Origin: Microbacterium fluvii
Lineage (GTDB): Bacteria; Actinomycetota; Actinomycetes; Actinomycetales; Microbacteriaceae
Length of the DNA stretch: 64,000 bases
Direction: 5' to 3'
NCBI RefSeq assembly: GCF_025515205.1
Contig: NZ_JAOPFX010000001.1
Span: 1,054,001 to 1,118,000 of the forward strand
The notes below the pieces were generated by a model. The model saw only the letters and a program-made list of their open reading frames with translations. It made no database searches and had not been told where the DNA came from. A program made the translations under genes and the position numbers. How positions within the stretch are numbered: the stretch's first letter is position 1; each line of letters starts with the position of its first letter. Shown here piece after piece: positions 1 to 64,000 of this stretch.

Positions 1-498
1 AACCGCGACGTGCTGCACCGCCGGCGCGACCAGCTCAACGAATGGGGCGTGCGGGTGCGGTGGGCGGGGCGGAAGCCCCGCCTGTGGGGCTCGGTGATCA
101 AGGAGCTGCAGTTCGCCGAGCAGCTCACCGCCGGCAACGACGTGCTCACCCTCACGATGTGCGTGAACTACGGCGGGCGGCTCGAGCTGGTCGACGCCGT
201 GCGCCGCATCGGCGACGAGATCGCGGCCGGACGCCTCAAGCCGTCGGCCGTCACCGAGAAGCTCATCCGGCGTCATCTGTACGTGCCCGATATGCCCGAC
301 GTCGATCTGTTCCTGCGCTCCAGCGGCGAGCAGCGCACGTCGAACTTCCTGCTGTGGGAGTCGGCGTACGCCGAGATGGTGTTCCTCGACACGCTGTGGC
401 CCGACTTCTCCCGAGAAGAGCTCTGGCGCGCGATCGAGATCTACCTCGCGCGAAGTCGGCGCTTCGGCGGTGCCGTCGATGCGCCGAGCGATTCATGA
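1..498 (+). CDS. uppS: Isoprenyl diphosphate synthase (UppS family), C-terminal part
   Basis: This cis-prenyltransferase condenses isopentenyl diphosphate onto an allylic diphosphate to make the long-chain (undecaprenyl or decaprenyl) lipid carrier for cell-wall synthesis. The reading frame is open from base 1 and its start lies outside the window; 165 residues are visible. The family signature is clear: [15 protein letters not shown], then ESAYAE and WPDF near the end. The arginines and serine of the first motif bind the substrate diphosphate in characterised homologues. Actinobacteria often carry two paralogues (a short-chain Z-farnesyl synthase and the long-chain enzyme), and the visible part does not separate them. 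It is followed by the DsbA-like gene on the same strand. Confidence 0.9.
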
Positions 499-541
499 GC
501 GTGCGGGAATAGAGCCCGAGCGCAGAGAGGTTGCACATGTC

Positions 542-1231
542 ATGACGGACGCCATCAAGATCGACGTGTGGAGCGACATCGCCTGCCCCTGGTGCTACAT
601 CGGCAAGCGCAATCTCGAGAGCGGGCTGGCGGCAGCATCCGCCGATGACGACGCCCCCGAGGTCGAGGTGACCTTCCACTCGTTCGAGCTCTCGCCCGAC
701 ACGCCCGTCGACTTCGACGGCGACGAGCTGGACTTCCTCGCGACGCACAAGGGGATGCCGCGCGATCAGGTCGCCCAGATGCTCGAGCGCGTCACGGGCG
801 TGGCCGCGGAGGCGGGCCTGGAGTACCGCTTCGACCTGCTCAAGCACACCAACACCGTCAAGGCGCACGAGCTGCTGCACTTCGCGAAGGAGCAGGGTCT
901 TCAGCACGAGCTGAAGGAGCGCCTGATGTCGGCCTACTTCACCGAGGGCCGCCACCTGGGTCGCGTCGACGAACTCGTCGTGCTCGGCGCGGAGGTGGGG
1001 CTCGACGCCGACGCCGCGCGCGCCGCGCTCGAGACCGGCTCGTACACCGACGCCGTGCGCGCCGACCAGGCCCAGGCCCGCGCTTACGGCATCAACGGCG
1101 TGCCGTTCTTCGTGATCGACGGGCAGTACGGCGTCAGCGGCGCCCAGCCGGCCGACGCGTTCGCGCAGATCGTGCGGCAGCTGTGGGCCGAGCGCGCCGC
1201 CGACCCCTCCGACGCGGAGTCGGTCGCCTAA
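542..1231 (+). CDS. DsbA family (FrnE-like) thiol oxidoreductase
   Basis: A 229-residue thioredoxin-fold protein of the DsbA/2-hydroxychromene-2-carboxylate isomerase superfamily. The N-terminal strand VWSDIACPWCYIGKRN holds a CPWC pair (Cys15, Cys18), as in FrnE-like cytoplasmic oxidoreductases; the cis-proline loop is GINGVPFFVID near residue 190. There is no signal peptide, so it probably acts in the cytoplasm. ATG 542 puts this motif at the extreme N-terminus as in homologues; the frame is open further upstream but without family similarity. Its stop overlaps the stop of the convergent glutathione peroxidase by 4 bases. The substrate cannot be told from sequence. Confidence 0.88.
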   Translation: MTDAIKIDVWSDIACPWCYIGKRNLESGLAAASADDDAPEVEVTFHSFELSPDTPVDFDGDELDFLATHKGMPRDQVAQMLERVTGVAAEAGLEYRFDLLKHTNTVKAHELLHFAKEQGLQHELKERLMSAYFTEGRHLGRVDELVVLGAEVGLDADAARAALETGSYTDAVRADQAQARAYGINGVPFFVIDGQYGVSGAQPADAFAQIVRQLWAERAADPSDAESVA

Positions 1232-1731
1232 CGGGGGAGGTTCGCCTCGATCACGGCGACGATCTCGGGGTCGTCGGGCTTGGTCTGCGGGCGGAAGCGG
1301 TGCACCTCGCCCGAGGGCGTGAGCACGAACTTCTCGAAGTTCCACATGACCGGGCCCTTGGCGCCCTCGGGGTTGCGTGACTTCTTCAGCGCCTTGAACA
1401 GCGGTGCCGCATGGCTGCCGTTGACCTTGACCTTGTCGGCGATGGGGAAGCTCACCCCCCACGTGACGGAGCAGTAGTCGAGGATCTCGTCCATCGAGCC
1501 CGGCTCCTGCCCCATGAACTGGTTGCACGGGAAGCCCACGACCGTGAACCCGCGGTCGGCGTAGGCGCGCTGCAGCTCCTCGAGCTGCTCGTACTGCGGC
1601 GTGAGGCCGCATTTCGAGGCGACGTTGACCACGAGCAGCACGCCGTCGCCGTAGTCGGCGAGGGACTTCTCGGCGCCGTCGGCCGCCAGGAACGGGATGT
1701 CGCGGATCTCCACAGTCTGGGTGTCTGCCAT
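1228..1731 (-). CDS. Glutathione peroxidase family (cysteine type)
   Basis: A 167-residue thiol peroxidase of the GPx family. The peroxidatic cysteine is Cys41 in NVASKCGLTPQY, and the conserved GFPCNQF (Cys69) and WNFEKF motifs follow. It is a Cys enzyme, not a selenoprotein. Actinobacteria of this group lack glutathione, and bacterial Cys-type GPx proteins usually take electrons from thioredoxin; that is inference here. The start at 1731 lies 7 nt after a TATCGT hexamer, suggesting a leaderless transcript. It is divergent from dusB and convergent with the DsbA-like gene. Confidence 0.92.
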   Translation of the reverse strand: MADTQTVEIRDIPFLAADGAEKSLADYGDGVLLVVNVASKCGLTPQYEQLEELQRAYADRGFTVVGFPCNQFMGQEPGSMDEILDYCSVTWGVSFPIADKVKVNGSHAAPLFKALKKSRNPEGAKGPVMWNFEKFVLTPSGEVHRFRPQTKPDDPEIVAVIEANLPR

Positions 1732-1738
1732 GTTGTCC

Positions 1739-1744
1739 ACGATA
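1739..1744 (-). promoter_or_regulatory. -10 hexamer of gpx, leaderless arrangement
   Basis: On the minus strand TATCGT is followed by 7 nt and then the ATG of the glutathione peroxidase gene. The spacing puts the predicted transcription start at or next to the start codon. No clear -35 is seen. Confidence 0.5.
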
Positions 1745-1794
1745 GGCCCCGCCGTGCACGCCGTGGGCCGCGCGCGTCTGGGAGAATGGACAGG

Positions 1795-2949
1795 ATGTCC
1801 ACCTCCCTCGCCACCGCGCCCGCGCTGCGCATCGGGCCGCTCGCGCTCGATGCGCCCGTCGTGCTCGCGCCGATGGCGGGCATCACCAACACGGCGTTCC
1901 GGCGGCTGTGCCGGGAGTACGGCGCCGGCCTCTACGTCAGCGAGATGATCACGACGCGCGCCCTCGTCGAGCGCAACGCCACGACGATGCGCCTGATCAC
2001 CCACCACGACTCCGAGAAGCCGCGCTCCATCCAGCTCTACGGTGTCGATCCCGCCACGACCGAGGCGGCCGTGCGGCTGCTGGTCGAAGAAGACCGCGCC
2101 GACCACATCGACCTCAACTTCGGCTGCCCCGTTCCCAAGGTCACCCGCAAGGGCGGCGGGTCGGCGCTGCCGTGGAAGCTAGGCCTGTTCCGCGAGATCG
2201 TCACGCGCGCCGCGGCCGCCGCCGGCAGCATCCCGCTGACGATCAAGATGCGCAAGGGCATCGACTCCGACCATCTCACCTACCTCGACGCCGGGCGCAT
2301 CGCCGAAGACGCCGGCGTCGCGGCCATCGCCCTCCACGCCCGTACAGCCGCAGAGTTCTACTCCGGTCATGCCGACTGGGAGGCCATCTCGGCACTGAAG
2401 CAGGCGATCACGAGCGTGCCCGTGCTCGGCAACGGCGACATCTGGAGCGCCGACGACGCCGTGCGCATGATGGCGGAGACCGGCTGCGACGGGGTCGTCG
2501 TCGGCCGCGGGTGCCTGGGCCGCCCGTGGCTGTTCGGTGAGCTCGCGGCCGCGTTCGGCGCCGAGTCGCGCCCCGTCGATGCGACGCTCGGGTTCGTCGC
2601 GGCGGCCTTCCGGCGGCACGCGGAGCTGCTGGTCGAGTTCTTCGAAGACGAGGATCGCGGATGCCGTGACATCCGCAAGCACGTCGCGTGGTACTTCAAG
2701 GGGTATCCGGTCGGCGGTGAGACCCGTGCGCGGTTCGCGACGGCTTCGAGCCTGGCCGAGATCGACGAGCTGATCGAGACCCTCGACCTCGACGCGCCCT
2801 ACCCCGGGGCCGCGGCGGAGGGTCAGCGCGGGCGCGCGGGTACGCCCAAGCGACCGGCTCTGCCCGATCGGTGGCTCGAGTCGCGCGAGCTCGATGCGGC
2901 CGAGACGTGCGCCATCGCCGAAGCAGAGATCGACAGCAGCGGTGGCTGA
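1795..2949 (+). CDS. dusB: tRNA-dihydrouridine synthase (DusB type)
   Basis: A flavin enzyme that reduces uridine to dihydrouridine in the D-loop of tRNAs. The 384-residue protein has the TIM-barrel start APMAGITNTAFRRL, the FGCPVPKV motif followed by a lysine-rich loop, LHARTAAEFYSG, GNGDIW and the FMN phosphate-binding VVVGRGCLGRPW. Two in-frame ATGs exist, at 1786 and 1795. 1795 is preferred because GGGAG at 1780-1784 is properly spaced for it and abuts the other. It heads a rightward run dusB-dgt-dnaG-ABC ATPase, and its stop overlaps the next gene by 8 bases. Confidence 0.95.
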   Translation: MSTSLATAPALRIGPLALDAPVVLAPMAGITNTAFRRLCREYGAGLYVSEMITTRALVERNATTMRLITHHDSEKPRSIQLYGVDPATTEAAVRLLVEEDRADHIDLNFGCPVPKVTRKGGGSALPWKLGLFREIVTRAAAAAGSIPLTIKMRKGIDSDHLTYLDAGRIAEDAGVAAIALHARTAAEFYSGHADWEAISALKQAITSVPVLGNGDIWSADDAVRMMAETGCDGVVVGRGCLGRPWLFGELAAAFGAESRPVDATLGFVAAAFRRHAELLVEFFEDEDRGCRDIRKHVAWYFKGYPVGGETRARFATASSLAEIDELIETLDLDAPYPGAAAEGQRGRAGTPKRPALPDRWLESRELDAAETCAIAEAEIDSSGG

Positions 2950-4300
2950 CCGTTCGGCAGGCTCGGGGATCGCGGCAGACGAGGCGATCACGGCCGCCCG
3001 CCCCGACGGCTACGACGAGCACTCCGCTGCGCGCTTCCATGCCGAGCGCCACCGTTCGCAGCGTGACGACTTCGCCCGCGACCGCGCGAGGGTGCTGCAC
3101 TCCGCGGCGCTTCGCCGCCTCGCCGCGAAGACCCAGGTGCTCAGCCCCGCCAGCCCCGCCGACTTCGCGCGCAACCGACTGACGCACTCGCTCGAAGTCG
3201 CACAGGTGGGGCGCGAGCTCGCCACGGCGCTGCAGCTGTCGCCCGACGTCGTCGACACCGCGTGCCTCAGTCACGACCTGGGCCACCCTCCGTTCGGCCA
3301 CAACGGCGAGCGCGCTCTCAACGAGTGGGCAGAAGACATCGGGGGCTTCGAGGGCAACGCGCAGACCCTGCGCATCCTCGCGCGCCTCGAGTCCAAGGTG
3401 CTCGACGACACCGGCCGCAGTTTCGGCCTCAATCTCACCAGGGCGAGCCTGGACGCGGCGTGCAAGTACCCGTGGACGGCCGACAGCCCCCTGCCCGATC
3501 CGGGAGGAAGGCTCAAGTTCGGCGTCTATCCCGACGACGAAGACGTCTTCCGCTGGCTGCGCGAGGGGGCCCCTGGGCGCGTCCGCTGCATCGAAGCGGA
3601 GGTCATGGACCTCTCCGACGACATCGCCTACTCGGTGCACGACTTCGAAGACGCCATCGTCAACGGCTACCTCGACCCCGCTCGACTGGCCGACGCGGGC
3701 GAGCATCAGGCGCTGCTGTACGCGATCCAGACCTGGGTCGGGTTCGACTTCGCCCGCGACGAGCTCGAAGACGCGCTCTACCGCCTCATGCGCATGCCGG
3801 AGTGGTTCTCGTCGTTCGACGGCACTCGGCCCGCCCTCGCGCGGCTGAAGAACCTCACGAGCGACCTCATCGGCCGCTTCGCCCGCGCGGCCACCTCCGC
3901 CACGCGCGACGCGTACCCCTCGGCCGTCTTGACCCGCTACCGCGCGCACGTCGTCGTGCCTCGCATCATCGAGGCCGAGATGGCTGTGCTCAAGGGCATC
4001 ATCGGCGCCTTCGTCGTCTCGATCGACGGACGCAGAGAGCTCTACAAAGAGCAGCGTCGCGTTCTCAAGCGCCTCGCCACGGCGCTGTGGGAGCATCCGG
4101 AGCACCTGGATCCCCTCCATGCCGCCGACTTCGCCGCGGCCGCCGACGACACGACCCGCCGGCGCGCGATCGTCGATCAGGTGGCGAGTCTCACCGACCA
4201 GCTCGCGATCGCATGGCACGGTCGCCTTGTGGGAGAGGTGGATGCCGCATCCCTCGGCATCTGGGCGCCGCCGCCCCGATCGACCGAGGCCGCCCGCTGA
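2942..4300 (+). CDS. dgt: dGTPase-like deoxynucleoside triphosphate triphosphohydrolase
   Basis: An HD-superfamily enzyme that splits dNTPs into deoxynucleoside and triphosphate, trimming the dNTP pool. The metal-binding residues are His82 in NRLTHSLEVAQ and His111-Asp112 in SHDLGHPPFGHNGE, with later conserved EAEVMDLSDDIAYSVHD. The protein is 452 residues. GTG 2942 was chosen because it starts where family homology starts and overlaps dusB by 8 nt. ATG 2894 would add 16 residues translated from dusB sequence in another frame. The stop overlaps the dnaG start by one base (TGATG), so dgt and dnaG are probably coupled; this dgt-dnaG order is common in actinobacteria. Confidence 0.94.
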   Translation: MADRSAGSGIAADEAITAARPDGYDEHSAARFHAERHRSQRDDFARDRARVLHSAALRRLAAKTQVLSPASPADFARNRLTHSLEVAQVGRELATALQLSPDVVDTACLSHDLGHPPFGHNGERALNEWAEDIGGFEGNAQTLRILARLESKVLDDTGRSFGLNLTRASLDAACKYPWTADSPLPDPGGRLKFGVYPDDEDVFRWLREGAPGRVRCIEAEVMDLSDDIAYSVHDFEDAIVNGYLDPARLADAGEHQALLYAIQTWVGFDFARDELEDALYRLMRMPEWFSSFDGTRPALARLKNLTSDLIGRFARAATSATRDAYPSAVLTRYRAHVVVPRIIEAEMAVLKGIIGAFVVSIDGRRELYKEQRRVLKRLATALWEHPEHLDPLHAADFAAAADDTTRRRAIVDQVASLTDQLAIAWHGRLVGEVDAASLGIWAPPPRSTEAAR

Positions 4301-6156
4301 TGGCCGGGCGCATCGCCCAGGCCGACGTCGAAGAGGTCAAGGCCCGCACGAACATCGGCGACATCATCGGCGAGCGCGTCGCGCTGAAATCGGCCGGCGT
4401 CGGATCCCTCAAGGGCCTGTGCCCCTTCCACGACGAGCGCAGCCCGAGCTTCCACGTGCGTCCGCAGGTCGGCTTCTACCACTGCTTCGGCTGCGGCGAA
4501 TCGGGCGACGTGTACTCGTTCCTCCGCAAGATGGACCACCTCTCGTTCACCGAGGCGGTCGAGCGGCTCGCGGGGCGCATCGGCTTCACGCTGCACTACG
4601 AAGACGGGGGAGCGGCCCCCGAGACGACGGGGCGGACACGCCTGTACGCGGCAAACAGCGCGGCCGCCGAGTACTTCCGCGCGCAGCTGGCCACACCCGA
4701 GGCCGATGCCGGCCGCCGGTTCCTCGGCGAGCGCGGCTTCGACGCGGGGGCGGCCGCCCACTTCGGCGTCGGCTATGCGCCCAAGGGGTGGAACGGGCTG
4801 CGCGATGCGCTGCGTGCGCAGGGCTTCAGCGACGAGGAGCTCGCCACGGCTGGGCTCGTCTCGCAGGGCCAGCGCGGCGTCTACGATCGGTTCCGCGGGC
4901 GCGTCGTCTGGCCGATCCGCGACGTCACCGGTCAGGTGATCGGGTTCGGCGCGCGGAAGCTCTACGACGACGACCAGGGGCCGAAGTACCTCAACACCCC
5001 CGAGACGCCGCTGTACAAGAAGACCCAGGTGCTCTACGGGCTCGACCTGGCCAAGCGCGACATCTCGCGCAGCCACCGGGTCGTGGTCGTCGAGGGCTAC
5101 ACCGACGTCATGGCGTGCCATCTCGCGGGCATCACGACGGCGATCGCGACCTGCGGCACGGCTTTCGGCACCGAGCACATCACGGTGCTGCGGCGCGTGA
5201 TGGGCGACGACTCGGCCGCGGGCGAGGTCGTCTTCACGTTCGACCCGGATGCCGCCGGACAGAAGGCCGCGCTGCGCGCGTTCGGCGAAGAGAAGCGCTT
5301 CGCGGCGCAGACCTACGTCGCCGTGGCTCCCGAGGGCCTCGACCCGTGCGATCTGCGACTGCAGCGCGGAGACGGGGCGGTGCGCGCGCTCATGGAGACG
5401 AAGGTCCCCATGTTCGAGTTCGTCATCGACCAGCGCATCGCCGGCTTCGATCTGGCCAGCGTCGAGGGGCGCGCAGGGGCGCTGCGCTCCGCCGCCCCGA
5501 TCATCGCCGACATCCGCGACCCCGCGCTGCGCCCCGGCTACGCACGCGTGCTCGCCCGTCGGCTCGGTCTCGACCTGCCCGAGGTGACCTCGGCGATCCA
5601 GCGCGCCGGCCGCGCCGCGACCCGCTCGGGCGAGCCCGAGCGTCGGGCGGCGCCCGAGCCGGCCCCCGAGCAGGTCGCCGTGCGGGTGACCTTGGCCGAC
5701 CTGCCTCGCACCGCCGATGCGGCGCTGGAGCGCGGAATGCTGATGGGGGCACTGCAGTTCGGGCATCGCATCGACGCGGCACTGCTCTCTCGGGCGCTGG
5801 CGCTGCCGCTGCGCTACCCGGCCCTCGACGCCGTGCGCCAGTCGGTGGCGGCGGCGGCCGACCGCGATCGCGCCGGGTGGGCGGTGGATGCGGTCAACGC
5901 CGTGCGCGAGCCGTATCGCTCGCTGGGGGCAGAACTCCTGACGGCCGACTTTCCCGCGCTGACCGACGACGAAGCCGTGGCGTCCGCCGCCGACCTCGCC
6001 CGCCGCATCCTGCTGCGGGCGCTGGAGCGCGAGAAGACCGAGCTTCTCGGGTCGATCCAGCGGCTCGCGGCGGATTCGCCCGAGGGGCGCGACGTGCGGG
6101 TGCGCCTGCGCGCCATCGACGCAGAACGCCAGAGCGTCGCCGACGCCCTGGACTGA
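4300..6156 (+). CDS. dnaG: DNA primase
   Basis: Makes the RNA primers for lagging-strand DNA synthesis at the replication fork. The 618-residue protein has the CHC2 zinc-binding domain at the N-terminus (CPFHDERSPSF then HCFGCGESGDV), the catalytic core with VVEGYTDVMACHLAG (Toprim glutamate) and FDPDAAGQKAA (Toprim acidic pair), and a C-terminal helicase-interaction region of helical, Ala/Arg-rich character. ATG 4300 overlaps the dgt stop by a single base. Length and domain order are normal for DnaG. Confidence 0.97.
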   Translation: MAGRIAQADVEEVKARTNIGDIIGERVALKSAGVGSLKGLCPFHDERSPSFHVRPQVGFYHCFGCGESGDVYSFLRKMDHLSFTEAVERLAGRIGFTLHYEDGGAAPETTGRTRLYAANSAAAEYFRAQLATPEADAGRRFLGERGFDAGAAAHFGVGYAPKGWNGLRDALRAQGFSDEELATAGLVSQGQRGVYDRFRGRVVWPIRDVTGQVIGFGARKLYDDDQGPKYLNTPETPLYKKTQVLYGLDLAKRDISRSHRVVVVEGYTDVMACHLAGITTAIATCGTAFGTEHITVLRRVMGDDSAAGEVVFTFDPDAAGQKAALRAFGEEKRFAAQTYVAVAPEGLDPCDLRLQRGDGAVRALMETKVPMFEFVIDQRIAGFDLASVEGRAGALRSAAPIIADIRDPALRPGYARVLARRLGLDLPEVTSAIQRAGRAATRSGEPERRAAPEPAPEQVAVRVTLADLPRTADAALERGMLMGALQFGHRIDAALLSRALALPLRYPALDAVRQSVAAAADRDRAGWAVDAVNAVREPYRSLGAELLTADFPALTDDEAVASAADLARRILLRALEREKTELLGSIQRLAADSPEGRDVRVRLRAIDAERQSVADALD

Positions 6157-6182
6157 CGGTGGCGACCCTCCGCGCGAGCGGG

Positions 6183-6188
6183 CAGGAT
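6183..6188 (+). promoter_or_regulatory. Possible -10 hexamer of the ABC ATPase gene
   Basis: CAGGAT lies exactly 6 nt before ATG 6195. It departs from TANNNT only at the first base and fits the leaderless pattern seen elsewhere in this window. dnaG ends 38 bp upstream, so a separate promoter is plausible. Confidence 0.3.
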
Positions 6189-6194
6189 GGGGCC

Positions 6195-6983
6195 ATGCAC
6201 CGATCCAGCGCCGTCGACGTCGCGATCCGCTGCCGTGACCTCTCGATCGAGCGCGCCTCGCACGGCGGCGGGGCCTCGAGGGTCATCGACGGCGTCTCGT
6301 TCGAACTGCCGCACGCGGGCACTCTTGTCGTGATGGGTCCGACCGGGGCCGGCAAGTCGACACTGCTGGGGGTGCTCGCCGGCAACAGGGACGAGGGCGT
6401 GACGGTCGTCGGGGGAGACGCCGAGGTCGAGGGCATTCGCGTGCGTCGCCCGGGGCGCCGCATCCGCGCGCTCACCTACGTCACCGGATACCTTCCGCAG
6501 TCGGCGGGGGCGACGCTGCCGGCGCGGCTCACCGTCGCCGATGTCATCGCCGACCCGATCACCAGCCGCGACCGCCGCGTCAACCGCCGTGCGCTGGCGG
6601 TGCGCGTGGCGACCCTGCTCGACGAGTTCTCGCTCCCGCTCGGGGCGGCGAACAAATATCCCTACGAGCTGAGCGCGGGCATGCGGCAGCGGGTCGCCCT
6701 GGCGCGTGCCCTCGTGCTGCAGCCGAAGCTGCTGATCGCCGACGAGCCGTTCGCGAACATGGACGTCGAGGTGCGCCGAACGGCGCGCGCGGCCGTGCAG
6801 CGCCGCCGAGACGACTACGGCATGTCGACACTCATCGTCTCGAACGAGGCATCGGTCTCGGCAGATCTTGACGCCGAGGTCATCGTGATCCGCGCGGGGC
6901 ACGTCATCGCGGCCGGCCGCAGCACCGACTCACTGCTGTGGACTCCGAGCGGCGACGCCGACCCCCGACTCGTCTCCTCATGA
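6195..6983 (+). CDS. ABC transporter ATP-binding protein
   Basis: A 262-residue ATPase subunit. Walker A is GPTGAGKST, the Q-loop region is GYLPQSAG, the signature is the variant LSAGMRQRVALARAL (Ala-Gly-Met where LSGGQ is usual), and Walker B is LLIADEPFANMD. The H-loop position reads VSNEAS, so the usual switch histidine is replaced. No permease gene adjoins it, so the substrate and partner are unknown. The missing H-loop histidine and altered signature leave its ATPase activity in doubt. Its overall layout resembles oligopeptide/nickel-type (Dpp/Opp) ATPases. Confidence 0.85.
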   Translation: MHRSSAVDVAIRCRDLSIERASHGGGASRVIDGVSFELPHAGTLVVMGPTGAGKSTLLGVLAGNRDEGVTVVGGDAEVEGIRVRRPGRRIRALTYVTGYLPQSAGATLPARLTVADVIADPITSRDRRVNRRALAVRVATLLDEFSLPLGAANKYPYELSAGMRQRVALARALVLQPKLLIADEPFANMDVEVRRTARAAVQRRRDDYGMSTLIVSNEASVSADLDAEVIVIRAGHVIAAGRSTDSLLWTPSGDADPRLVSS

Positions 6984-7006
6984 CGTCACGGAGCACTCCG
7001 GAGCTT

Positions 7007-7015
7007 TGCTAGTAT
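7007..7015 (+). promoter_or_regulatory. Extended -10 promoter of tRNA-Asn
   Basis: TGC followed by TAGTAT is an extended -10 (TGn-TATAAT type). It ends 31 nt before the mature tRNA 5' end, giving a short precursor leader. No good -35 is present, as is usual for extended -10 promoters. Confidence 0.5.
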
Positions 7016-7046
7016 GGACAAGTTGTCGCCGCGAGGCGGCGGCTGA

Positions 7047-7119
7047 TCCTCGGTAGCTCAATTGGCAGAGCAGCCGGCTGTTAACCGGCAGGTTCTTGGT
7101 TCGAGTCCAAGCCGGGGAG
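7047..7119 (+). tRNA. tRNA-Asn (GTT anticodon)
   Basis: A 73-nt cloverleaf. The acceptor stem pairs TCCTCGG (7047-7053) with CCGGGGA (7112-7118), leaving discriminator G7119. The anticodon stem is GCCGG/CCGGC around loop CTGTTAA, so the anticodon is GTT. The T-loop TTCGAGT is intact. CCA is not encoded. A strong hairpin follows at once. Confidence 0.97.
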
Positions 7120-7120
7120 C

Positions 7121-7152
7121 GAACGCCCCAGGGCTCCACCCCTGGGGCGTTC
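7121..7152. terminator. Hairpin terminator after tRNA-Asn
   Basis: A perfect 13-bp stem (GAACGCCCCAGGG with its complement) closes a 6-nt loop, followed on the plus strand by TTCATTT. It sits between tRNA-Asn and the end of the convergent membrane-protein gene, so it can serve both strands. Confidence 0.85.
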
Positions 7153-7153
7153 T

Positions 7154-7711
7154 TCATTTCCGGCGCGACTCGCGCGTCTGGTCAGCGGGCGGCCAGAGCA
7201 CGACCACGAGACCCGCCGCGGCGAGCACGGCCATGGCGATCGTCAGCAGGGCGACGGAGCCGAATTCCAGCATCCCTGCCCCCCACGCGGCGAGTGCCGA
7301 GACGGCCAGGCCCGCCAGCGCGAACGCCGTGGGTGCCCCGAGCGCCCGCCACACCGATCGCGACACGCGCGCCCAGGGGCGGCCGAACGACAGGGCGGTC
7401 GCGCAGAGGTGCCAGCCCAGCAGCAGCACCGCCAGCAGCACGGCCGGCCACAGCCCGATGCCGATCGCGGCGGCCTGGATCACCAGCACGATGCCTGCCA
7501 CGAGCGGCATCGCGGTGCGTGGCACGGCCACGGCGACCCCGACGACGACGATGCCCACGACCGCCAGCACCAGGGTGGGATCCAGGAGCACGAGAAAGAG
7601 CTGGGCGCCGCCCCCGCAGGCGAGCATGGCGAGGCGCCACCACCACGCGGACGGCGGCAGTCGTCGTGCCGCCGTGAGCGCGCCGGCCGCCGCCTCGGCC
7701 AGCGCGCTCAC
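7154..7711 (-). CDS. Membrane protein, last gene of the MoxR operon
   Basis: A 185-residue hydrophobic protein with about five membrane segments (for example LFLVLLDPTLVLAVVGIVVV and the Ala/Leu/Val-rich stretches after it) and no recognised catalytic motif. GTG 7711 overlaps the DUF58 stop (GTGA), so it is translationally coupled to it. Its place as the last gene of a MoxR/DUF58/DUF4129 operon suggests a role with those proteins at the membrane; no specific function can be given. Confidence 0.8.
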   Translation of the reverse strand: MSALAEAAAGALTAARRLPPSAWWWRLAMLACGGGAQLFLVLLDPTLVLAVVGIVVVGVAVAVPRTAMPLVAGIVLVIQAAAIGIGLWPAVLLAVLLLGWHLCATALSFGRPWARVSRSVWRALGAPTAFALAGLAVSALAAWGAGMLEFGSVALLTIAMAVLAAAGLVVVLWPPADQTRESRRK

Positions 7712-9021
7712 GGCGCACCCGCCACGGTCGCACCCGGTCGCAGGCGCGCACCGGAGCGCCCCGCCGCGAGGGATGCCGCCAGCGCCGCGACGGCGGCGAC
7801 GCCCTGCCACGGGGCGACGGGGATGCCGAGGCGGCGCAGGCGCCGCAGGTCGACCTCGCGCTCGAGGCGCCGCAGCGCCCACGCCTCGTCCCACCAGATG
7901 CTGCGGCCTCGGCTGCCGCGCCCCGCGGCGGGCTGCGGTGCGCCGAGGGCCGCGGGCAGTGTGTCGACGACCACGACCGTCGCGCCGCGGTGCGCGAGCC
8001 GTACGATCTCGTCGAGCACGCGGGCATCGAGGAGCGCCGAGCACACCACGGCGAAGGTGCCTGGGCGCAGTCGTGTGACCGGTCGTGCACGCGGCCACGG
8101 GTCGACACCGGTCTGCGCGTGCGCGAGCCGTTCCGACAGCGCGGTGAACTGCCGCGCCCCGGCGCGCGGCGGCACCGAGCCGACCAGCGGCCCCAGATCG
8201 TGCAGCCCGACGCGGTCGCCGAGGTGCAGATAGTGCTCGGTCACCGCCACGGCGGCGGCGACCGTGGTGTCCAGGCTCGAGGCGAAGGGGGTGCCGGGGG
8301 CGAGGTCCGCCGTCGTCGCGTCGGAGAGGGTGTCGAGCACGACCAGCACATCGGTGTCGCGCTCGGCGTGGGTCGCGTTGGTGTGCAGTCCGCCGGTGCG
8401 GGCGGTGACCGGCCAATTGATGCGGGAGAGCCTGTCGCCCGCACGGAAGAGGCGGATGTCGGCCAGCGCGCTGCCGTCGCCCAGTCGCGGGCTGTGATGG
8501 AGCCCCGCGATGCCGATCGGATGCGGCAGCGTGTCGCCCCGACCTGGCGCGTCCCGCGCGACCGCCACGGCGAGGTTCTCGCCGCGGATGCGCGTGGTCG
8601 CCGCCCACATGCCCCAGGAGTCGGTCACGCGCACCTGCGGCGCCGGCAGCTCGATGCGCCCCCAGCGCGTGGCGCGCACGCGCACGCGCACCGGCTCGTC
8701 GGTGGCGCACACGGCGCCCCAGCGCGGCCGGTAGACGGCATCGAGCACGGGGTCCATCCGCAGATCGATGGTGCGTTCGGCGACGCTCGTGCGCGCCGTC
8801 AGCTCCACCGTCTCGCCCACCGCGAGCCGATGCGCCGTGAGACGGGCGTGGGGTGCCTCCTCGCCCGCGGGAGGCCGACGGAAGACGCTCATGACGCTCC
8901 AGACCACGAGGGGAGCGCCGATCACGAGCAGGTGCGGCTGTGCCGTGAGCACCGCGACGATCACCGCGAGGGCCGCCAGCACGGCGGCCCGCACGAGTGC
9001 GGCGGTGGGGCGGTAGCGCAT
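7708..9021 (-). CDS. DUF58 domain protein, MoxR partner
   Basis: A 437-residue protein with two N-terminal membrane segments (about residues 8-45) and the DUF58 core near residues 195-225, where FRAGDRLSRINWPVTAR matches the family signature (usually PGDDxRxIDWxxTAR). DUF58 proteins have a vWA-like fold and nearly always sit beside MoxR AAA+ ATPases, as here; the pair is thought to act as a chaperone-like activation system for envelope or metal-dependent proteins. It starts 1 nt after the moxR stop and overlaps the next gene by 4 nt. The substrate is unknown. Confidence 0.9.
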   Translation of the reverse strand: MRYRPTAALVRAAVLAALAVIVAVLTAQPHLLVIGAPLVVWSVMSVFRRPPAGEEAPHARLTAHRLAVGETVELTARTSVAERTIDLRMDPVLDAVYRPRWGAVCATDEPVRVRVRATRWGRIELPAPQVRVTDSWGMWAATTRIRGENLAVAVARDAPGRGDTLPHPIGIAGLHHSPRLGDGSALADIRLFRAGDRLSRINWPVTARTGGLHTNATHAERDTDVLVVLDTLSDATTADLAPGTPFASSLDTTVAAAVAVTEHYLHLGDRVGLHDLGPLVGSVPPRAGARQFTALSERLAHAQTGVDPWPRARPVTRLRPGTFAVVCSALLDARVLDEIVRLAHRGATVVVVDTLPAALGAPQPAAGRGSRGRSIWWDEAWALRRLEREVDLRRLRRLGIPVAPWQGVAAVAALAASLAAGRSGARLRPGATVAGAP

Positions 9022-9022
9022 C

Positions 9023-9991
9023 TCAGGCGTCCGGCAGGTACCGGGTGGGAACGGGAACGCGCGAGACGACTCCCTCGATGACGGTGGCCGCGCTCACATT
9101 GCTGAGCCAGAGCTCGGGGCGCACCGTGACGCGGTGGGCGAGGGCGGGAACGGCGAGCAGCTTCACGTCATCGGGCGTCACGAAGTCCCTGCCCCTGATC
9201 AGGGCGTAGGCGCGGGCGCAGGCCAGCAGTGCGAGGCTTCCGCGCGGGGAGGCGCCGACCAGCAGCGAGCCGTCCTGGCGGGTCGCCGCGGTCAGCGCGA
9301 CGGCGTAGCGGCCCACCTCGGGGTGGAAGAAGACGCCCTCGGCCGCCGCCTGAACACCCCGAAGCCCCTCGGCATCGAGCACGGGCTCGATCTGCACCTC
9401 TTCGCGCCGCCGCTCGATGCGCCGGCGCAGCACCTCCCACTCGGCGTCCTCGTCGGGGTAGCCGAACCGCAGGCGCAGCAGGAATCGGTCGAGCTGCGCC
9501 TCCGGCAGCGGGTAGGTGCCCTCGGTCTCGATCGGGTTCGCCGTCGCCATGACGTGGAAGGGGCTCGGCAGGGCGTGCGTCGTGCCCTCCACCGTCACCT
9601 GGCGCTCCTGCATGGCCTCCAGCAGAGCCGCCTGCGTCTTCGGGGGCGTGCGGTTGATCTCGTCGGCGAGCAGGAACCCGGCGAAGACCGGGCCTGGGCG
9701 GAACACGAAGTCGCTGCGTGACTGGTCGTAGACGTAACTGCCGGTGAGGTCGGCCGGCAGCAGATCGGGGGTGAACTGCGCGCGCCGGAAGTCCAGCCCG
9801 AGCGCCTGCGCGAAGCTGCGCGCCGCGAGCGTCTTGCCGAGGCCGGGGAAGTCCTCGATCAGCGCGTGGCCGCCGGCGACGACGGCGGTGAGCACGAGTT
9901 CGAGCGCACCGCGCTTGCCGACGACGGCACGCTCGACCTGGTCGAGAACGCGCGCGCAGGATGCCGTGGCTTCGGGGATGGTGGGGGTCAC
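9023..9991 (-). CDS. MoxR family AAA+ ATPase
   Basis: A 322-residue AAA+ ATPase. It shows Walker A (EDFPGLGKT), Walker B (FLLADEINR), the MoxR motif RTPPKTQAALLEAMQERQVT, sensor 1 in MATANPIETEGTYPLPEAQ and an arginine finger region DRFLLRLRFGYP. MoxR proteins remodel or activate partner proteins; the partner here should be the DUF58 protein encoded immediately after it. GTG 9991 overlaps the preceding gene's stop (GTGA) and is where homology begins; the frame is open further upstream without similarity. Confidence 0.93.
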   Translation of the reverse strand: MTPTIPEATASCARVLDQVERAVVGKRGALELVLTAVVAGGHALIEDFPGLGKTLAARSFAQALGLDFRRAQFTPDLLPADLTGSYVYDQSRSDFVFRPGPVFAGFLLADEINRTPPKTQAALLEAMQERQVTVEGTTHALPSPFHVMATANPIETEGTYPLPEAQLDRFLLRLRFGYPDEDAEWEVLRRRIERRREEVQIEPVLDAEGLRGVQAAAEGVFFHPEVGRYAVALTAATRQDGSLLVGASPRGSLALLACARAYALIRGRDFVTPDDVKLLAVPALAHRVTVRPELWLSNVSAATVIEGVVSRVPVPTRYLPDA

Positions 9992-10440
9992 AGGCTGTTC
10001 AGCTCCCTGATGATCGTGCGCAGCCGGGCGCGGCTGAGCGGGCGGGGGTCGGATCGCACGTAGGCATCGACGGTCGGCGGCAGTGGCCGACCGTCGGCGA
10101 GTTCGTCGGCCAGTGCCGTGATGGCCGTATGGAGGGCGCCGACCGTCATCGGCCTGGAGCCCTGCGAGCCGCGCAGCTGCGACTCCCACGCGCGGGTGCG
10201 GCGGTCGACGTCGAGCGCGCCGAAACGCCGAGGCATCATCGGGGCCGGTTCGCTCTGGTCGTCCGGCGCGACGAAGACCCGCTGGAAGAACCAGACCACG
10301 AGTCCCGCTCCCATGCCCGCGAGCGCCCACGCATCCCAGCGGATGCCGAAGCCGATGAGTGCGAAGGCCGTCGCGCCGATGAGGGCCACCACGACGCCGC
10401 CGAGCAGATAGAGCGGCAGCATCCGCCTGACACGCCTCAT
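9988..10440 (-). CDS. Hypothetical two-TM protein of the MoxR operon
   Basis: A 150-residue protein with two adjacent membrane segments in the first 55 residues (LYLLGGVVVALIGATAFALI and AWALAGMGAGLVVWFFQRVF), then a soluble charged tail of about 95 residues. I do not recognise the family with certainty; similar small proteins are common between DUF4129 and MoxR genes in actinobacteria. It overlaps both neighbours by 4 nt (ATGA before it, GTGA after), so it is a structural member of the operon. Confidence 0.8.
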   Translation of the reverse strand: MRRVRRMLPLYLLGGVVVALIGATAFALIGFGIRWDAWALAGMGAGLVVWFFQRVFVAPDDQSEPAPMMPRRFGALDVDRRTRAWESQLRGSQGSRPMTVGALHTAITALADELADGRPLPPTVDAYVRSDPRPLSRARLRTIIRELNSL

Positions 10441-11135
10441 CGCTGCACCCGTCCGGTCTGCACGGCGGCCTCGACCTCGGTCAGGCAGGCGACCGCTTCG
10501 TCGACGGCGGTGCGGGGGAGGTGATGGTCGGAGAACAGTGCGGTCGCGTAGAGGTCGGCCAGCCGCCGCGAAGGACCGGCGGGCACCTCGAGCGCGCCGA
10601 GCATGTCGATGACGTACTCCGACGCGGTGCGGCTGGCATCGCGCGGGATGCCGGCATCGGCGGCGAGCGCCTCCAGTGCCTCCCAGCAGCGCACCACGAC
10701 GAGGTTCGCGTCGTCGTCGACCTCGATGCTCGCCCGCGCGCGCCGCACCACCTCGGCGACCGCCGCCGCATCGACCGACTGCTCCTCGGCGGCATCCTCC
10801 TCCTCAGGAGGCGTGCGCGACGCGATCCCGCGGGCCAGGCGCACCACGACGACGATGACGAGGGCCCCGATTCCCACGACGGCCAACACCTCCAGCGCCG
10901 TCAGCGCGACGTCGCTGAGCGTGTCGGTATCGGCGTCGACCGCCGACACGTCGTCGGAGACGTCGGGCTGCTCGATGGGCGCGGTCGTCGCCTCGGGGGC
11001 GTCGATGCCGCTCTCCCAGCGCGGCAGCGAGGTGACGACGGATGCCGGGGCCAGCGCACTGCCGAGGGCGAACAGCAGCAGCACGCCCACGGCGACGCCG
11101 AAGCCCAGAGCGGTTCGCCGGCGTGCGGGGGTCAT
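10437..11135 (-). CDS. DUF4129 domain protein
   Basis: A 232-residue protein. It has an N-terminal membrane segment (about residues 8-28), an acidic extracytoplasmic linker, a second membrane segment (about 78-102) and a cytoplasmic C-terminal DUF4129 domain, whose conserved part runs from VVVRCWEALEALAADAGIPR through TASEYV to the LADLYATALFS region. DUF4129 is found with MoxR/DUF58 and, in other genomes, fused to transglutaminase-like domains. It is the first gene of the five-gene operon and starts 6 nt after the peptide deformylase stop. Confidence 0.85.
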   Translation of the reverse strand: MTPARRRTALGFGVAVGVLLLFALGSALAPASVVTSLPRWESGIDAPEATTAPIEQPDVSDDVSAVDADTDTLSDVALTALEVLAVVGIGALVIVVVVRLARGIASRTPPEEEDAAEEQSVDAAAVAEVVRRARASIEVDDDANLVVVRCWEALEALAADAGIPRDASRTASEYVIDMLGALEVPAGPSRRLADLYATALFSDHHLPRTAVDEAVACLTEVEAAVQTGRVQR

Positions 11136-11141
11136 CGGGGC

Positions 11142-11708
11142 TCAGGCGTCGATGTCGTCGACGCCGGGCATCCACTGTGCGCCGGGGCGACCCCAGCCGC
11201 GCTTGCGCGCGATCTTCTGCACGGTCTTCCAGTCGCCGTCGTCGAGTCGGTCGATGTAGAGCACGCCGTCGAGATGGTCGAACTCGTGCTGCAGGATCCG
11301 CGCGCGCCAGCCGTCGACGTCGATCTCGACGGGCGCCCCCTCGAGGTCGGTGCCGGTGAGCCGAACGCGGTCGGAACGGCGCAGCCCGAACCGCTCTCCG
11401 GGGAACGACAGGCAGCCCTCGGACTCGTCATCGGGGTCGGGAGCGCCCGGCTCGAGCGGATGCATCCACAGTTCGGGGTTGATCACGACACCGCGCCACG
11501 GTGCGCCGTCGTCGTCCTGGTAGGTGTACGTGAAGATACGGAGCCCGACACCCACCTGCGGTGCCGCCAGGCCCACGCCGGGGGCGGCATCCATCGTCTC
11601 GAACATGTCGGCGACGAGCGTGCGGATCTCGTCGGTGACCTCGGTCACGGGGTCGGCGGGAGCGTGCAGGACGGGATCGCCCATGATGCGAATCGGCAGA
11701 ACGGCCAC
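11142..11708 (-). CDS. def: Peptide deformylase
   Basis: Removes the N-formyl group from nascent proteins, using a metal ion. The 188-residue protein carries all three family motifs: GVGLAAPQVG (residues 44-53), EGCLS with metal ligand Cys99, and QHEFDHLDG with ligands His141 and His145 and catalytic Glu142. GTG 11708 lies 6 nt after a TAGGCT hexamer, so the transcript is probably leaderless; AAGGAG lies within that spacer. It is divergent from the DMT transporter and 6 nt upstream of the MoxR operon, which may be co-transcribed. Confidence 0.96.
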   Translation of the reverse strand: MAVLPIRIMGDPVLHAPADPVTEVTDEIRTLVADMFETMDAAPGVGLAAPQVGVGLRIFTYTYQDDDGAPWRGVVINPELWMHPLEPGAPDPDDESEGCLSFPGERFGLRRSDRVRLTGTDLEGAPVEIDVDGWRARILQHEFDHLDGVLYIDRLDDGDWKTVQKIARKRGWGRPGAQWMPGVDDIDA

Positions 11709-11714
11709 TCCTTG

Positions 11715-11720
11715 AGCCTA
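11715..11720 (-). promoter_or_regulatory. -10 hexamer of def
   Basis: TAGGCT on the minus strand, 6 nt before GTG 11708. With the opposing hexamer at 11739-11744 it makes a 42-bp bidirectional promoter between two start codons, so the two polymerase sites overlap. Confidence 0.5.
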
Positions 11721-11738
11721 GTCGGCGGGGTCGGCAGG

Positions 11739-11744
11739 TATCGT
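11739..11744 (+). promoter_or_regulatory. -10 hexamer of the DMT transporter gene
   Basis: TATCGT lies 6 nt before GTG 11751, placing the transcription start on the start codon. This spacing decides the start in favour of GTG 11751 over ATG 11754. Confidence 0.5.
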
Positions 11745-11750
11745 CGAAGC

Positions 11751-12842
11751 GTGATGCTGGGTGCGGGGGGCGTGATCGACGACGTGGGCGATCAGCTCAT
11801 CGGCGTCTTCGAGAACCCCGGACTGCTCATCGGCATCCCCCTGGCCCTCGTCGGTGCGATCCTGATGTCGTTCGGTGCGCAGTACCAGCACCGCGGTGTC
11901 GCGAAGGTCGAGCGGCTCAGCGGACAGGCCGGCGCCGCGGGCCTCACCGGCGCTCAGCTGAAGCGCCTGCTGACCCGTCCTTCGTGGGTGATCGGCACGG
12001 TCATGCTGGGGCTGGCGATCGTCTGCCAGCTCTCCGCGCTCGCCTTCGCACCGCTCATCGTCGTGCAGCCGATCGGCGCGTTCGCCCTCGTCGTGACGAC
12101 GCTGCTGAACGCCCGCATCAGCGGGGTCTCGCCGACCCGCAGATCGATCACCGCCATCGTGCAGTGCGTCGGCGGCATCTTCATCTTCGTCACCATCGCC
12201 GCGCTCGTGGCCACCGAGGAGCCGGTCAGCGACACGCAGCTGATCATCGTGCTGGGCCTTCTGGTGCTCGTGATCGGCGTGCTCTCGTCGGTCTGGCTGT
12301 GGCTGCGCTCGCGGGTCGGAGCGCTGTTCTACATCGTCGCGGCCGGGGTCATGTACGGCTTCGTCGCCACCCTCGCCAAAGTGGTCATCAGCCGCATCCA
12401 GCACCAGAACTTCGAGTGGCTGACGCTGCTGTGCGTCGTCGGCGTGGTCGCCGCGGCCTCGCTGGGCGCCTACTTCGTGCAGACCGCCTACGCCTCCGGC
12501 CCGCCCGACCTCGTGATCGCGGGGCTCACCGTGATCGATCCGATCGTCGCGATCATCATCAGCATCGCGGTGCTGCGCGAGGCCGCTCACGCGCCGCTGT
12601 GGGCCTACATCGGCTTCGTGATCGGCGGGGCGATCGCCACGTGGGGGGTGTTCCAGCTCGCCCGCTATCACCCTCAGGTCATCGGAGACAGTCAGGAGCT
12701 GCCGCTTCAGCGGGGGAGCGGACCCGGCGACGCGGCCGCACCGAAGACGGGATCGATCCGCATCACCGAGGCCGTGCAGAAGGTGTGGCCGGACCCGCCC
12801 CTGCCCGAGCGTCGACGCGGCGATCGCGGCGACCCGCGCTAG
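11751..12842 (+). CDS. DMT superfamily membrane transporter
   Basis: A 363-residue integral membrane protein with about nine hydrophobic segments, of the drug/metabolite transporter (EamA-like) type. Recognisable parts include the segment LLIGIPLALVGAILMSFGAQ, the loop VVQPIGAFALVVTTLLNARI and the C-terminal half with AGLTVIDPIVAIIISIAVL followed by the last segments. A soluble tail of about 60 residues follows. Close relatives occur across Microbacteriaceae; the substrate is unknown. The start is GTG 11751 (leaderless spacing) with ATG 11754 as the alternative. It is divergent from def. Confidence 0.82.
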   Translation: MMLGAGGVIDDVGDQLIGVFENPGLLIGIPLALVGAILMSFGAQYQHRGVAKVERLSGQAGAAGLTGAQLKRLLTRPSWVIGTVMLGLAIVCQLSALAFAPLIVVQPIGAFALVVTTLLNARISGVSPTRRSITAIVQCVGGIFIFVTIAALVATEEPVSDTQLIIVLGLLVLVIGVLSSVWLWLRSRVGALFYIVAAGVMYGFVATLAKVVISRIQHQNFEWLTLLCVVGVVAAASLGAYFVQTAYASGPPDLVIAGLTVIDPIVAIIISIAVLREAAHAPLWAYIGFVIGGAIATWGVFQLARYHPQVIGDSQELPLQRGSGPGDAAAPKTGSIRITEAVQKVWPDPPLPERRRGDRGDPR

Positions 12843-12867
12843 GCTCGATGCGTCACCTCGGTGGCGC

Positions 12868-12941
12868 GGGGCGGTGGCCAAGCTGGTCAAGGCAGCGGGC
12901 TCATAACCCGACGATCGCGGGTTCAAGTCCCGCCCGCCCTA
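12868..12941 (+). tRNA. tRNA-Met (CAT anticodon)
   Basis: A 74-nt cloverleaf. The acceptor stem pairs GGGGCGG (12868-12874) with CCGCCCT (12934-12940), with a G-U first pair and discriminator A12941. The anticodon loop is CTCATAA, so the anticodon is CAT; the T-arm GCGGG-TTCAAGT-CCCGC is perfect. The anticodon stem has four good pairs and a G-A mismatch at its top. The lack of the initiator C1-A72 mismatch argues for elongator Met; a tRNA-Ile2 read through lysidine is not excluded. Confidence 0.9.
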
Positions 12942-12944
12942 CGT

Positions 12945-12964
12945 GAATGACAGGCTTGTCATTC
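12945..12964. promoter_or_regulatory. Perfect 8-bp inverted repeat after tRNA-Met
   Basis: GAATGACA and TGTCATTC flank a 4-nt loop. It begins 3 nt after the tRNA and overlaps the likely -35 (TTGTCA) of the next gene. It has no T-run, so it may be a weak tRNA terminator, an operator, or both. Confidence 0.45.
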
Positions 12965-12985
12965 CCGTCATCCGCCCGGCATAAT
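12956..12985 (+). promoter_or_regulatory. Promoter of the DUF3145 gene
   Basis: TTGTCA (12956-12961), an 18-nt spacer and CATAAT (12980-12985). Each hexamer matches the sigma-A consensus at five of six bases, giving the best two-part promoter in the window. Confidence 0.6.
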
Positions 12986-13071
12986 GGGCGCAGCACAACC
13001 GAACAGCACATCGCCGTATCCGCATCCGGTCAGGTCGTAGGGGAAGACGCACCTGACGAAACGGAGAGATC

Positions 13072-13575
13072 ATGGCGACACCTCAGGCGCGCGGAGTGGT
13101 ATTCGTCCACTCGGCGCCACGCGCGTTGTGCCCCCACCTCGAGTGGGCGGTCGGTCGTGCTCTCGGGCGCGCCGTCAGCTTCGACTGGGCCGATCAGCCG
13201 GTGCTCGCCGGCAGTCGTCGGGCCGAGTTCTACTGGGAGGGCTCGGTCGGCACCGGTGCGGCCCTCGCCACGGCGATCCGCGGGTGGGAGCATCTGCGGT
13301 TCGAGGTGACGGAAGACCCGACCCCGAGAAGCGACGGCGGACGCTGGCTGCACACCCCGAGCCTGGGCATCCACTACGCGCAGACGGATGCCGCGGGCAA
13401 CGTCGTGATCGGCGAAGACCGCATCCGCTACGCCATGGAGATCGCGGCCGGCGACATGGCCGAGCTCACCCGTGAGCTCGATGTCGCGCTGGGCGCCGCG
13501 TGGGACGAGGAGCTCGAGCCGTTCCGCCACGCGAGCGACGATGCCCCCGTCGTCTGGCTGCACAAGGTCGGCTGA
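13072..13575 (+). CDS. DUF3145 family protein
   Basis: A 167-residue soluble protein of the actinobacteria-specific DUF3145 family, whose function is unknown. Conserved features are the start ARGVVFVHSAPRALCPHLEW, the aromatic motif FYWEGSVGTGAALATAIRGW and a C-terminal APVVWLHKVG. It has a good ribosome binding site (GGAGA, 5 nt before ATG) and its own promoter. It is monocistronic, bounded by tRNA-Met and a convergent terminator shared with fabF. Confidence 0.88.
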   Translation: MATPQARGVVFVHSAPRALCPHLEWAVGRALGRAVSFDWADQPVLAGSRRAEFYWEGSVGTGAALATAIRGWEHLRFEVTEDPTPRSDGGRWLHTPSLGIHYAQTDAAGNVVIGEDRIRYAMEIAAGDMAELTRELDVALGAAWDEELEPFRHASDDAPVVWLHKVG

Positions 13576-13659
13576 CCCGAAGGCCTCGGGAGCGCGAGGC
13601 CCGATTACCGGCCGTCGGAGAGATCTCCGGAGACCGGGAAAGCGAATCGCCTCCCGAAA

Positions 13660-13702
13660 ACGACAGACGCCCCCTGGTCGAAGAACCGGGGGCGTCTGTC
13701 GT
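13660..13702. terminator. Bidirectional terminator between DUF3145 and fabF
   Basis: A 15-bp perfect stem (ACGACAGACGCCCCC with its complement) around a 13-nt loop. On the minus strand it is followed by TTTT, making it a proper intrinsic terminator for the fab operon; on the plus strand it can stop DUF3145 transcription. Confidence 0.88.
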
Positions 13703-13710
13703 GAAGGCGA

Positions 13711-14949
13711 TCAGACCGAGGCGAACGCCGCAACCGCGTTGTGGCCGCCGAAGCCGAACGAGTTGCTGATCGCGAGCTGATCGCCCGCTCCGAGCGCCTG
13801 CGTCTCGCCCGAGATGCGGAAGGGCACCTCGGGGTCCTGCGTCGTGATGTTGATCGTCGGGGGAGCGACACGGTCGCGCAGCGCGAGCACCGTGAAGATC
13901 GCCTCGAGGGCGCCGGTGCCGCCCAGGAGATGGCCCGTGGAGGCCTTGGTGGCCGACACCGGGATGTCGTCGATCCGCGCGCCGAACACGCTCTTGAGGG
14001 CGACGTACTCGTTCGGGTCGCCCACGGGCGTCGAGGTGGCGTGCGCGTTGACGTGCGTCACGTCGTCGGGCGAGGCGCCGGCCATCTCGAGGGCCAGCCG
14101 CACGGCACGCGCGGCGCCGGTGCCCTCGGGGTCGTTCGCCGTGATGTGGTACGAGTCGGCGGTGACGCCTCCGCCGACGACGGCGGCGTAGATCTTGGCG
14201 CCGCGGGCCTTGGCGTGCTCCTCGGTCTCGAGGATCAGAACGGCCGCGCCCTCGCCCATGACGAACCCGTCGCGGTCGATGCTGCCTGGCCGAGACGCGT
14301 GGGCGGGGTCGTCGTTGCGCTTGGAGAGCGCCTGCATCGACGAGAACGACGCGATCGTCACAGGATGGATCACCGATTCGGTGCCGCCGGCGATCACGAC
14401 GTCGGCCAGCCCCGCGCGCAGGTGCTCCACGGCGTTGACGATCGACTCCGTGCTCGATGCGCAGGCGCTGGCCACGGTGCGGGCGAACGCGCGCGCGTGG
14501 AAGTGCAGCGAGAGGTTGCCGGCGGCCGCGTTCGGCATGAGCATCGGCACCGTCATCGGCATGACGCGGCGCGGGCCCTTCTCGCGCAGCGTGTCCCACC
14601 CGTCGAGGAGGGTCCACAGGCCCCCGATCCCGGTCGCGAAATCGACGCCGAGGCGTTCGGGATCGACCTCTGGGCTGCCGGCGTCCTGCCACGCCTCCTT
14701 GGCCGCCACGAGGGCGAACTGGGACGACGGGTCGAGACGCTTGGCGATCGGGCGCTCGAGCACGGTGTCGGGGCGCACCGCGGCCTCGGCGGCGAAGGTG
14801 ACGGGAAGGTCGTACTTCTCGACCCACTCGTACTCGAGGGTGCGCGCGCCGGACTCGCCGCGCAGCAGCGCGGCCCAGCTCTCCGGGGCCGTGCCGCCGA
14901 TCGGGCTGGAGGCGCCGATGCCGGTGACGACGATGCGGGGTGTGCTCAT
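13711..14949 (-). CDS. fabF: Beta-ketoacyl-ACP synthase II
   Basis: Elongates acyl-ACP with malonyl-ACP in type II fatty acid synthesis. The 412-residue protein has the nucleophile Cys163 in TVASACASSTESI and the two histidines in NAHATSTPVGD and STKASTGHLLGGTG, the complete Cys-His-His triad of KAS I/II. The end FGFGGHNA is typical. ATG 14949 has GAGGGA about 9 nt upstream; the open frame extends 15 codons further without homology. It is the last gene of the fabD-fabH-acpP-fabF operon, closed by a terminator. Confidence 0.96.
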   Translation of the reverse strand: MSTPRIVVTGIGASSPIGGTAPESWAALLRGESGARTLEYEWVEKYDLPVTFAAEAAVRPDTVLERPIAKRLDPSSQFALVAAKEAWQDAGSPEVDPERLGVDFATGIGGLWTLLDGWDTLREKGPRRVMPMTVPMLMPNAAAGNLSLHFHARAFARTVASACASSTESIVNAVEHLRAGLADVVIAGGTESVIHPVTIASFSSMQALSKRNDDPAHASRPGSIDRDGFVMGEGAAVLILETEEHAKARGAKIYAAVVGGGVTADSYHITANDPEGTGAARAVRLALEMAGASPDDVTHVNAHATSTPVGDPNEYVALKSVFGARIDDIPVSATKASTGHLLGGTGALEAIFTVLALRDRVAPPTINITTQDPEVPFRISGETQALGAGDQLAISNSFGFGGHNAVAAFASV

Positions 14950-15004
14950 GTCTGGTGTTCCCTCAGGGTGTGCCGGTGGGGGCTGGGCCCCCACCGGAAG
15001 GTCG

Positions 15005-15253
15005 CTACGCCTGGTTCGACGAGATGTAGGTGACGGCGTCGCCGACGGTCTTGAGGTTCTTGACCTCGTCGTCGGGGATCGTCACGCCGAACTTCTCCTC
15101 GGCGTTGACGACGATGGTCATCATCGAGATCGAGTCGATGTCGAGGTCGTCGGTGAACGACTTCTCCAGCGCGACCTCGTCGGCCGAGATGCCGGTCTCG
15201 TCGGTGATCAGCTCGGCGAGACCCGCGAGGACCTCATCGTTGGTGAATGCCAT
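15005..15253 (-). CDS. acpP: Acyl carrier protein
   Basis: Carries growing acyl chains on a phosphopantetheine arm for FabD, FabH and FabF encoded around it. It has 82 residues, is strongly acidic, and the attachment serine is Ser41 in DLDIDSISMM. The usual Asp-Ser-Leu motif reads Asp-Ser-Ile here. Its place between fabH and fabF is the standard actinobacterial order. Confidence 0.96.
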   Translation of the reverse strand: MAFTNDEVLAGLAELITDETGISADEVALEKSFTDDLDIDSISMMTIVVNAEEKFGVTIPDDEVKNLKTVGDAVTYISSNQA

Positions 15254-15318
15254 GGTTTCTCCTTGTTCTACGGGTGCCCGGGAGGGCGGTTTTCAGTCTA
15301 GGGTCGGGCGATCTTCTG

Positions 15319-16320
15319 TCAGGGGAGCACGACGACCTGGGCGCCGAAGACGAGCCCGGCGCCGAAGCCGATCTGCAGGGCCAGGCCGCCGCTGAGTTCG
15401 GGGTGCTCCTCGAGCAGGCGATGGGTGGCCAGCGGGATCGACGCCGCCGACGTGTTGCCCGTCGTCTCGATGTCGCGGCCGATGACGACCGTCTCGGGAA
15501 GACCCAGCTGCTTGGCGAATTCGTCGATGATGCGCATATTGGCCTGGTGCGGCACGAACGCGGCGAGGTCTGCGGCGGTGACTCCGGCCTCGGCGAGCGC
15601 CTGACGGGCGACCTTGACCATCTCCCACACGGCCCAGCGGAACACCGTGGGTCCCTCCTGGCGCAGGGTCGGCCACGGGGCCTGGCCATCGCGGAACTCG
15701 GTGAGGGTGTGGTTCATGCCCACGGCCTCGGCCTTCGATCCGTCGGAGCCCCATACCGTCGGGCCGATGCCCGCCGTGTCGCTCGGGCCCACCACGGCCG
15801 CTCCCGCACCGTCGCCGAGCAGGAACGAGATGCTGCGGTCGGCGGGGTCGACGATGTCGCTGAGCTTCTCTGCGCCGATGACGACGGCGTAGTGCGCGGC
15901 GCCGGAGCGGATGAGGGCGTCCGCCTGGGCGACGCCGTAGGCGAAGCCGGCGCACGCCGCGTTCAGGTCGTAGGCCGCCGCCGGATTCGCCCCGATGCGG
16001 TCGGCGACGATCGCCGAGACCGACGGCGACTGCTTCGGGTTCGAGATCGTCGCGACCACGACCAGGTCGATGTCGGCGGGGTCGACACCCGAGCGCTCCA
16101 CTGCCTCGCGCGCGGCATCCGTCGCCAGTTCGATCGCCGTCGTTCCGGCGTCGGCGCGCATCCGCGTCACGATGCCGGTGCGCTGCCGGATCCACTCGTC
16201 GCTCGAGTCGATCGGGCCGATCAGGTCGTCGTTGGGCACCGCGTTCTCGCCTCGTGCCGCGCCGTACGCGTAGATGCGGGTGTGTGCGGGGCCGGTGGGC
16301 TGGGTCAGGCTCAGGGTCAT
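15319..16320 (-). CDS. fabH: Beta-ketoacyl-ACP synthase III
   Basis: Starts fatty acid synthesis by condensing an acyl-CoA primer with malonyl-ACP. In actinobacteria it usually prefers branched primers, giving iso and anteiso fatty acids. The 333-residue protein has the complete triad: Cys123 in DLNAACAGFAYG, His in FVPHQANMRI and Asn in ETTGNTSAASIPLA. ATG 16320 overlaps the fabD stop (ATGA), so translation of the two is coupled. Confidence 0.96.
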   Translation of the reverse strand: MTLSLTQPTGPAHTRIYAYGAARGENAVPNDDLIGPIDSSDEWIRQRTGIVTRMRADAGTTAIELATDAAREAVERSGVDPADIDLVVVATISNPKQSPSVSAIVADRIGANPAAAYDLNAACAGFAYGVAQADALIRSGAAHYAVVIGAEKLSDIVDPADRSISFLLGDGAGAAVVGPSDTAGIGPTVWGSDGSKAEAVGMNHTLTEFRDGQAPWPTLRQEGPTVFRWAVWEMVKVARQALAEAGVTAADLAAFVPHQANMRIIDEFAKQLGLPETVVIGRDIETTGNTSAASIPLATHRLLEEHPELSGGLALQIGFGAGLVFGAQVVVLP

Positions 16321-17231
16321 GCGGATGCTCCGGTGAGAAGTTCGGCGGCGGCCGCGAGGTCGTCGGGGGTCTTGACCGCCACCGCCGGCACACCGCGGAG
16401 GGCCCGCTTGGCGAGCCCTACGAGGGTTCCGGCGGGGCTGAACTCGATGATGCCGGTCACTCCGGCGGCGGCGAAAGCCTCCATGCACAGATCCCACCGC
16501 ACCGGCGAGGCCACCTGGCTCACCAGCAGGTCGACGGCGGTGTCGGCGGCATCGACGACCGAGCCGTCGCGGTTGGTCCACAGCGTCGTCGTCGGAGCGG
16601 ATGCGGACACCTGCGCGGCCGCGTCGCGCAACGTCTGCACCGCCGGGGCCATGTAGCGGGTGTGGAAGGCACCCGCGACCTGCAGCGGGATGACCCGCGT
16701 GGATGCCGGGGGCTCCGCCGACAGGCGTGCGAGCGCGTCGAGGGAGCCGGCGGCGACGAGCTGCCCGCCGCCGTTGTAGTTGGCGGGGGTGAGGTCGAGT
16801 TCGGTCAGCCGCGCCACGACGGCGTCCTGATCACCGCCGATGACGGCGCTCATGCCGGTCGGCTCGGTGGCCGCTGCCGCCGCCATGGCACGGCCGCGGA
16901 TGCCGACCAGACGCAGCGCATCCTCTTCGGACAGCACCCCGGCCGCTGCGGCGGCGGCGAACTCGCCGACCGAGTGGCCGGCGACGCCCGAGACTCCGGA
17001 GCGGTCGGCCAGGGCGTTCCACGACAGGAGGCTCGCCGCGACGATGAGCGGCTGCGCGATCCGGGTGTCGCGGATCGCATCGGCATCCCACTCGGTGCCG
17101 GCCGCGACGAGGTCGACGCCCGACCACTCGGCGTACGCGTGCAGGCGCTCGGCGGTGCCGTCGAGCTCGAGCCAGGGGGTCAGGAAACCGGGGGTCTGCG
17201 AACCCTGACCGGGGAAGACGGCGATGATCAC
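16317..17231 (-). CDS. fabD: Malonyl-CoA:ACP transacylase
   Basis: Transfers malonate from CoA to acyl carrier protein. The 304-residue protein has the N-terminal FPGQGSQ, the nucleophile Ser87 in GHSVGE, and the catalytic histidine in VAGAFHTRYM. GTG 17231 starts at VIIAVFPGQG as in homologues. CAGGAT lies 6 nt upstream, so a leaderless start is possible even though the spacer (GGAAGG) could also bind the ribosome. An inverted repeat lies upstream at 17276-17302. Confidence 0.95.
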   Translation of the reverse strand: MIIAVFPGQGSQTPGFLTPWLELDGTAERLHAYAEWSGVDLVAAGTEWDADAIRDTRIAQPLIVAASLLSWNALADRSGVSGVAGHSVGEFAAAAAAGVLSEEDALRLVGIRGRAMAAAAATEPTGMSAVIGGDQDAVVARLTELDLTPANYNGGGQLVAAGSLDALARLSAEPPASTRVIPLQVAGAFHTRYMAPAVQTLRDAAAQVSASAPTTTLWTNRDGSVVDAADTAVDLLVSQVASPVRWDLCMEAFAAAGVTGIIEFSPAGTLVGLAKRALRGVPAVAVKTPDDLAAAAELLTGASA

Positions 17232-17237
17232 CCTTCC

Positions 17238-17243
17238 ATCCTG
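17238..17243 (-). promoter_or_regulatory. Possible -10 hexamer of fabD
   Basis: CAGGAT on the minus strand, 6 nt before GTG 17231. It would give the fab genes a promoter separate from aceE-fasR, just downstream of the inverted repeat at 17276-17302. Confidence 0.35.
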
Positions 17244-17275
17244 CCAAGGATCGCCGTGCCGTTCTGGCAGAGGTG

Positions 17276-17302
17276 GCACAAGATTGCGCCAAGGCTTTGT
17301 GC
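17276..17302. promoter_or_regulatory. Candidate operator between fasR and fabD
   Basis: GCACAA (17276-17281), 15 nt, then TTGTGC (17297-17302): a perfect 6-bp inverted repeat in the 84-bp gap between fasR and fabD, 33-59 bp upstream of the possible fabD -10. FasR activates the fab operon from this gap in Streptomyces. I cannot confirm that this is its site. Confidence 0.35.
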
Positions 17303-17315
17303 GCGGTGAACAGCC

Positions 17316-18530
17316 TCAGGCGCCGGGGCGTCGCGTCGCCGCCGAGCGGCGGCGGGTCGCGTCGGTGCCGATGGAGCCCAGAATGAGGGCGGTCTGCAGG
17401 ATCAGCGCCTCGCGGGGACCGGTGGCGTCCCATCCGATCACGTCCGAGACGCGCTTGAGTCGGTATCGCACCGTGTTGGGGTGGACGAACAGCTCACGCG
17501 CCGTCGCCTCCAGCGAACGGCCGTTGTCGAGATAGCTCCACAGGGTCGCCACGAGGTCGGTGCTGTGGGCCTGCAGCGGGCGGTAGATCTTCTCCACCAG
17601 GGTGAGCTTGGCCAGCGGATCACCGGCGAGCGCCCGCTCGGGCAGCAGATCGTCGGCTTCCACGGGGCGCGGCGCATGCCGCCAGGCGCGGGCGACCGCG
17701 AAGCCGGCCAGAGCCGCCCTCGCGCTCTGGCTCGCGTCGACCAGTGCCGGCACCTGCGGCCCCAGCACCAGCAGCCCCGGTCCGAAGCCCGGCTCGAGGC
17801 GACGTGCGATCTCGATGAACGGGAGCTCGGCGGCATCCTCGGTCCGATGCGGCGTCTCCGACCGCCCGATCACGAGCACCAGGCGCGAGCCCTGCACGCC
17901 GATCAGCACGTCGACGTCGAGCTTGCGCGCGGTGCGGCGCAGCTGATCGACGTCGAACTGCGGCGGGGTGGTTCCCACCAGCACCGCGACCTCGCCGTGC
18001 CCGTGCCAGCCGAGCGCGGCGATGCGGCTGGGCAGCTCCTCATCGGCTTCGCCGGTGAGGATCGAGTCGACCACGAGCGCCTCCAGGCGCGCGTCCCAGA
18101 GCCCTCTCGCCTCGGCGGCCCGCGCGTACACGTCGGCGGCGGCGAAGGCGACGTCGCGCGAGTAGAGCAGGATCGCCTCTCGGAGGTCTTCGCCGCGCCC
18201 GGCCACACGCTCCTCGGTCACTCCGACGGTGACGCGGATGAGCTGCAGCGTCTGGGTGAGGCTGACGCTGCGCAGCAGCTCACGCGGCGCCGCGGCGAAG
18301 ATGTCCGCCGCGATCCAGGGAGTCGAGGTGGGATCCTCGTACCACTGGATGAACGAGGTGATGCCCGCCTGGGCGACCAGGCCCACCGCCGACCGCCGTG
18401 CCGGCGGCATGTCCGCGTACCACGGCAGAGTGTCTTCGAGGCGCTTGATGGTCGCCGTGGCGAGGTCGCCTGAGATGCGGCGGAGCCACGCGAGCGTCTC
18501 GCTCTTGTCGGCAGAGGTGCGGTCGGCCAT
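17316..18530 (-). CDS. fasR: PucR-type helix-turn-helix regulator, FasR-like
   Basis: A 404-residue regulator. The C-terminal end holds a PucR-type HTH: the sequence YLDNGRSLEATARELFVHPN followed by TVRYRLKRVSDVIGWD. The rest is a GGDEF-like/CdaR-type middle and an all-helical N-terminus. It lies directly upstream of fabD, as does FasR, the activator of fatty acid synthesis in Streptomyces coelicolor, and the context makes it the ortholog. ATG 18530 is 8 nt after the aceE stop, so it is probably co-transcribed with aceE. The name rests on context plus family, not on a direct comparison. Confidence 0.85.
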   Translation of the reverse strand: MADRTSADKSETLAWLRRISGDLATATIKRLEDTLPWYADMPPARRSAVGLVAQAGITSFIQWYEDPTSTPWIAADIFAAAPRELLRSVSLTQTLQLIRVTVGVTEERVAGRGEDLREAILLYSRDVAFAAADVYARAAEARGLWDARLEALVVDSILTGEADEELPSRIAALGWHGHGEVAVLVGTTPPQFDVDQLRRTARKLDVDVLIGVQGSRLVLVIGRSETPHRTEDAAELPFIEIARRLEPGFGPGLLVLGPQVPALVDASQSARAALAGFAVARAWRHAPRPVEADDLLPERALAGDPLAKLTLVEKIYRPLQAHSTDLVATLWSYLDNGRSLEATARELFVHPNTVRYRLKRVSDVIGWDATGPREALILQTALILGSIGTDATRRRSAATRRPGA

Positions 18531-18538
18531 GGATGCTG

Positions 18539-21268
18539 TCAGCTCTCGCCGCCCGCGTTGCCGCTGGTGCCGGCGCTGACGTCGTGCAGGCGGTACTTCT
18601 CGATCGCCTGTCCGGCCAGAGCCCGGTCGACTTTGCCCTCCTCCGCGAGCGACTGGAGCGTGCGCACCACGAGCGACGGTCCGTCGATCTTGAAGAAGCG
18701 ACGGGCGGCGGCGCGCGTGTCGGAGAAGCCGAAGCCGTCGGCGCCCAGGGTCGCGAAGCGCTGCGGCACCCACGGGCGGATCTGGTCCTGCACGGCGTGC
18801 ATGAAGTCGCTCACCGCGACGACGGGGCCCTCGGCGTCGCGCAGCTTCTCGGTGACGTAGGCGGTGCGGGGCTCCTCGTCCGGGTACAGGAAGTTGTGCT
18901 CGTCGGCGGCGAGACCGTCGCGGCGCAGCTCGGTCCACGACGTGACCGACCACACGTCGGCCTGCACGCCCCAGTCGTCGCGAAGCAGCTGCTGGGCCTC
19001 CAGCGCCCACGGCACGCCGACGCCCGAGGCGAGCAGCTGCGCGCGGGGGCCTTCGCCGTCGGCGGTGGAGATGCGGTGGAGACCGCGCAGGATGCCGTCG
19101 ACGTCGACGCCCTCGGGCTCCGCCGGCTGCACGAGCGGCTCGTTGTAGACCGTGAGGTAGTACATGACGTTGGGGTCGGGGTGCTCGCCGCCGTACATGC
19201 GGTCCAGGCCCGCCCGCACGATGTGGGCGATCTCGTAGCCGAACGCCGGGTCGTACGACACGGTGGCCGGGTTGGTGGAGGCCAGCAGGTGCGAATGGCC
19301 GTCGGCGTGCTGCAGACCCTCGCCGGTCAGCGTCGTGCGTCCCGCCGTGGCGCCGATGATGAAGCCGCGCGCCATCTGGTCGCCCGCCGCCCACTGGGCG
19401 TCGCCCGTGCGCTGGAACCCGAACATCGAGTAGAAGACGTAGATCGGGATGAGCGGCTCGCCGTGGGTGGCGTACGAGGTGCCGGTCGCCGTGAAGGCGG
19501 CGAGGGCTCCGGCCTCGTTGATGCCGACGTGCATGATCTGCCCCTGCGGGCTCTCCTTGTACGCCAGGAGCAGCTCGCGGTCGACCGACGTGTAGTTCTG
19601 GCCGTGCGGGTTGTAGATCTTGGCGTTCGGGAAGAACGCGTCGATGCCGAAGGTGCGCGCCTCGTCGGGGATGATCGGCACGATGCGGTTGCCGAAGTCC
19701 TTCGCACGCAGCAGGTCCTTCAGCAGTCGCACGAACGCCATCGTGGTGGCGACCTCCTGCGTGCCCGAGCCCTTCTTGGGGAGGGCGTAGGTCTCGTCTC
19801 CAGGGAGGGTGAGCCCGACGTGGTGGCTGCGTCGCTCGGGAAGGAATCCGCCCAGGGCGCGGCGCTTCTCGATCATGTACTGGATCGTCTCGTCGCCGGG
19901 GCCGGGGTTGTAGTACGGCGGGAGGTAGGGGTTCTCTTCGAGCTGCGCGTCGCTGATCGGGATGCGCATCGAGTCGCGGAAGTGCTTGAGGTCTTCCAGC
20001 GTCATCTTCTTCATCTGGTGGGTCGCGTTGCGCCCCTCGAAGTGGTGGCCGAGACCGTAGCCCTTGATCGTCTTGGCGAGGATCACGGTGGGCTGGCCCT
20101 TGTGCTTGGACGCGGCGTCGTACGCGGCGTACAGCTTCTGGTAGTCGAGGCCGCCGCGGCGGAGCTTGCCCCAGATGTCGTCGTCCGACCAGTTCTCGAC
20201 CATCTTGGCGGTGCGCTCGTCACGGCCGAAGAAGTGGTCGCGGATGAACTTGCCGTCTTCGGCGCGGTAGGTCTGGAAGTCGCCGTCGGGGGTCGTGTTC
20301 ATGAGGTGCACGAGGGCGCCCTCTGGGTCCACCTGCAGCAGTTCGTCCCAGCCGCGGCCCCACACGACCTTGATGACGTTCCAGCCTGCGCCGCGGAAGA
20401 AGCTCTCCAGTTCCTGGATGATCTTGCCGTTGCCCCGCACGGGGCCGTCGAGGCGCTGGAGGTTGCAGTTGACGACGAAGGTCAGGTTGTCCAGGCCCTC
20501 GTTGGCCGCGACCTGCAGCTGCCCGCGGCTTTCGACCTCGTCCATCTCGCCGTCGCCGAGGAAGGCCCACACGCGCGAGTCCGACAGATCCTTCACGCCG
20601 CGGTTGGTGAGGTACTTGTTGGTCATCGCCTGGTAGATCGCGTTGATCGGGCCCAGACCCATCGACACGGTCGGGAACTGCCAGTACTCCGGCATCAGCC
20701 GAGGGTGGGGGTACGACGGGATGCCGTCGGGGGCCTTCGACTTCTCCTGACGGAAGCCGTCGAGCTGGTCTTCGGTCAGGCGGCCCTCGAGGAACGAGCG
20801 CGCGTAGATGCCCGGCGAGGCGTGCCCCTGGATGAAGATCTGGTCGCCGCCTGCGGGGTCGTCCAGGCCCCGGAAGAAGTGGTTGAAGCCGACTTCGTAG
20901 AGGGAGGCCGACGACGCGTAGGTCGAGATGTGACCACCCACGCCGATGCCAGGACGCTGCGCGCGGTGCACCGTGATCGCGGCGTTCCAGCGGATCCAGC
21001 GGCGGTAGCGGCGCTCGAGCTCCTCGTCACCGGGGAAGGACGGCTCGTTCTCGGGCGCGATCGTGTTGATGTAGTCCGTCGTCGGCACCTGCGGCACGTT
21101 CAACTGCAGCTCGTGCGACTTCTGCAGCAGGCTCAGCATGATCTCGCGACCGCGGCCGGAGCCCTTGGCATCCACGAGCTGCTGCAGGGACTCCTGCCAC
21201 TCCGACGTCTCGTCGGGGTCGCTGTCGAGAGGGCCCTGCGAGTACGGATCCTGGTCGTTGACAGTCAC
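18539..21268 (-). CDS. aceE: Pyruvate dehydrogenase E1 component, homodimeric
   Basis: The thiamine-diphosphate-dependent subunit that decarboxylates pyruvate and loads the E2 lipoyl arm, making acetyl-CoA. It has 909 residues, the normal length for the homodimeric AceE type. The ThDP motif is [13 protein letters not shown], with the closing asparagine in [27 protein letters not shown] is also family-typical. GTG 21268 is preceded by AAGG at a spacing of 8 nt. The matching E2 (sucB) and E3 (lpdA) lie 20 kb away. It leads into fasR and the fab operon, linking acetyl-CoA supply with lipid synthesis. Confidence 0.97.
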
Positions 21269-21394
21269 GTGAGACCTTTCGTCGTCTGGCAGATCGTGCC
21301 AGGGATTCGCTACCGGAACGGTGCAGACATTGTTTGCCGTGCACAACGCACCACCGACCAGCCTAGCCACTGAACGGGTGCCAGGATGGACAGC

Positions 21395-21853
21395 ATGACG
21401 ATCGAGATCGGCGACCAGGCACCTGACTTCACGCTTCCCGCAGCCGGCGGCGGCACCCTCACCCTCAGCGACCTCTGGCGCGAGTCCCCGGTGGTGCTCG
21501 TCTTCTTCCCGCTCGCGTTCTCCGGGCGCTGCCAGGGCGAGCTGTGCGAGATCCGCGACAACATCGCGGTGTTCGAGCAGAGCGGCGTGACGGTCGTGGG
21601 CATCTCGGTCGACAGCACCCACGCGCTGCACGCGTGGGCCGAGCAGCAGGCGTATCCGTTCGCCCTGGTCTCCGACTTCTGGCCGCACGGCGAGGTCGCG
21701 AGGGCCTACGGCGCGTTCCTCGCCGAGAAGGGCATCGCGACGCGTGCCAGCTTCCTCATCGACACGACCGGTGTCGTGCGCTGGAGCGTCGTCTCCGACC
21801 CGGCGACCTCGCGGTCCCTCGACGGCTACCGCGAGGCGATCGCCGCCCTGTGA
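21395..21853 (+). CDS. ahpE: AhpE-like peroxiredoxin
   Basis: A 152-residue peroxiredoxin that reduces hydroperoxides. [15 protein letters not shown] closely matches the active site of mycobacterial AhpE; the peroxidatic cysteine is Cys46. A second cysteine at 51 is not at a usual resolving position, and mycobacterial AhpE is a 1-Cys enzyme. [14 protein letters not shown] is also conserved. ATG 21395 is preferred over ATG 21386 because homology begins at [12 protein letters not shown] and a CAGGAT hexamer lies 7 nt upstream. It is divergent from aceE and ends 3 nt before the minus-strand tRNA-Val. Confidence 0.93.
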
Positions 21854-21856
21854 GAG

Positions 21857-21929
21857 TGGGCCCTGCCGGGATCGAACCGACGACATCCACGGTGTAAACG
21901 TGGCGCTCTACCAGCTGAGCTAAGGGCCC
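21857..21929 (-). tRNA. tRNA-Val (TAC anticodon)
   Basis: A 73-nt cloverleaf on the minus strand. The acceptor stem GGGCCCT/AGGGCCC is fully paired, with discriminator A. The anticodon stem is CCACG/CGTGG around loop TTTACAC, so the anticodon is TAC. The T-loop TTCGATC is intact. The gene lies between the convergent ahpE and the divergent mgtE. No terminator is seen at its 3' end. Confidence 0.97.
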
Positions 21930-21943
21930 TGACCCGACAAGTC

Positions 21944-21949
21944 TAGAGT
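21944..21949 (+). promoter_or_regulatory. -10 hexamer of mgtE, leaderless arrangement
   Basis: TAGAGT lies 6 nt before ATG 21956; no ribosome binding site fits in the space. Transcription should begin at the start codon. Confidence 0.55.
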
Positions 21950-21955
21950 TCGGGC

Positions 21956-23302
21956 ATGGACGACGACTTCCCGCAGTTCTCGGCTGCCCTGTCCGACGCG
22001 CTCAAGGACCGGGATCTCGCGCGCATCTCGGAGCTGCTCGGCGACCACGACGCGGGCGACATCGTGCGCGCCCTCGAGCGCGAAGACGCCGCAGACCGGG
22101 CCGTGCTGTACCGGCTGCTGCGTCGGGAGCACGCCCTCGAGGTGTTCGAGCTGCTGGAGCCGGGTCTTCGCGCGGAGCTGTTCGCGGGGCTGCGCGACGA
22201 AGAGGTGGCGCGGCTGTTCGAGCAGCTCGACCCCGACGACCGCGCCCAGCTGGTCGACGAGCTGCCCGCGGGCGTCGCGAAAGACCTCATGAGCGGGCTC
22301 TCGGCCAGTGAGCGCGAACTCACCGCCCCGATCCTCGGCTACCCGCGCGGCGCGATCGGCCGCCACATGAGCACCGAGTTCGTGCGGCTGCAGCCGCAGC
22401 TCACGGTGGGAGACGCGCTGACGCACGTGCAGCTTCGAGGACCCGGTGCCGAGACGGTCTACATGCTGCCGGTGACCGACCCCGAGCGGCGCGTCGTAGG
22501 TGTCGTCGGGCTGCGCGAGCTCGTCATGGAGCCCGGCGACCTGGGCCTCGCCGAGGTCATGACCGAGGCGCAGGTCGTGCGCGCGGTCGACCCCGCCGAG
22601 CAGGCCGCGCGGCGCGTGGTCGACGGCCAGCTGCTGGCGGCGCCGGTGGTCGACTCCGAGGACCGTGTCGTCGGCATCCTCACGATCGACGATGCGGCCA
22701 GGATCCTCGAAGACGCCGAAGACGAGGATGCGGCGCGCCAGGGTGCATCGGAGCCGCTGCGCCGGCCGTACCTGACCACTCCGGTGTTCGGCATCGTGCG
22801 CGCGCGGGTGGTGTGGCTGCTGGTGCTGGCGGTCTCGGCGCTGCTGACCGTTCAGGTGCTCGGCATCTTCGAAGACGCGATCGAACAGGTCGTGACCCTC
22901 GCGCTGTTCGTGCCCCTGCTCACCGGCACGGCGGGCAACACGGGCTCGCAGGCGGCCACCACCGTCACACGTGCGCTGGCGCTCGGCGAGGTCACCTCGC
23001 GCGACGTGCTGGTCGTCGCGTGGCGTGAGGTGCGGGTGGGGGCGACGCTGGGGGCACTGCTCGGTGCGCTGGGCTTCGTGCTGGCCACCCTCGCCTTCGG
23101 CATCGATTTCGGTGGCGTCATCGGCATCACCCTCGTCGTGGTCTGCACGATCGCGGCGACCGTGGGCGGGGCGATGCCGATGCTCGCGCGGGCGGTGCGT
23201 GCCGACCCCGCGGTGTTCAGCACGCCGTTCATCTCGACCTTCTGCGACGCGACGAGCCTCGTGGTCTACTTCGTCGTCGCGACCTGGCTGCTGGGGCTGT
23301 AG
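21956..23302 (+). CDS. mgtE: Magnesium transporter MgtE
   Basis: A 448-residue Mg2+ channel/transporter of the plasma membrane. It has the N-terminal helical superhelix with repeated leucines and aspartates (residues 1-130), a pair of CBS domains (about 135-255) that sense Mg2+ in characterised homologues, and five membrane helices from about 280. The pore-region signature TGTAGNTGSQAATTVTRAL is intact. The start is a leaderless ATG. It ends directly against the stop of the convergent permease gene. Confidence 0.96.
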   Translation: MDDDFPQFSAALSDALKDRDLARISELLGDHDAGDIVRALEREDAADRAVLYRLLRREHALEVFELLEPGLRAELFAGLRDEEVARLFEQLDPDDRAQLVDELPAGVAKDLMSGLSASERELTAPILGYPRGAIGRHMSTEFVRLQPQLTVGDALTHVQLRGPGAETVYMLPVTDPERRVVGVVGLRELVMEPGDLGLAEVMTEAQVVRAVDPAEQAARRVVDGQLLAAPVVDSEDRVVGILTIDDAARILEDAEDEDAARQGASEPLRRPYLTTPVFGIVRARVVWLLVLAVSALLTVQVLGIFEDAIEQVVTLALFVPLLTGTAGNTGSQAATTVTRALALGEVTSRDVLVVAWREVRVGATLGALLGALGFVLATLAFGIDFGGVIGITLVVVCTIAATVGGAMPMLARAVRADPAVFSTPFISTFCDATSLVVYFVVATWLLGL

Positions 23303-24826
23303 CTACCGGGTCTGTTCGCCGCCCTCCGCCTTGCGCACCGGTGCGACGACGTGGGGCAGCGACGGGTCGATGTAGCCGGGCTGGCCGACGCGCGAATGGC
23401 GGTGCGAGTAGCCGAAGTAGATGATGATGCCGATCGCGAGCCACACGAGGAACCGCAGCCAGGTCTCGACCGTGAGGTTGAGCATGAGGTACAGGCACAC
23501 GAGCGCCGACAGCGCGGGCAGCCACGGATTCCACGGCACGCGGAACGGGCGCGGCAGGTCGGGCCGGGTGCGCCGCAGGGCGATCACGCCGATCGAGACG
23601 AGCACGAACGCCGACAGTGTGCCGATGTTCACCATCTCCTCCAGGATGCCGACGGGCGTGAATCCCGCAACGACGGCCACCACGAGGGTCACGATGATCG
23701 AGATCAGCCAGGGGGTGCGCCGGGTCGGGTGCACCTTCGCGAGCCCCGCCGGCAGCAGGGCGTCCCTGCTCATCGCGAAGATGATGCGCGTCGCACCGAT
23801 CAGCAGTGTCAGCACGACCGTCGTCAGGCCCGCGACGGCTCCGGCCGAGATCACCGTGGCCATCCAGGTGGCGCCGTGCTGGGCGAACGCGTTCGCGAGC
23901 GCGGCGGCCGGGTCGAGCTGGTCGTACGAGACCATGCCGGTCACCACCAGCGCCACCGCGCAGTAGAGCACGGTGCAGATCACGAGTGAGGCGATGATGC
24001 CGATCGGCAGGTCGCGCTGGGGCCTGCGGGTCTCTTCGGCGGTGGTGGCCACGACGTCGAAGCCGATGTAGGCGAAGAACACCAGCGCGGCCCCCGCGAA
24101 GATGCCGCCGATGCCGAAGGCCGTCGGCTCGGCGCCGGAGAGGAACTGCAGCAGCGGCTGGTGCAGCCCGGTCGCCGCCTCCCGAGCCGCTTCGGGCGGC
24201 ACGAACGGCGAGTAGTTCGCCGGGTCGATGAACCCGATGCCGGCGAAGATCACGAACAGCACGATGAACAGCTTCACCGCGACCAGCACGAGGTTGACGC
24301 GCATCGACTCCTTGATGCCGAAGGTCATGAGGCCGCCCAGCACAAGTACGAGCAGGATCGCCATCACATCGACCGTGCCGCCGTAGCCGATCGCCTCGGG
24401 GATGGGCGCACCCAGCTGTTCGAGCAGCACCCCGAGGTAGGCGCTCCACCCCTGGGCGACGACACTCGCCCCGAGGAACATCTCCAGGATGAGATCCCAC
24501 CCGATGATCCACGCCAGAAGTTCGCCGAGCGCGGCGTAGGAGAACGTGTAGGCCGACCCCGACACCGGCACCGTGGAGGCGAACTCCGCGTAGCACATGG
24601 CCGCCAGCGCGCACGCGACGGCCGCGACGATGAAGCTCACGACGATCGCGGGACCGGCGACCTCGTGGGCCGCCCGACCGGTGAGCGTGAAGATGCCGGC
24701 GCCGATGACGACACCCACTCCGAAGAGGGTGAGATCCAGCGCCGACAGCGATTTCTTGAGTCTGAACTCCGGTTCGTCGGTGTCTGCGACCGACTGCTCC
24801 ACCGATTTCGTGCGCATGATGTTCAT
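23303..24826 (-). CDS. APC family amino acid permease
   Basis: A 507-residue transporter with about 12 membrane segments, of the cationic amino acid transporter/YfnA type. The first helix holds GVGVVIGAGIFTLTGRAAHE, the unwound substrate-binding segment, followed by the consensus region FIVAAVACALAAMCYAEFAS. The C-terminal half has ATRIIFAMSRDALLPAGL. ATG 24826 has AAGGG about 9 nt upstream; ATG 24817 is an alternative three codons later. Substrate specificity (amino acids or polyamines) cannot be told from sequence. Confidence 0.9.
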   Translation of the reverse strand: MNIMRTKSVEQSVADTDEPEFRLKKSLSALDLTLFGVGVVIGAGIFTLTGRAAHEVAGPAIVVSFIVAAVACALAAMCYAEFASTVPVSGSAYTFSYAALGELLAWIIGWDLILEMFLGASVVAQGWSAYLGVLLEQLGAPIPEAIGYGGTVDVMAILLVLVLGGLMTFGIKESMRVNLVLVAVKLFIVLFVIFAGIGFIDPANYSPFVPPEAAREAATGLHQPLLQFLSGAEPTAFGIGGIFAGAALVFFAYIGFDVVATTAEETRRPQRDLPIGIIASLVICTVLYCAVALVVTGMVSYDQLDPAAALANAFAQHGATWMATVISAGAVAGLTTVVLTLLIGATRIIFAMSRDALLPAGLAKVHPTRRTPWLISIIVTLVVAVVAGFTPVGILEEMVNIGTLSAFVLVSIGVIALRRTRPDLPRPFRVPWNPWLPALSALVCLYLMLNLTVETWLRFLVWLAIGIIIYFGYSHRHSRVGQPGYIDPSLPHVVAPVRKAEGGEQTR

Positions 24827-24911
24827 GGCCGTGCCCTTCGCCAGAGGATCGTTGAATGCTAGCGGCGGCACGTGCCCGACGTCACCCCTTCGAGCCGTCC
24901 GGAGCCCAGGG

Positions 24912-24917
24912 TAGGTT
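24912..24917 (+). promoter_or_regulatory. -10 hexamer of the zinc-ribbon gene
   Basis: TAGGTT lies 6 nt before GTG 24924. If it is used as in the neighbours, transcription begins at GTG 24924 and the ATG at 24921 is not transcribed. Confidence 0.45.
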
Positions 24918-24923
24918 GGAATG

Positions 24924-25646
24924 GTGAACGCCAGTCCCGACGACCAGCGTCGACTCCTCGACGTCGCCGCTCTCGATGCCCGCATCCGCACGGCGGACCA
25001 CGCCAGGAAGAACCCGCCGCAGGCGGCGCGCGTGCAGGAGCTTCTCGCGCGGCGGCAGGAGCTCTCGCAGGAGCTGTCGACCCGACTCGGAGCGCGCGAC
25101 GATCTGCGCGCGGATCTGGCCCGCCTGGAATCCGATGTCGCCGTCGTCGAGGCGCGCAGCGCGCGCGACTCCGAGCGCCTCGCCTCGTCGAGCAACGTCA
25201 AGGAGGCGCAGGGGCTCGAGAGCGAACTGGCATCGCTGGCCCGCCGCCGCAGCGATCTCGAAGACTCCGAGCTCGAGATCATGGAGCACCTCGAGACGGC
25301 CGACGCCGCCGTCGCCGAGCAGGAGGGCCTGATCGCCGAGACCAACGCCGAGGGCGCCGAGCTGAGCGCGGCCGCCAAACGCGTCGTCGCCGAGGCGAAC
25401 GCGACGTGGGAGGCGGCGACACGCGACCGGGCCGCCGTCGCCGGCGAGGTGCCGGCTGACCTCCTCGCCCTCTACGACAGGCTCGCCGTGCGCAGTGCGG
25501 GCGCAGGGCTGCTGCGCGGCAGCACGTGCGAGGGGTGCCACATGGTGCTCTCGGGCACCGACCTGGCGACCCTCCGACAGACCGCCCCGGATGCCGTGGC
25601 CACCTGCCCCGAATGCGGCTGCATCCTCGTGCGCGCGGGGGAGTAG
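24924..25646 (+). CDS. Coiled-coil protein with C4 zinc ribbon (CT398-like)
   Basis: A 240-residue protein. A long helical coiled coil (about residues 10-180, with heptad-like Leu/Ala spacing and many Arg/Glu) is followed by a C-terminal zinc ribbon with CEGCH and CPECGC. This is the architecture of the CT398/HP0958 family, whose members act in RNA or flagellar/secretion processes in other phyla; the role in actinobacteria is unknown. The start is GTG 24924 by promoter spacing, or ATG 24921. The next gene overlaps its 3' end or follows immediately. Confidence 0.88.
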   Translation: MNASPDDQRRLLDVAALDARIRTADHARKNPPQAARVQELLARRQELSQELSTRLGARDDLRADLARLESDVAVVEARSARDSERLASSSNVKEAQGLESELASLARRRSDLEDSELEIMEHLETADAAVAEQEGLIAETNAEGAELSAAAKRVVAEANATWEAATRDRAAVAGEVPADLLALYDRLAVRSAGAGLLRGSTCEGCHMVLSGTDLATLRQTAPDAVATCPECGCILVRAGE

Positions 25647-27355
25647 CGACGTCTGTCCGACCGGTCTGGGTCGCGCTGGGCCGTGACGGCGCATCGATCA
25701 TCGTCGCCGAGCTCGGAGCCGACGCTCAGGAGCTGACCAGGCGCTCGTGCGCGCCCGAGCAGCTCGCGGGAGTCGTCGCCGAGCTGGAGGGCGAAGCGGC
25801 GCCGCGATGGGTGCTGGGCGACACCGTGCAGTGGCAGCCAGGACTGCTCGCTGCGGGCGTGCGCATCTCGCGCTGTCATGACCTGCGGCTGTGCCATGCG
25901 ATCCTGCGCGACAGCGCGTGGGTCGAGGATGCGGCGCTGTCCGCGCACACCGAATGGGATGCGGCGGCGATCGGTGACGCCGAGGGCCCGCAGACGCTGT
26001 TCGACTGGGACGACGCCGCCGCGGGGCCGGCGGGCCCGCCGCAAGGCATCGACGAGGTGCTCGCGGAGTTCGCACGGCAGCGCACGGCGGTGGAGGACTC
26101 CAGCCAGACCGGGCGTCTGCGTCTGCTGCTGGCGGCCGAGTCGGCGGGTGCCCTGATCGCGGGTGAGCTGCGGGCGGCCGGGCTCCCGTGGGACGTCGCG
26201 GAGCACGATCGGCTGCTGCGCGGGGAGCTGGGCGATCCACCCGTCGCCGGTGGCAGACCGGCGCGCATGATGGAGCTCGCCGCCGAGGTGCGCGCCGCGC
26301 TGGGTGATCCCGCGCTGAGTCTTGACTCTCAGCCGAAGCTCCTTCGGGGGCTGCATCGGGCGGGAGTGCTCGTCGAGTCGACCAGCAGGTGGGAGCTGCG
26401 GGAGCAGCAGCATCCGGCGATCGCGCCGCTGCTGGAATACAAGAAGCTCTCGCGGCTGTTCAGCGCGAACGGGTGGGCGTGGCTCGACGAATGGGTCGTC
26501 GACGGCCGCTTCCGCCCTGTCTACGTGCCGGCCGGGGTCGTCACGGGGCGATGGGCGTCGTCGGGGGGAGGAGCCCTGCAGATCCCGAAGCTGCTGCGGG
26601 GCGCGATGCGTCCCGACCCCGGCTGGCGGCTCGTCGTGGCCGACGTCGCCCAGCTCGAGCCGCGCATCCTCGCGGCGATGGCGCGCGACCCGGCGCTGGC
26701 CGCCGCCGCCAGAGGCCGCGACCTGTATGCCGGCATCGTCGACACCGGCGCGGTCACGACGCGCGCCGAGGCCAAGATCGCGCTGCTGGGCGCGATGTAC
26801 GGGGCGACGACCGGCGACAGTGGACGACTCGTGCCGCGGCTGCGCCGATCGTTTCCCCGGGCGATGGCGCTCGTCGACGACGCGGCGGCCACGGGGGAGC
26901 GGGGCGGCAGCGTGACGACGTGGCTCGGACGCAGCTCTCCCGAGCCGTCCGCGGGGTGGGCTCAGGCGCAGGCGGCCGCCGGCCGCGTCGGAGCCGATGC
27001 TGCCGAAGAGGTGCGGGCGCGTCGCAGAGCGCGGGACCGAGGGCGATTCACCCGCAACTTCATCGTGCAGGGCACCGCCGCCGAGTGGGCACTGGCCTGG
27101 ATGGCCGATCTGCGCGCCCGCCTCGCCGCGATGCCGGCGGTGGCCGAGGAAGGGGCGGCGCACCGCTCCGGCCCGGTGTTCGCCCGACGGGCCCACCTCG
27201 CGTTCTTCCTGCACGACGAGGTCATCGTGCACACCCCCGCGGAGCAGGCGGATGCTGTCGCCACCGCGCTCGCCGAAGCCGCGGCATCCGCCACGGGACT
27301 GCTGTTCGGCGAGATTCCGCTGGACTTCCCGCTGGACGTCGAGGTCGTGGACTGA
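25613..27355 (+). CDS. PolA-like family A DNA polymerase (exonuclease-polymerase type)
   Basis: About 580 residues, related to DNA polymerase I but lacking the 5' nuclease domain. The polymerase motifs are present: motif A as VVADVAQLEPRIL, motif B as TTRAEAKIALLGAMYG, and motif C as FLHDEVIVH. The N-terminal 3'-5' exonuclease-like region shows no clear DxE motif, so proofreading may be lost. The start is uncertain: homology begins near VRPVWVALGRD (about 25655), where no ATG, GTG or TTG exists in frame. ATG 25613 is the nearest, overlapping the upstream gene by 34 bp without a ribosome site; ACG 25649 follows GGGGAG at a good distance. A role in DNA repair is inference. Confidence 0.85.
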   Translation: MRLHPRARGGVATSVRPVWVALGRDGASIIVAELGADAQELTRRSCAPEQLAGVVAELEGEAAPRWVLGDTVQWQPGLLAAGVRISRCHDLRLCHAILRDSAWVEDAALSAHTEWDAAAIGDAEGPQTLFDWDDAAAGPAGPPQGIDEVLAEFARQRTAVEDSSQTGRLRLLLAAESAGALIAGELRAAGLPWDVAEHDRLLRGELGDPPVAGGRPARMMELAAEVRAALGDPALSLDSQPKLLRGLHRAGVLVESTSRWELREQQHPAIAPLLEYKKLSRLFSANGWAWLDEWVVDGRFRPVYVPAGVVTGRWASSGGGALQIPKLLRGAMRPDPGWRLVVADVAQLEPRILAAMARDPALAAAARGRDLYAGIVDTGAVTTRAEAKIALLGAMYGATTGDSGRLVPRLRRSFPRAMALVDDAAATGERGGSVTTWLGRSSPEPSAGWAQAQAAAGRVGADAAEEVRARRRARDRGRFTRNFIVQGTAAEWALAWMADLRARLAAMPAVAEEGAAHRSGPVFARRAHLAFFLHDEVIVHTPAEQADAVATALAEAAASATGLLFGEIPLDFPLDVEVVD

Positions 27356-27390
27356 GACGCCGTCGACACGCGGACGGGCTCGGGCGAAGC

Positions 27391-29160
27391 TCACCCGCAG
27401 GCGACCGTCGCGCCGAGATCGACGGCGGGAGTCGAGATCAGCGGAGTGTGCAGGATCTGCGGATCCACGGCACCGGCCGCCGCGCTGACGAAGCGGAACT
27501 CCACGGCGGCGGACTCGCCGGGTCGAAGCGTCACGCGCGCCATGCTGGTGGGGAACCCCGCCTCGTCGACGTCGGCCGACAGCGCCTGGTCGCCGTCGAT
27601 GCGCACGCCGGCGAAGTAGCTGCCCGCGGGGGCTGCGACGGCGACGTTGGTGGCGATGAGGCCGGCCGGCGTGCCGAACCGCCCACCGCCGGTCATGCTC
27701 TTGGTCAGCGACGTCGCGGCGTCTTCCGGTGCTGTGCTGGTCAGCTCCACCGTGACGGCGACCTCGGCCAGCCCGTCTGCGCGGCACTGAGCTGCTCCCG
27801 CGGTGATGGACACGTCGAGGAGACTGTCCATCTTCGATCCGGTGGCGTCGTTGAGGTAGACGGCGTAGGCGTCGTCGCCGGCCAGTCGATGGCGTGCGCT
27901 CGGTCCGCCGAGCACGGTGTCGGCGAAGACGGACTGCGCCGTCGGATCGGCGCTCCACACCGAGACGCGTCCTTGCGCGACCGGGTCGGCCAGGGCGCGG
28001 CCCCAGACGACGGGATCGATGCCCTCGGTCAGCAGCTGCTCGAAGATCGCCCTGGTCACGTGCTGCTGGAAAGCGGTCTGGGCGGCGGGGTCGGCCCTCG
28101 TGTAGGGGTCGATCAGCAGGCGCTTCACCAGGTTCTCGGCGGTGATCTTCGACCCGTCGTCGAGGGTCACCGGGCCGGTCGCGGCCAGCAGGCTCTTGAG
28201 GACGAGCGGATCCATCGACACGACGGCATCGGGTGCGGTGCCGGTATGGGCCTTCCACCACTGCGCGGCGAGACGGCCTGTCACCTCGAAGTCCGACGTG
28301 ATCGACACGTTCTGCACGAAGCGGGCGACGTCGTCTCCGTACATGGCTGCCACACTGTCGGGCAGACTCACCAGGGCGGCCGATTCCTTCGGGAAGCGGC
28401 TCGAGTCGGCCTGGCCCGTGATCTCCAGATGACCGTCGTCGGCGCTCAGCAGCACGAAGGATCCGGTGGCGCCGCCGCCGGTGCGCAACTCCGCATTGTT
28501 CTGCAGCATGAGCAGGATCTCGCGCTCGCCGTCGGCTCCGAGCATGGCCGGCAGCACGTCGGTGACGGCGGCGAGCTGCTGGGCGGCGGGTGCCGCGGTG
28601 GTGACCACCTGCTGCATCCGCGTGACGCCGTCGGCGACGGGCGAGAGCAGCTCGTCCGGCTCGATCCCGCTCATGGCGTGCTGCGCCGTCGCGAGCGCGT
28701 CGGCGGCATCGGCCACGATGACGTGCGCCTTCGCCAGGGCGTCGAGGTCGATCGCCTCGTCGCCGGGGGAGGCCGGTTCGGCGAGCAGCTCGCCGAGCGG
28801 CACGAGGGCCGCGTCGCTGATCGCATCGACCTGGGTCGCCACGATCCGTACGGCGGTGAAGTTGGCGCCGAGCAGCGGAAGGGCCTGAAGCACTCCCCAG
28901 GTCGGGTCATTCGCGGCGTCCGCCGCGGCGCGGGCATCGTCGCTGATCTGCGACACCGCCGTGGCGATCCCGGAGGAGTCGCCCGCGCGCGCGGCCGTTG
29001 TCGCATCGTCGACGGCTGTCGACAGTGCGGCGACGCTGCGCTGCGCGACCCACGCCCGAGACGCCGCCCACGCGAACCCGGCGATCAGCGCGACCAGCAT
29101 CGCCCCGCTCAGCAGCAGGGCGATGCCGGTCGTGCGATCGCGTTCGGCGCCCGGCGTCAC
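27391..29160 (-). CDS. DUF4012 domain membrane-anchored protein
   Basis: A 589-residue protein with one N-terminal membrane segment (about residues 12-33) and a large extracytoplasmic part of the DUF4012 family. The family core is seen in ILLMLQNNAELRTGGGATGS, then FPKESAALVSLPDSVAAMYGDD, WWKAHTGTAPDAVVSMDP and a later LNDATGSKMD. Conserved domains of this family occur in actinobacterial surface proteins of unknown function, often near exopolysaccharide or surface genes. GTG 29160 overlaps the stop of the LPATG gene (GTGA), so the two are co-translated. Confidence 0.88.
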   Translation of the reverse strand: MTPGAERDRTTGIALLLSGAMLVALIAGFAWAASRAWVAQRSVAALSTAVDDATTAARAGDSSGIATAVSQISDDARAAADAANDPTWGVLQALPLLGANFTAVRIVATQVDAISDAALVPLGELLAEPASPGDEAIDLDALAKAHVIVADAADALATAQHAMSGIEPDELLSPVADGVTRMQQVVTTAAPAAQQLAAVTDVLPAMLGADGEREILLMLQNNAELRTGGGATGSFVLLSADDGHLEITGQADSSRFPKESAALVSLPDSVAAMYGDDVARFVQNVSITSDFEVTGRLAAQWWKAHTGTAPDAVVSMDPLVLKSLLAATGPVTLDDGSKITAENLVKRLLIDPYTRADPAAQTAFQQHVTRAIFEQLLTEGIDPVVWGRALADPVAQGRVSVWSADPTAQSVFADTVLGGPSARHRLAGDDAYAVYLNDATGSKMDSLLDVSITAGAAQCRADGLAEVAVTVELTSTAPEDAATSLTKSMTGGGRFGTPAGLIATNVAVAAPAGSYFAGVRIDGDQALSADVDEAGFPTSMARVTLRPGESAAVEFRFVSAAAGAVDPQILHTPLISTPAVDLGATVACG

Positions 29161-29792
29161 CGCTGAGCGCGACGCGGCCTGGCCAGTGCGAGCCCGACGC
29201 CCACCAGCGCGATGACCCCAGCGAAGGCTGCCACGTTCACGAACGGGAAGTCCGATCCGGTGGCGGGCAGCTCTTCAGAGGCCGACAGCACCGCAGGCAT
29301 CGCGGCGCACTCCGGAGTGGCCGGCGGATAGGCCAGCGGCACCTCCTTCGTCGGGTTCACCGACAGCACGGCCGTCACGTCACCGCGTGTCCAGGCGTAG
29401 TTGTCCGATGTCTCGACCCACGCGCCGTTCTCGTACGCCCAGCCCGGCCACCCCGTCGGATTGCCCGATGCGTCGACGCTCGCCCCCGGCCACAGCACGC
29501 GGCCCGACAGCTGATTGTCGACGAGCGTTCCCAACGGCAGCGTCACGCTGTGCGTGGCGTCGCTGATGATGAGACTCGCCGTGTGACCGGTGGCCAGATC
29601 GTCCGGATCGACGAGCTCGACGTCGTAGAAGATCCACGGAGCGTCTTTGATGCACTCGCCGACCGCGGTCGAACCACCCAGCGTCGGCTGCTTCGGCTCG
29701 TCCGGTGTGTAGTGATCGTCAGCGTTGGCAGCGGCAGCGCCGCCGAACGCAAGGAAAGCCGTGAGCGCGAGCACGGCAATAGTTCTGCGCAT
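29157..29792 (-). CDS. Secreted LPATG cell-wall anchored protein
   Basis: A 211-residue surface protein. It has a classical signal peptide (MRRTIAVLALTAFLAFGG, then an AAA-rich cleavage region near residue 22-25), a beta-rich exported domain with several aromatic residues, and a sortase sorting signal: LPATG at 175-179, a hydrophobic helix and the charged tail ARPRRAQR. The middle domain is not one I can name. It is translated together with the DUF4012 protein downstream, so they probably form a surface pair. No sortase gene lies in the window. Confidence 0.88.
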   Translation of the reverse strand: MRRTIAVLALTAFLAFGGAAAANADDHYTPDEPKQPTLGGSTAVGECIKDAPWIFYDVELVDPDDLATGHTASLIISDATHSVTLPLGTLVDNQLSGRVLWPGASVDASGNPTGWPGWAYENGAWVETSDNYAWTRGDVTAVLSVNPTKEVPLAYPPATPECAAMPAVLSASEELPATGSDFPFVNVAAFAGVIALVGVGLALARPRRAQR

Positions 29793-29902
29793 GATTCCCC
29801 CCAGTGCGACTCGGCGACGATCCCCATCGTCTTCCGGTCGTGGACTGAGGCTACATCATCCGAGCCGAGGGCGGTATACCGCAGATGCTGTGTGTCGCGG
29901 AT

Positions 29903-29908
29903 TAGGAT
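29903..29908 (+). promoter_or_regulatory. -10 hexamer of rnpB
   Basis: TAGGAT lies 6 nt before G29915, the first base of the P1 helix. This agreement supports both the RNA 5' end and the -10 spacing used for leaderless genes in this window. Confidence 0.55.
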
Positions 29909-29914
29909 CGAGAT

Positions 29915-30281
29915 GCGAATGGGTCGGCTGGACGGTCGCGTTGCGGTACGCCGCACCGAGGAACGTCCGGGCTCCACAGGGCAGGGCGGTGGGTAACACC
30001 CACCCGGAGCGATCCGCGAGACAGTGCCACAGAGAGCAGACCGCCGCGGCTTCGGCTGCGGTAAGGGTGAAAGGGCGGTGTAAGAGACCACCGGGATCGT
30101 GGTGACACGATCCGCACGGCAAACCTCGCCCGGAGCAAGGCCAGACAGGGGATGATGACGCGGCCCGCCGAGTCCCCGGGTAGGCCGCTGGAGCGGCACG
30201 GCAACGTGTCGCCGAGAGAGATGACCGTCCACGGGGCTGCGGCCCCCGGACAGAACCCGGCGTACAGGCCGGCCCATTCGC
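29915..30281 (+). ncRNA. rnpB: RNase P RNA, bacterial type A
   Basis: The catalytic RNA that matures tRNA 5' ends. The conserved core is plain: GAGGAACGTCCGGGCTCCAC near the 5' end, the GGTGGGTAACACCCACC hairpin, and ACAGAACCCGGCGTACAGGC near the 3' end. Helix P1 pairs GCGAATGGGTC (29915-29925) with GGCCCATTCGC (30271-30281). Length is about 367 nt. It fills most of the only gap above 300 bp between protein genes. Strand is plus, between the divergent LPATG gene and the convergent ppgK. Confidence 0.97.
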
Positions 30282-30301
30282 CTTCTCGCCCGACGACGAC
30301 C

Positions 30302-31066
30302 TCAGTCGGCGGCCAGCGCCGCTGCGCCGATGATGCCCGCGTTGTTGCGGTGCACGGCCGGCACGATCGGGGTGTTCAGCTGCAGCAGCGGCAGGAACTC
30401 GTCGGCGTGCTTGGAGACCCCGCCGCCGACCACGAACAGGTCGGGGCTGAAGAGGAACTCGATGTGGCTGTAATACCACTGCAGCCGCTTGGCCCACTTC
30501 TTCCACGTCAGGTGATCGCGCTCCATCGCCGAATAGGCGGCGTAGGCCTCCGCATCCCGACCGTGCCGCGCGCGCTGCACGTGGCCGAGCTCCGAGTTGG
30601 GGATCAGGACGCCGTCGTAGAGCACTGCGGTGCCGATGCCGGTGCCGAGAGTGGTCAGAATCGTCAGGCCCGCCTTGCCGCGCGCGGCGCCGTAGCGCAC
30701 TTCGGCGATGCCGGCGACATCCGCGTCGTTGGCGAAGTGGATCTTGCGGCCGAGCCCCTCGGTGAAGAACCTCTCGGCTTCGAACCCGATCCACCGGTCG
30801 GAGACGTTGGCCGCCGACAGCGTGCGCCCGCCCTTGACGATCGCGGGGAAGGCGACCCCCAGCGGGATCGAGTGGTCGTCGCCGACGCCGAGGCGGTCGA
30901 GCACTTCGCGCACGGCCGCCAGCACGTCGTCGGGCTCGGCGCCCTCGGGGGTGGAGACCTTGACACGATCGCTGACCAGCACGCCCTCGGCGAGGTCGAC
31001 GATCCCCGCCTTGATGCCCGTTCCGCCGATGTCCACCCCGACTGCGCGCGTGCTCTGCGATGCCAT
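30302..31066 (-). CDS. ppgK: Polyphosphate glucokinase
   Basis: Phosphorylates glucose using inorganic polyphosphate (and usually ATP), an enzyme typical of actinobacteria. The 254-residue ROK-family protein has the phosphate-binding VGVDIGGTGIKAGIVD, the catalytic aspartate in HFANDADVAGIAE, TTLGTGIGTAV, and the family end FVVGGGVSKHADEFLP. ROK kinases that use only ATP lack this polyphosphate-type context around ELGHVQ. ATG 31066 lies 6 nt after TAGGCT on the minus strand, so it is probably leaderless. Confidence 0.93.
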   Translation of the reverse strand: MASQSTRAVGVDIGGTGIKAGIVDLAEGVLVSDRVKVSTPEGAEPDDVLAAVREVLDRLGVGDDHSIPLGVAFPAIVKGGRTLSAANVSDRWIGFEAERFFTEGLGRKIHFANDADVAGIAEVRYGAARGKAGLTILTTLGTGIGTAVLYDGVLIPNSELGHVQRARHGRDAEAYAAYSAMERDHLTWKKWAKRLQWYYSHIEFLFSPDLFVVGGGVSKHADEFLPLLQLNTPIVPAVHRNNAGIIGAAALAAD

Positions 31067-31072
31067 GGCCCC

Positions 31073-31078
31073 AGCCTA
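31073..31078 (-). promoter_or_regulatory. -10 hexamer of ppgK, leaderless arrangement
   Basis: TAGGCT on the minus strand, then 6 nt, then ATG 31066. The opposing promoter at 31102 is only 23 bp away, so the two polymerase sites overlap. Confidence 0.5.
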
Positions 31079-31101
31079 TCCAGCACTGCGCCGGCGATCA
31101 G

Positions 31102-31107
31102 TAGGAT
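31102..31107 (+). promoter_or_regulatory. -10 hexamer of the SPOR-glnA2-glnE operon
   Basis: TAGGAT, predicted start A31114, giving a 38-nt leader with AGGAG before GTG 31152. This gene is a leadered contrast to its neighbours. Confidence 0.45.
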
Positions 31108-31151
31108 CGAAGCATCCGTACCCGAGGGTGCGGCAGCGACAGGAGACGGGC

Positions 31152-31367
31152 GTGACGAGCGACAGCGAGAAGTACTGGTACAACCTCTCGACCGGCCAGG
31201 TCGAGAAGGGGTTCGAGTCGCCGGCGATCGACCGTGCCGGTCCCTTCGACACCGCCGAAGAGGCAGCCAAGGCGCCCGAGGTGCTCAAGGAGCGTTCGCG
31301 CGCCTGGGCGGAGGAAGATGCACGAGACGACGCCTGGGGTTCCGAGACCGCAGGGGAAGGGCAGTGA
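31152..31367 (+). CDS. Small SPOR-like protein upstream of glnA2
   Basis: A 71-residue soluble, acidic protein. The N-terminal EKYWYNLSTGQVEKG and the following phrase on the shared edge of short actinobacterial proteins often labelled SPOR-domain or 'methionine aminopeptidase' in error. The conserved part is an aromatic-rich strand followed by GPFDTAEEAAKAPEVL, like a half SPOR repeat. GTG 31152 has AGGAG 6-7 nt upstream. Its stop overlaps the glnA2 start (TGATG), so it is coupled to glnA2. The function is unknown. Confidence 0.8.
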   Translation: MTSDSEKYWYNLSTGQVEKGFESPAIDRAGPFDTAEEAAKAPEVLKERSRAWAEEDARDDAWGSETAGEGQ

Positions 31368-32704
31368 TGGACAAGCAGCGTGACTTCGTGCTGCGCACGA
31401 TCGAGGAGCGTGGGGTCAAGTTCGTCCGGCTGTGGTTCACCGACGTGATCGGCACCCTCAAGTCGGTCGCGATCGCTCCCGCCGAGGTCGAAGGCGCCTT
31501 CAGTGAGGGAATCGGCTTCGACGGGTCGGCCATCGAAGGCCTCACCCGCTCCTACGAGTCGGACCTGCTCGCCCACCCCGACCCGACGACCTTCCACACG
31601 CTCCCCTGGCGCGGCGAGATCGATCCGACCGCGCGGATGTTCTGCGACATCACGACGCCCGACGGACAGCCGGCTGTGGCCGACCCGCGGCACGTGCTCA
31701 AGCGCGCGCTCAACAAGGCCGCCGACGCGGGCTTCACGTTCTACACGCACCCCGAGATCGAGTTCTACCTGCTGAAGTCGTCGAGCTACGGCCCCGAGGG
31801 GCCGGAGCCGGTCGACTCGGCGGGGTACTTCGACAACGTGCCGGGAGGCACGGCGCACGACTTCCGCCGTCGCTCGGTGCGGATGCTGGAAGACCTGGGC
31901 ATCTCGGTCGAGTACAGCCACCACGAGGGCGGCCCCGGCCAGAACGAGATCGACCTGCGTTACGCCGACGCCCTCGCCACGGCCGACAACATCATGACCT
32001 TCCGCACGGTCGTCAAAGAGGTCGCCATCGAGCAGGGCGTCTATGCGACGTTCATGCCCAAGCCCCTCAGCGGCAAGCCGGGAAGCGGCATGCACACGCA
32101 CATGTCGCTCTTCGAGGGAGACCGCAATGCGTTCTTCGAAGAGGGCGGCCAGTATCAGCTGTCGAAGGTCGGCCGTCAGTTCATCGCGGGCCTGCTGACG
32201 CACGCCAGCGAGATCTCGGCGGTGACCAACCAGTTCGTCAACTCCTACAAGCGGCTGTGGGGAGGGGACGAGGCCCCGAGCTTCATCTGCTGGGGGCACA
32301 ACAACCGCTCCGCGCTCGTGCGTGTGCCGATGTACAAGCCCAACAAGGGCCAGTCCACGCGCGTCGAATACCGCGGGCTCGACTCCGCCGCCAACCCGTA
32401 CCTCGCCTTCGCGCTGCTGCTGGCCGCGGGGCTCAAGGGAATCGAAGAGGGGTACGAGCTCCCGCCGGAGGCGGAGGACAACGTGTGGTCGCTCACCGAC
32501 AGCGAGCGCCGTGCGCTGGGCTACGCACCCCTGCCGGCGAGCCTGGACCATGCGCTGGAGTTCATGGAGGAATCGGAGCTCGTGGCCGAGACCCTCGGCG
32601 AGCAGGTCTTCAACTACGTGCTGCTGAACAAGCGGCGTGAGTGGGCCGAGTACCGCAGCCAGGTGACGCCGTTCGAGCTGAAGAGCAACCTCGAGATGCT
32701 CTGA
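31367..32704 (+). CDS. glnA2: Glutamine synthetase, GlnA2 type
   Basis: A 445-residue type I glutamine synthetase paralogue. The start MDKQRDFVLRTIEERGVKF matches actinobacterial GlnA2. Active-site motifs include the GFDGSAIEG loop, KPLSGKPGSGMHTHMS, EIEF and RVEYRGLDSAANPYLA. The region that carries the adenylylation tyrosine in GlnA1 reads GYELPPEAEDNVWSLTDSER; a Tyr is present, but the flanking [10 protein letters not shown] consensus is lost, so control by GlnE is doubtful. It overlaps the SPOR-like gene by 1 base; glnE follows 13 nt later. Confidence 0.95.
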   Translation: MDKQRDFVLRTIEERGVKFVRLWFTDVIGTLKSVAIAPAEVEGAFSEGIGFDGSAIEGLTRSYESDLLAHPDPTTFHTLPWRGEIDPTARMFCDITTPDGQPAVADPRHVLKRALNKAADAGFTFYTHPEIEFYLLKSSSYGPEGPEPVDSAGYFDNVPGGTAHDFRRRSVRMLEDLGISVEYSHHEGGPGQNEIDLRYADALATADNIMTFRTVVKEVAIEQGVYATFMPKPLSGKPGSGMHTHMSLFEGDRNAFFEEGGQYQLSKVGRQFIAGLLTHASEISAVTNQFVNSYKRLWGGDEAPSFICWGHNNRSALVRVPMYKPNKGQSTRVEYRGLDSAANPYLAFALLLAAGLKGIEEGYELPPEAEDNVWSLTDSERRALGYAPLPASLDHALEFMEESELVAETLGEQVFNYVLLNKRREWAEYRSQVTPFELKSNLEML

Positions 32705-32717
32705 GCCTCCGGCTGCG

Positions 32718-35714
32718 ATGAGCGAACGCACCTCGGCACGCACCGACCTGGCCAGGCTGGGCTTCGGCGACAGCGCCCGCACCGACGAGCTGCTGTCCGA
32801 GCTCGAGGAGTCGACCGGTCTCGGCCGTGCCGCGCTGCTCGCCGACGTCGTCGCCGCGGCCGATCCCGACGGAGCGCTGGCGTCGCTCGCGCGCATCGCG
32901 CGGCGCGACGCCGAGCCCGTCGCGCGCCTGTTCGCCCACGCCCAGGGGCGCAGGGCGATGTGGGCGCTGCTGGGCGGCTCGGAGGGCTTCGGCGCGTTCT
33001 ATCTGCGGCATCCGCGCGAACTCGACGATCTCGTCGACGCCGGCACCGCACTGCCGTCGCGGCAGGAGCTGACCGACGAGCTGCTCGACGCGGTGGGCGC
33101 CGTCGACGGGTTCGCCGCGGTCGCCGACGAATCGGCGTGGGTGGCGCTGCGGGTGCGCTATCGGCGGCTGCTCGCCCGCATCGCGGCCTTCGACCTGCTG
33201 CACCCCGCGCCCGTCGAGATCGTGCCGTCGGTCGCCGCTCGGCTCGCCGATGCCGCGGGAGCGGCGCTGGAGGCCTCGCTCGCCGTCGCGCGGGCCCGCG
33301 TCGCAGGCGGCGGTGCAGGGGTGGGGCTGTTCCCTCACGAACAGGTCGCCGCCACGAGGCTCGCCGTGATCGGCATGGGCAAGACCGGCGCGCGCGAACT
33401 CAACTACGTGAGCGACGTCGACGTCATCTTCGTCGGGGGAGCAGACGACGCCGTCGCCGAAGAGCTCGGCGAGAGTCGGGTCATCGACATCGCCACCCGC
33501 CTGGCCGTGCAGACGATGCGGGGTCTGTCGGGGGTGGAGGTCGAACCGCCGCTGTGGGAGGTCGATGCGAACCTGCGCCCGGAGGGCAAGCAGGGCGCCC
33601 TCGTGCGTACGCTCGATTCGCACGTCTCGTACTACGAGCGGTGGGCGAAGAGCTGGGAGTTCCAGGCCCTCCTGAAGGCCCGCCCGATCGCGGGCGACTC
33701 CGAGCTGGGCGAGGCCTACATCGCGGCGGTGCAGCCGAAAGTGTGGACCAGCGCCGCGCGCGAGAACTTCGTCGACAGCGTGCAGCGCATGCGCGAGCGG
33801 GTCACCGAGCACATCCCGGCCGCCGAGGTGCCGTTCCAGATCAAGCTGGGCCCCGGCGGCATCCGCGACATCGAGTTCACGGTGCAGCTGCTGCAGCTCG
33901 TGCACGGCCTCTCCGACGAGGGCATCCGCCAGCGGGGCACGCTGGAGGCCCTCGACGCGCTGGTCTCCGAAGGCTACATCGGGCGGGCGGATGCGGCGGC
34001 CTTCGCCCATGATTACCGCGTGCTGCGGCTGCTCGAGCATCGCGGTCAGCTGCGCCGGCTCAGCCGTACGCACCTCATGCCTGACGACGACGACGCGCTG
34101 CGGGTGCTCGCCCGCTCGACGCGCCTGGCCGACTCGGGCGCCGGCGTGTTCGCGGTATGGGAGGCGACCAAGCGCGAGGTGCGCGACATCCATGTGCGGC
34201 TGTTCTACCGCCCCCTGCTGTCTGCGGTGGCGGCGCTGCCGGCCGAAGAGCGCGCGCTGTCGACCGAGCAGGCCCACGACCGGCTCGCGGCGATCGGATT
34301 CACCGATGCCGCGGGCGCCCTGCGTCATATCGCCGCCCTCACCAGCGGCCTCAGTCGCAAGGCGACGATCCAGCGCCATCTCATGCCGGTCATGCTGCGG
34401 TGGTTCGCCGACGGCGTCGACCCCGACTACGGTCTGCTCGCATTCCGGCGCATCAGCGAGCGGCTCGGCGACACCCCGTGGTTCCTGCGGATGCTGCGCG
34501 ACTCGTCGGCGGCGGCCGAGAGTCTCACGCGGGTGCTGTCGGGGTCGCGCTACGTGGGCGAGCTCATGGAGTGGATCCCCGAGTCGGTGGCCTGGCTCGA
34601 CGATCCCGACCTGCTGCGGCCGCGCTCGGGGCGTGTGCTGCAGGAGGAGGCCAGGGCGATCCAATCGCGGCACGAGACCACGGTCGAGGCGATGCGCGCC
34701 GTGCGCGCGCTGCGGCGACGCGAGCTGCTGCGCACCGCGATGGCGGCTCTGCTGACCGAGATGACGATCGAGCAGCTCTCGGCATCCCTCACGACAATCA
34801 CCGAGGTGACGATCCAGGCGACCCTGCGCGCCGTGCGCCGCGAGGTCGTGCCGCCGCAGGACGCGGCGCTCGATTTCTCGGTCATCGCGATGGGCCGCTT
34901 CGGCGGCGCCGAGCTCGGCTTCGGGTCGGATGCCGATGTCATGTACGTCTACGAGGCCAACGGCATCGAGCCAGAACGCGCGCACAACCTCGCGCTGCAG
35001 CTGGTCGCCGGGCTGCGCACGCACTCCGAGGACCATCGGGTGCCGCTGGACCTCGACGCCGATCTGCGACCGGAGGGCCGCAACGGCCCGCTCGCACGCT
35101 CGCTCGATTCGTTCGCGGCCTACTACGGTCGCTGGTCGCTCTCGTGGGAGGCGCAGGCGCTGCTGCGGGCGCGGGGGATCGCGGGCAGCGTCAAGCTCAT
35201 CGAGAAGTTCACCGAACTCGCCGACCGGGTGCGCTACCCGGCTCAGGTGCAGCTGCAGGATCTGCGCGAGATCAAGCGCATCAAGGCTCGCGTCGAGAAT
35301 GAGCGACTCCCGCAGGGGGTCGACCCCGCGCGCCACCTCAAGCTCGGGCCCGGCTCGCTCAGCGACGTCGAGTGGCTCGTGCAGCTGCTCCAGCTGGAGC
35401 ACGGGGCACGCGTGCCGGGGCTGCGCACCACCTCGACGCTGCACGCCCTCGCCGCCGCGCAGGAGGCCGGGCTCATCCCGGAGTCGTCGGCCGCGCGGCT
35501 GTCGGACGCGTGGCGTCTGTCGAGCCGTCTCCGGTCGGCCAACACGCTGCTATCGGGGCAGACCAGCGACGTGCTGCCGCCCGATCGTCGGAAGCTCGAC
35601 GGCATCGGACGCCTGCTGGACTATCCGCCGCGCTCCGCCACGCGCGTGGAGGAGGACTACTTCGGGGCGACCCGGCGCGCCCGGCGTGTGTTCGAGAAGC
35701 TCTTCTACGGGTGA
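32718..35714 (+). CDS. glnE: Bifunctional glutamine synthetase adenylyltransferase/deadenylase
   Basis: Adds AMP to glutamine synthetase under nitrogen excess and removes it under limitation. The 998-residue protein has two tandem nucleotidyltransferase domains. The N-terminal (deadenylating) one has SDVDVIFVGG near residue 232. The C-terminal (adenylylating) one has FGSDADVMYVYE near residue 737, and each half has the ELKLGPGGIRDIEF or KLGPGSLSDVEW motif. The likely target is GlnA1, encoded just downstream on the other strand. A strong terminator separates glnE from glnA1. Confidence 0.96.
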   Translation: MSERTSARTDLARLGFGDSARTDELLSELEESTGLGRAALLADVVAAADPDGALASLARIARRDAEPVARLFAHAQGRRAMWALLGGSEGFGAFYLRHPRELDDLVDAGTALPSRQELTDELLDAVGAVDGFAAVADESAWVALRVRYRRLLARIAAFDLLHPAPVEIVPSVAARLADAAGAALEASLAVARARVAGGGAGVGLFPHEQVAATRLAVIGMGKTGARELNYVSDVDVIFVGGADDAVAEELGESRVIDIATRLAVQTMRGLSGVEVEPPLWEVDANLRPEGKQGALVRTLDSHVSYYERWAKSWEFQALLKARPIAGDSELGEAYIAAVQPKVWTSAARENFVDSVQRMRERVTEHIPAAEVPFQIKLGPGGIRDIEFTVQLLQLVHGLSDEGIRQRGTLEALDALVSEGYIGRADAAAFAHDYRVLRLLEHRGQLRRLSRTHLMPDDDDALRVLARSTRLADSGAGVFAVWEATKREVRDIHVRLFYRPLLSAVAALPAEERALSTEQAHDRLAAIGFTDAAGALRHIAALTSGLSRKATIQRHLMPVMLRWFADGVDPDYGLLAFRRISERLGDTPWFLRMLRDSSAAAESLTRVLSGSRYVGELMEWIPESVAWLDDPDLLRPRSGRVLQEEARAIQSRHETTVEAMRAVRALRRRELLRTAMAALLTEMTIEQLSASLTTITEVTIQATLRAVRREVVPPQDAALDFSVIAMGRFGGAELGFGSDADVMYVYEANGIEPERAHNLALQLVAGLRTHSEDHRVPLDLDADLRPEGRNGPLARSLDSFAAYYGRWSLSWEAQALLRARGIAGSVKLIEKFTELADRVRYPAQVQLQDLREIKRIKARVENERLPQGVDPARHLKLGPGSLSDVEWLVQLLQLEHGARVPGLRTTSTLHALAAAQEAGLIPESSAARLSDAWRLSSRLRSANTLLSGQTSDVLPPDRRKLDGIGRLLDYPPRSATRVEEDYFGATRRARRVFEKLFYG

Positions 35715-35728
35715 GACCGGCAGCAACG

Positions 35729-35762
35729 GGAAGAGCCCCGGGGATCCCCCCGGGGCTCTTCC
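35729..35762. terminator. Bidirectional terminator between glnE and glnA1
   Basis: A 15-bp perfect stem (GGAAGAGCCCCGGGG with its complement) around a 4-nt loop. No T-run follows on either strand, but stem stability is very high. It serves both convergent genes. Confidence 0.85.
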
Positions 35763-35780
35763 TTCGCGGATGCTGGAACG

Positions 35781-37205
35781 TCAGACCCCGAAGTAGAGCT
35801 CGTACTCGAACGGGTGCGGGCGCGCTGCCAGCGGCTTGATCTCGTTCTCGATCTTGTACTCGATCCAGGTCTCGATCAGCTCGGGCGTGAACACGTTGCC
35901 CCGGGTGAGGAACTCGTTGTCCGCGCGCAGGGCCTCCAGCGAGTCCAGCAGCGAGTTCGGAACCTGCGGGATGTTCTTGGCTTCCTCGGGCGGGAGCTCG
36001 TAGAGGTCCTTGTCGACCGGCTCGTGCGGCTCGATGCGGTTGATGATGCCGTCCAGGCCCGCCATCATCTGCGCCGCGAAGGCCAGGTAGGGGTTCCCGG
36101 AGGCGTCGGGCGCGCGGAACTCGATGCGCTTGGCCTTGGGGTTGGTGCCGGTGATCGGGATGCGGATCGCCGCCGAGCGGTTGCCGGCCGAGTACACCAG
36201 GTTGACGGGAGCCTCGTAGCCCTTGACCAGGCGCTTGTACGAGTTGAGAGTCGGGTTGGTGAACGCGAGCACCGCGGGAGCGTGGGCGAGGATGCCGCCG
36301 ATGTACCAGCGGGCGATGTCGGACAGACCGCCGTAGCCCTTCTCGTCGTAGAAGAGGGGCTTGCCGTCGAGCCACAGCGACTGGTGGGTGTGCATGCCCG
36401 AGCCGTTGTCGCCGAAGAGGGGCTTGGGCATGAAGGTCGCGACCTTGCCCCACTGGTCTGCCACGTTCTTGACGATGTACTTGAACTTCAGGATGTCGTC
36501 GGCCGCGTGCACCATCGTGTCGAAGCGGTAGTTGATCTCCTGCTGGCCGCCGGTGCCGACCTCGTGGTGGGCGCGCTCGAGGATGAGGCCCGACTCGATG
36601 AGGTGGAGGCTGATGTCGTCGCGCAGGTCGGCGGTCTTGTCGACGGGCGCGACGGGGAAGTAGCCGCCCTTGTAGGGCGTCTTGTTGGCGAGGTTGCCGC
36701 CCTCTTCGGTGCGGCCGGAGTTCCAGGCGCCTTCCTCGGAGTCGACCGAGTAGAAGCTCGCGTTCTGCTTCACCTCGTAGCGCACGTCGTCGAAGATGTA
36801 GAACTCGGCCTCGGGGGCGAAGAACGCGGTGTCGGCGATGCCGGTGGAGGCGAGGTACTTCTCGGCCTTCTTGGCGACCTGGCGCGGATCCTTCGCATAG
36901 ATCTCACCCGTGCGCGGGTTGTAGATGTCGAAGACCATCACGAGGGTCTTCGCCTCGCGGAACTGGTCGAGGTAGCCGGTGGAGACATCCGGGATCAGCT
37001 GCATGTCCGACTCGTGGATGTTCGCGAAGCCGCGGATCGACGAGCCGTCGAAGAGCTGGCCGACGGTGAAGAACTCCTCGTCGACGGTCGAGGCGGGAAT
37101 GTTGAAGTGCTGCTGCACACCAGGAAGATCCGTGAAGCGGATGTCGAGGAACTTGACGTCCTCGTCCTTGATGAACTTGAGCACCTCGGATGAATCTTTG
37201 AACAT
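35781..37205 (-). CDS. glnA: Glutamine synthetase, GlnA1 type
   Basis: The main ammonium-assimilating enzyme, making glutamine from glutamate, ammonia and ATP. The 474-residue protein has the GSSIRGF loop, [32 protein letters not shown] and [16 protein letters not shown]. The adenylylation site is Tyr402 in [10 protein letters not shown], so GlnE can control it. ATG 37205 has GGAG at 6 nt; the frame extends upstream without homology. A GTAAC-N6-GAAAC box lies 91 bp upstream, the pattern bound by GlnR in actinomycetes. Confidence 0.97.
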
Positions 37206-37295
37206 GGAGTCTCCAAGATCGGGTGGGTACGGCTCGCTGCGGAGCGGGCTGGTCAGCACGCTATCGGGGAGGCATTGCCCCGCAGTATCCCCTCT

Positions 37296-37311
37296 GTTTC
37301 CGGCATGTTAC
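37296..37311 (-). promoter_or_regulatory. GlnR-type box upstream of glnA1
   Basis: On the minus strand the sequence is GTAAC, 6 nt, GAAAC, an exact match to the actinomycete GlnR consensus gTnAc-n6-GaAAc. Six nt further GATAC could be a degenerate second a-site. It lies 91 bp upstream of the glnA1 start, within the end of the RDD gene. Confidence 0.6.
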
Positions 37312-37712
37312 GCACGCAGCAGAACGGTGCCGGAAGCCTTGTCGTGAAGCCCGCGCTGATCGGCGTCCCAGATCACGGCAGGAATCACGATGATCAGCAG
37401 CAGAGTGCGCACGAGGGGACGCCACGGGCCCACCCACGCGCCGTCGAGGCGCACGAGCTTCATTCCCATGAGCCGATGCCCTGGGCTGCCCTGCAGCGTC
37501 GGCAGGAAGACGACCTGGATGAGAGCGAAGATGGCGAGGATCGCCATCGAGTCCCACGCGAAGAAGCCCGAGATCAGGTAGGCGGCGCCGTAGTCGATGA
37601 ACAGGGCGCCGACTCTTCGGCCCAGCCGCCCGATCGAGCCGCTGCCGTCGGCGGGCAGCCCGAGTCGCTCGCCGGGGTAGGCGCTCGCATCCGTCGTCAC
37701 GTCGGAGGTCAC
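37308..37712 (-). CDS. RDD family membrane protein
   Basis: A 134-residue RDD-family protein with about three membrane segments. The N-terminal RRVGALFIDYGAAYLISGFF holds the Arg and Asp of the family name, and TLQGSPGHRLMGMKLVRLDG is the conserved middle loop. The role is uncertain; some RDD proteins act as Na+/H+ antiporters. GTG 37712 is immediately after the DUF4191 stop; no Shine-Dalgarno sequence is seen, so translation coupling with DUF4191 is likely. Confidence 0.85.
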   Translation of the reverse strand: MTSDVTTDASAYPGERLGLPADGSGSIGRLGRRVGALFIDYGAAYLISGFFAWDSMAILAIFALIQVVFLPTLQGSPGHRLMGMKLVRLDGAWVGPWRPLVRTLLLIIVIPAVIWDADQRGLHDKASGTVLLRA

Positions 37713-37713
37713 G

Positions 37714-38424
37714 TCACCGAGGGCGGGGCGCGCGTGCCTTGGTCGGGTCGATCCCCTTCGGGATCGGCAGCGACGTCAGCGACTGCGAGACCGAGTCGAT
37801 GCGCTTGATGACGGCGGCCATGGTGCCGCGGTCGATGGTCTTCTTGATGGACTTGATCGTCGGGGCGAGCTTGGAGATCGGCACCTCGTCGTCGCCGTGG
37901 CCGACATAGAGCACGGTGACCGGCACACCCGATGCCACGCGCTGGACCTTCGCACGCTCGTCGTTCACGAGCCGCGTGAGGCGCCCGCGCGCGCCCTCGC
38001 CGACGATCACCACTCCGCCGCGGCCCACGGCGCGGTAGACGGCCTCCTGGGTCTTCGGGTTGATGCCGACGGGCATGTCGGAGGCCTGCCAATTGCGCCC
38101 GAGCGACGACGACAGCACGTGGCCGGCGGCGCCGGGCATGCCGTCGATCTTGCGGTACATCGCGCTCGTCGACAGGCGGGTCATGAGCATGAGCGAGCCC
38201 AGGACGCCGGCCATGAGACCCGTGACGCCCCACAGGATGATGCTCCACAGGGCGATCGGCGGGATCACGAACCCGACGCCGACACCCGCGGCGATGCCCA
38301 GCAGCACGATGCCTGCCAGGGCGAACGGCAGCCAGCGATAGGCCTCGCGGGTGAAGGTGAAGAGGGTGCGGATCTGCGAGAAGAAGCCGGGCCGCTTCTC
38401 CGGCGCGGTACTGCGTGCTGCCAT
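37714..38424 (-). CDS. DUF4191 family membrane protein
   Basis: A 236-residue protein with two membrane segments (about residues 33-55 and 58-82), then a soluble domain ending in KGIDPTKARAPRPR. DUF4191 is an actinobacterial family of unknown function, commonly found beside glnA and RDD genes. ATG 38424 lies 7 nt after TAGGCT on the minus strand, and the spacer itself reads GGAGGG, so leaderless and ribosome-site initiation both fit. Likely operon: DUF4191-RDD, possibly continuing into glnA1. Confidence 0.87.
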   Translation of the reverse strand: MAARSTAPEKRPGFFSQIRTLFTFTREAYRWLPFALAGIVLLGIAAGVGVGFVIPPIALWSIILWGVTGLMAGVLGSLMLMTRLSTSAMYRKIDGMPGAAGHVLSSSLGRNWQASDMPVGINPKTQEAVYRAVGRGGVVIVGEGARGRLTRLVNDERAKVQRVASGVPVTVLYVGHGDDEVPISKLAPTIKSIKKTIDRGTMAAVIKRIDSVSQSLTSLPIPKGIDPTKARAPRPR

Positions 38425-38431
38425 GCCCTCC

Positions 38432-38437
38432 AGCCTA
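38432..38437 (-). promoter_or_regulatory. -10 hexamer of the DUF4191 gene
   Basis: TAGGCT on the minus strand, 7 nt before ATG 38424. Confidence 0.4.
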
Positions 38438-38535
38438 CCCGGCGCCGGTGCAGGAGATTCTCCTCCCCGGCGCGATGGTCAGGCGGGTTATGCCGCATGA
38501 GGGGGGATCCCGGCCCGAGCGCCCGGTCGCGGCGG

Positions 38536-38541
38536 CAGGCT
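38536..38541 (+). promoter_or_regulatory. Possible -10 hexamer of the 413-aa gene
   Basis: CAGGCT, 6 nt before ATG 38548. It differs from TANNNT at the first base only. Confidence 0.3.
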
Positions 38542-38547
38542 CGAGGC

Positions 38548-39789
38548 ATGACCGAGTCCCTCCCCGCCCTGCTGCAGGGTGATCTGCGCGAGGTGCGTGC
38601 GCTCGGTGGGTCGGAGTCGCCGTGGCCGGGGATGCTGGTGCGCGAGGCCGGCGGCGCGCTGCGGATCGCGGTGGATGCGGCGGATCTGGGTGCCGAGTGG
38701 CCGGGGTGGTCGCTCGACGGAGAGCATCTGCTGGCGCCGGTCGAGGTCGTGCGCACCGCCGAGGGCCACTGCGCCCTGATGCCGACGTGCATCGAGCCCC
38801 TCGCGGCGTTCCTCGTCCGACGTGGAGAGCATGCTCTCGGGCCGGGCGAGATCGTGACGCTCGCGGTGAGCGTGCTGCGGGGTGCGCGAGAGGCGGACGG
38901 ACGGCACGGATGCTGGTGGGTCGCCGCCGACGGACGCCCCGTGCTCGCGATCGGCGCCGAACCCGAAGAGCCGGCGACCGCGCCCCTGGCGGCGCTGCCG
39001 GTGCCCGCATCGCTCGCCGCGGTGTGGACGACGGTCGAGGCGGTGCGGGGAGGCGCCGAACTCTCCTGCGACGACGAGCGGTGGGAGCAGGCCGAGCTGG
39101 CGCTGTTCGCGGCGGCCGAACCCGCTCCGCTCGCCGTGGCCGGCCCCTCGGCCGTGCCGATGGCCGTGCCGGCGCCGTCTCCGTCGCCGCGGGACACGTG
39201 GTTCGCCCACGCCGTGCGCCACGTCGACGTCGAACTGGCCGAGCTCGTGTCGCGGGGCACGACCGGACTGTGGCACCTGCTGCGGCGCGACAGCTCACCG
39301 CAGCGCACCCGTCGTCGCGCGTGGGCGACGGCCGGCGCGGTGGCGGCGGTCGTGCTCGTGCTGGGTGTGCTGTGGCCGGGCGAAGAGAAGACGGGCCAGG
39401 GACCCGTGGCGGCGGCATCCGCTTCGCCCGCAGCCGCCGGCACCCCGATCCCGACGGCGGCGCCCGCAGCCGTCGACGGTGGCGTCGCGCCCGACGTCGG
39501 CGACCTCGCTGCGGTCGCCGACGCTCTGCTGACGGCGCGCACGAGGTGCGCGGGGGAGCGTGGCTGCCTGTCGGAGGTCGCGGCCGATCCGGAGGTCGAG
39601 TTCCCCTCAGGGGCGATCGACCTGCCGGCCTCTCAGCGCACGGTCGTGCTCGTCGACGACTACGGCGGGGCGGCGGTGGTGCGCGTGCAGCCGACCGCCG
39701 ACGGGGCTCCTGCCCAGTACGTCGCGATCGTCGCCCAAGACGGAGAATGGCTGCTGCGCGACGCCTATGACGTCGCGCAGCAGCCGTGA
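38548..39789 (+). CDS. Hypothetical protein with one membrane segment
   Basis: A 413-residue protein I cannot assign. The N-terminal 255 residues are soluble and acidic, with blocks of Ala, Gly and Asp, and a positively charged RRDSSPQRTRRRAW just before a single membrane segment (GAVAAVVLVLGVLWP, about residues 268-282). The C-terminal 130 residues lie outside, Ala/Pro-rich then a globular end with two cysteines (ARTRCAGERGCLSE) that could form a disulfide. A type II or type Ib topology (cytoplasmic N, external C) fits the positive-inside rule. It is convergent with sucB, 10 nt away. Confidence 0.75.
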   Translation: MTESLPALLQGDLREVRALGGSESPWPGMLVREAGGALRIAVDAADLGAEWPGWSLDGEHLLAPVEVVRTAEGHCALMPTCIEPLAAFLVRRGEHALGPGEIVTLAVSVLRGAREADGRHGCWWVAADGRPVLAIGAEPEEPATAPLAALPVPASLAAVWTTVEAVRGGAELSCDDERWEQAELALFAAAEPAPLAVAGPSAVPMAVPAPSPSPRDTWFAHAVRHVDVELAELVSRGTTGLWHLLRRDSSPQRTRRRAWATAGAVAAVVLVLGVLWPGEEKTGQGPVAAASASPAAAGTPIPTAAPAAVDGGVAPDVGDLAAVADALLTARTRCAGERGCLSEVAADPEVEFPSGAIDLPASQRTVVLVDDYGGAAVVRVQPTADGAPAQYVAIVAQDGEWLLRDAYDVAQQP

Positions 39790-39799
39790 ACTCGGTGGC

Positions 39800-41533
39800 T
39801 CAGATGCCGGTCTGACCCTCGAAGGCGGCGGCTTCGAGGCGCGCCTTGACGGCACCGAGGAAGCGCGCCGCGTCGGCGCCGTCGACGATGCGGTGATCGT
39901 ACGACAGGGCGAGGTAGACGTAGGAGCGGATGCCGATCGCCTCGACACCGTCGACCTTCACGACGCCCGGCTCCTTGACGACCGCGCCGGTGCCGAGGAT
40001 CGCCGACTGGGGCAGGAACACCACCGGAGTGTCGAACAGGGCGCCCCGCGAGCCGGTGTTGGTCACCGTGAAGGTGCCGCCGGCCAGCTCGTCGGGCTTG
40101 AGCTTGTTGTCACGCGTACGCGCCGCGAGGTCGGCGATCTCGGCCGAGATCTGCGCGAGCGTCTTGCCGCCCGCGTCGCGCAGCACCGGCGTCAGCAGGC
40201 CCCGCTCGGTGTCGACGGCGATCGAGATGTTCTCGGTGGCCGGGTAGACGATGTCGGTGCCGTCGACGGTCGCGTTGATGACCGGGTGCGCCTGCAGCGC
40301 CTCGGCGGCGGCGAGCACGAAGAACGGCAGGAACGAGAGCTTTCCGCCGGTGGCCGCCACGAAGTCGGACTGCACGGCCGCGCGGTAGGCGGCCACCTTC
40401 GTGACATCGACCTTGACGACGGTCGTCAGTTGCGCCGTCTGCTGCATCGAGGCCACCGCGCGCTCGGCGAGCACCTTGCGCAGACGCGACATCGGCTGGG
40501 TGGTTCCGCGCAGCGGCGAGACCTCCACCGGTGCGGGGGCGGCTGCTGCCGCGGGGGCGGGGGAGGCTGCGGGAGCCTTCGCGGCCTCGGCGGCCTTCAG
40601 CACGTCTTCCTTGCGGATGCGTCCGCCGACACCCGTGCCGGTGACCGTGGCCAGGTCGACGCCCTGCTGCTGCGCCAGACGGCGCACGAGCGGCGTGACA
40701 TAGGCGACGTCGTCGCCCAGCGACGCGGCGGGTGCGGCGGGAGCAGCGGCGGCGGCCGGGACCGGGGCGGGCGCGGCGGCGGGCGCAGGTGCCGGGGCGG
40801 CCGCTGCCGGGGCCGGGGCGGCCGGAGCTTCGGCGGCGGGCACCGGGGCGGCGGGAGTCTCAGCGGCAGGGGCCTCGGCGGGCGCGGCGGGAGCCTCCGC
40901 GGCGGGAGCGGCAGCGCCGTCGCCGATCTTGGCGAGCACCGAGCCGACGGCGACGGTCTCGTCTTCCTGCACGAGGATCTGCTGCAGCGTGCCGGCGAAC
41001 GGCGACGGGATCTCGGTGTCGACCTTGTCGGTGGAGATCTCCAGCAGCGGCTCGTCGACGGCGACGTCGTCGCCGATCTGCTTGAGCCAGCGGGTCACGG
41101 TGCCTTCGGTGACGCTCTCGCCGAGTTCGGGCAGCACGACGTCCTTGCCGTCGCCGCCGCCCGCGGCGGGCGCCTCGGCGGCCGGCGCCTCTGCGGCAGC
41201 GGGAGCCTCGGCGTCGGCGGCGGGCTGCTCGGCAGGCGCCTCCTGTGCGGGCTCGGCGGCCTGCTCCGGGGCGGGGGTCGACGCCGGTGCGCCGGAGCCG
41301 TCGCCGATCTTGGCGAGCACGGCGCCGACCTCGACGGTCTCGTCCTCCTGCACCAGGATCTCTTCGATCACGCCGCTGACCGGCGAGGGGATCTCGGTGT
41401 CGACCTTGTCGGTGGAGATCTCGAGGAGACCCTCGTCTTCCTGGACGGTGTCGCCCACCTGCTTGAGCCAGCGGGTGACCGTACCCTCGGTGACGCTCTC
41501 GCCGAGCGCGGGGAGGACCACGGAAGTGCTCAT
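39800..41533 (-). CDS. sucB: Dihydrolipoamide acyltransferase E2 (two lipoyl domains)
   Basis: The E2 core of 2-oxo acid dehydrogenase complexes, usually labelled SucB; in actinobacteria this protein serves pyruvate dehydrogenase and often also the 2-oxoglutarate complex. The 577-residue protein has two lipoyl domains (about 1-75 and 129-205), each with the lipoylated lysine in [14 protein letters not shown], a long Ala-Pro linker, a subunit-binding domain (about 277-315) and the catalytic domain with His547 in SYDHRIVDG. The E1 partner aceE is 20 kb away; lpdA is immediately upstream. Confidence 0.94.
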
Positions 41534-41598
41534 GGACTTGTCTCCTTCAAGATGTCGAATTCTGGGTCTAGCTTAGTGAGCCGCCGCAGCGGCATGGT

Positions 41599-42972
41599 TC
41601 AGAGCGCGTGCAGCGGCTTGCCCGCGAGCGCGAGGAAGGCCTCGCCGAGGGCTTCGCTCTGCGTCGGGTGCGCGTGGATGTAGGGCGCGATGTCTTCGGG
41701 GTGCGCCTCCCAGGCGACCGCGAGCTGCCCCTCGGTGATCAGCTCGCCGACCCGGTCGCCCACGAGGTGCACGCCCACGACGGGGCCGTCGACGCGGCGC
41801 ACGACCTTGACGATGCCCGCCGTGCCGAGGATCTCGCTGCGACCGTTGCCGGCGAGGTTGTACTCGTAGGCGACCACGCTGTCGGCGCCGTGGCGCTCGA
41901 CCGCCTGCGCTTCGGTAAGCCCGACCGAGGCCACCTCGGGCGAGCAGTAGGTCACCTTCGGGATGTCGGTGTCGGCGACGACGACGGGGGAGAGGCCCGC
42001 GATCTCCTCGGCGACGAAGATGCCCTGCTGGAAGCCGCGGTGGGCCAGCTGCAGCCCCGCGACGATGTCGCCGACCGCCCAGACGTGCGCCGCCGCGGTG
42101 CGCAGGCGCTCGTCGGTCTGCACGAAGCCTCGGTCGAGCGCGACGCCGGCCTCTTCGTAGCCGAGGTCGGCCGTCGCGGGCCCGCGGCCGACGGCCACCA
42201 GCAGATAGTCCGCCTCGAGGCTGGTGCCGTTCTCGAGGGTCACGGTGACCGCATCCGGAGTCTGCACGGCCGAGGCGAAGCGCACCCCGAGCGAGGTCGA
42301 GATGCCGCGCTTGCGGAACGCGCGCTCGAGAGCCTTGCTGAGGGCGATGTCTTCGTTGGGCACGAGGTGATCGAGGGCCTCGACGATCGTCACGTCGACG
42401 CCGCACGAGCGCCAGACGCTCGCGAACTCGACGCCGATGACGCCGCCGCCGAGGATCACGACGCGGGAGGGGAGCTCGTCGAGGGCCAGGGCCTGGTCGC
42501 TCGTGATGACGCGCCCGCCGATCTCGAGACCGGGGAGCGTGCGACTGTACGACCCGGTCGCCAGCACGACGTCGGTGCCGACATAGAGGTCGTCGCCGAC
42601 GCGCACGGCGGGGCCCGCCTCGAGCCGGCCGGCACCGGCGACGACCGTGATCCCGCGGGCCTTCACGAGTCCTTCCAGACCCTTGAACTTCTTGGCGACG
42701 ATGCCCTCGCGATAGGCCGAGACAGCGGGCAGGTCGATGCCGTCGAAGCTCGCGCGCACGCCGTACCGGGCCGCATCCTTCGCGGACTCGGCGACCTCCG
42801 CGGCGTGCAGCAGCGCCTTGGTCGGGATGCAGCCGCGGTGCAGGCACGTGCCGCCGACCTTGTCCTTCTCGATCAGCGCGACCGACTGGCCGAGTTCGGC
42901 CGCCCGCAGCGCGGCGGCGTACCCGCCGCTGCCGCCGCCGAGCACGACGAGGTCGAACCGGTGCTCGCTCAT
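41599..42972 (-). CDS. lpdA: Dihydrolipoyl dehydrogenase (E3)
   Basis: Reoxidises the E2 lipoyl arms with FAD and NAD+. The 457-residue protein has the FAD-binding VVLGGGSGGYAAALRA, the redox-active pair Cys43 and Cys48 in GGTCLHRGCIPTK, the second dinucleotide fold VVILGGGVIGVEFA, and the catalytic histidine in YIHAHPTQSEALGEA. ATG 42972 overlaps the pepA stop (ATGA), so pepA, lpdA and sucB form one operon. Confidence 0.97.
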   Translation of the reverse strand: MSEHRFDLVVLGGGSGGYAAALRAAELGQSVALIEKDKVGGTCLHRGCIPTKALLHAAEVAESAKDAARYGVRASFDGIDLPAVSAYREGIVAKKFKGLEGLVKARGITVVAGAGRLEAGPAVRVGDDLYVGTDVVLATGSYSRTLPGLEIGGRVITSDQALALDELPSRVVILGGGVIGVEFASVWRSCGVDVTIVEALDHLVPNEDIALSKALERAFRKRGISTSLGVRFASAVQTPDAVTVTLENGTSLEADYLLVAVGRGPATADLGYEEAGVALDRGFVQTDERLRTAAAHVWAVGDIVAGLQLAHRGFQQGIFVAEEIAGLSPVVVADTDIPKVTYCSPEVASVGLTEAQAVERHGADSVVAYEYNLAGNGRSEILGTAGIVKVVRRVDGPVVGVHLVGDRVGELITEGQLAVAWEAHPEDIAPYIHAHPTQSEALGEAFLALAGKPLHAL

Positions 42973-44444
42973 GCCTGCGCGCCGTTCTCGATGAACCGGA
43001 TGAGCGAGCGCACGGTCGCGCCGGTAGGACCCTTGTCGGTGTAGCCGAAGCCCCCGCCCTTGTTCATGCCGACGCCGGCGATGTCGAGGTGCACCCAGGG
43101 GATGCGGGGCGCATCGGGCTCGTCGGAGGTGCGCCCCACGAAGTGGCGCAGGAACAGGCCGGCGAACAGCGACCCGCCCGCCGGGTCGCCCACCTTGGCG
43201 TTCTGCAGGTCGGCGATGGGGGAGTCGAGCTCGTCGACCATGTGGGCAGGCAGGGGCAGCTGCCACGCGAGCTCGCCGACGGATGCGGCGGCGGCGAGGT
43301 AGTCGGCGACGGCGGCGTCGTCGCCCATGACTCCCGTGTGCCGCGTGCCGAGGGCGACCGTGATGGCGCCGGTGAGCGTGGCGATGTCGACGATCACGTC
43401 GGGGTGCTCGCGGCTGGCGGCGGCCAGCCCGTCGCCGAGCACGAGCCGGCCTTCTGCATCGGTGTTGAGCACCTCGACGGTCGTGCCGTCGAGCATCCGC
43501 AGCACATCGCCGGGGCGCGTCGCGCGGCCGGAGGGCATGTTGTCGGCCAGGCACATCCAGGCCGTGACCCTGATCGCGAGGCCGCGCTCGGCGACGGCGC
43601 GCAGCACCGCCAGAGCGGTGGCCGCGCCGCACATGTCGTACTTCATGCCGACCATCCCCGCCGGGGGCTTGAGCGAGAGGCCGCCGGTGTCGAAGGTGAT
43701 GCCCTTGCCGACGAGCGCGACGTGACGTGCGGCGCCGGCGGGGGCGTAGTCGAGGCGCACGAGTCGCGGAGGGCGGTCGGAGCCCTGGCCGACGCCGACG
43801 ATGCCGCCGAAGCCGCCGTCGCGCAGCGCCTGCTCGTCGTAGACGGTGACATCCACCGGCAGATCGGCGACAGCGGCCACGGCGCGCTGCGCCGCGTCGT
43901 CGGGGCCGAGCCATTCGGCGGGGATGCCGACGAGGTCTTTCACCAGCGCGACGGCCTGCGCGTCCGCGACGACGGCTGCGGCATCGGCTGCGGACACCTC
44001 GACTGCCGTGTGCACCACGACATGGGAGGCCCGCGGTTTGGGTGCCTCTTTCTTGTAGCCGTCGAATCGGTAGGCGCCCAGGGTCGCGCCCTCGGCAGCG
44101 GCCACGGCGAGGTCGTCGGCGCCCAGAACCTGCACGGCCACCGTGTCGAAACCGGTGAGCTGACGGAACGCGGCGCCGACGGCGTCGCGCACGGAGGCGG
44201 CGGTGAGCGACGGGCCGACGCCGACGACGGCGAGCGGGAGGGCGGTGCTCTCGGGGGCGTGCACCCGCTGGAACGAGCACGCGGCACCCGTGAAGCCGAC
44301 GGCCTCCAGCGCGTCGGCCAGACCCGGCCACTCCGCCAGGAGGTCGGCATCCGCGCCGGCGAGCGCGGGGATCGCGAGCACGATCGCGTCGGCTTCTGCT
44401 TCTCGGAGGGGATCGGTGTGGAACGTGAGGTCGGGAAGCGACAT
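42969..44444 (-). CDS. pepA: Leucyl aminopeptidase (M17)
   Basis: Releases N-terminal amino acids from peptides in the cytoplasm, with two metal ions. The 491-residue protein has the M17 signature NTDAEGRLVLGD and the metal and catalytic motifs VGKGITFDTGG, PAGMVGMKYDMCGAA and the C-terminal VHLDIAGVGMNKGG. ATG 44444 lies 6 nt after TAGGAT on the minus strand, so it is probably leaderless. It is the first gene of pepA-lpdA-sucB. Confidence 0.96.
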   Translation of the reverse strand: MSLPDLTFHTDPLREAEADAIVLAIPALAGADADLLAEWPGLADALEAVGFTGAACSFQRVHAPESTALPLAVVGVGPSLTAASVRDAVGAAFRQLTGFDTVAVQVLGADDLAVAAAEGATLGAYRFDGYKKEAPKPRASHVVVHTAVEVSAADAAAVVADAQAVALVKDLVGIPAEWLGPDDAAQRAVAAVADLPVDVTVYDEQALRDGGFGGIVGVGQGSDRPPRLVRLDYAPAGAARHVALVGKGITFDTGGLSLKPPAGMVGMKYDMCGAATALAVLRAVAERGLAIRVTAWMCLADNMPSGRATRPGDVLRMLDGTTVEVLNTDAEGRLVLGDGLAAASREHPDVIVDIATLTGAITVALGTRHTGVMGDDAAVADYLAAAASVGELAWQLPLPAHMVDELDSPIADLQNAKVGDPAGGSLFAGLFLRHFVGRTSDEPDAPRIPWVHLDIAGVGMNKGGGFGYTDKGPTGATVRSLIRFIENGAQA

Positions 44445-44450
44445 GGCTCC

Positions 44451-44456
44451 ATCCTA
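44451..44456 (-). promoter_or_regulatory. -10 hexamer of pepA-lpdA-sucB, leaderless arrangement
   Basis: TAGGAT on the minus strand, 6 nt before ATG 44444. Confidence 0.5.
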
Positions 44457-44513
44457 CGGACGCGTGTTCGCTGTGAGCGGGACGCGCCCGACCCGTCGCC
44501 CGCGTGCGGCTCG

Positions 44514-44519
44514 TAGCAT
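44514..44519 (+). promoter_or_regulatory. -10 hexamer of the PAC2 gene, leaderless arrangement
   Basis: TAGCAT lies 6 nt before ATG 44526. No ribosome binding site is possible in the spacer. Confidence 0.5.
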
Positions 44520-44525
44520 TGACCC

Positions 44526-45446
44526 ATGCCCCTTCCGTCCGCTCTGTACGAGACCGCGGCCTCTGCGCCTCCCGTCCCGCGCGGGCTGCCTCTGGTGATC
44601 ACGCTCACCGGTTTCGCCGATGCCGGGGGCGCCGTCGGGCGCCTCGTGGAGTACGTGCGCGACGAACTGGAGCCGACGCCGCTGACGGTGTTCAGCAACG
44701 ACGTGCTGCTGGACTACCGCGCCCGTCGGCCGATCATCTCGTTCGACCACGATCACCTCACCGGCTACCGGCCGCCCCGGCTCGAGCTCTCGCTCGCCCA
44801 CGACGCGCTCGGCCAGCCGTTCCTCAGCCTTGCGGGCTACGAGCCCGATTTCGCCTGGGACGCCTTCAGTCACGCCGTCGTCGCGCTCGCCGACGACCTG
44901 GGTGTGAGCACCGTGACGTGGGTGCACGCCATTCCGATGCCGGTGCCGCATACGCGCCCGATCGGCGCGACGGTCAGCGGCACGCGCACCGAGCTCACCC
45001 GCGCGCACTCGGTGTGGCAGCCGCAGACGCAGGTGCCGGCCAACATCGGCCATCTGCTCGAATACCGATTCGCCGAGTCGGGTGCTGCCGTCGCCGGCTT
45101 CGCGCTGCTCGTTCCGCACTATCTGGCCGACACCGACTACCCTGCCGCCGCCCTTGCGGGCCTCGACTCGCTGACGGCGGCGACGGGCCTTGCCTTCAGC
45201 GGCGACACGCTGCGCGGGGAGAACCGCGAATACCTCGAGAAGGTCGACGACCAGGTCGGCGGCAGTGACGAGCTGTCGCGGATGCTGCAGGGCCTGGAGG
45301 AGCGATACGACTCCTACATGGCCGGTTCGACGCGTGCGACCCCGATGATCCACACCGGCGATCTGCCCAGCGCCGACGAGCTCGCCGCCGAGCTCGAGCG
45401 GTTCCTCGCGACGCGTCCGTCCGGCGATGACGAAAAGCGGCCCTGA
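44526..45446 (+). CDS. PAC2 family protein
   Basis: A 306-residue protein of the PAC2 (proteasome assembly chaperone-like) family. The Rossmann-like start LVITLTGFADAGGAVGRLVEYV, the middle AIPMPVPHTRPIGATVSGTR and the conserved helix HLLEYRFAESGAAVAGFALL fit the family. In actinobacteria PAC2 proteins are widespread and often sit near pepA, lpdA and the sigma factor, as here; whether they act on the proteasome is not established. The C-terminal 40 residues are charged and helical. Leaderless ATG. Confidence 0.87.
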   Translation: MPLPSALYETAASAPPVPRGLPLVITLTGFADAGGAVGRLVEYVRDELEPTPLTVFSNDVLLDYRARRPIISFDHDHLTGYRPPRLELSLAHDALGQPFLSLAGYEPDFAWDAFSHAVVALADDLGVSTVTWVHAIPMPVPHTRPIGATVSGTRTELTRAHSVWQPQTQVPANIGHLLEYRFAESGAAVAGFALLVPHYLADTDYPAAALAGLDSLTAATGLAFSGDTLRGENREYLEKVDDQVGGSDELSRMLQGLEERYDSYMAGSTRATPMIHTGDLPSADELAAELERFLATRPSGDDEKRP

Positions 45447-45593
45447 CCGGGAATGCCCGTTCACGCCGACGCGTTCTCTTCTCTGACACCGATACACAGG
45501 CGGGGTGCGTGAGCTCGCCGTCGAGTGTGCGAGAATGGACTATCTGACCCGTTGTCGATTCCGGCCTTCGCAGTGCATGCGCGAGGTGGGGAC

Positions 45594-45615
45594 TTGACAA
45601 GGGTCTTACTAGTGT
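45594..45615 (+). promoter_or_regulatory. Possible promoter elements before the sigma factor gene
   Basis: TTGACA (45594-45599) and TAGTGT (45610-45615) lie close together, with a spacer of only 10 nt. They cannot both serve one standard promoter; either TAGTGT with another -35 or a different start is used. The region gives a leader of about 46 nt. Confidence 0.25.
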
Positions 45616-45667
45616 CCGAAACCGACCGGAGGACAGGCGGGGCCCGTCCACCGGTGAAAGGCGAAAC

Positions 45668-47071
45668 GTGACCGCAGGCACGAAGACCACCACACGCACC
45701 GCGAAGGACACCGAGGCGCCCGAAGAGGCGACCGGCACCGCGGCCAAGACCACCGCCCGCAAGCCCGCGGCGAAGTCCGCTGCGAAGACCACGGCCGCCA
45801 AGGCCACGGCGAAGGCTCCGGCGCGCACCGCGAAGCCCAAGGCGACGACCAAGAAGGCCTCCAAGGCGACCGCCGGCGACGACGAACTCGACGACGAGGA
45901 CCTCGGCGACGACGAAGAGCTGAACACCGACGACTTCGGCGACGACGCAGACGACACCGCCCCCAAGAAGAAGGGTGCCGCGAGCAAGGCCGCAGCATCC
46001 GCTTCGGAGGAGGACGGCGACGCCGAGGCGGAGGCCGAGTCCGACGAGGAGGAGGAGACGAAGCCTGCCTTCAGCGAGCCGCTGCCGACCGGCGCGATCG
46101 TCATCACGAGCTCCGACGAAGACGACGTTCCCGTCTACTCGACGCAGATCACCGGCGCGACCGCCGACCCCGTCAAGGACTACCTGAAGCAGATCGGCAA
46201 GGTGCCGCTGCTGAACGCGGCCGAAGAGGTCGAGCTGGCGATGCGCATCGAGGCGGGCCTGTTCGCAGAAGAGAAGCTGTCGAAGATGTCGGCGGCCGAG
46301 AAGTCGTCGCAGCTGGGACTCGACCTGCAGTGGGTCGCCCGCGACGGCCAGCGCGCGAAGAGCCACCTGCTGGGCGCGAACCTGCGTCTGGTCGTCTCGC
46401 TCGCCAAGCGCTATACCGGCCGCGGCATGCAGTTCCTCGATCTCATCCAGGAGGGGAACCTGGGCCTCATCCGTGCCGTCGAGAAGTTCGACTACACGAA
46501 GGGCTTCAAGTTCTCGACGTACGCGACGTGGTGGATCCGTCAGGCCATCACCCGCGCCATGGCCGACCAGGCCCGCACGATCCGCATCCCGGTGCACATG
46601 GTCGAGGTCATCAACAAGCTCGCCCGTGTGCAGCGTCAGATGCTGCAGGACCTGGGCCGAGAGCCCACGCCCGAAGAGCTCAGCCGCGAACTCGACATGA
46701 CGCCCGAGAAGGTCGTCGAGGTGCAGAAGTACGGCCGTGAGCCGATCTCGCTGCACACCCCGCTCGGCGAGGACGGTGACAGCGAGTTCGGCGACCTCAT
46801 CGAAGACACCGAGGCGGTGGTCCCCGCCGACGCGGTGGGCTTCACGATGCTGCAGCGTCAGCTCGAGTCGCTCCTCGACTCGCTCAGCGAGCGCGAGGCG
46901 GGCGTCATCCGCATGCGCTTCGGACTCGGCGACGGTCAGCCCAAGACCCTCGACCAGATCGGCGACACCTTCGGCGTGACGCGTGAGCGCATCCGTCAGA
47001 TCGAGTCGAAGACGATGGCCAAGCTCCGCCACCCGTCGCGGTCGCAGTCGCTGCGGGACTACCTCGAATGA
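45668..47071 (+). CDS. sigA: Primary RNA polymerase sigma factor (SigA/RpoD)
   Basis: The housekeeping sigma factor that directs RNA polymerase to -35/-10 promoters. The 467-residue protein has a long lysine/alanine and then acidic N-terminal extension (residues 1-140), as in actinobacterial SigA/HrdB. Region 1.2 follows ([20 protein letters not shown]), then region 2 with [20 protein letters not shown] (-10 recognition), region 3, and region 4.2 with [21 protein letters not shown] (-35 recognition). GTG 45668 has AAAGG upstream at 6 nt and no competing ATG. Its stop overlaps the next gene by ATGA. Confidence 0.97.
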
Positions 47072-47781
47072 GCGGCGACGGCACCGCCGGCCAGGCCAAC
47101 GCAGGCAAAGCACTCACCGTCACCCTCGAAGGGGCGACGTATGCGCGGATCCCGATCCGCACGCGCGTCGTCATGCCCGGTGACGACCTCGACGCGTTCA
47201 TCCGCGAGTATGCGGTCGATCAGGTGGAGGCGGGCGACCTCCTGTTCGTGACCGAGAAGATCGTCGCGATCACGCAGGGCCGCTCGTTCCCGATCGACTC
47301 GGTGCAGCCGCGCAAGCTCGCCTTCTTCCTATCGAAGTACGTCACCCGCACGCCCTACGGCATCGGGCTGGGCATGCCCGAGACGATGGAGATGGCGCTG
47401 CGCGAGTGCGGGACCCCCCGCATCCTGCTCGCCGCCTCGGTCGCCGCGGTGACGAAGGCCTTCGGCCGCAAGGGCGATTTCTACCGCATCGCCGGCGACA
47501 AGGCGCGCGCGATCGACGGCCCCACCAAGGGCACGATCCCGCCCTACAACAAGGCCGTCGTGCTCGGCCCCGACAAGCCCCGCGAGGTCGCAGAGCGACT
47601 CAAGGCGCTGCTGGGCGTCGACGCCGATGTCGCCGTGGTCGACATCAACGACCTGGGCGGCAACATCCTGGGCTCGACGCTCGACAAGGCGGGCGAGAAG
47701 CGGCTCGTCGCGATCCTGCGCGACAACCCGCTCGGCCAGGGCCACGAGTCGACGCCGCTGGGCATCGTCCGCCCGGCCTGA
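47068..47781 (+). CDS. F420-0:gamma-glutamyl ligase (CofE)-like protein
   Basis: A 237-residue protein of the F420 ligase (CofE-like) family, with the conserved [30 protein letters not shown] and [17 protein letters not shown]. True CofE adds glutamates to coenzyme F420, yet close homologues without F420 genes nearby are common in actinobacteria, and none lies in this window, so the substrate is uncertain. ATG 47068 overlaps the sigA stop (ATGA), tying its expression to the sigma factor. Confidence 0.85.
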
Positions 47782-47788
47782 GAGAAAT

Positions 47789-47832
47789 CACGACGAAGGC
47801 CCGCCCCCCTCGGGGAGCGGGCCTTCGTCGTG
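47789..47832. terminator. Terminator after the sigA operon
   Basis: A 16-bp perfect stem (CACGACGAAGGCCCGC with its complement) around a C-rich/G-rich 12-nt loop that can itself pair. Very stable, with no T-run. It can also stop transcription of the convergent ATP-grasp gene. Confidence 0.85.
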
Positions 47833-47844
47833 GGCGGCGGGGGA

Positions 47845-47924
47845 GTCTCGATACGCCCGCTTCGCGGGCTACTCGACCTTGACCCGAGTCGCATCAACGC
47901 TGCTTCGCAGCATTGATCCGACTC
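47845..47924. repeat. Palindromic intergenic repeats
   Basis: Two elements. 47845-47878 reads GTCTCGATACGCCCGC-TTC, then GCGGGC and ACTCGACC, with the hairpin GCCCGC-TTC-GCGGGC. 47886-47924 is an imperfect palindrome with 18-nt arms (GAGTCGC, ATCAAC, GCTGC on the left) around TTC, with two mismatches. The style (CGATACGCNCGCTTCGCGNGC followed by CTCGACC) resembles interspersed repeats I know from Microbacteriaceae genomes. Confidence 0.6.
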
Positions 47925-47927
47925 GCG

Positions 47928-48950
47928 TCAAAACCCGATCGCGGCGCGGTAGCGGGGCTTGTGGCCGGTGCGGATGCCGGTCACGCTCGGCTTGTTCTCG
48001 TAGACGCCGGCGCCCCAGTTGCCCTCCACCAGAACGGGGCCGTCGGGGGTGACCACGATGTCCCAGCCGACGTAGCGGATCTGCGGCACGACGCGGGCCA
48101 CCGTGTCGACGAAGGCCTTGACCTCGTCGATCATCGGCAGCTGGAAGTCGGCGATGCGGAACCCCGAGTCGGGGTGCACCTCGTGTACGTGGGCGTGCGA
48201 GTCGTAGCCGGGGCCCACGGCGTGTCCGTCGTCGTCGAGCATCGTGTAGAAGCCGCCGAAGGTCATCTGGTCGCTCACCGCGCCGCGGCCGAACTTCTGC
48301 GCCATCGCGAGGATGTGGGTCTGCTCGCCGTCGAAGAACGCGGTCACGCGGGTCGTGTTGACGGTGCCGGGGCAGACGGCGGCGAGATCCGGATGCTGCG
48401 CGATGACCTCTTCGACGAGCATCTCGCCGCGGTCGAGCAGCCCACGGTGGAAGTCGTCCCAGTCGGTCACGTCGGCCGCGTGGTAGCGGTGCACACCCGT
48501 GCCGGCAGAGCCGACCGGCTCCTTCGTGACGATGGTGCCCTGGCGCTCGGTGAACGAGCGAAGCTCGGTGGCGCCTCCCTGCTCGACGACCATCCACTCG
48601 CGCCGCAGGTACGCCGAGAACGTGCGGTCGAAGGCGACCTTGTCTTCGAACAGGTGCCGGTAGGCGGGGTCGTCGTGGCGCTGCGAGATCTGGTTCGACA
48701 CCGGGTGGGTCATGTAGGTGTCGCGCTCGGCGCGGGTGAGGATCGCGAAGTCGTAGTCGACGTAGTCCTGGAACCCGACCTGGTTGAAGCCCGCCTGCCA
48801 GAGCATGTCGACGACGACCGCCGGAGTCCATTTGCCGTGCGCGTGCGCGGTCTCTTTCGCGCGCTCCAGCACTGATCCGACGTCGATGCGCCTGGCACGG
48901 CCGACGAGGTAGCGAAAGCGGGACGAGAGGCCGAGGCCCTGCTGAGACAT
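47928..48950 (-). CDS. ATP-grasp protein (sugar-transfer-associated type)
   Basis: A 340-residue ATP-grasp enzyme. The glycine-rich phosphate loop is TIVTKEPVGSAGTGVHRY and the metal-binding end is VLVEGNWGAGVYENKPS, with the glutamate and asparagine in place. ATP-grasp enzymes join a carboxylate to an amine through an acyl phosphate. This subgroup (sugar-transfer-associated or glutamate-ligase-related) is often found in capsule or cell-wall loci. It is divergent from the racemase-like pair, 45 bp away, which hints at a shared pathway. The substrate is unknown. Confidence 0.8.
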   Translation of the reverse strand: MSQQGLGLSSRFRYLVGRARRIDVGSVLERAKETAHAHGKWTPAVVVDMLWQAGFNQVGFQDYVDYDFAILTRAERDTYMTHPVSNQISQRHDDPAYRHLFEDKVAFDRTFSAYLRREWMVVEQGGATELRSFTERQGTIVTKEPVGSAGTGVHRYHAADVTDWDDFHRGLLDRGEMLVEEVIAQHPDLAAVCPGTVNTTRVTAFFDGEQTHILAMAQKFGRGAVSDQMTFGGFYTMLDDDGHAVGPGYDSHAHVHEVHPDSGFRIADFQLPMIDEVKAFVDTVARVVPQIRYVGWDIVVTPDGPVLVEGNWGAGVYENKPSVTGIRTGHKPRYRAAIGF

Positions 48951-48982
48951 GCACGCTCCGAGGTGGTTCGAGGGGACCCCGA

Positions 48983-48988
48983 TAGTCT
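48983..48988 (+). promoter_or_regulatory. -10 hexamer of the racemase-like pair
   Basis: TAGTCT lies 7 nt before GTG 48996. No ribosome binding site precedes this GTG, so initiation on a leaderless transcript is likely. Confidence 0.45.
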
Positions 48989-48995
48989 AGATGCC

Positions 48996-49727
48996 GTGAC
49001 GGCGGCGACCCTGGGCGAGCGCGGCGGCGCCCGCAGGAGCGCCCCCCGCGCGATCGTCGACCACTGCGTCCTCGCCGCCAATGCGCGTGCGCTGGTCGGG
49101 GCATCCGCGGCGCCGGTCGCAGCGGATCTGCGCCGTGACGCGTGGGGCCACGGCCTCATCGAGGTGTGGCGCACACTGCGCGCGAGCGGCATCGACGCGT
49201 TCGTCGTCGACGACGACGCGCGCGCGGCCCTGGGCATAGCGGGCGCGGATGCCGGCACCCTTCGCCGCCGGGGCGACACCGCCGAGGCGCCAGCTGCCGC
49301 CGACCTCTACGGTCTGCCCGGCGGCGCCGGCACGCCCGTGCTGCGCCTGCACGGCTCGGTGCTCTCCGTCAAGCCGCTGCGTGTCGGGGAGGGCGTCTCA
49401 TACGGCTACCTGCACCGCGCGGCGGTCGACACCCGCATCGCCCTGGTCGCCGGCGGCTACGCGCAGGGCGTCGTGCGCTCGCTCGGCGGCGCCGTGGGCG
49501 TGCGCATCGGCGGCGAGCGGCGCCCGATCGTCGGCCGTATCGCGATGGACGTGTGCGTCGTCGACCTGGGCGAGACGGCCGCCGCGCGCGGCGACGAGGT
49601 CGTCTTCTTCGGCGACCAGGGGGCGGGGCATCCGCCGCTGGCCGATTGGACGGAAGCAACGGGACTCACGGCGGCCGAGATCGTCACGACGGTGGGGCTG
49701 CGCGCACAGCGGGAGCACGTCTCGTGA
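48996..49727 (+). CDS. Alanine racemase-like protein 1 (lacks PLP lysine; keeps C-domain Tyr)
   Basis: A 243-residue fold type III PLP enzyme relative. The PLP-lysine motif (usually VVKANAYGHG) reads ADLRRDAWGHG, with Arg46 at the lysine position. The barrel is cut to about 110 residues, so the carbamylated lysine, the Arg and the His that hold PLP in canonical enzymes are missing. The C-terminal beta domain is intact: Tyr136 in GEGVSYGYLH matches the catalytic Tyr265 and Met184-Asp185 in VGRIAMDVC match Met312-Asp313 of the Geobacillus enzyme. The start is GTG 48996 (open frame to 48963). It overlaps protein 2 by GTGA. Alone it should be inactive. Confidence 0.9.
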   Translation: MTAATLGERGGARRSAPRAIVDHCVLAANARALVGASAAPVAADLRRDAWGHGLIEVWRTLRASGIDAFVVDDDARAALGIAGADAGTLRRRGDTAEAPAAADLYGLPGGAGTPVLRLHGSVLSVKPLRVGEGVSYGYLHRAAVDTRIALVAGGYAQGVVRSLGGAVGVRIGGERRPIVGRIAMDVCVVDLGETAAARGDEVVFFGDQGAGHPPLADWTEATGLTAAEIVTTVGLRAQREHVS

Positions 49728-50749
49728 GCGGCGTGCTGCGCGTCGACCTCGACGCGTTCGCGGCGAACCTCCGGGAGATCGCGGAGCGGGTGGCGCCGGC
49801 GACCCACATGCTCGTCGTGAAAGACGACGCTTACGCACACGGGATCGAGCCGATCGTGCGGCGTGCCTGGATCGAGGGCGTGCGCTGGTTCGGCGCCTTC
49901 GACGTGCGCACGGGGCTGGCCGTGCGCGAGGTTCTCGGCGACGACGCCCGCATCTTCGTGTGGATCGTCGCGACCGCCGAAGAGGCAGCAGAGGCGGTGG
50001 CCGCCGGCCTCGATGTCGGCGTCGGTGATCCGCTGCTGCTCGAAGACGTCGCTGCCGTCGGTGGAACCGCGCGTGTGCACCTGAAGATCGACACGGGCCT
50101 GCACCGCAACGGCGTGCGACCTGAGGACTGGCCGCAGTTCACGGCTCGGGCGGCAGAGCACGAGGCGGCCGGGGCGATCGAGGTGGTCGGCATCTGGAGC
50201 CACATCGCCGAGGCCTCCGACGCCGAGGACGACGCCTCGCGCGCCGTCTTCGACGAGGCCGTGCACGTCGCCGAAGCCGCCGGGCTGCGTCCGCGACTGC
50301 GGCACCTCGCCGCGAGCGCCGCGTCGTTCGCCTGGCCGGAGTTCCGCTACGACCTCGTGCGGGTCGGGGCCTTCGCCTACGGCATCCGCCCCGCAGACGG
50401 CCCCGCCGAGAGCGAGCTCGGCATCCGCCCCATCGCATCGCTGGTCGCGCCGGTCGAAGGCGTCGCCGACGGCGTGGTGCGGATTGGGCTCGGCAGCCTC
50501 GACGGGCTGCCGTCGACGCTCGCCGGAGTGCTGACCATCGCGACTGAGGGCGGAGTGCGGATGCTGCACGCCGTCGATGCGACGGCGAGCACGGTCGACG
50601 GCTGGCCCGGCGCGACGGCCGGCGACGAGGTCGTCGTGCTCGGTGCGGGAGCTGAGCTCAGTGCGACCGATGCGGCCGAGCGGATCGGGACGATCGGCGA
50701 GGAGATCGCGCTGCGGATCTCGCCGCTCGTGCGCCGCGAGTACCGCTGA
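49724..50749 (+). CDS. Alanine racemase-like protein 2 (keeps PLP lysine; lacks C-domain Tyr)
   Basis: A 341-residue alanine racemase fold protein. The barrel keeps the key residues: PLP lysine Lys33 in VVKDDAYAHG, Lys121 and Arg128 in LKIDTGLHRNG, His160 in WSHIAEAS and Arg213 in YDLVRVGAFAYG. In the C-terminal domain the sequence where VSYG is expected reads VVRIGLG, with Ile254 in place of the catalytic tyrosine, and the MD pair reads VD. It is coupled to protein 1 by a GTGA overlap. The defects of the two proteins are complementary. The substrate (alanine, lysine, ornithine or another) is unknown. Confidence 0.92.
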   Translation: MSGVLRVDLDAFAANLREIAERVAPATHMLVVKDDAYAHGIEPIVRRAWIEGVRWFGAFDVRTGLAVREVLGDDARIFVWIVATAEEAAEAVAAGLDVGVGDPLLLEDVAAVGGTARVHLKIDTGLHRNGVRPEDWPQFTARAAEHEAAGAIEVVGIWSHIAEASDAEDDASRAVFDEAVHVAEAAGLRPRLRHLAASAASFAWPEFRYDLVRVGAFAYGIRPADGPAESELGIRPIASLVAPVEGVADGVVRIGLGSLDGLPSTLAGVLTIATEGGVRMLHAVDATASTVDGWPGATAGDEVVVLGAGAELSATDAAERIGTIGEEIALRISPLVRREYR

Positions 50750-50758
50750 GGCTGCGGG

Positions 50759-50983
50759 TCAGACCGACTCGAGCAGGCGCGCGGTCTCGTCGTGCCACGA
50801 GGTGGCGACGGCGCGCAGCTTCTCTTCGTACTTGCGGCCGTGGTGCGCGCAGAAGAGCAGCTCGCTGCCGTTGACCTCTGCGGCGATATAGGCCTGTGCG
50901 CCGCAGGAGTCGCAGCGGTCGGCTGCGGTGAGTCGGTACTCGAGGACGGCGGTGTTCTCAGTCGGTGTCGAAAGCGTGGTCAT
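50759..50983 (-). CDS. Small zinc-binding protein (DUF7455-like)
   Basis: A 74-residue protein with CDSC and CAHH (Cys-x2-Cys, then Cys-x2-His), a likely zinc ribbon; the rest reads LTAADRCDSCGAQAYIAAEV. It belongs to a small actinobacterial family common near the sigma factor and topoisomerase genes. ATG 50983 has GAGGAGG at 7 nt; the longer open frame to 51064 lacks homology. It is divergent from parE, with a 203-bp gap. The role is unknown. Confidence 0.8.
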   Translation of the reverse strand: MTTLSTPTENTAVLEYRLTAADRCDSCGAQAYIAAEVNGSELLFCAHHGRKYEEKLRAVATSWHDETARLLESV

Positions 50984-51186
50984 CTCGGGTCCTCCTCGTG
51001 CGAATCGTGTGCTCTTCGGTTCCGTTCGGGTCTTCACATACAACCACGCGGATGTTTCGGTCATGCCGCGATCAGGTCACATTTCGCTGAGCGCGTACGT
51101 GTCTGTGCGAACGCCCAGAGTCGGTCCGATCACCGCGCGTGTGTCCTGATCGGGCGTGTCGCAGACCCCGGATACGCTTGGAGATT

Positions 51187-53268
51187 GTGACAGCCGAGTA
51201 CTCCGCCCATCATCTCCAGGTGCTCGAAGGTCTCGAGGCCGTCCGCAAGCGACCCGGCATGTACATCGGCTCGACGGATTCGCGCGGCCTCATGCACTGC
51301 CTGTGGGAGATCATCGACAACTCCGTCGACGAGGCCCTCGCCGGCCACGGCTCGCGCATCGACATCGTGCTGCACGCCGACGGCAGCGTCGAGGTGCGAG
51401 ACCGCGCCCGCGGCATCCCCGTCGACATCGAGCCGCGCACCGGCCTCACCGGCGTCGAGGTCGTCTTCACCAAGCTGCACGCCGGCGGCAAATTCGGCGG
51501 TGGCTCCTACGCGGCCTCCGGCGGACTGCACGGCGTCGGCGCATCGGTGGTCAATGCGCTGTCCGAGCGCCTCGACGTCGAGGTCGACCGCGGCGGCAAG
51601 ACCTGGGCGATGTCGTTCCACCGCGGCGAGCCCGGCACGTTCGCCAACGGCAGCCCCGACTCGACCTTCACGCCGTTCGAGCGCAGCTCCGAGCTGCGGG
51701 TCGCGGGCAAGGCGGCCCGCGGGGCCACGGGCACCCGCATCCGCTATTGGGCCGATCGGCAGATCTTCACGAAGGATGCCGCCTTCGCCCTCGCCGAGCT
51801 GGAGCAGCGCGCTCGGCAGACCGCGTTCCTGGTGCCGGGGCTCGAGATCGTGATCAGGGACGAGCGCTCCGACTCCGAGCGCACCGAGCCGACCGAGACG
51901 AGCTTCCGCTACGACGGCGGCATCTCGGAGTTCGCCGAGTTCCTCGCGCCCGATCCCGCCGTCACCGACACCTGGCGCCTCACCGGCACCGGCAGGTTCA
52001 CCGAGACGGTGCCGGTACTCCAGCCCGGCGGCGCGATGGTCGCCACCGAGGTCGAGCGCGAGTGCCACGTCGACATCGCCGTGCGCTGGGGCACCGGCTA
52101 CGAGACGGTGAACCGCTCGTTCGTCAACATCATCGCCACCCCGAAGGGCGGCACCCATCAGCAGGGCTTCGAGCAGGCGCTCATGAAGGTGCTGCGCGCC
52201 CAGATCGACCAGAACGCGCGAAAGCTCAAGGTCGGCAACGACAAGCTCGAGAAGGACGACCTGCTGGCGGGCCTCACCGCCGTGGTCACCGTGAGTCTTC
52301 CCGAGCCGCAGTTCGAGGGGCAGACCAAAGAAGTGCTGGGTACGCCGGCCGTGCGCTCGATCGTGGCGTCGGTGGTGACCAAGGAGCTCGGCGCGCGGTT
52401 CGCCTCGACCAAGCGCGACGACAAGGCGCAGACCGCGCAGCTGCTGGACAAGGTCGTCTCGGAGATGAAGGCGCGCATCTCGGCGCGCACCCACAAAGAG
52501 ACCCAGCGGCGCAAGAACGCGCTGGAGTCGTCGTCGCTGCCGGCCAAGCTCGTCGACTGCCGCGCGAACGACGTCGACGGCACCGAGCTGTTCATCGTCG
52601 AGGGCGATTCGGCCCTGGGTACCGCCAAGCTCGCCCGCAACAGCGAGTTCCAGGCGCTCCTGCCGATCCGCGGCAAGATCCTCAACGTGCAGAAGGCCTC
52701 GATCAGCGACATGCTCGGCAACGCCGAGTGCGCCTCGATCATCCAGGTGGTGGGCGCCGGCTCGGGTCGCAGCTTCGACCTCGACGCCGCCCGTTACGGC
52801 AAGGTCATCATGATGAGCGACGCCGACGTCGACGGCGCCCACATCCGGACGCTCCTGCTGACGCTCTTCTTCCGCTACATGCGCCCGCTCGTCGAGGCGG
52901 GGCGCGTCTACGCCGCCGTGCCGCCGCTGCACCGCGTGATCGTCATGAACCCGGGCAGCAAGCCGAACGAGACGATCTACACCTACAGCGAGCAGGAGCT
53001 GCATGCGCTGCTGGCCAAGCTCACCAAGTCGGGCAAGCGCTGGCAGGAGCCGATCCAGCGCTACAAGGGCCTCGGCGAGATGGATGCCGAGCAGCTGGCC
53101 ACCACGACGATGGACCGCTCCGGCCGCACCCTCCGACGCGTGCGCCTGGAAGATGCCGAGGCAGCCGCATCCGTCTTCGAGATGCTGATGGGCAACGAGG
53201 TCGCGCCCCGCCGCGAGTTCATCGTGGACTCCAGCGCGCGGCTGAGCCGCGAGCGCATCGACGCCTGA
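51187..53268 (+). CDS. parE: DNA topoisomerase IV subunit B / type II topoisomerase ATPase subunit
   Basis: The ATPase subunit of a type IIA topoisomerase. The 693-residue protein starts with YSAHHLQVLEGLEAVRKRPG and MYIGSTDSRGLMHCLWEIID, then has the ATP-lid motif GGKFGGGSYAASGGLHGVG, the Toprim motif FIVEGDSALGTAK and the metal-binding MMSDADVDGAHIRTLL. The gene lies near parC, so it is named ParE; a second gyrase-type pair normally sits near the replication origin in these organisms. GTG 51187 is preceded by TTGGAG and TACGCT (51173-51178). Confidence 0.93.
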   Translation: MTAEYSAHHLQVLEGLEAVRKRPGMYIGSTDSRGLMHCLWEIIDNSVDEALAGHGSRIDIVLHADGSVEVRDRARGIPVDIEPRTGLTGVEVVFTKLHAGGKFGGGSYAASGGLHGVGASVVNALSERLDVEVDRGGKTWAMSFHRGEPGTFANGSPDSTFTPFERSSELRVAGKAARGATGTRIRYWADRQIFTKDAAFALAELEQRARQTAFLVPGLEIVIRDERSDSERTEPTETSFRYDGGISEFAEFLAPDPAVTDTWRLTGTGRFTETVPVLQPGGAMVATEVERECHVDIAVRWGTGYETVNRSFVNIIATPKGGTHQQGFEQALMKVLRAQIDQNARKLKVGNDKLEKDDLLAGLTAVVTVSLPEPQFEGQTKEVLGTPAVRSIVASVVTKELGARFASTKRDDKAQTAQLLDKVVSEMKARISARTHKETQRRKNALESSSLPAKLVDCRANDVDGTELFIVEGDSALGTAKLARNSEFQALLPIRGKILNVQKASISDMLGNAECASIIQVVGAGSGRSFDLDAARYGKVIMMSDADVDGAHIRTLLLTLFFRYMRPLVEAGRVYAAVPPLHRVIVMNPGSKPNETIYTYSEQELHALLAKLTKSGKRWQEPIQRYKGLGEMDAEQLATTTMDRSGRTLRRVRLEDAEAAASVFEMLMGNEVAPRREFIVDSSARLSRERIDA

Positions 53269-53272
53269 GCCG

Positions 53273-54412
53273 CTACCGCCGCAGTTCGCGCGAGATCGCC
53301 CGTGCGGCGGCGCGCGCGTCGAGCGAGATCTGGAACAGCACGCCCTTGAGCGGATTCACCAGCCCCACGAACCGCAGCCCGGGCGCTGCGGGCGCGGATG
53401 CGGCGCCGTGCGCCACGGGCACGCCTCGGCCGTCGAGCACGCCGAGGTGTCCGACGATGGGTGCGAGCCCCGTCGTGTAGCCCACCGCCGCGATGACGGC
53501 GTCGACGGTCAGGCGGCTGCCGTCGACCAGCACGACCTCGTCGCCGTCGAAGCGGTCGAGCGCCGGGGTCGGGGTGACCGTGCCCGCCTTGAGGGACGCG
53601 ACCAGACCGACGTCGATCGTCGGGGTGTGGCCCGTGGCCCTGGCCTGGGCGACCACGCCCGCCCGGGGTGCGGGCATGCCGTAGCGGGTCAGGTCGCCCA
53701 CCGTGAGGCGCTGCAGCAGCCGGTTGCCGCCGTCGACGAGCCACGACGGCAGGAAGTCCATCGGCACCGCCAGCAGCGTCGTCGGGAACGGCCCGACCTG
53801 CCGAGGGATGATGTTCGGGGGAGTGCGCACCGCGATGTGCACCGAGGCCGCGCCGGTCTCGGTCAGGTCGGCCGCGATCTCTGCCCCGGTGTTGCCTGCA
53901 CCGACCACGAGCACGCGCCTGCCGACGAACGGCCGCGCGTCGCGGTACTGCGAGGAGTGCACGATCTCGCCCGCGAACGTCTCCTGCCCTGGCCAGTGGG
54001 GTGCGATCGGCACGCCGTTGTAGCCGGTCGCGACGACCACCTGACGGGCCGAGAGGGGGCCCGCCGAGGTCTGCGCCGTCCAGCCATCGGCGGTGCGATC
54101 GAGACGCTCGACCACCGTGCCGAATCGGGGACGGATGCCGGCGCGCTGCGCGAACACGCGCAGGTACCTGGCGACGTCGTCTTTGGCCGTCCAGCGCCCG
54201 AACCTGCGGGGCATCCGCAGCCCCGGCAGCGCCGACTGGATGCGCGGGGTGTGCAGGTGCAGCCGGCTGTAGCGGCGCTCCCAGCTCTCGCCGACGGCCG
54301 CGCCCTTGTCGACGACGAGCACGTCGACGCCGCGCCGCCGCAGGCACGCCGCCACGGCGAGCCCGGCCGGGCCCGCACCGATCACCAGGACTTCCGCATC
54401 GTCGCGCGTCAC
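53273..54412 (-). CDS. Flavin-dependent oxidoreductase (FMO/Baeyer-Villiger-like)
   Basis: A 379-residue FAD/NADPH oxidoreductase. It has two dinucleotide-binding folds, VLVIGAGPAGLAVAACLRRRG at the N-terminus and VLVVGAGNTGAEIAADL near residue 165, and an FMO-like fingerprint near YNGVPIAPHWPG. The hallmark lysine/histidine motifs of real Baeyer-Villiger enzymes are not plain, so it may be a YUCCA-type or CzcO-like flavoprotein, often listed as a potassium-transport-associated oxidoreductase. GTG 54412 lies 7 nt after TAACCT on the minus strand. It is convergent with parE, 4 nt away. Confidence 0.87.
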   Translation of the reverse strand: MTRDDAEVLVIGAGPAGLAVAACLRRRGVDVLVVDKGAAVGESWERRYSRLHLHTPRIQSALPGLRMPRRFGRWTAKDDVARYLRVFAQRAGIRPRFGTVVERLDRTADGWTAQTSAGPLSARQVVVATGYNGVPIAPHWPGQETFAGEIVHSSQYRDARPFVGRRVLVVGAGNTGAEIAADLTETGAASVHIAVRTPPNIIPRQVGPFPTTLLAVPMDFLPSWLVDGGNRLLQRLTVGDLTRYGMPAPRAGVVAQARATGHTPTIDVGLVASLKAGTVTPTPALDRFDGDEVVLVDGSRLTVDAVIAAVGYTTGLAPIVGHLGVLDGRGVPVAHGAASAPAAPGLRFVGLVNPLKGVLFQISLDARAAARAISRELRR

Positions 54413-54419
54413 GACCCAG

Positions 54420-54425
54420 AGGTTA
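54420..54425 (-). promoter_or_regulatory. -10 hexamer of the oxidoreductase gene, leaderless arrangement
   Basis: TAACCT on the minus strand, then 7 nt, then GTG 54412. Confidence 0.45.
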
Positions 54426-54528
54426 GCGCCGCGCGGTGCGCGGGTCGATGAGGTGCCGTTCGTGCGGCGTGTCCGGCTGCCGCTGTTCCCACTTGCGCGC
54501 CAGGTCTCAGCATCCGCCCCACAGATCG

Positions 54529-54607
54529 ATGGCGCGGATGCGGCAAAGTGGCGCGCCCGGGTGATCGAGGTCGCCGGGGCATGGCGCGGATGCGGGGACG
54601 TGGCGCG
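54529..54607. repeat. Two imperfect 27-nt direct repeats
   Basis: ATGGCGCGGATGCGG at 54529-54543 recurs at 54581-54595, and the similarity continues (CAAAGTGGCGCG against GGACGTGGCGCG). The period is 52 bp. The 218-bp gap between parC and the oxidoreductase holds nothing else I can support. Confidence 0.5.
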
Positions 54608-54630
54608 GTTCGGTGACCCCGGCGTGGGGG

Positions 54631-57078
54631 CTACCGCACGGCGGTGCCGACCGCGGCGATCACGCCGTCGAGGGGCTGGCCCGACGCATCCCGCTTGGCG
54701 CCCGCCTCGGGCAGCTGGCGCACAGAGCCGTCGGCGCCCACGGCACGCGGCTCGGCACCCACCCACGCGAGGGTGAGGGTGTCTTCGCCCTTCAAGAACC
54801 GCTGCGCCCGCACGCCGCCGGTGGCCCGGCCTTTCGGCGGGAACTCGCTCAGGGCCGACACCTTGCCGCTGCCCGCGTCGGCGCCCAGGAGCGCCTGACT
54901 GGAGCCCGCGATCGTGACCACCGAGACATCTGCCGCCGGATCGATCACCCCGAAGAAGACGACCCGCTCGCCCGCGGCGACCCGGACGCCTGCCATGCCG
55001 CCGGCGGCACGACCCTGCGGGCGCACCGAGTCGGCCTCGAAGCGCAGCAGCTGCGCGTCGCTGGTGACGAAGACGAGCTCGGTGCCCTCGGGTGCGAGGG
55101 CGGCGCCGACGACGCGGTCGCCGGGCTTGAGCGCGATCACCTCGATGTCGTGCTTGTTCGCGATCTCGCTGGGGGCGAACCGCTTGACGACACCCTGCAG
55201 GGTGCCCAGCGCCACCGGCGGGTTCTCGGTCAGCGGCACGAGGGCGACGACGTGCTCGTCTTTGCCGAGGCCGAGGTACTGGTCGACGCGGGCGCCGGCG
55301 GCCGGCTGCACCGAGTTGCCCGGCACGGAGGGCAGATCGACGGGGGAGAAGCGGATGAGGCGTCCCGCGGTCGTCACGGCGCCGAGCTCTCCGCGGGTCG
55401 TGGTGTCGACCGCCGAGCGGATGGCGTCGTGCTTGGCGCGCCGAGCGGGCGGAACGATGCCTCCACCGGGGGCGTCGGCGGCGAGATCGGCGCGCACCAT
55501 GCGCCCCGTGGCCGAGAGGAAGACGCGGCACGGGGCATCGGCGATCTGCAGGTCGGCGGGGGCGGCTGCCCGCGATCGCGGGGCGACCGGGCCGCCGTTG
55601 AGCAGCAGTGTGCGCCGCGGCGTGCCGAAGGTGTCGGCGGCGGCTTCGAGCTCGCGGGCGACCTGCGCGCGCAGCAGCGTCTCGCTGCCCAGCAGCTCGA
55701 TGAGCGCGGCGATCTCGGCCTGCAGACTGTCGCGCTCGGCCTCGAGCTCGATGCGCGAGAACTTCGTGAGGCGGCGCAGGCGCAGCTCGAGAATGTATTC
55801 GGCCTGCTTCTCGGAGAGGTCGAAGACGTCCTGCAGCCGGGTGCGGGCCTGCTCTCCGTCGTCGGAGGCGCGGATCACCTGGATGACCTCGTCGATGTCG
55901 AGGATCGCGATGAGCAGGCCCTCCACGAGGTGCAGCCGATCGCGGCGGCGGGCGAGGCGGAACTCGCTGCGGCGGGTCACGACGCGAAGCCGGTGGTCGA
56001 GGTAGACCCGCAGCAGCTCCTTCAGGCCCAGCGTCTGCGGCTGGCCCTCGACGAGGGCGACATTGTTGATGCCGAACGAGTCCTCCAGCGGCGTCAGCCG
56101 GTATAGCTGCTCGAGCACCGCCTGGGCGTCGAAGCCGGTCTTGATGCCGATCACCAGCCGCAGACCGTTGCGTCGATCGGTGAGGTCGGTGACATCGGAG
56201 ATGCCGGTCAGCTTCTTCGAGCCGACGGCATCCTTGATCTTCTCGATGACCCGCTCGGGGCCGACCTGGTAGGGGAGTTCGGTGACGATGAGCCCGGTGC
56301 GGCGGGGCCCCAGCTGCTCGATGGAGACCTTGGCGCGGGTGCGGAACACGCCGCGCCCCGTGGCGTAGGCGTCTTTGATGCCGTCGAGCGAGGTGATGAT
56401 GCCGCCGGAGGGCAGGTCGGGGCCCGGCACGAACTCCATGAGCTCTTCGACGGTGGCCTCCGGATGCTCGAGCAGATGCACGGCGGCGCTGACGACCTCG
56501 ATGAGGTTGTGCGGCGCCATGTTGGTGGCCATGCCGACCGCGATACCGGCAGCGCCGTTGACGAGGAGGTTCGGGAACGCGGCGGGAAGCACCTCGGGCT
56601 GGAGGAACTGCCCGTCGTAGTTGGGGATGAAGTCCACGACGTCTTCGTCGAGGTTCTCGGTGAGGGCGAGCGCGGCGGGGGCGAGGCGGGCCTCGGTGTA
56701 GCGGGGGGCGGCAGGGCCGTCGTCGAGCGACCCGAAGTTGCCGTGCCCGTCGACCAGCGGCACGCGCAGCGAGAACGGCTGCGCGAGGCGCACGAGGGCG
56801 TCGTAGATGGGGGCGTCGCCGTGCGGATGCAGCTTTCCCATCACCTCGCCGACGACGCGGGCGCTCTTGACGTGGCCGCGGTCGGGGCGCAGCCCCATGT
56901 CGGCCATCTGGAAGAGGATGCGCCGCTGCACGGGCTTGAGGCCGTCGCGCGCGTCGGGAAGCGCACGCGAGTAGATGACAGAGTAGGCGTATTCGAGGTA
57001 CGACCCCTGCATCTCGGCGGAGAGGTCGATGTCTTCGATCCGCTCGTCGACGGGGGGCTGAGAAGGCTGTGCGGGCAT
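54631..57078 (-). CDS. parC: DNA topoisomerase IV subunit A
   Basis: The DNA-cleaving subunit of a type IIA topoisomerase. The 815-residue protein has the breakage-reunion domain with catalytic Tyr127 in [10 protein letters not shown], the quinolone-region [20 protein letters not shown], and a C-terminal beta-pinwheel built of repeats like [12 protein letters not shown] and [13 protein letters not shown] true GyrA box (QRRGGKG) is not seen, which fits ParC over GyrA. ATG 57078 is where homology begins. Its partner parE lies 1.4 kb to the left, on the other strand. Confidence 0.93.
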
Positions 57079-57141
57079 GCGATTCCGGGTCTGATCTACA
57101 CCGACGGGCCGCGCGCGCACCGCTGTGCGAGACTGGCCCCG

Positions 57142-58269
57142 ATGTCTCTCAGCCTACCCGCGGACCCGCCCGCAGCCCGGAGCCTCACCGCACTGCTGCC
57201 ACAGCTGATCCTCGCTCTCGAGGGCCGCTCCGGCTGGTTCGCGCCGGCCTCCAGCGCGATCGTGCTGGTCGTCGACGGTCTCGGCGCGCACAACCTCGCC
57301 GCCCGCTCCGGACATGCGCGGTTCCTCGCCGGCGCGGGTGGGCGCAGAGACACCGCACGCACCGTGTTCCCGTCGACGACCGCGACCGCGCTCACGAGTC
57401 TGCTCACCGGCCGCGCGGCCGGTGAGCACGGCATCGTCGGCTATCGGGCGCTCGAACCCGGCCGCGACCTGGTGCTCAATCAACTGCGCGGCTGGGACAC
57501 CGATGCGCTGCCGGTGACCTGGCAGCGCGCGCAGCCGCTTCTGGAATCCGAAGCCGCCGCGGGGCGGCCATGCTTCGTCGTGTCGAAGCACGAATACGCC
57601 GGCACCGGGTTCACCGAGGCGACGATGCGCGGCGCGCAGTTCCACGGCGCGCGTGAGCTCGACGAGCGCATGCGTCTGGCGGCGGGGCTCGCGCAGCAGC
57701 ATCCGGGCGCTCTCATCTACCTCTATGCGCCCGAGCTCGATGCCGTCGGACATAAGCACGGCTGGGAGTCCGACCGGTGGACCGCGGCTCTCGAATCGGT
57801 CGATGCGGCCGTGCGCCTGCTGGCAGAGACCGCCGACCCCGGCACGGGCATCGTCGTGACCGCCGACCACGGCATGATCGACGTGCCGCGGCATCGCCAG
57901 ATCCTGCTGAGCGACGGCGACCGACTCGTCGCGGGAGTGCGTCACATCGGCGGAGAGCCGCGGATGCTGCACCTCTATGCCGAGCCGGGTGCTGCCGATG
58001 ACCTGCTCGCGGCGTGGCGCGCGGCCGAGTCGGCACGCTCGTGGGTGCTCGGCCGCGGCGAAGCCGTCGAGGCGGGGCTGTTCGGCGACGTCGACCCTGC
58101 CGTGCTGCCACGGATCGGCGATGTGCTCGTGGCCGCGCGGGCGGGAGTGGCGTACTACGACGACCGACTCGACGACAAGGCGCCGCAGAAGATGGTCGGC
58201 CAGCACGGCTCGCTCACCGGCGAGGAGCGGATCGTTCCCCTCCTCAGGCTGGGCGCCTTCGCGGCCTAG
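57142..58269 (+). CDS. Alkaline phosphatase/nucleotide pyrophosphatase family protein
   Basis: A 375-residue type I phosphodiesterase/nucleotide pyrophosphatase relative. The metal-binding aspartate is in [12 protein letters not shown], the catalytic threonine is in [15 protein letters not shown], and the second metal site is in [12 protein letters not shown] and [11 protein letters not shown]. No signal peptide is seen, so it is probably cytoplasmic. The start is ATG 57142; GAGACT lies 7 nt before it. It is divergent from parC and convergent with sepH, 5 nt away. The physiological substrate is unknown. Confidence 0.9.
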
Positions 58270-58274
58270 GCCGA

Positions 58275-59291
58275 TCAGCTGTCTTCGGTGCGGGCTCCGA
58301 AGACGATCTCATCCCACGACGGCATCGACGATCGGCCCTTGCGCCTGCCCGCCTCGGCGACCGCTGGTCGGTCGGGCTCGGGCTCGGGCTCTGCCGGCTG
58401 CTCGTCGTAGCCGGGCTCGAGCGCGTCGAACAGGGCGACCCGATGGGCGGGCTCGGCATCGGTCTCGTCGCTGCCTGGCAGCGGTTCGCGCTGACCCCGC
58501 CGACGCCGCAGCGCCTCGAGCAGGTCGGCGGTCTCGGCCGACGGCGAGCTCTCCTGCGTGGCGCGCTTGATCGCGGCCTGCTGCACGGCGGGTGCGACAG
58601 GGGAGGGCAGATCGGGCGATTCGAGGTCGGCGTCGGGCAGGCGCCGCGGTCCGAATGCACCGCTGTCGAAGCGGGAGTCGTCTTTGGGGGCCGAATCGAG
58701 GGCGCGCAGGCGCGGGATCAGACCCTCGGGCAGCGACCCCTGGCGCGAGAGCTGGATCGCGTCGGAGTTCAGCGGCGAGAGCGTGGAGCGACGAGGATCG
58801 AAACTCCAGCGGGCATCGTGATCGACCTCGGCCGAGGTGAACTCGAGCTTGACGATCCAGCCGTTCTGCTCCTTCCAGCTGGTCCAGCGCTCGCTCGTGG
58901 CAGCGGCCTCGGCGAGCTTGGCCCGCACGGCCGCGCCGAAGGTGGGGTGCACATCGTGCTCGAGGTCGGTGCCGAGCAGCACCGGAACGGCGAGAGCCAA
59001 GCCGACGATGTGCTCGCGCTCGGCGAGGATCGGCCCTTCGTAGCGCACGACGTCTTCGACTCTGGCGCCCAGGAGTTCCGCGACCTCGGGCGCCGACAGA
59101 CCGGAGCGGATGTGCGACTGGATCTCGCGAGGACTGACCGCGCTCGTCGCCGGCGTGCCCTCGCGCTCGCGACGCGCCTTGCGCAGTTCGATGCGCAGCA
59201 CGTCGTCGAGGGCGAGGGAGAACCTCTCGCCCGACTCGTTGGCAAGGACCAGGACGTCGTCCTCCGTCCCGATCACCTTGAGCTGTTCCAT
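58275..59291 (-). CDS. sepH: Septation protein SepH
   Basis: A cell-division protein of actinobacteria that binds and stimulates FtsZ assembly. The 338-residue protein starts MEQLKVIGTEDDVLVLANES (DUF3071). Its helix-turn-helix, DNA-binding-like part is IQSHIRSGLSAPEVAELLGA followed by RVEDVVRYEGPILAERE. The C-terminal half is acidic and low-complexity, ending PSWDEIVFGARTED, a tail conserved in SepH. ATG 59291 has GAGAGG upstream; the frame extends without homology. It is divergent from the DUF4193 gene. Confidence 0.93.
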   Translation of the reverse strand: MEQLKVIGTEDDVLVLANESGERFSLALDDVLRIELRKARREREGTPATSAVSPREIQSHIRSGLSAPEVAELLGARVEDVVRYEGPILAEREHIVGLALAVPVLLGTDLEHDVHPTFGAAVRAKLAEAAATSERWTSWKEQNGWIVKLEFTSAEVDHDARWSFDPRRSTLSPLNSDAIQLSRQGSLPEGLIPRLRALDSAPKDDSRFDSGAFGPRRLPDADLESPDLPSPVAPAVQQAAIKRATQESSPSAETADLLEALRRRRGQREPLPGSDETDAEPAHRVALFDALEPGYDEQPAEPEPEPDRPAVAEAGRRKGRSSMPSWDEIVFGARTEDS

Positions 59292-59418
59292 GGGGAATCG
59301 CCTCTCCGATCCAGCGGTGTGCGCCCATGGTTTCACAGGGGTCGCCGCAAGCAGGGAATATCCCGCGCGCGCCGTGAGTTTCACGGGGCGACACGGCACA
59401 CCACCCGCCCGAGCGCAT

Positions 59419-59447
59419 TTGCCAAATGATGCCGCGTCATGCAAACT
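59419..59447 (+). promoter_or_regulatory. Candidate promoter of the DUF4193 gene
   Basis: TTGCCA (59419-59424, five of six consensus bases), 17 nt, then CAAACT (59442-59447, three of six). Predicted start is near 59454, giving a 51-nt leader before ATG 59505. Confidence 0.45.
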
Positions 59448-59504
59448 ATCGCCGCCCGAAAGGGCCGCAGACCTCGAGCAATACGGAAGTTGAGACAGCC
59501 GCAC

Positions 59505-59798
59505 ATGGCCACCGATTACGACGCCCCCCGCAAGACCGAAGACGACAGCGAGTCGATCGAGGCTCTCAAGGAGCGCGTGCCGGACAAGCTCTCCGGCGCC
59601 GTCGGCGACGAGGATGCCGACAACCCCACCGGCTTCGAACTGCCCGGCGCCGACCTGTCCGACCTCGAGCTGGATGTCGTCGTGCTCCCCGCTCAGGAAG
59701 ACGAATTCACCTGCTCGAACTGCTTCCTGGTGAAGCACCGCTCGCAGTTGGACCACGAGACCAAGAACGGCCCTATCTGCACGGAGTGCGCGGCGTAG
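59505..59798 (+). CDS. DUF4193 family zinc-binding protein
   Basis: A 97-residue acidic protein of the actinobacterial DUF4193 family. The N-terminal three quarters are acidic and probably flexible. The C-terminal end has two Cys pairs, FTCSNCFLVKH and ICTECAA, which should bind zinc. The family is nearly universal in Actinobacteria next to sepH, dut and DUF3093 but has no assigned role. Its last 26 bases overlap the 3' end of the convergent DUF3093 gene. Confidence 0.9.
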   Translation: MATDYDAPRKTEDDSESIEALKERVPDKLSGAVGDEDADNPTGFELPGADLSDLELDVVVLPAQEDEFTCSNCFLVKHRSQLDHETKNGPICTECAA

Positions 59799-60270
59799 CC
59801 TGCGCCCTCCTGATCGCCGCGGCCAGTCGGTCGGGTGTTCTCGACGAGATCACCCAGACCGACACCGGGTCGTCGGGGTCGTCGACGGGAACCGTCACGA
59901 TGCCGTCGACCCCGCCGCGGATCAGATGCCACGAGGTGGCAGACAGCCCCGCGCCGCGGGCGTGGCGAGCGTCCTCGCCGGACAGGGCGACAGGGGCGCC
60001 CAGCTCATGGGCGTCGATGTGGGAACGCCCCGCGATCAGCATCCCGTCTTCGACTCGCACAGCGGGCGAGAGCATGACGAGCGACAGCACGACCAGCACC
60101 CCGACCACGACGCCGACGACGAGCGCGACCACGCTGTCGAGCGGCGCGAACACGAGCGCAGCCATCGGCGCGCACATGGCGGCGCTGACCAGCGCCCAGA
60201 GCGATGGGCTGAGTCTTTCGCGGTATCTGACGGCGGTGCCGGCGCCGTCCCGCGCTGCTGTCTTGTGCAT
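59773..60270 (-). CDS. DUF3093 family membrane protein
   Basis: A 165-residue protein with two membrane segments (about residues 20-40 and 44-66), then a soluble domain that ends near SSRTPDRLAAAIRRA. DUF3093 occurs beside dut in most actinobacteria; the function is unknown. ATG 60270 has GAGGG shortly upstream (2-3 nt spacing) and lies 12 bp from the divergent dut start. Confidence 0.9.
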   Translation of the reverse strand: MHKTAARDGAGTAVRYRERLSPSLWALVSAAMCAPMAALVFAPLDSVVALVVGVVVGVLVVLSLVMLSPAVRVEDGMLIAGRSHIDAHELGAPVALSGEDARHARGAGLSATSWHLIRGGVDGIVTVPVDDPDDPVSVWVISSRTPDRLAAAIRRAQATPRTPCR

Positions 60271-60276
60271 TACCCT
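60271..60276 (+). promoter_or_regulatory. -10 hexamer of dut, leaderless arrangement
   Basis: TACCCT lies 6 nt before GTG 60283. The two genes' start codons are only 12 bp apart, so the dut promoter must lie inside the DUF3093 coding region. Confidence 0.5.
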
Positions 60277-60282
60277 CGTTGG

Positions 60283-60735
60283 GTGACCGAAAGCGTGGAC
60301 GTTCCCATCATCGCATCCGACGCGCCGGTGTACGCCCACCCCGGAGACGCCGGAGCGGACCTCGTCGCCGCAGAGGCGGTGCGTCTGGAGCCCGGTCGCC
60401 GCGCGCTCGTGGGCACCGGAGTGCGCATCGCCCTCCCCGACGGCTACGTCGCCTTCGTCGTGCCGCGCAGCGGTCTGGCCGCCAAGCACGGCATCACGAT
60501 CGTCAACTCGCCCGGCACCGTCGACGCGGGCTACCGCGGCGAGATCAAGGTGTCGCTGCTGAACACCGATCTCGACGAGGCGTTCGAGGTGAACGTGGGC
60601 GATCGCATCGCGCAGCTGATCGTCATGCCCGTGCCGCGTGCGCGATTCGTGCCCGTCGAGGAGCTGCCGGACAGCGCGCGCGGCGAGGGCGGATTCGGCT
60701 CGACCGGTTACCAGAAGCAAGGAGTGCCGGCATGA
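60283..60735 (+). CDS. dut: dUTP diphosphatase
   Basis: Hydrolyses dUTP to dUMP, keeping uracil out of DNA and feeding thymidylate synthesis. The 150-residue trimeric-type enzyme has all five motifs, including HPGDAGADL, PRSGLAAKHGI, GTVDAGYRGEI, GDRIAQLIV and the C-terminal GFGSTG arm. GTG 60283 is leaderless by spacing. Its stop overlaps the next gene (ATGA), and the chain dut-DUF3710-DUF3159 is coupled throughout. Confidence 0.96.
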   Translation: MTESVDVPIIASDAPVYAHPGDAGADLVAAEAVRLEPGRRALVGTGVRIALPDGYVAFVVPRSGLAAKHGITIVNSPGTVDAGYRGEIKVSLLNTDLDEAFEVNVGDRIAQLIVMPVPRARFVPVEELPDSARGEGGFGSTGYQKQGVPA

Positions 60736-61367
60736 CCGACCAGACCCCCGCAGGCGAGCCAGAAGAGGTGGACGCCGAGATCGTCGAGGAGGCGGCTGCG
60801 GCGTTCTCGCCGGAGCAGCGTGCCGCCGCAGGGCCCTTCGACGAATCGGAGGCGAACCCCGTCCGCCCCTACATCGACCTGGGCGGTGTCAAGGTGCTGC
60901 CCCGAGAAGGACTCAACCTTCGTCTCGAGGTGGAGGAGCAGACCAAGCGCATCGTCGCGGTGGGGCTCGACTACGCGGGCTCGACGCTGCAGGTGCAGCC
61001 GTTCGCCGCGCCCCGCTCGAGCGGGCTGTGGGAAGAGACGCGCGAGCAGATCCGCGAGCAGATCCGCACTCAGGGCGGCCGCGTGCAGGAGCGCCAGGGT
61101 CCGCTCGGCCCCGAGCTGCTGGCCGAGGTCCCGGTCGTCGCGGGCCCCGACTCGGCCGCCGGAAAGCGCCTCGCGCGATTCGTCGGCGTCGACGGGCCCC
61201 GCTGGTTCCTGCGCGGCGTCATCGGGGGAGCGGCGACCAGCGACGTGGATGCTGCGGCCAAGGTCGAAGACCTGTTCCGCTCGCTCGTGGTCGTGCGCGG
61301 CGGCGCGCCGATGCCCCCGCGCGACCTCATTCCGCTGAAGATGCCGGCCTCGCCGGGCAGCGCGTGA
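60732..61367 (+). CDS. DUF3710 family protein
   Basis: A 211-residue soluble protein of the actinobacterial DUF3710 family, of unknown role. The acidic N-terminus is followed by the conserved YIDLGGVKVLPREGLNLRLE and by VDGPRWFLRGVIGGAA near the end. It lies between dut and DUF3159 in the standard actinobacterial order, with ATGA before it and GTGA after it. Confidence 0.9.
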   Translation: MTDQTPAGEPEEVDAEIVEEAAAAFSPEQRAAAGPFDESEANPVRPYIDLGGVKVLPREGLNLRLEVEEQTKRIVAVGLDYAGSTLQVQPFAAPRSSGLWEETREQIREQIRTQGGRVQERQGPLGPELLAEVPVVAGPDSAAGKRLARFVGVDGPRWFLRGVIGGAATSDVDAAAKVEDLFRSLVVVRGGAPMPPRDLIPLKMPASPGSA

Positions 61368-62107
61368 GTCTGACCCCGCCTCCGGCCGAGCCTGAGGGGA
61401 AGCCGGAGCCGACGGCATCCGATCTGCTCGGGCAGGCCCTCGGCGACGCCGCGCGACGCGCGGGCCTGGACCCCGACGCCGATGCCGGCACCGGCCGGGT
61501 CGTGTTCGCCGCGATGGGCGGAGTGCGGGGCGTCCTGGAGTCGGTGCTGCCGAGTCTCGTCTTCCTGCTCGTCTACACCTTCACGACCGACCGGGCCACC
61601 GGCGAGGCGAATCTCTGGCTCGCCCTCGGGTTGAGCGTGGGGCTCGCCGCCGTCTTCACGGTCGCGCGGCTGATCGCCCGGACGCCGGCGACCGCCGCGT
61701 TCGGCGGACTCATCGCGGCGGGCGCGGCCGCCGGCCTCGCGCTGTGGACAGGGCGCGGTGAAGACAACTTCCTCCCGGGGTTCATCACCAACGTCGCCTA
61801 TGGTTCGGCCCTCCTCGTCTCGGCGCTGATCGGCTGGTCGCTGATCGGGCTGGCCGGGGGCTTCCTCATGGGCGAGGGCACTGCGTGGCGCGCAGACAAG
61901 CGCAAGCGTCGCGTGTACTTCTGGCTCGCGATCGCCTGGGCCGCGCTGTTCGCCGCGCGCCTTCTCGTGCAGGTGCCGCTCTACTTCGCCGGCGACGTCA
62001 CCGCGCTCGGAACGGCGAAGCTGATCATGGGGCTTCCGCTGTTCGCGCCCCTGCTCGCCGTCACCTGGCTCGCCGTGCGGGCGCTCTATCCGCGGTCGGC
62101 GGAGTGA
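61364..62107 (+). CDS. DUF3159 family membrane protein
   Basis: A 247-residue protein with about six membrane segments in the C-terminal 190 residues and a charged N-terminus. DUF3159 is an actinobacterial family with no assigned function, always close to dut and DUF3710. GTG 61364 overlaps the preceding stop (GTGA). A 24-bp palindrome starts 4 nt after its stop. Confidence 0.9.
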   Translation: MSLTPPPAEPEGKPEPTASDLLGQALGDAARRAGLDPDADAGTGRVVFAAMGGVRGVLESVLPSLVFLLVYTFTTDRATGEANLWLALGLSVGLAAVFTVARLIARTPATAAFGGLIAAGAAAGLALWTGRGEDNFLPGFITNVAYGSALLVSALIGWSLIGLAGGFLMGEGTAWRADKRKRRVYFWLAIAWAALFAARLLVQVPLYFAGDVTALGTAKLIMGLPLFAPLLAVTWLAVRALYPRSAE

Positions 62108-62110
62108 TAC

Positions 62111-62134
62111 ATTTATCTTGACATCAAGATAAAT
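62111..62134. promoter_or_regulatory. Perfect 24-bp palindrome upstream of acnA
   Basis: ATTTATCTTGA (62111-62121), CA, then TCAAGATAAAT (62124-62134): 11-bp arms around a 2-nt centre, very AT-rich against its surroundings. The size and symmetry are those of a site for a dimeric repressor, most likely MarR-type (TCTTGA half-sites). No regulator gene lies near. Confidence 0.7.
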
Positions 62135-62242
62135 TTCACCCTCGCGCGGTTAGGTGAACCTCACTAGCCGAGCCACCCGGCGCGGGGGATGATGGGAGGC
62201 ACGGGCCCCGGCCCCCTCCCGCCGCCGACGAAGGAGACAGAC

Positions 62243-64000
<1,758 letters not shown>

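Follow-up and report, generated by a model that had tools for sequence, protein, structure and literature searches.

Alanine racemase (Alr) is a fold type III enzyme composed of the domains PF01168 and PF00842, and it acts as a homodimer with two identical active sites. According to the accessible parts of three published accounts, each site takes its PLP lysine, Tyr43, Arg136, Arg219 and Tyr354 from one chain, and the opposite chain provides Tyr265, Tyr284 and Met312, with Tyr265 and Tyr354 forming a gate that restricts the enzyme to alanine, while lysine-preferring racemases lack Tyr354 (PMC3485190, PMC3245724, PMC4517790). In one Alr, as far as the available sections of the report go, charged residues at the gate position cut alanine racemisation (PMC4517790). 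The lysine racemase Lyr and the broad-specificity racemase Bar resemble the gene pair described here in their Alr fold and in the replacement of Tyr354 (by Thr in Lyr and Ala in Bar); the portion of the source at hand describes them as accepting larger basic substrates, but they are homodimers with a neutral gate, whereas the gate of the pair is Glu or Asp (PMC3485190).

Two further systems offer partial parallels. The PLP-independent 2,4-diaminobutyrate racemase PddB is comparable in the product proposed below, D-DAB, but differs in being weakly DapF-like and cofactor-independent, judging from excerpts of the report (PMC8225329). A heterodimer with a catalytically dead paralogue is represented by Trypanosoma brucei S-adenosylmethionine decarboxylase and its prozyme, which, according to the abstract of that work, relieves autoinhibition (PMC5201418); the partner in the present pair would instead contribute a catalytic base. 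No description of such a pair was found in the open-licence PMC literature, as represented by titles and the openings of abstracts.

The locus lies in a 64,000-nucleotide stretch of the Microbacterium fluvii genome, referred to here as the window. Its two genes share with Alr the fold, the PLP lysine, the opposite tyrosine, the Met-Asp motif, the carbamylatable lysine and the logic of a head-to-tail dimer, but where Alr consists of identical subunits, they encode two unequal chains, each without half a site. The features are listed below, residue counts referring to the family-wide sets introduced in the next section.

48996..49727, + strand: protein 1, putative C-domain donor, 243 aa; a barrel remnant followed by a complete alanine-racemase C-domain
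49724..50749, + strand: protein 2, putative barrel donor, 341 aa; a complete PLP barrel and a C-domain lacking both the Tyr loop and Met312
49724..49727, + strand: GTGA start/stop overlap of the two genes, read from the sequence
49131..49133, + strand: codon for Arg46 of protein 1, at the PLP-lysine position (Arg in 71/83 type I sequences, Lys in 0/100)
49401..49403, + strand: codon for Tyr136 of protein 1, equivalent to Tyr265 of Geobacillus stearothermophilus Alr (kept in 100/100)
49545..49550, + strand: codons for Met184-Asp185 of protein 1, equivalent to Met312-Asp313 (Met in 100/100; Asp in 87 and Asn in 13 of 100)
49820..49822, + strand: codon for Lys33 of protein 2, the PLP lysine (kept in 101/101)
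50105..50107, + strand: codon for Arg128 of protein 2, equivalent to Arg136 (kept in 101/101)
50201..50203, + strand: codon for His160 of protein 2, equivalent to His166 (kept in 101/101)
50360..50362, + strand: codon for Arg213 of protein 2, equivalent to Arg219 (kept in 101/101)
50699..50701, + strand: codon for Glu326 of protein 2, where the substrate gate of Alr has Tyr354 (Glu or Asp in 77/77 pairs with protein 1 first)

A first-pass annotation, made from the letters alone, had proposed that these genes encode an obligate heterodimer with complementary losses. Its gene coordinates and the GTGA overlap are borne out by the sequence, the residues Arg46, Tyr136 and Met184-Asp185 in protein 1 and Lys33, Arg128, His160 and Arg213 in protein 2 are encoded as it claimed, and Lys121 of protein 2, which it also listed, is invariant across a 26-sequence alignment (A1). 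By Pfam, the N-domain of protein 1 is reduced to a weak fragment of 15.5 bits, under the cut-off, next to a full Ala_racemase_C match of 107.3 bits. One reading did not hold: Ile254 had been taken as a replacement for the tyrosine in protein 2, and the Tyr-bearing loop is deleted instead, the column being a gap in 88 of the 101 protein-2-type sequences and occupied by various residues in the other 13.

Neither chain qualifies as a one-chain Alr, for which both PF01168 and PF00842 must be matched in full. Protein 2 combines a full Ala_racemase_N match (171.3 bits) with a partial C-domain (27.8 bits), and the NCBIfam alr equivalog TIGR00492 (cut-off 168 bits) is missed by both proteins, with 109.8 bits for protein 1 and 127.1 bits for protein 2. 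The catalytic hallmarks are divided between them: the PLP lysine is found in protein 2 (Lys33) and not in protein 1 (Arg46), Tyr265 with Met312-Asp313 in protein 1 and not in protein 2, while Tyr354 of the gate is absent, Glu326 standing in its place. Single-chain AF2 models place both proteins in the Alr fold. For protein 1 (pLDDT 90.1, pTM 0.86), VIA-align gave a Z of 24.1 against 6scz_A, with 230 aligned residues and an rmsd of 2.6; protein 2 (pLDDT 95.2, pTM 0.92) matched 1vfh with a Z of 42.6, 340 aligned residues and an rmsd of 1.5. The first-pass annotation had advised a search for a separate complete Alr, and one is present elsewhere in the same genome.

Pairing and complementary conservation in Microbacteriaceae

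A profile built from 26 protein-1 sequences (A2) was searched against 398 Microbacteriaceae genomes, at least 72 of which contain type I matches, defined by a whole profile and a short barrel. Removal of four rows that were sub-hits of full-length Alr (L044, L197, L253, L271) from a total of 104 left 100 unique protein-1-type sequences, 83 of type I and 17 of type II, the latter being encoded in reversed gene order; 101 unique protein-2-type sequences were collected from all fetched loci. At strict cut-offs, no protein-1-type match beyond the window's own genus was detected in a sample of the order (396 genomes, E ≤1e-58) or of the class (394 genomes, E ≤1e-56). These two samples overlap and include members of the family, and cut-offs of this kind could miss divergent cases.

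Conservation in the two sets is complementary. Among protein-1-type sequences (n=100), Tyr136, Arg161 and Met184 are present in all, Tyr155 in 94 (Phe in 6), Arg181 in 90 and Asp185 in 87 (Asn in 13), and lysine never occurs at the PLP position. In protein-2-type sequences, the Alr positions Lys39, Tyr43, Lys129, Arg136, His166 and Arg219 are each retained in 101 of 101. The absence of Tyr265 and Met312 from the latter is no test, since the class was defined by it.

The two halves also occur together. In all 94 complete and unique cases, the partner of protein 1 belongs to the protein-2 class, the remaining six partners being duplicates or cut at a contig end. A protein-2 barrel is encoded in the next open reading frame for 89 of the 100 protein-1 genes and in the same frame for 11, and no protein 1 stands alone. 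Pairing of the orthologues, a check that the first-pass annotation had named, is thus met by 100 of 100 protein-1-type sequences, and a recurrence of this extent rules out chance or artefact. Seven protein-2 loci had no counted protein 1: three carry a full-length dead copy, in three protein 1 was overlooked by the filter (L039, L174, L252), and in one, from a metagenome-assembled genome with a run of N (L042), it is split over two frames and was left uncorrected; a 100-base region, L195, did not enter the analysis. A 4-base overlap (ATGA or GTGA) joins the genes in 67 of 76 type I pairs, which fits the earlier remark that the GTGA overlap would suit equal synthesis of two subunits.

These data point to an asymmetric heterodimer with the alanine-racemase fold and one composite active site. 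Such an arrangement is judged highly probable from the sequences, although the physical complex and its activity are inferred, without a complex model or an assay. Protein 2 would supply the PLP barrel with Lys33, Tyr37, Lys121, Arg128, His160 and Arg213 as well as the entry gate Glu326, and the C-domain of protein 1 would supply the opposite catalytic base Tyr136 together with Tyr155, Arg161, Arg181, Met184 and Asp185. The dimer's other site would be dead, because protein 1 lacks a PLP barrel and protein 2 lacks the Tyr loop. Neither homodimer would contain a complete site. The central proposal of the first-pass annotation, an obligate heterodimer, consequently draws support from pairing and conservation, as well as from the fusions, the genomes without a canonical Alr and the selection described below, with the complex itself remaining an inference.

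Type II pairs and genomes without a canonical Alr

Seven genomes of g78 (99-100% complete) have as their sole Ala_racemase_C matches two proteins 1 and two proteins 2, arranged as one pair of type I and another with the gene order reversed (type II). In three other genomes (G309, G234, G365) and in Gulosibacter sp. 10, a type II fusion is accompanied by nothing but a type I pair or fusion, and the sole Ala_racemase_C protein found in G389 and G136 is a type II fusion. Altogether, no canonical Alr was found in 13 genomes, whose pairs and fusions are their only Ala_racemase_C proteins. Four further g74 genomes (G274, G188, G073, G339) possess an additional divergent full-length racemase.

The Ala_racemase_C search missed a Corynebacterium glutamicum control genome, despite the presence of an Alr of this species in the PDB (2dy3), and it was for this reason repeated with Ala_racemase_N, which detects the control. 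In the 13 genomes, every barrel of at least 157 bits found in this way is a member of a pair or fusion; the other Ala_racemase_N proteins reach at most 72 bits, and their identity was not assigned. No D-amino-acid transaminase above the family cut-off was found in these 13 genomes, and sub-cut-off aminotransferase matches occur in 11 of them. D-alanine is essential in nearly all walled bacteria. If this applies to the 13 genomes, some of the asymmetric enzymes there must be active, and the pair architecture would be the only evident source of D-alanine, as far as gene content can indicate.

Gate residue, neighbouring genes and the proposed reaction

The gate position distinguishes the two types. 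The residue at Tyr354 is Glu or Asp in all 77 pairs with protein 1 first and Tyr in 16 of 17 pairs with protein 2 first, the seventeenth being unaligned, with the motif TINYE; the gate residue follows gene order. Acidity at this position suggests that the substrate is basic. The effect of charged residues there in one Alr fits a non-alanine substrate, but could also mean low activity. Protein 2 also contains Arg128-Asn129, the Arg-Asn pair of the Lyr and Bar type at Arg136-Leu137, but the same pair is present in the canonical Alr of its own genome.

The surroundings of the pair are conserved as well, and in the window they comprise the following genes.

45668..47071, + strand: presumably an RpoD-type sigma factor, named from its sequence; left syntenic anchor
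47068..47781, + strand: CofE-like protein (PF01996, 43.5 bits), in the slot occupied by murT-gatD in other genera
47928..48950, - strand: divergent ATP-grasp protein (PF14397), a candidate peptidoglycan amino-acid ligase, adjoining the pair in several genera
51139..53268, + strand: GyrB/ParE-type topoisomerase subunit, right syntenic anchor

The Gulosibacter orthologue of the last gene has the DNA_gyraseB, Toprim and HATPase_c domains. Genes of the rpoD and gyrB/parE types flank 22 of the 23 type I loci with long flanks, and at the other one (L275) only the parE side was seen. The slot beside the pair was assessed at 83 type I loci: murT and/or gatD occupy it at 53 and CofE-like and/or ATP-grasp genes at 23, the two sets never occur together, and at 7 neither lies within the fetched stretch. 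Of 10 MurT-like neighbours, all exceed the cut-off for Mur_ligase_M and 8 exceed that for MurT_C, and NCBIfam at E 1e-30 provided no name for any of these 10; GATase_3 is above its cut-off in 5 of 6 GatD-like neighbours, the sixth scoring 26.9 against 27 bits. MurT-GatD amidates the alpha-carboxyl of D-Glu, which is the branch point of type-B peptidoglycan. A strict partnership between the ATP-grasp gene and the pair is not supported, as G355 has the former without the latter; the pair occurs without ATP-grasp in G106, G296 and G328.

In Gulosibacter sp. 10, the pair and the ATP-grasp gene are followed by an oppositely oriented gene for a diaminobutyrate transaminase (TIGR02407, 588.7 bits, cut-off 552.2). 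The models that fit it best are those of ectoine-type (EctB) enzymes, and such a gene adjoins the pair at one of 23 long-flank type I loci. Weak matches to the transaminase query at L039, L040, L286 and L291 probably reflect antisense frames in a long upstream extension of the query, and were not counted. The walls of Gulosibacter contain DAB or D-ornithine, according to the part of the description that could be consulted (PMC6113628). Two type I pairs are also present in Microbacterium sufflavum, and the sequence fetched around each of them includes an ATP-grasp gene; D-ornithine is reported for the walls of this species in the accessible text of another study (PMC10757982).

The acidic gate, the murT-gatD/CofE/ATP-grasp context and the walls of Gulosibacter and M. 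sufflavum together led to the proposal that type I pairs provide D-ornithine or D-DAB. L-ornithine or L-2,4-diaminobutyrate would be racemised, yielding the D-diamino acid found in the bridge of type-B peptidoglycan, and the CofE-like and ATP-grasp neighbours would attach it to D-Glu. This product is somewhat favoured, with the reservation that it rests on gene context and a single gate residue, without any assay. If correct, it would point to candidate genes both for this D-diamino acid and for the bridge itself, type-B peptidoglycan being one of the main traits used in Microbacteriaceae taxonomy.

That type I could instead be a second alanine (or serine) racemase is doubtful, but it cannot be dismissed, as the pair belongs to the same family as Alr and its substrate was not measured. 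Against this idea stand the acidic residue in every pair with protein 1 first, opposed to tyrosine in nearly all pairs of the other order, and the diaminobutyrate transaminase adjoining the pair in Gulosibacter. Basic amino-acid decarboxylases also belong to fold type III, and the acidic gate suggests a basic substrate, so that a heterodimer with one PLP site might catalyse decarboxylation or the epimerisation of a bound amino acid. Such a reaction is quite improbable, because both bases of two-base racemisation, the lysine and the opposite tyrosine, are strictly kept, one per chain, and the same architecture is the only evident D-alanine source where a canonical Alr is missing.

Protein 2 might also be active by itself, forming a homodimer that uses a different base, with protein 1 as a mere regulatory or stabilising pseudo-subunit, and the confident fold of protein 2 as a nearly complete racemase is compatible with such a role. 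This is very unlikely, since the Tyr loop and Met312 absent from protein 2 are retained by protein 1 in 100 of 100 sequences, and the entry arginines Arg161 and Arg181 are kept there (100/100 and 90/100); a purely structural partner would not need the tyrosine, the methionine or these arginines. Selection bears on the last alternative. Median dN/dS is 0.20 for protein 1 (56 pairs) and 0.18 for protein 2 (94) in type I, 0.13 and 0.16 in type II (25 each) and 0.24 in canonical Alr (28), all from pairs with 72-98.5% protein identity and dS < 1.5, and both genes are under purifying selection. The notion of a decaying duplicated alr, to which a complete Alr elsewhere in the genome and the loss of most of the protein 1 barrel might point, is rejected by these ratios and is barely conceivable given the occurrence of the pair in at least 72 of 398 family genomes, its conserved synteny and the lack of any protein 1 without a barrel partner.

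The best overall explanation is an obligate one-site heterodimer of tandem origin that likely racemises ornithine or DAB, to which a probability of roughly 0.8 is assigned; the complex, its activity and its substrate are all inferred. If this is true, a textbook symmetric enzyme and drug target exists naturally as an obligate asymmetric dimer with one site.

Origins, intermediates and fusions

The barrel tree unites type I protein 2 with the acidic tandem copies described below in a single clade (SH-aLRT 99) and places type II protein 2 among canonical Alr (SH-aLRT 92). A single origin of all protein-2 types, with I and II in one clade, was rejected (AU p 0.002). Type I alone as one clade was not rejected (AU p 0.22), so no further origins are claimed within it. 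The tree of C-domains places type I protein 1 beside the first tandem copy, weakly supported (90). Type II protein 1 of g78 branches away from type I protein 1, and the type II proteins 1 of g78 and g74 are apart, again weakly supported. The trees and the AU tests together indicate at least two origins of asymmetric pairs. The most likely course inferred from these trees is that two complete racemases in tandem gave rise to the pair, their halves decaying in complementary ways; this is plausible, not proven.

A broader reading joins these observations, and the case for it is evenly balanced. In this reading, asymmetric racemases with one site arose at least twice in Microbacteriaceae from the symmetric alanine racemase, cells of g78, parts of g74 and Gulosibacter would have no alanine racemase other than the type II pair or fusion, and type I would be the missing D-Orn/D-DAB racemase for type-B peptidoglycan. 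The pair would sit in a D-Glu-modification locus with interchangeable MurT-GatD and CofE-like/ATP-grasp sets, a position that would make its neighbours builders of the type-B bridge.

If the heterodimer is real, with its two or more origins, the family would provide a clear case of complementary degeneration of paralogues, whose living intermediates would include complete tandem pairs, full-length dead barrels, truncated partners and fusions. In g12, g5, G369 and Curtobacterium, full-length copies stand in tandem with PLP lysine, Tyr and Met all retained, and the second copy in each has an acidic gate, which means that such a gate does not require heterodimerisation. Lys129 is absent from the tandem copies of g5 and Curtobacterium.

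Under INTERMEDIATES and fusions, three g58 genomes (G126, G268, G227) keep a full-length protein-1 barrel. These barrels are dead, the PLP lysine being replaced by Asp and Lys129, Arg136 and His166 being lost, and their partners have no Tyr loop. In the C-domain tree the dead-barrel proteins adjoin truncated Microbacterium proteins (SH-aLRT 98). The locus in G126 (L289), the only one of the three viewed with long flanks, has the same synteny, and a fourth g58 genome, G057 (L187), has a truncated protein 1. Single-ORF fusions number eleven across ten genomes and occur in both domain orders, with protein 1, a linker and protein 2 at L163 and protein 2 followed by protein 1 at L191, L192 and L240-L247.

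The slot beside the type I pair

Next to the type I pair, in which a C-domain donor gene precedes a barrel donor gene, the window carries two further genes:

47068-47781, forward strand, CofE-like gene (PF01996)
47928-48950, reverse strand, divergent ATP-grasp gene (PF14397)

The slot they occupy (47068-48950) is that of murT-gatD in other genera, and also in some Microbacterium (loci L042, L043). Across the 83 type I loci with a counted protein-1-type sequence, murT-gatD was in no case found together with the CofE-like/ATP-grasp set.

Microbacterium sufflavum has two type I pairs (L254, L255), with an ATP-grasp paralogue in each stretch. In Gulosibacter sp. 10 (L049:7082-9858), ATP-grasp and diaminobutyrate-2-oxoglutarate transaminase genes directly adjoin the pair.

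Full-length racemases with altered sites

Tandem full-length alr genes occur in genus g12, genome G369 (g78) and Curtobacterium (L196-L198, L201, L253, L044), the second copy having an acidic residue at the Tyr354 position (alanine racemase numbering). In Neoactinobaculum massilliense two full-length alr genes lie side by side (L106:4673-7104), and in each of them Gly takes the place of the carbamylated lysine.

Some genomes of g74 and a single one of g56 (L248-L251, L270) encode divergent full-length racemases that carry Ser or Ala for Lys129, Asn for Asp313 and Ala for Tyr354. Additional full-length Alr-like copies in Microbacteriaceae (L256, L257, L263, L265, L267, L268, L273) have His at both the Lys129 and Tyr354 positions, and are possibly racemases for another amino acid.
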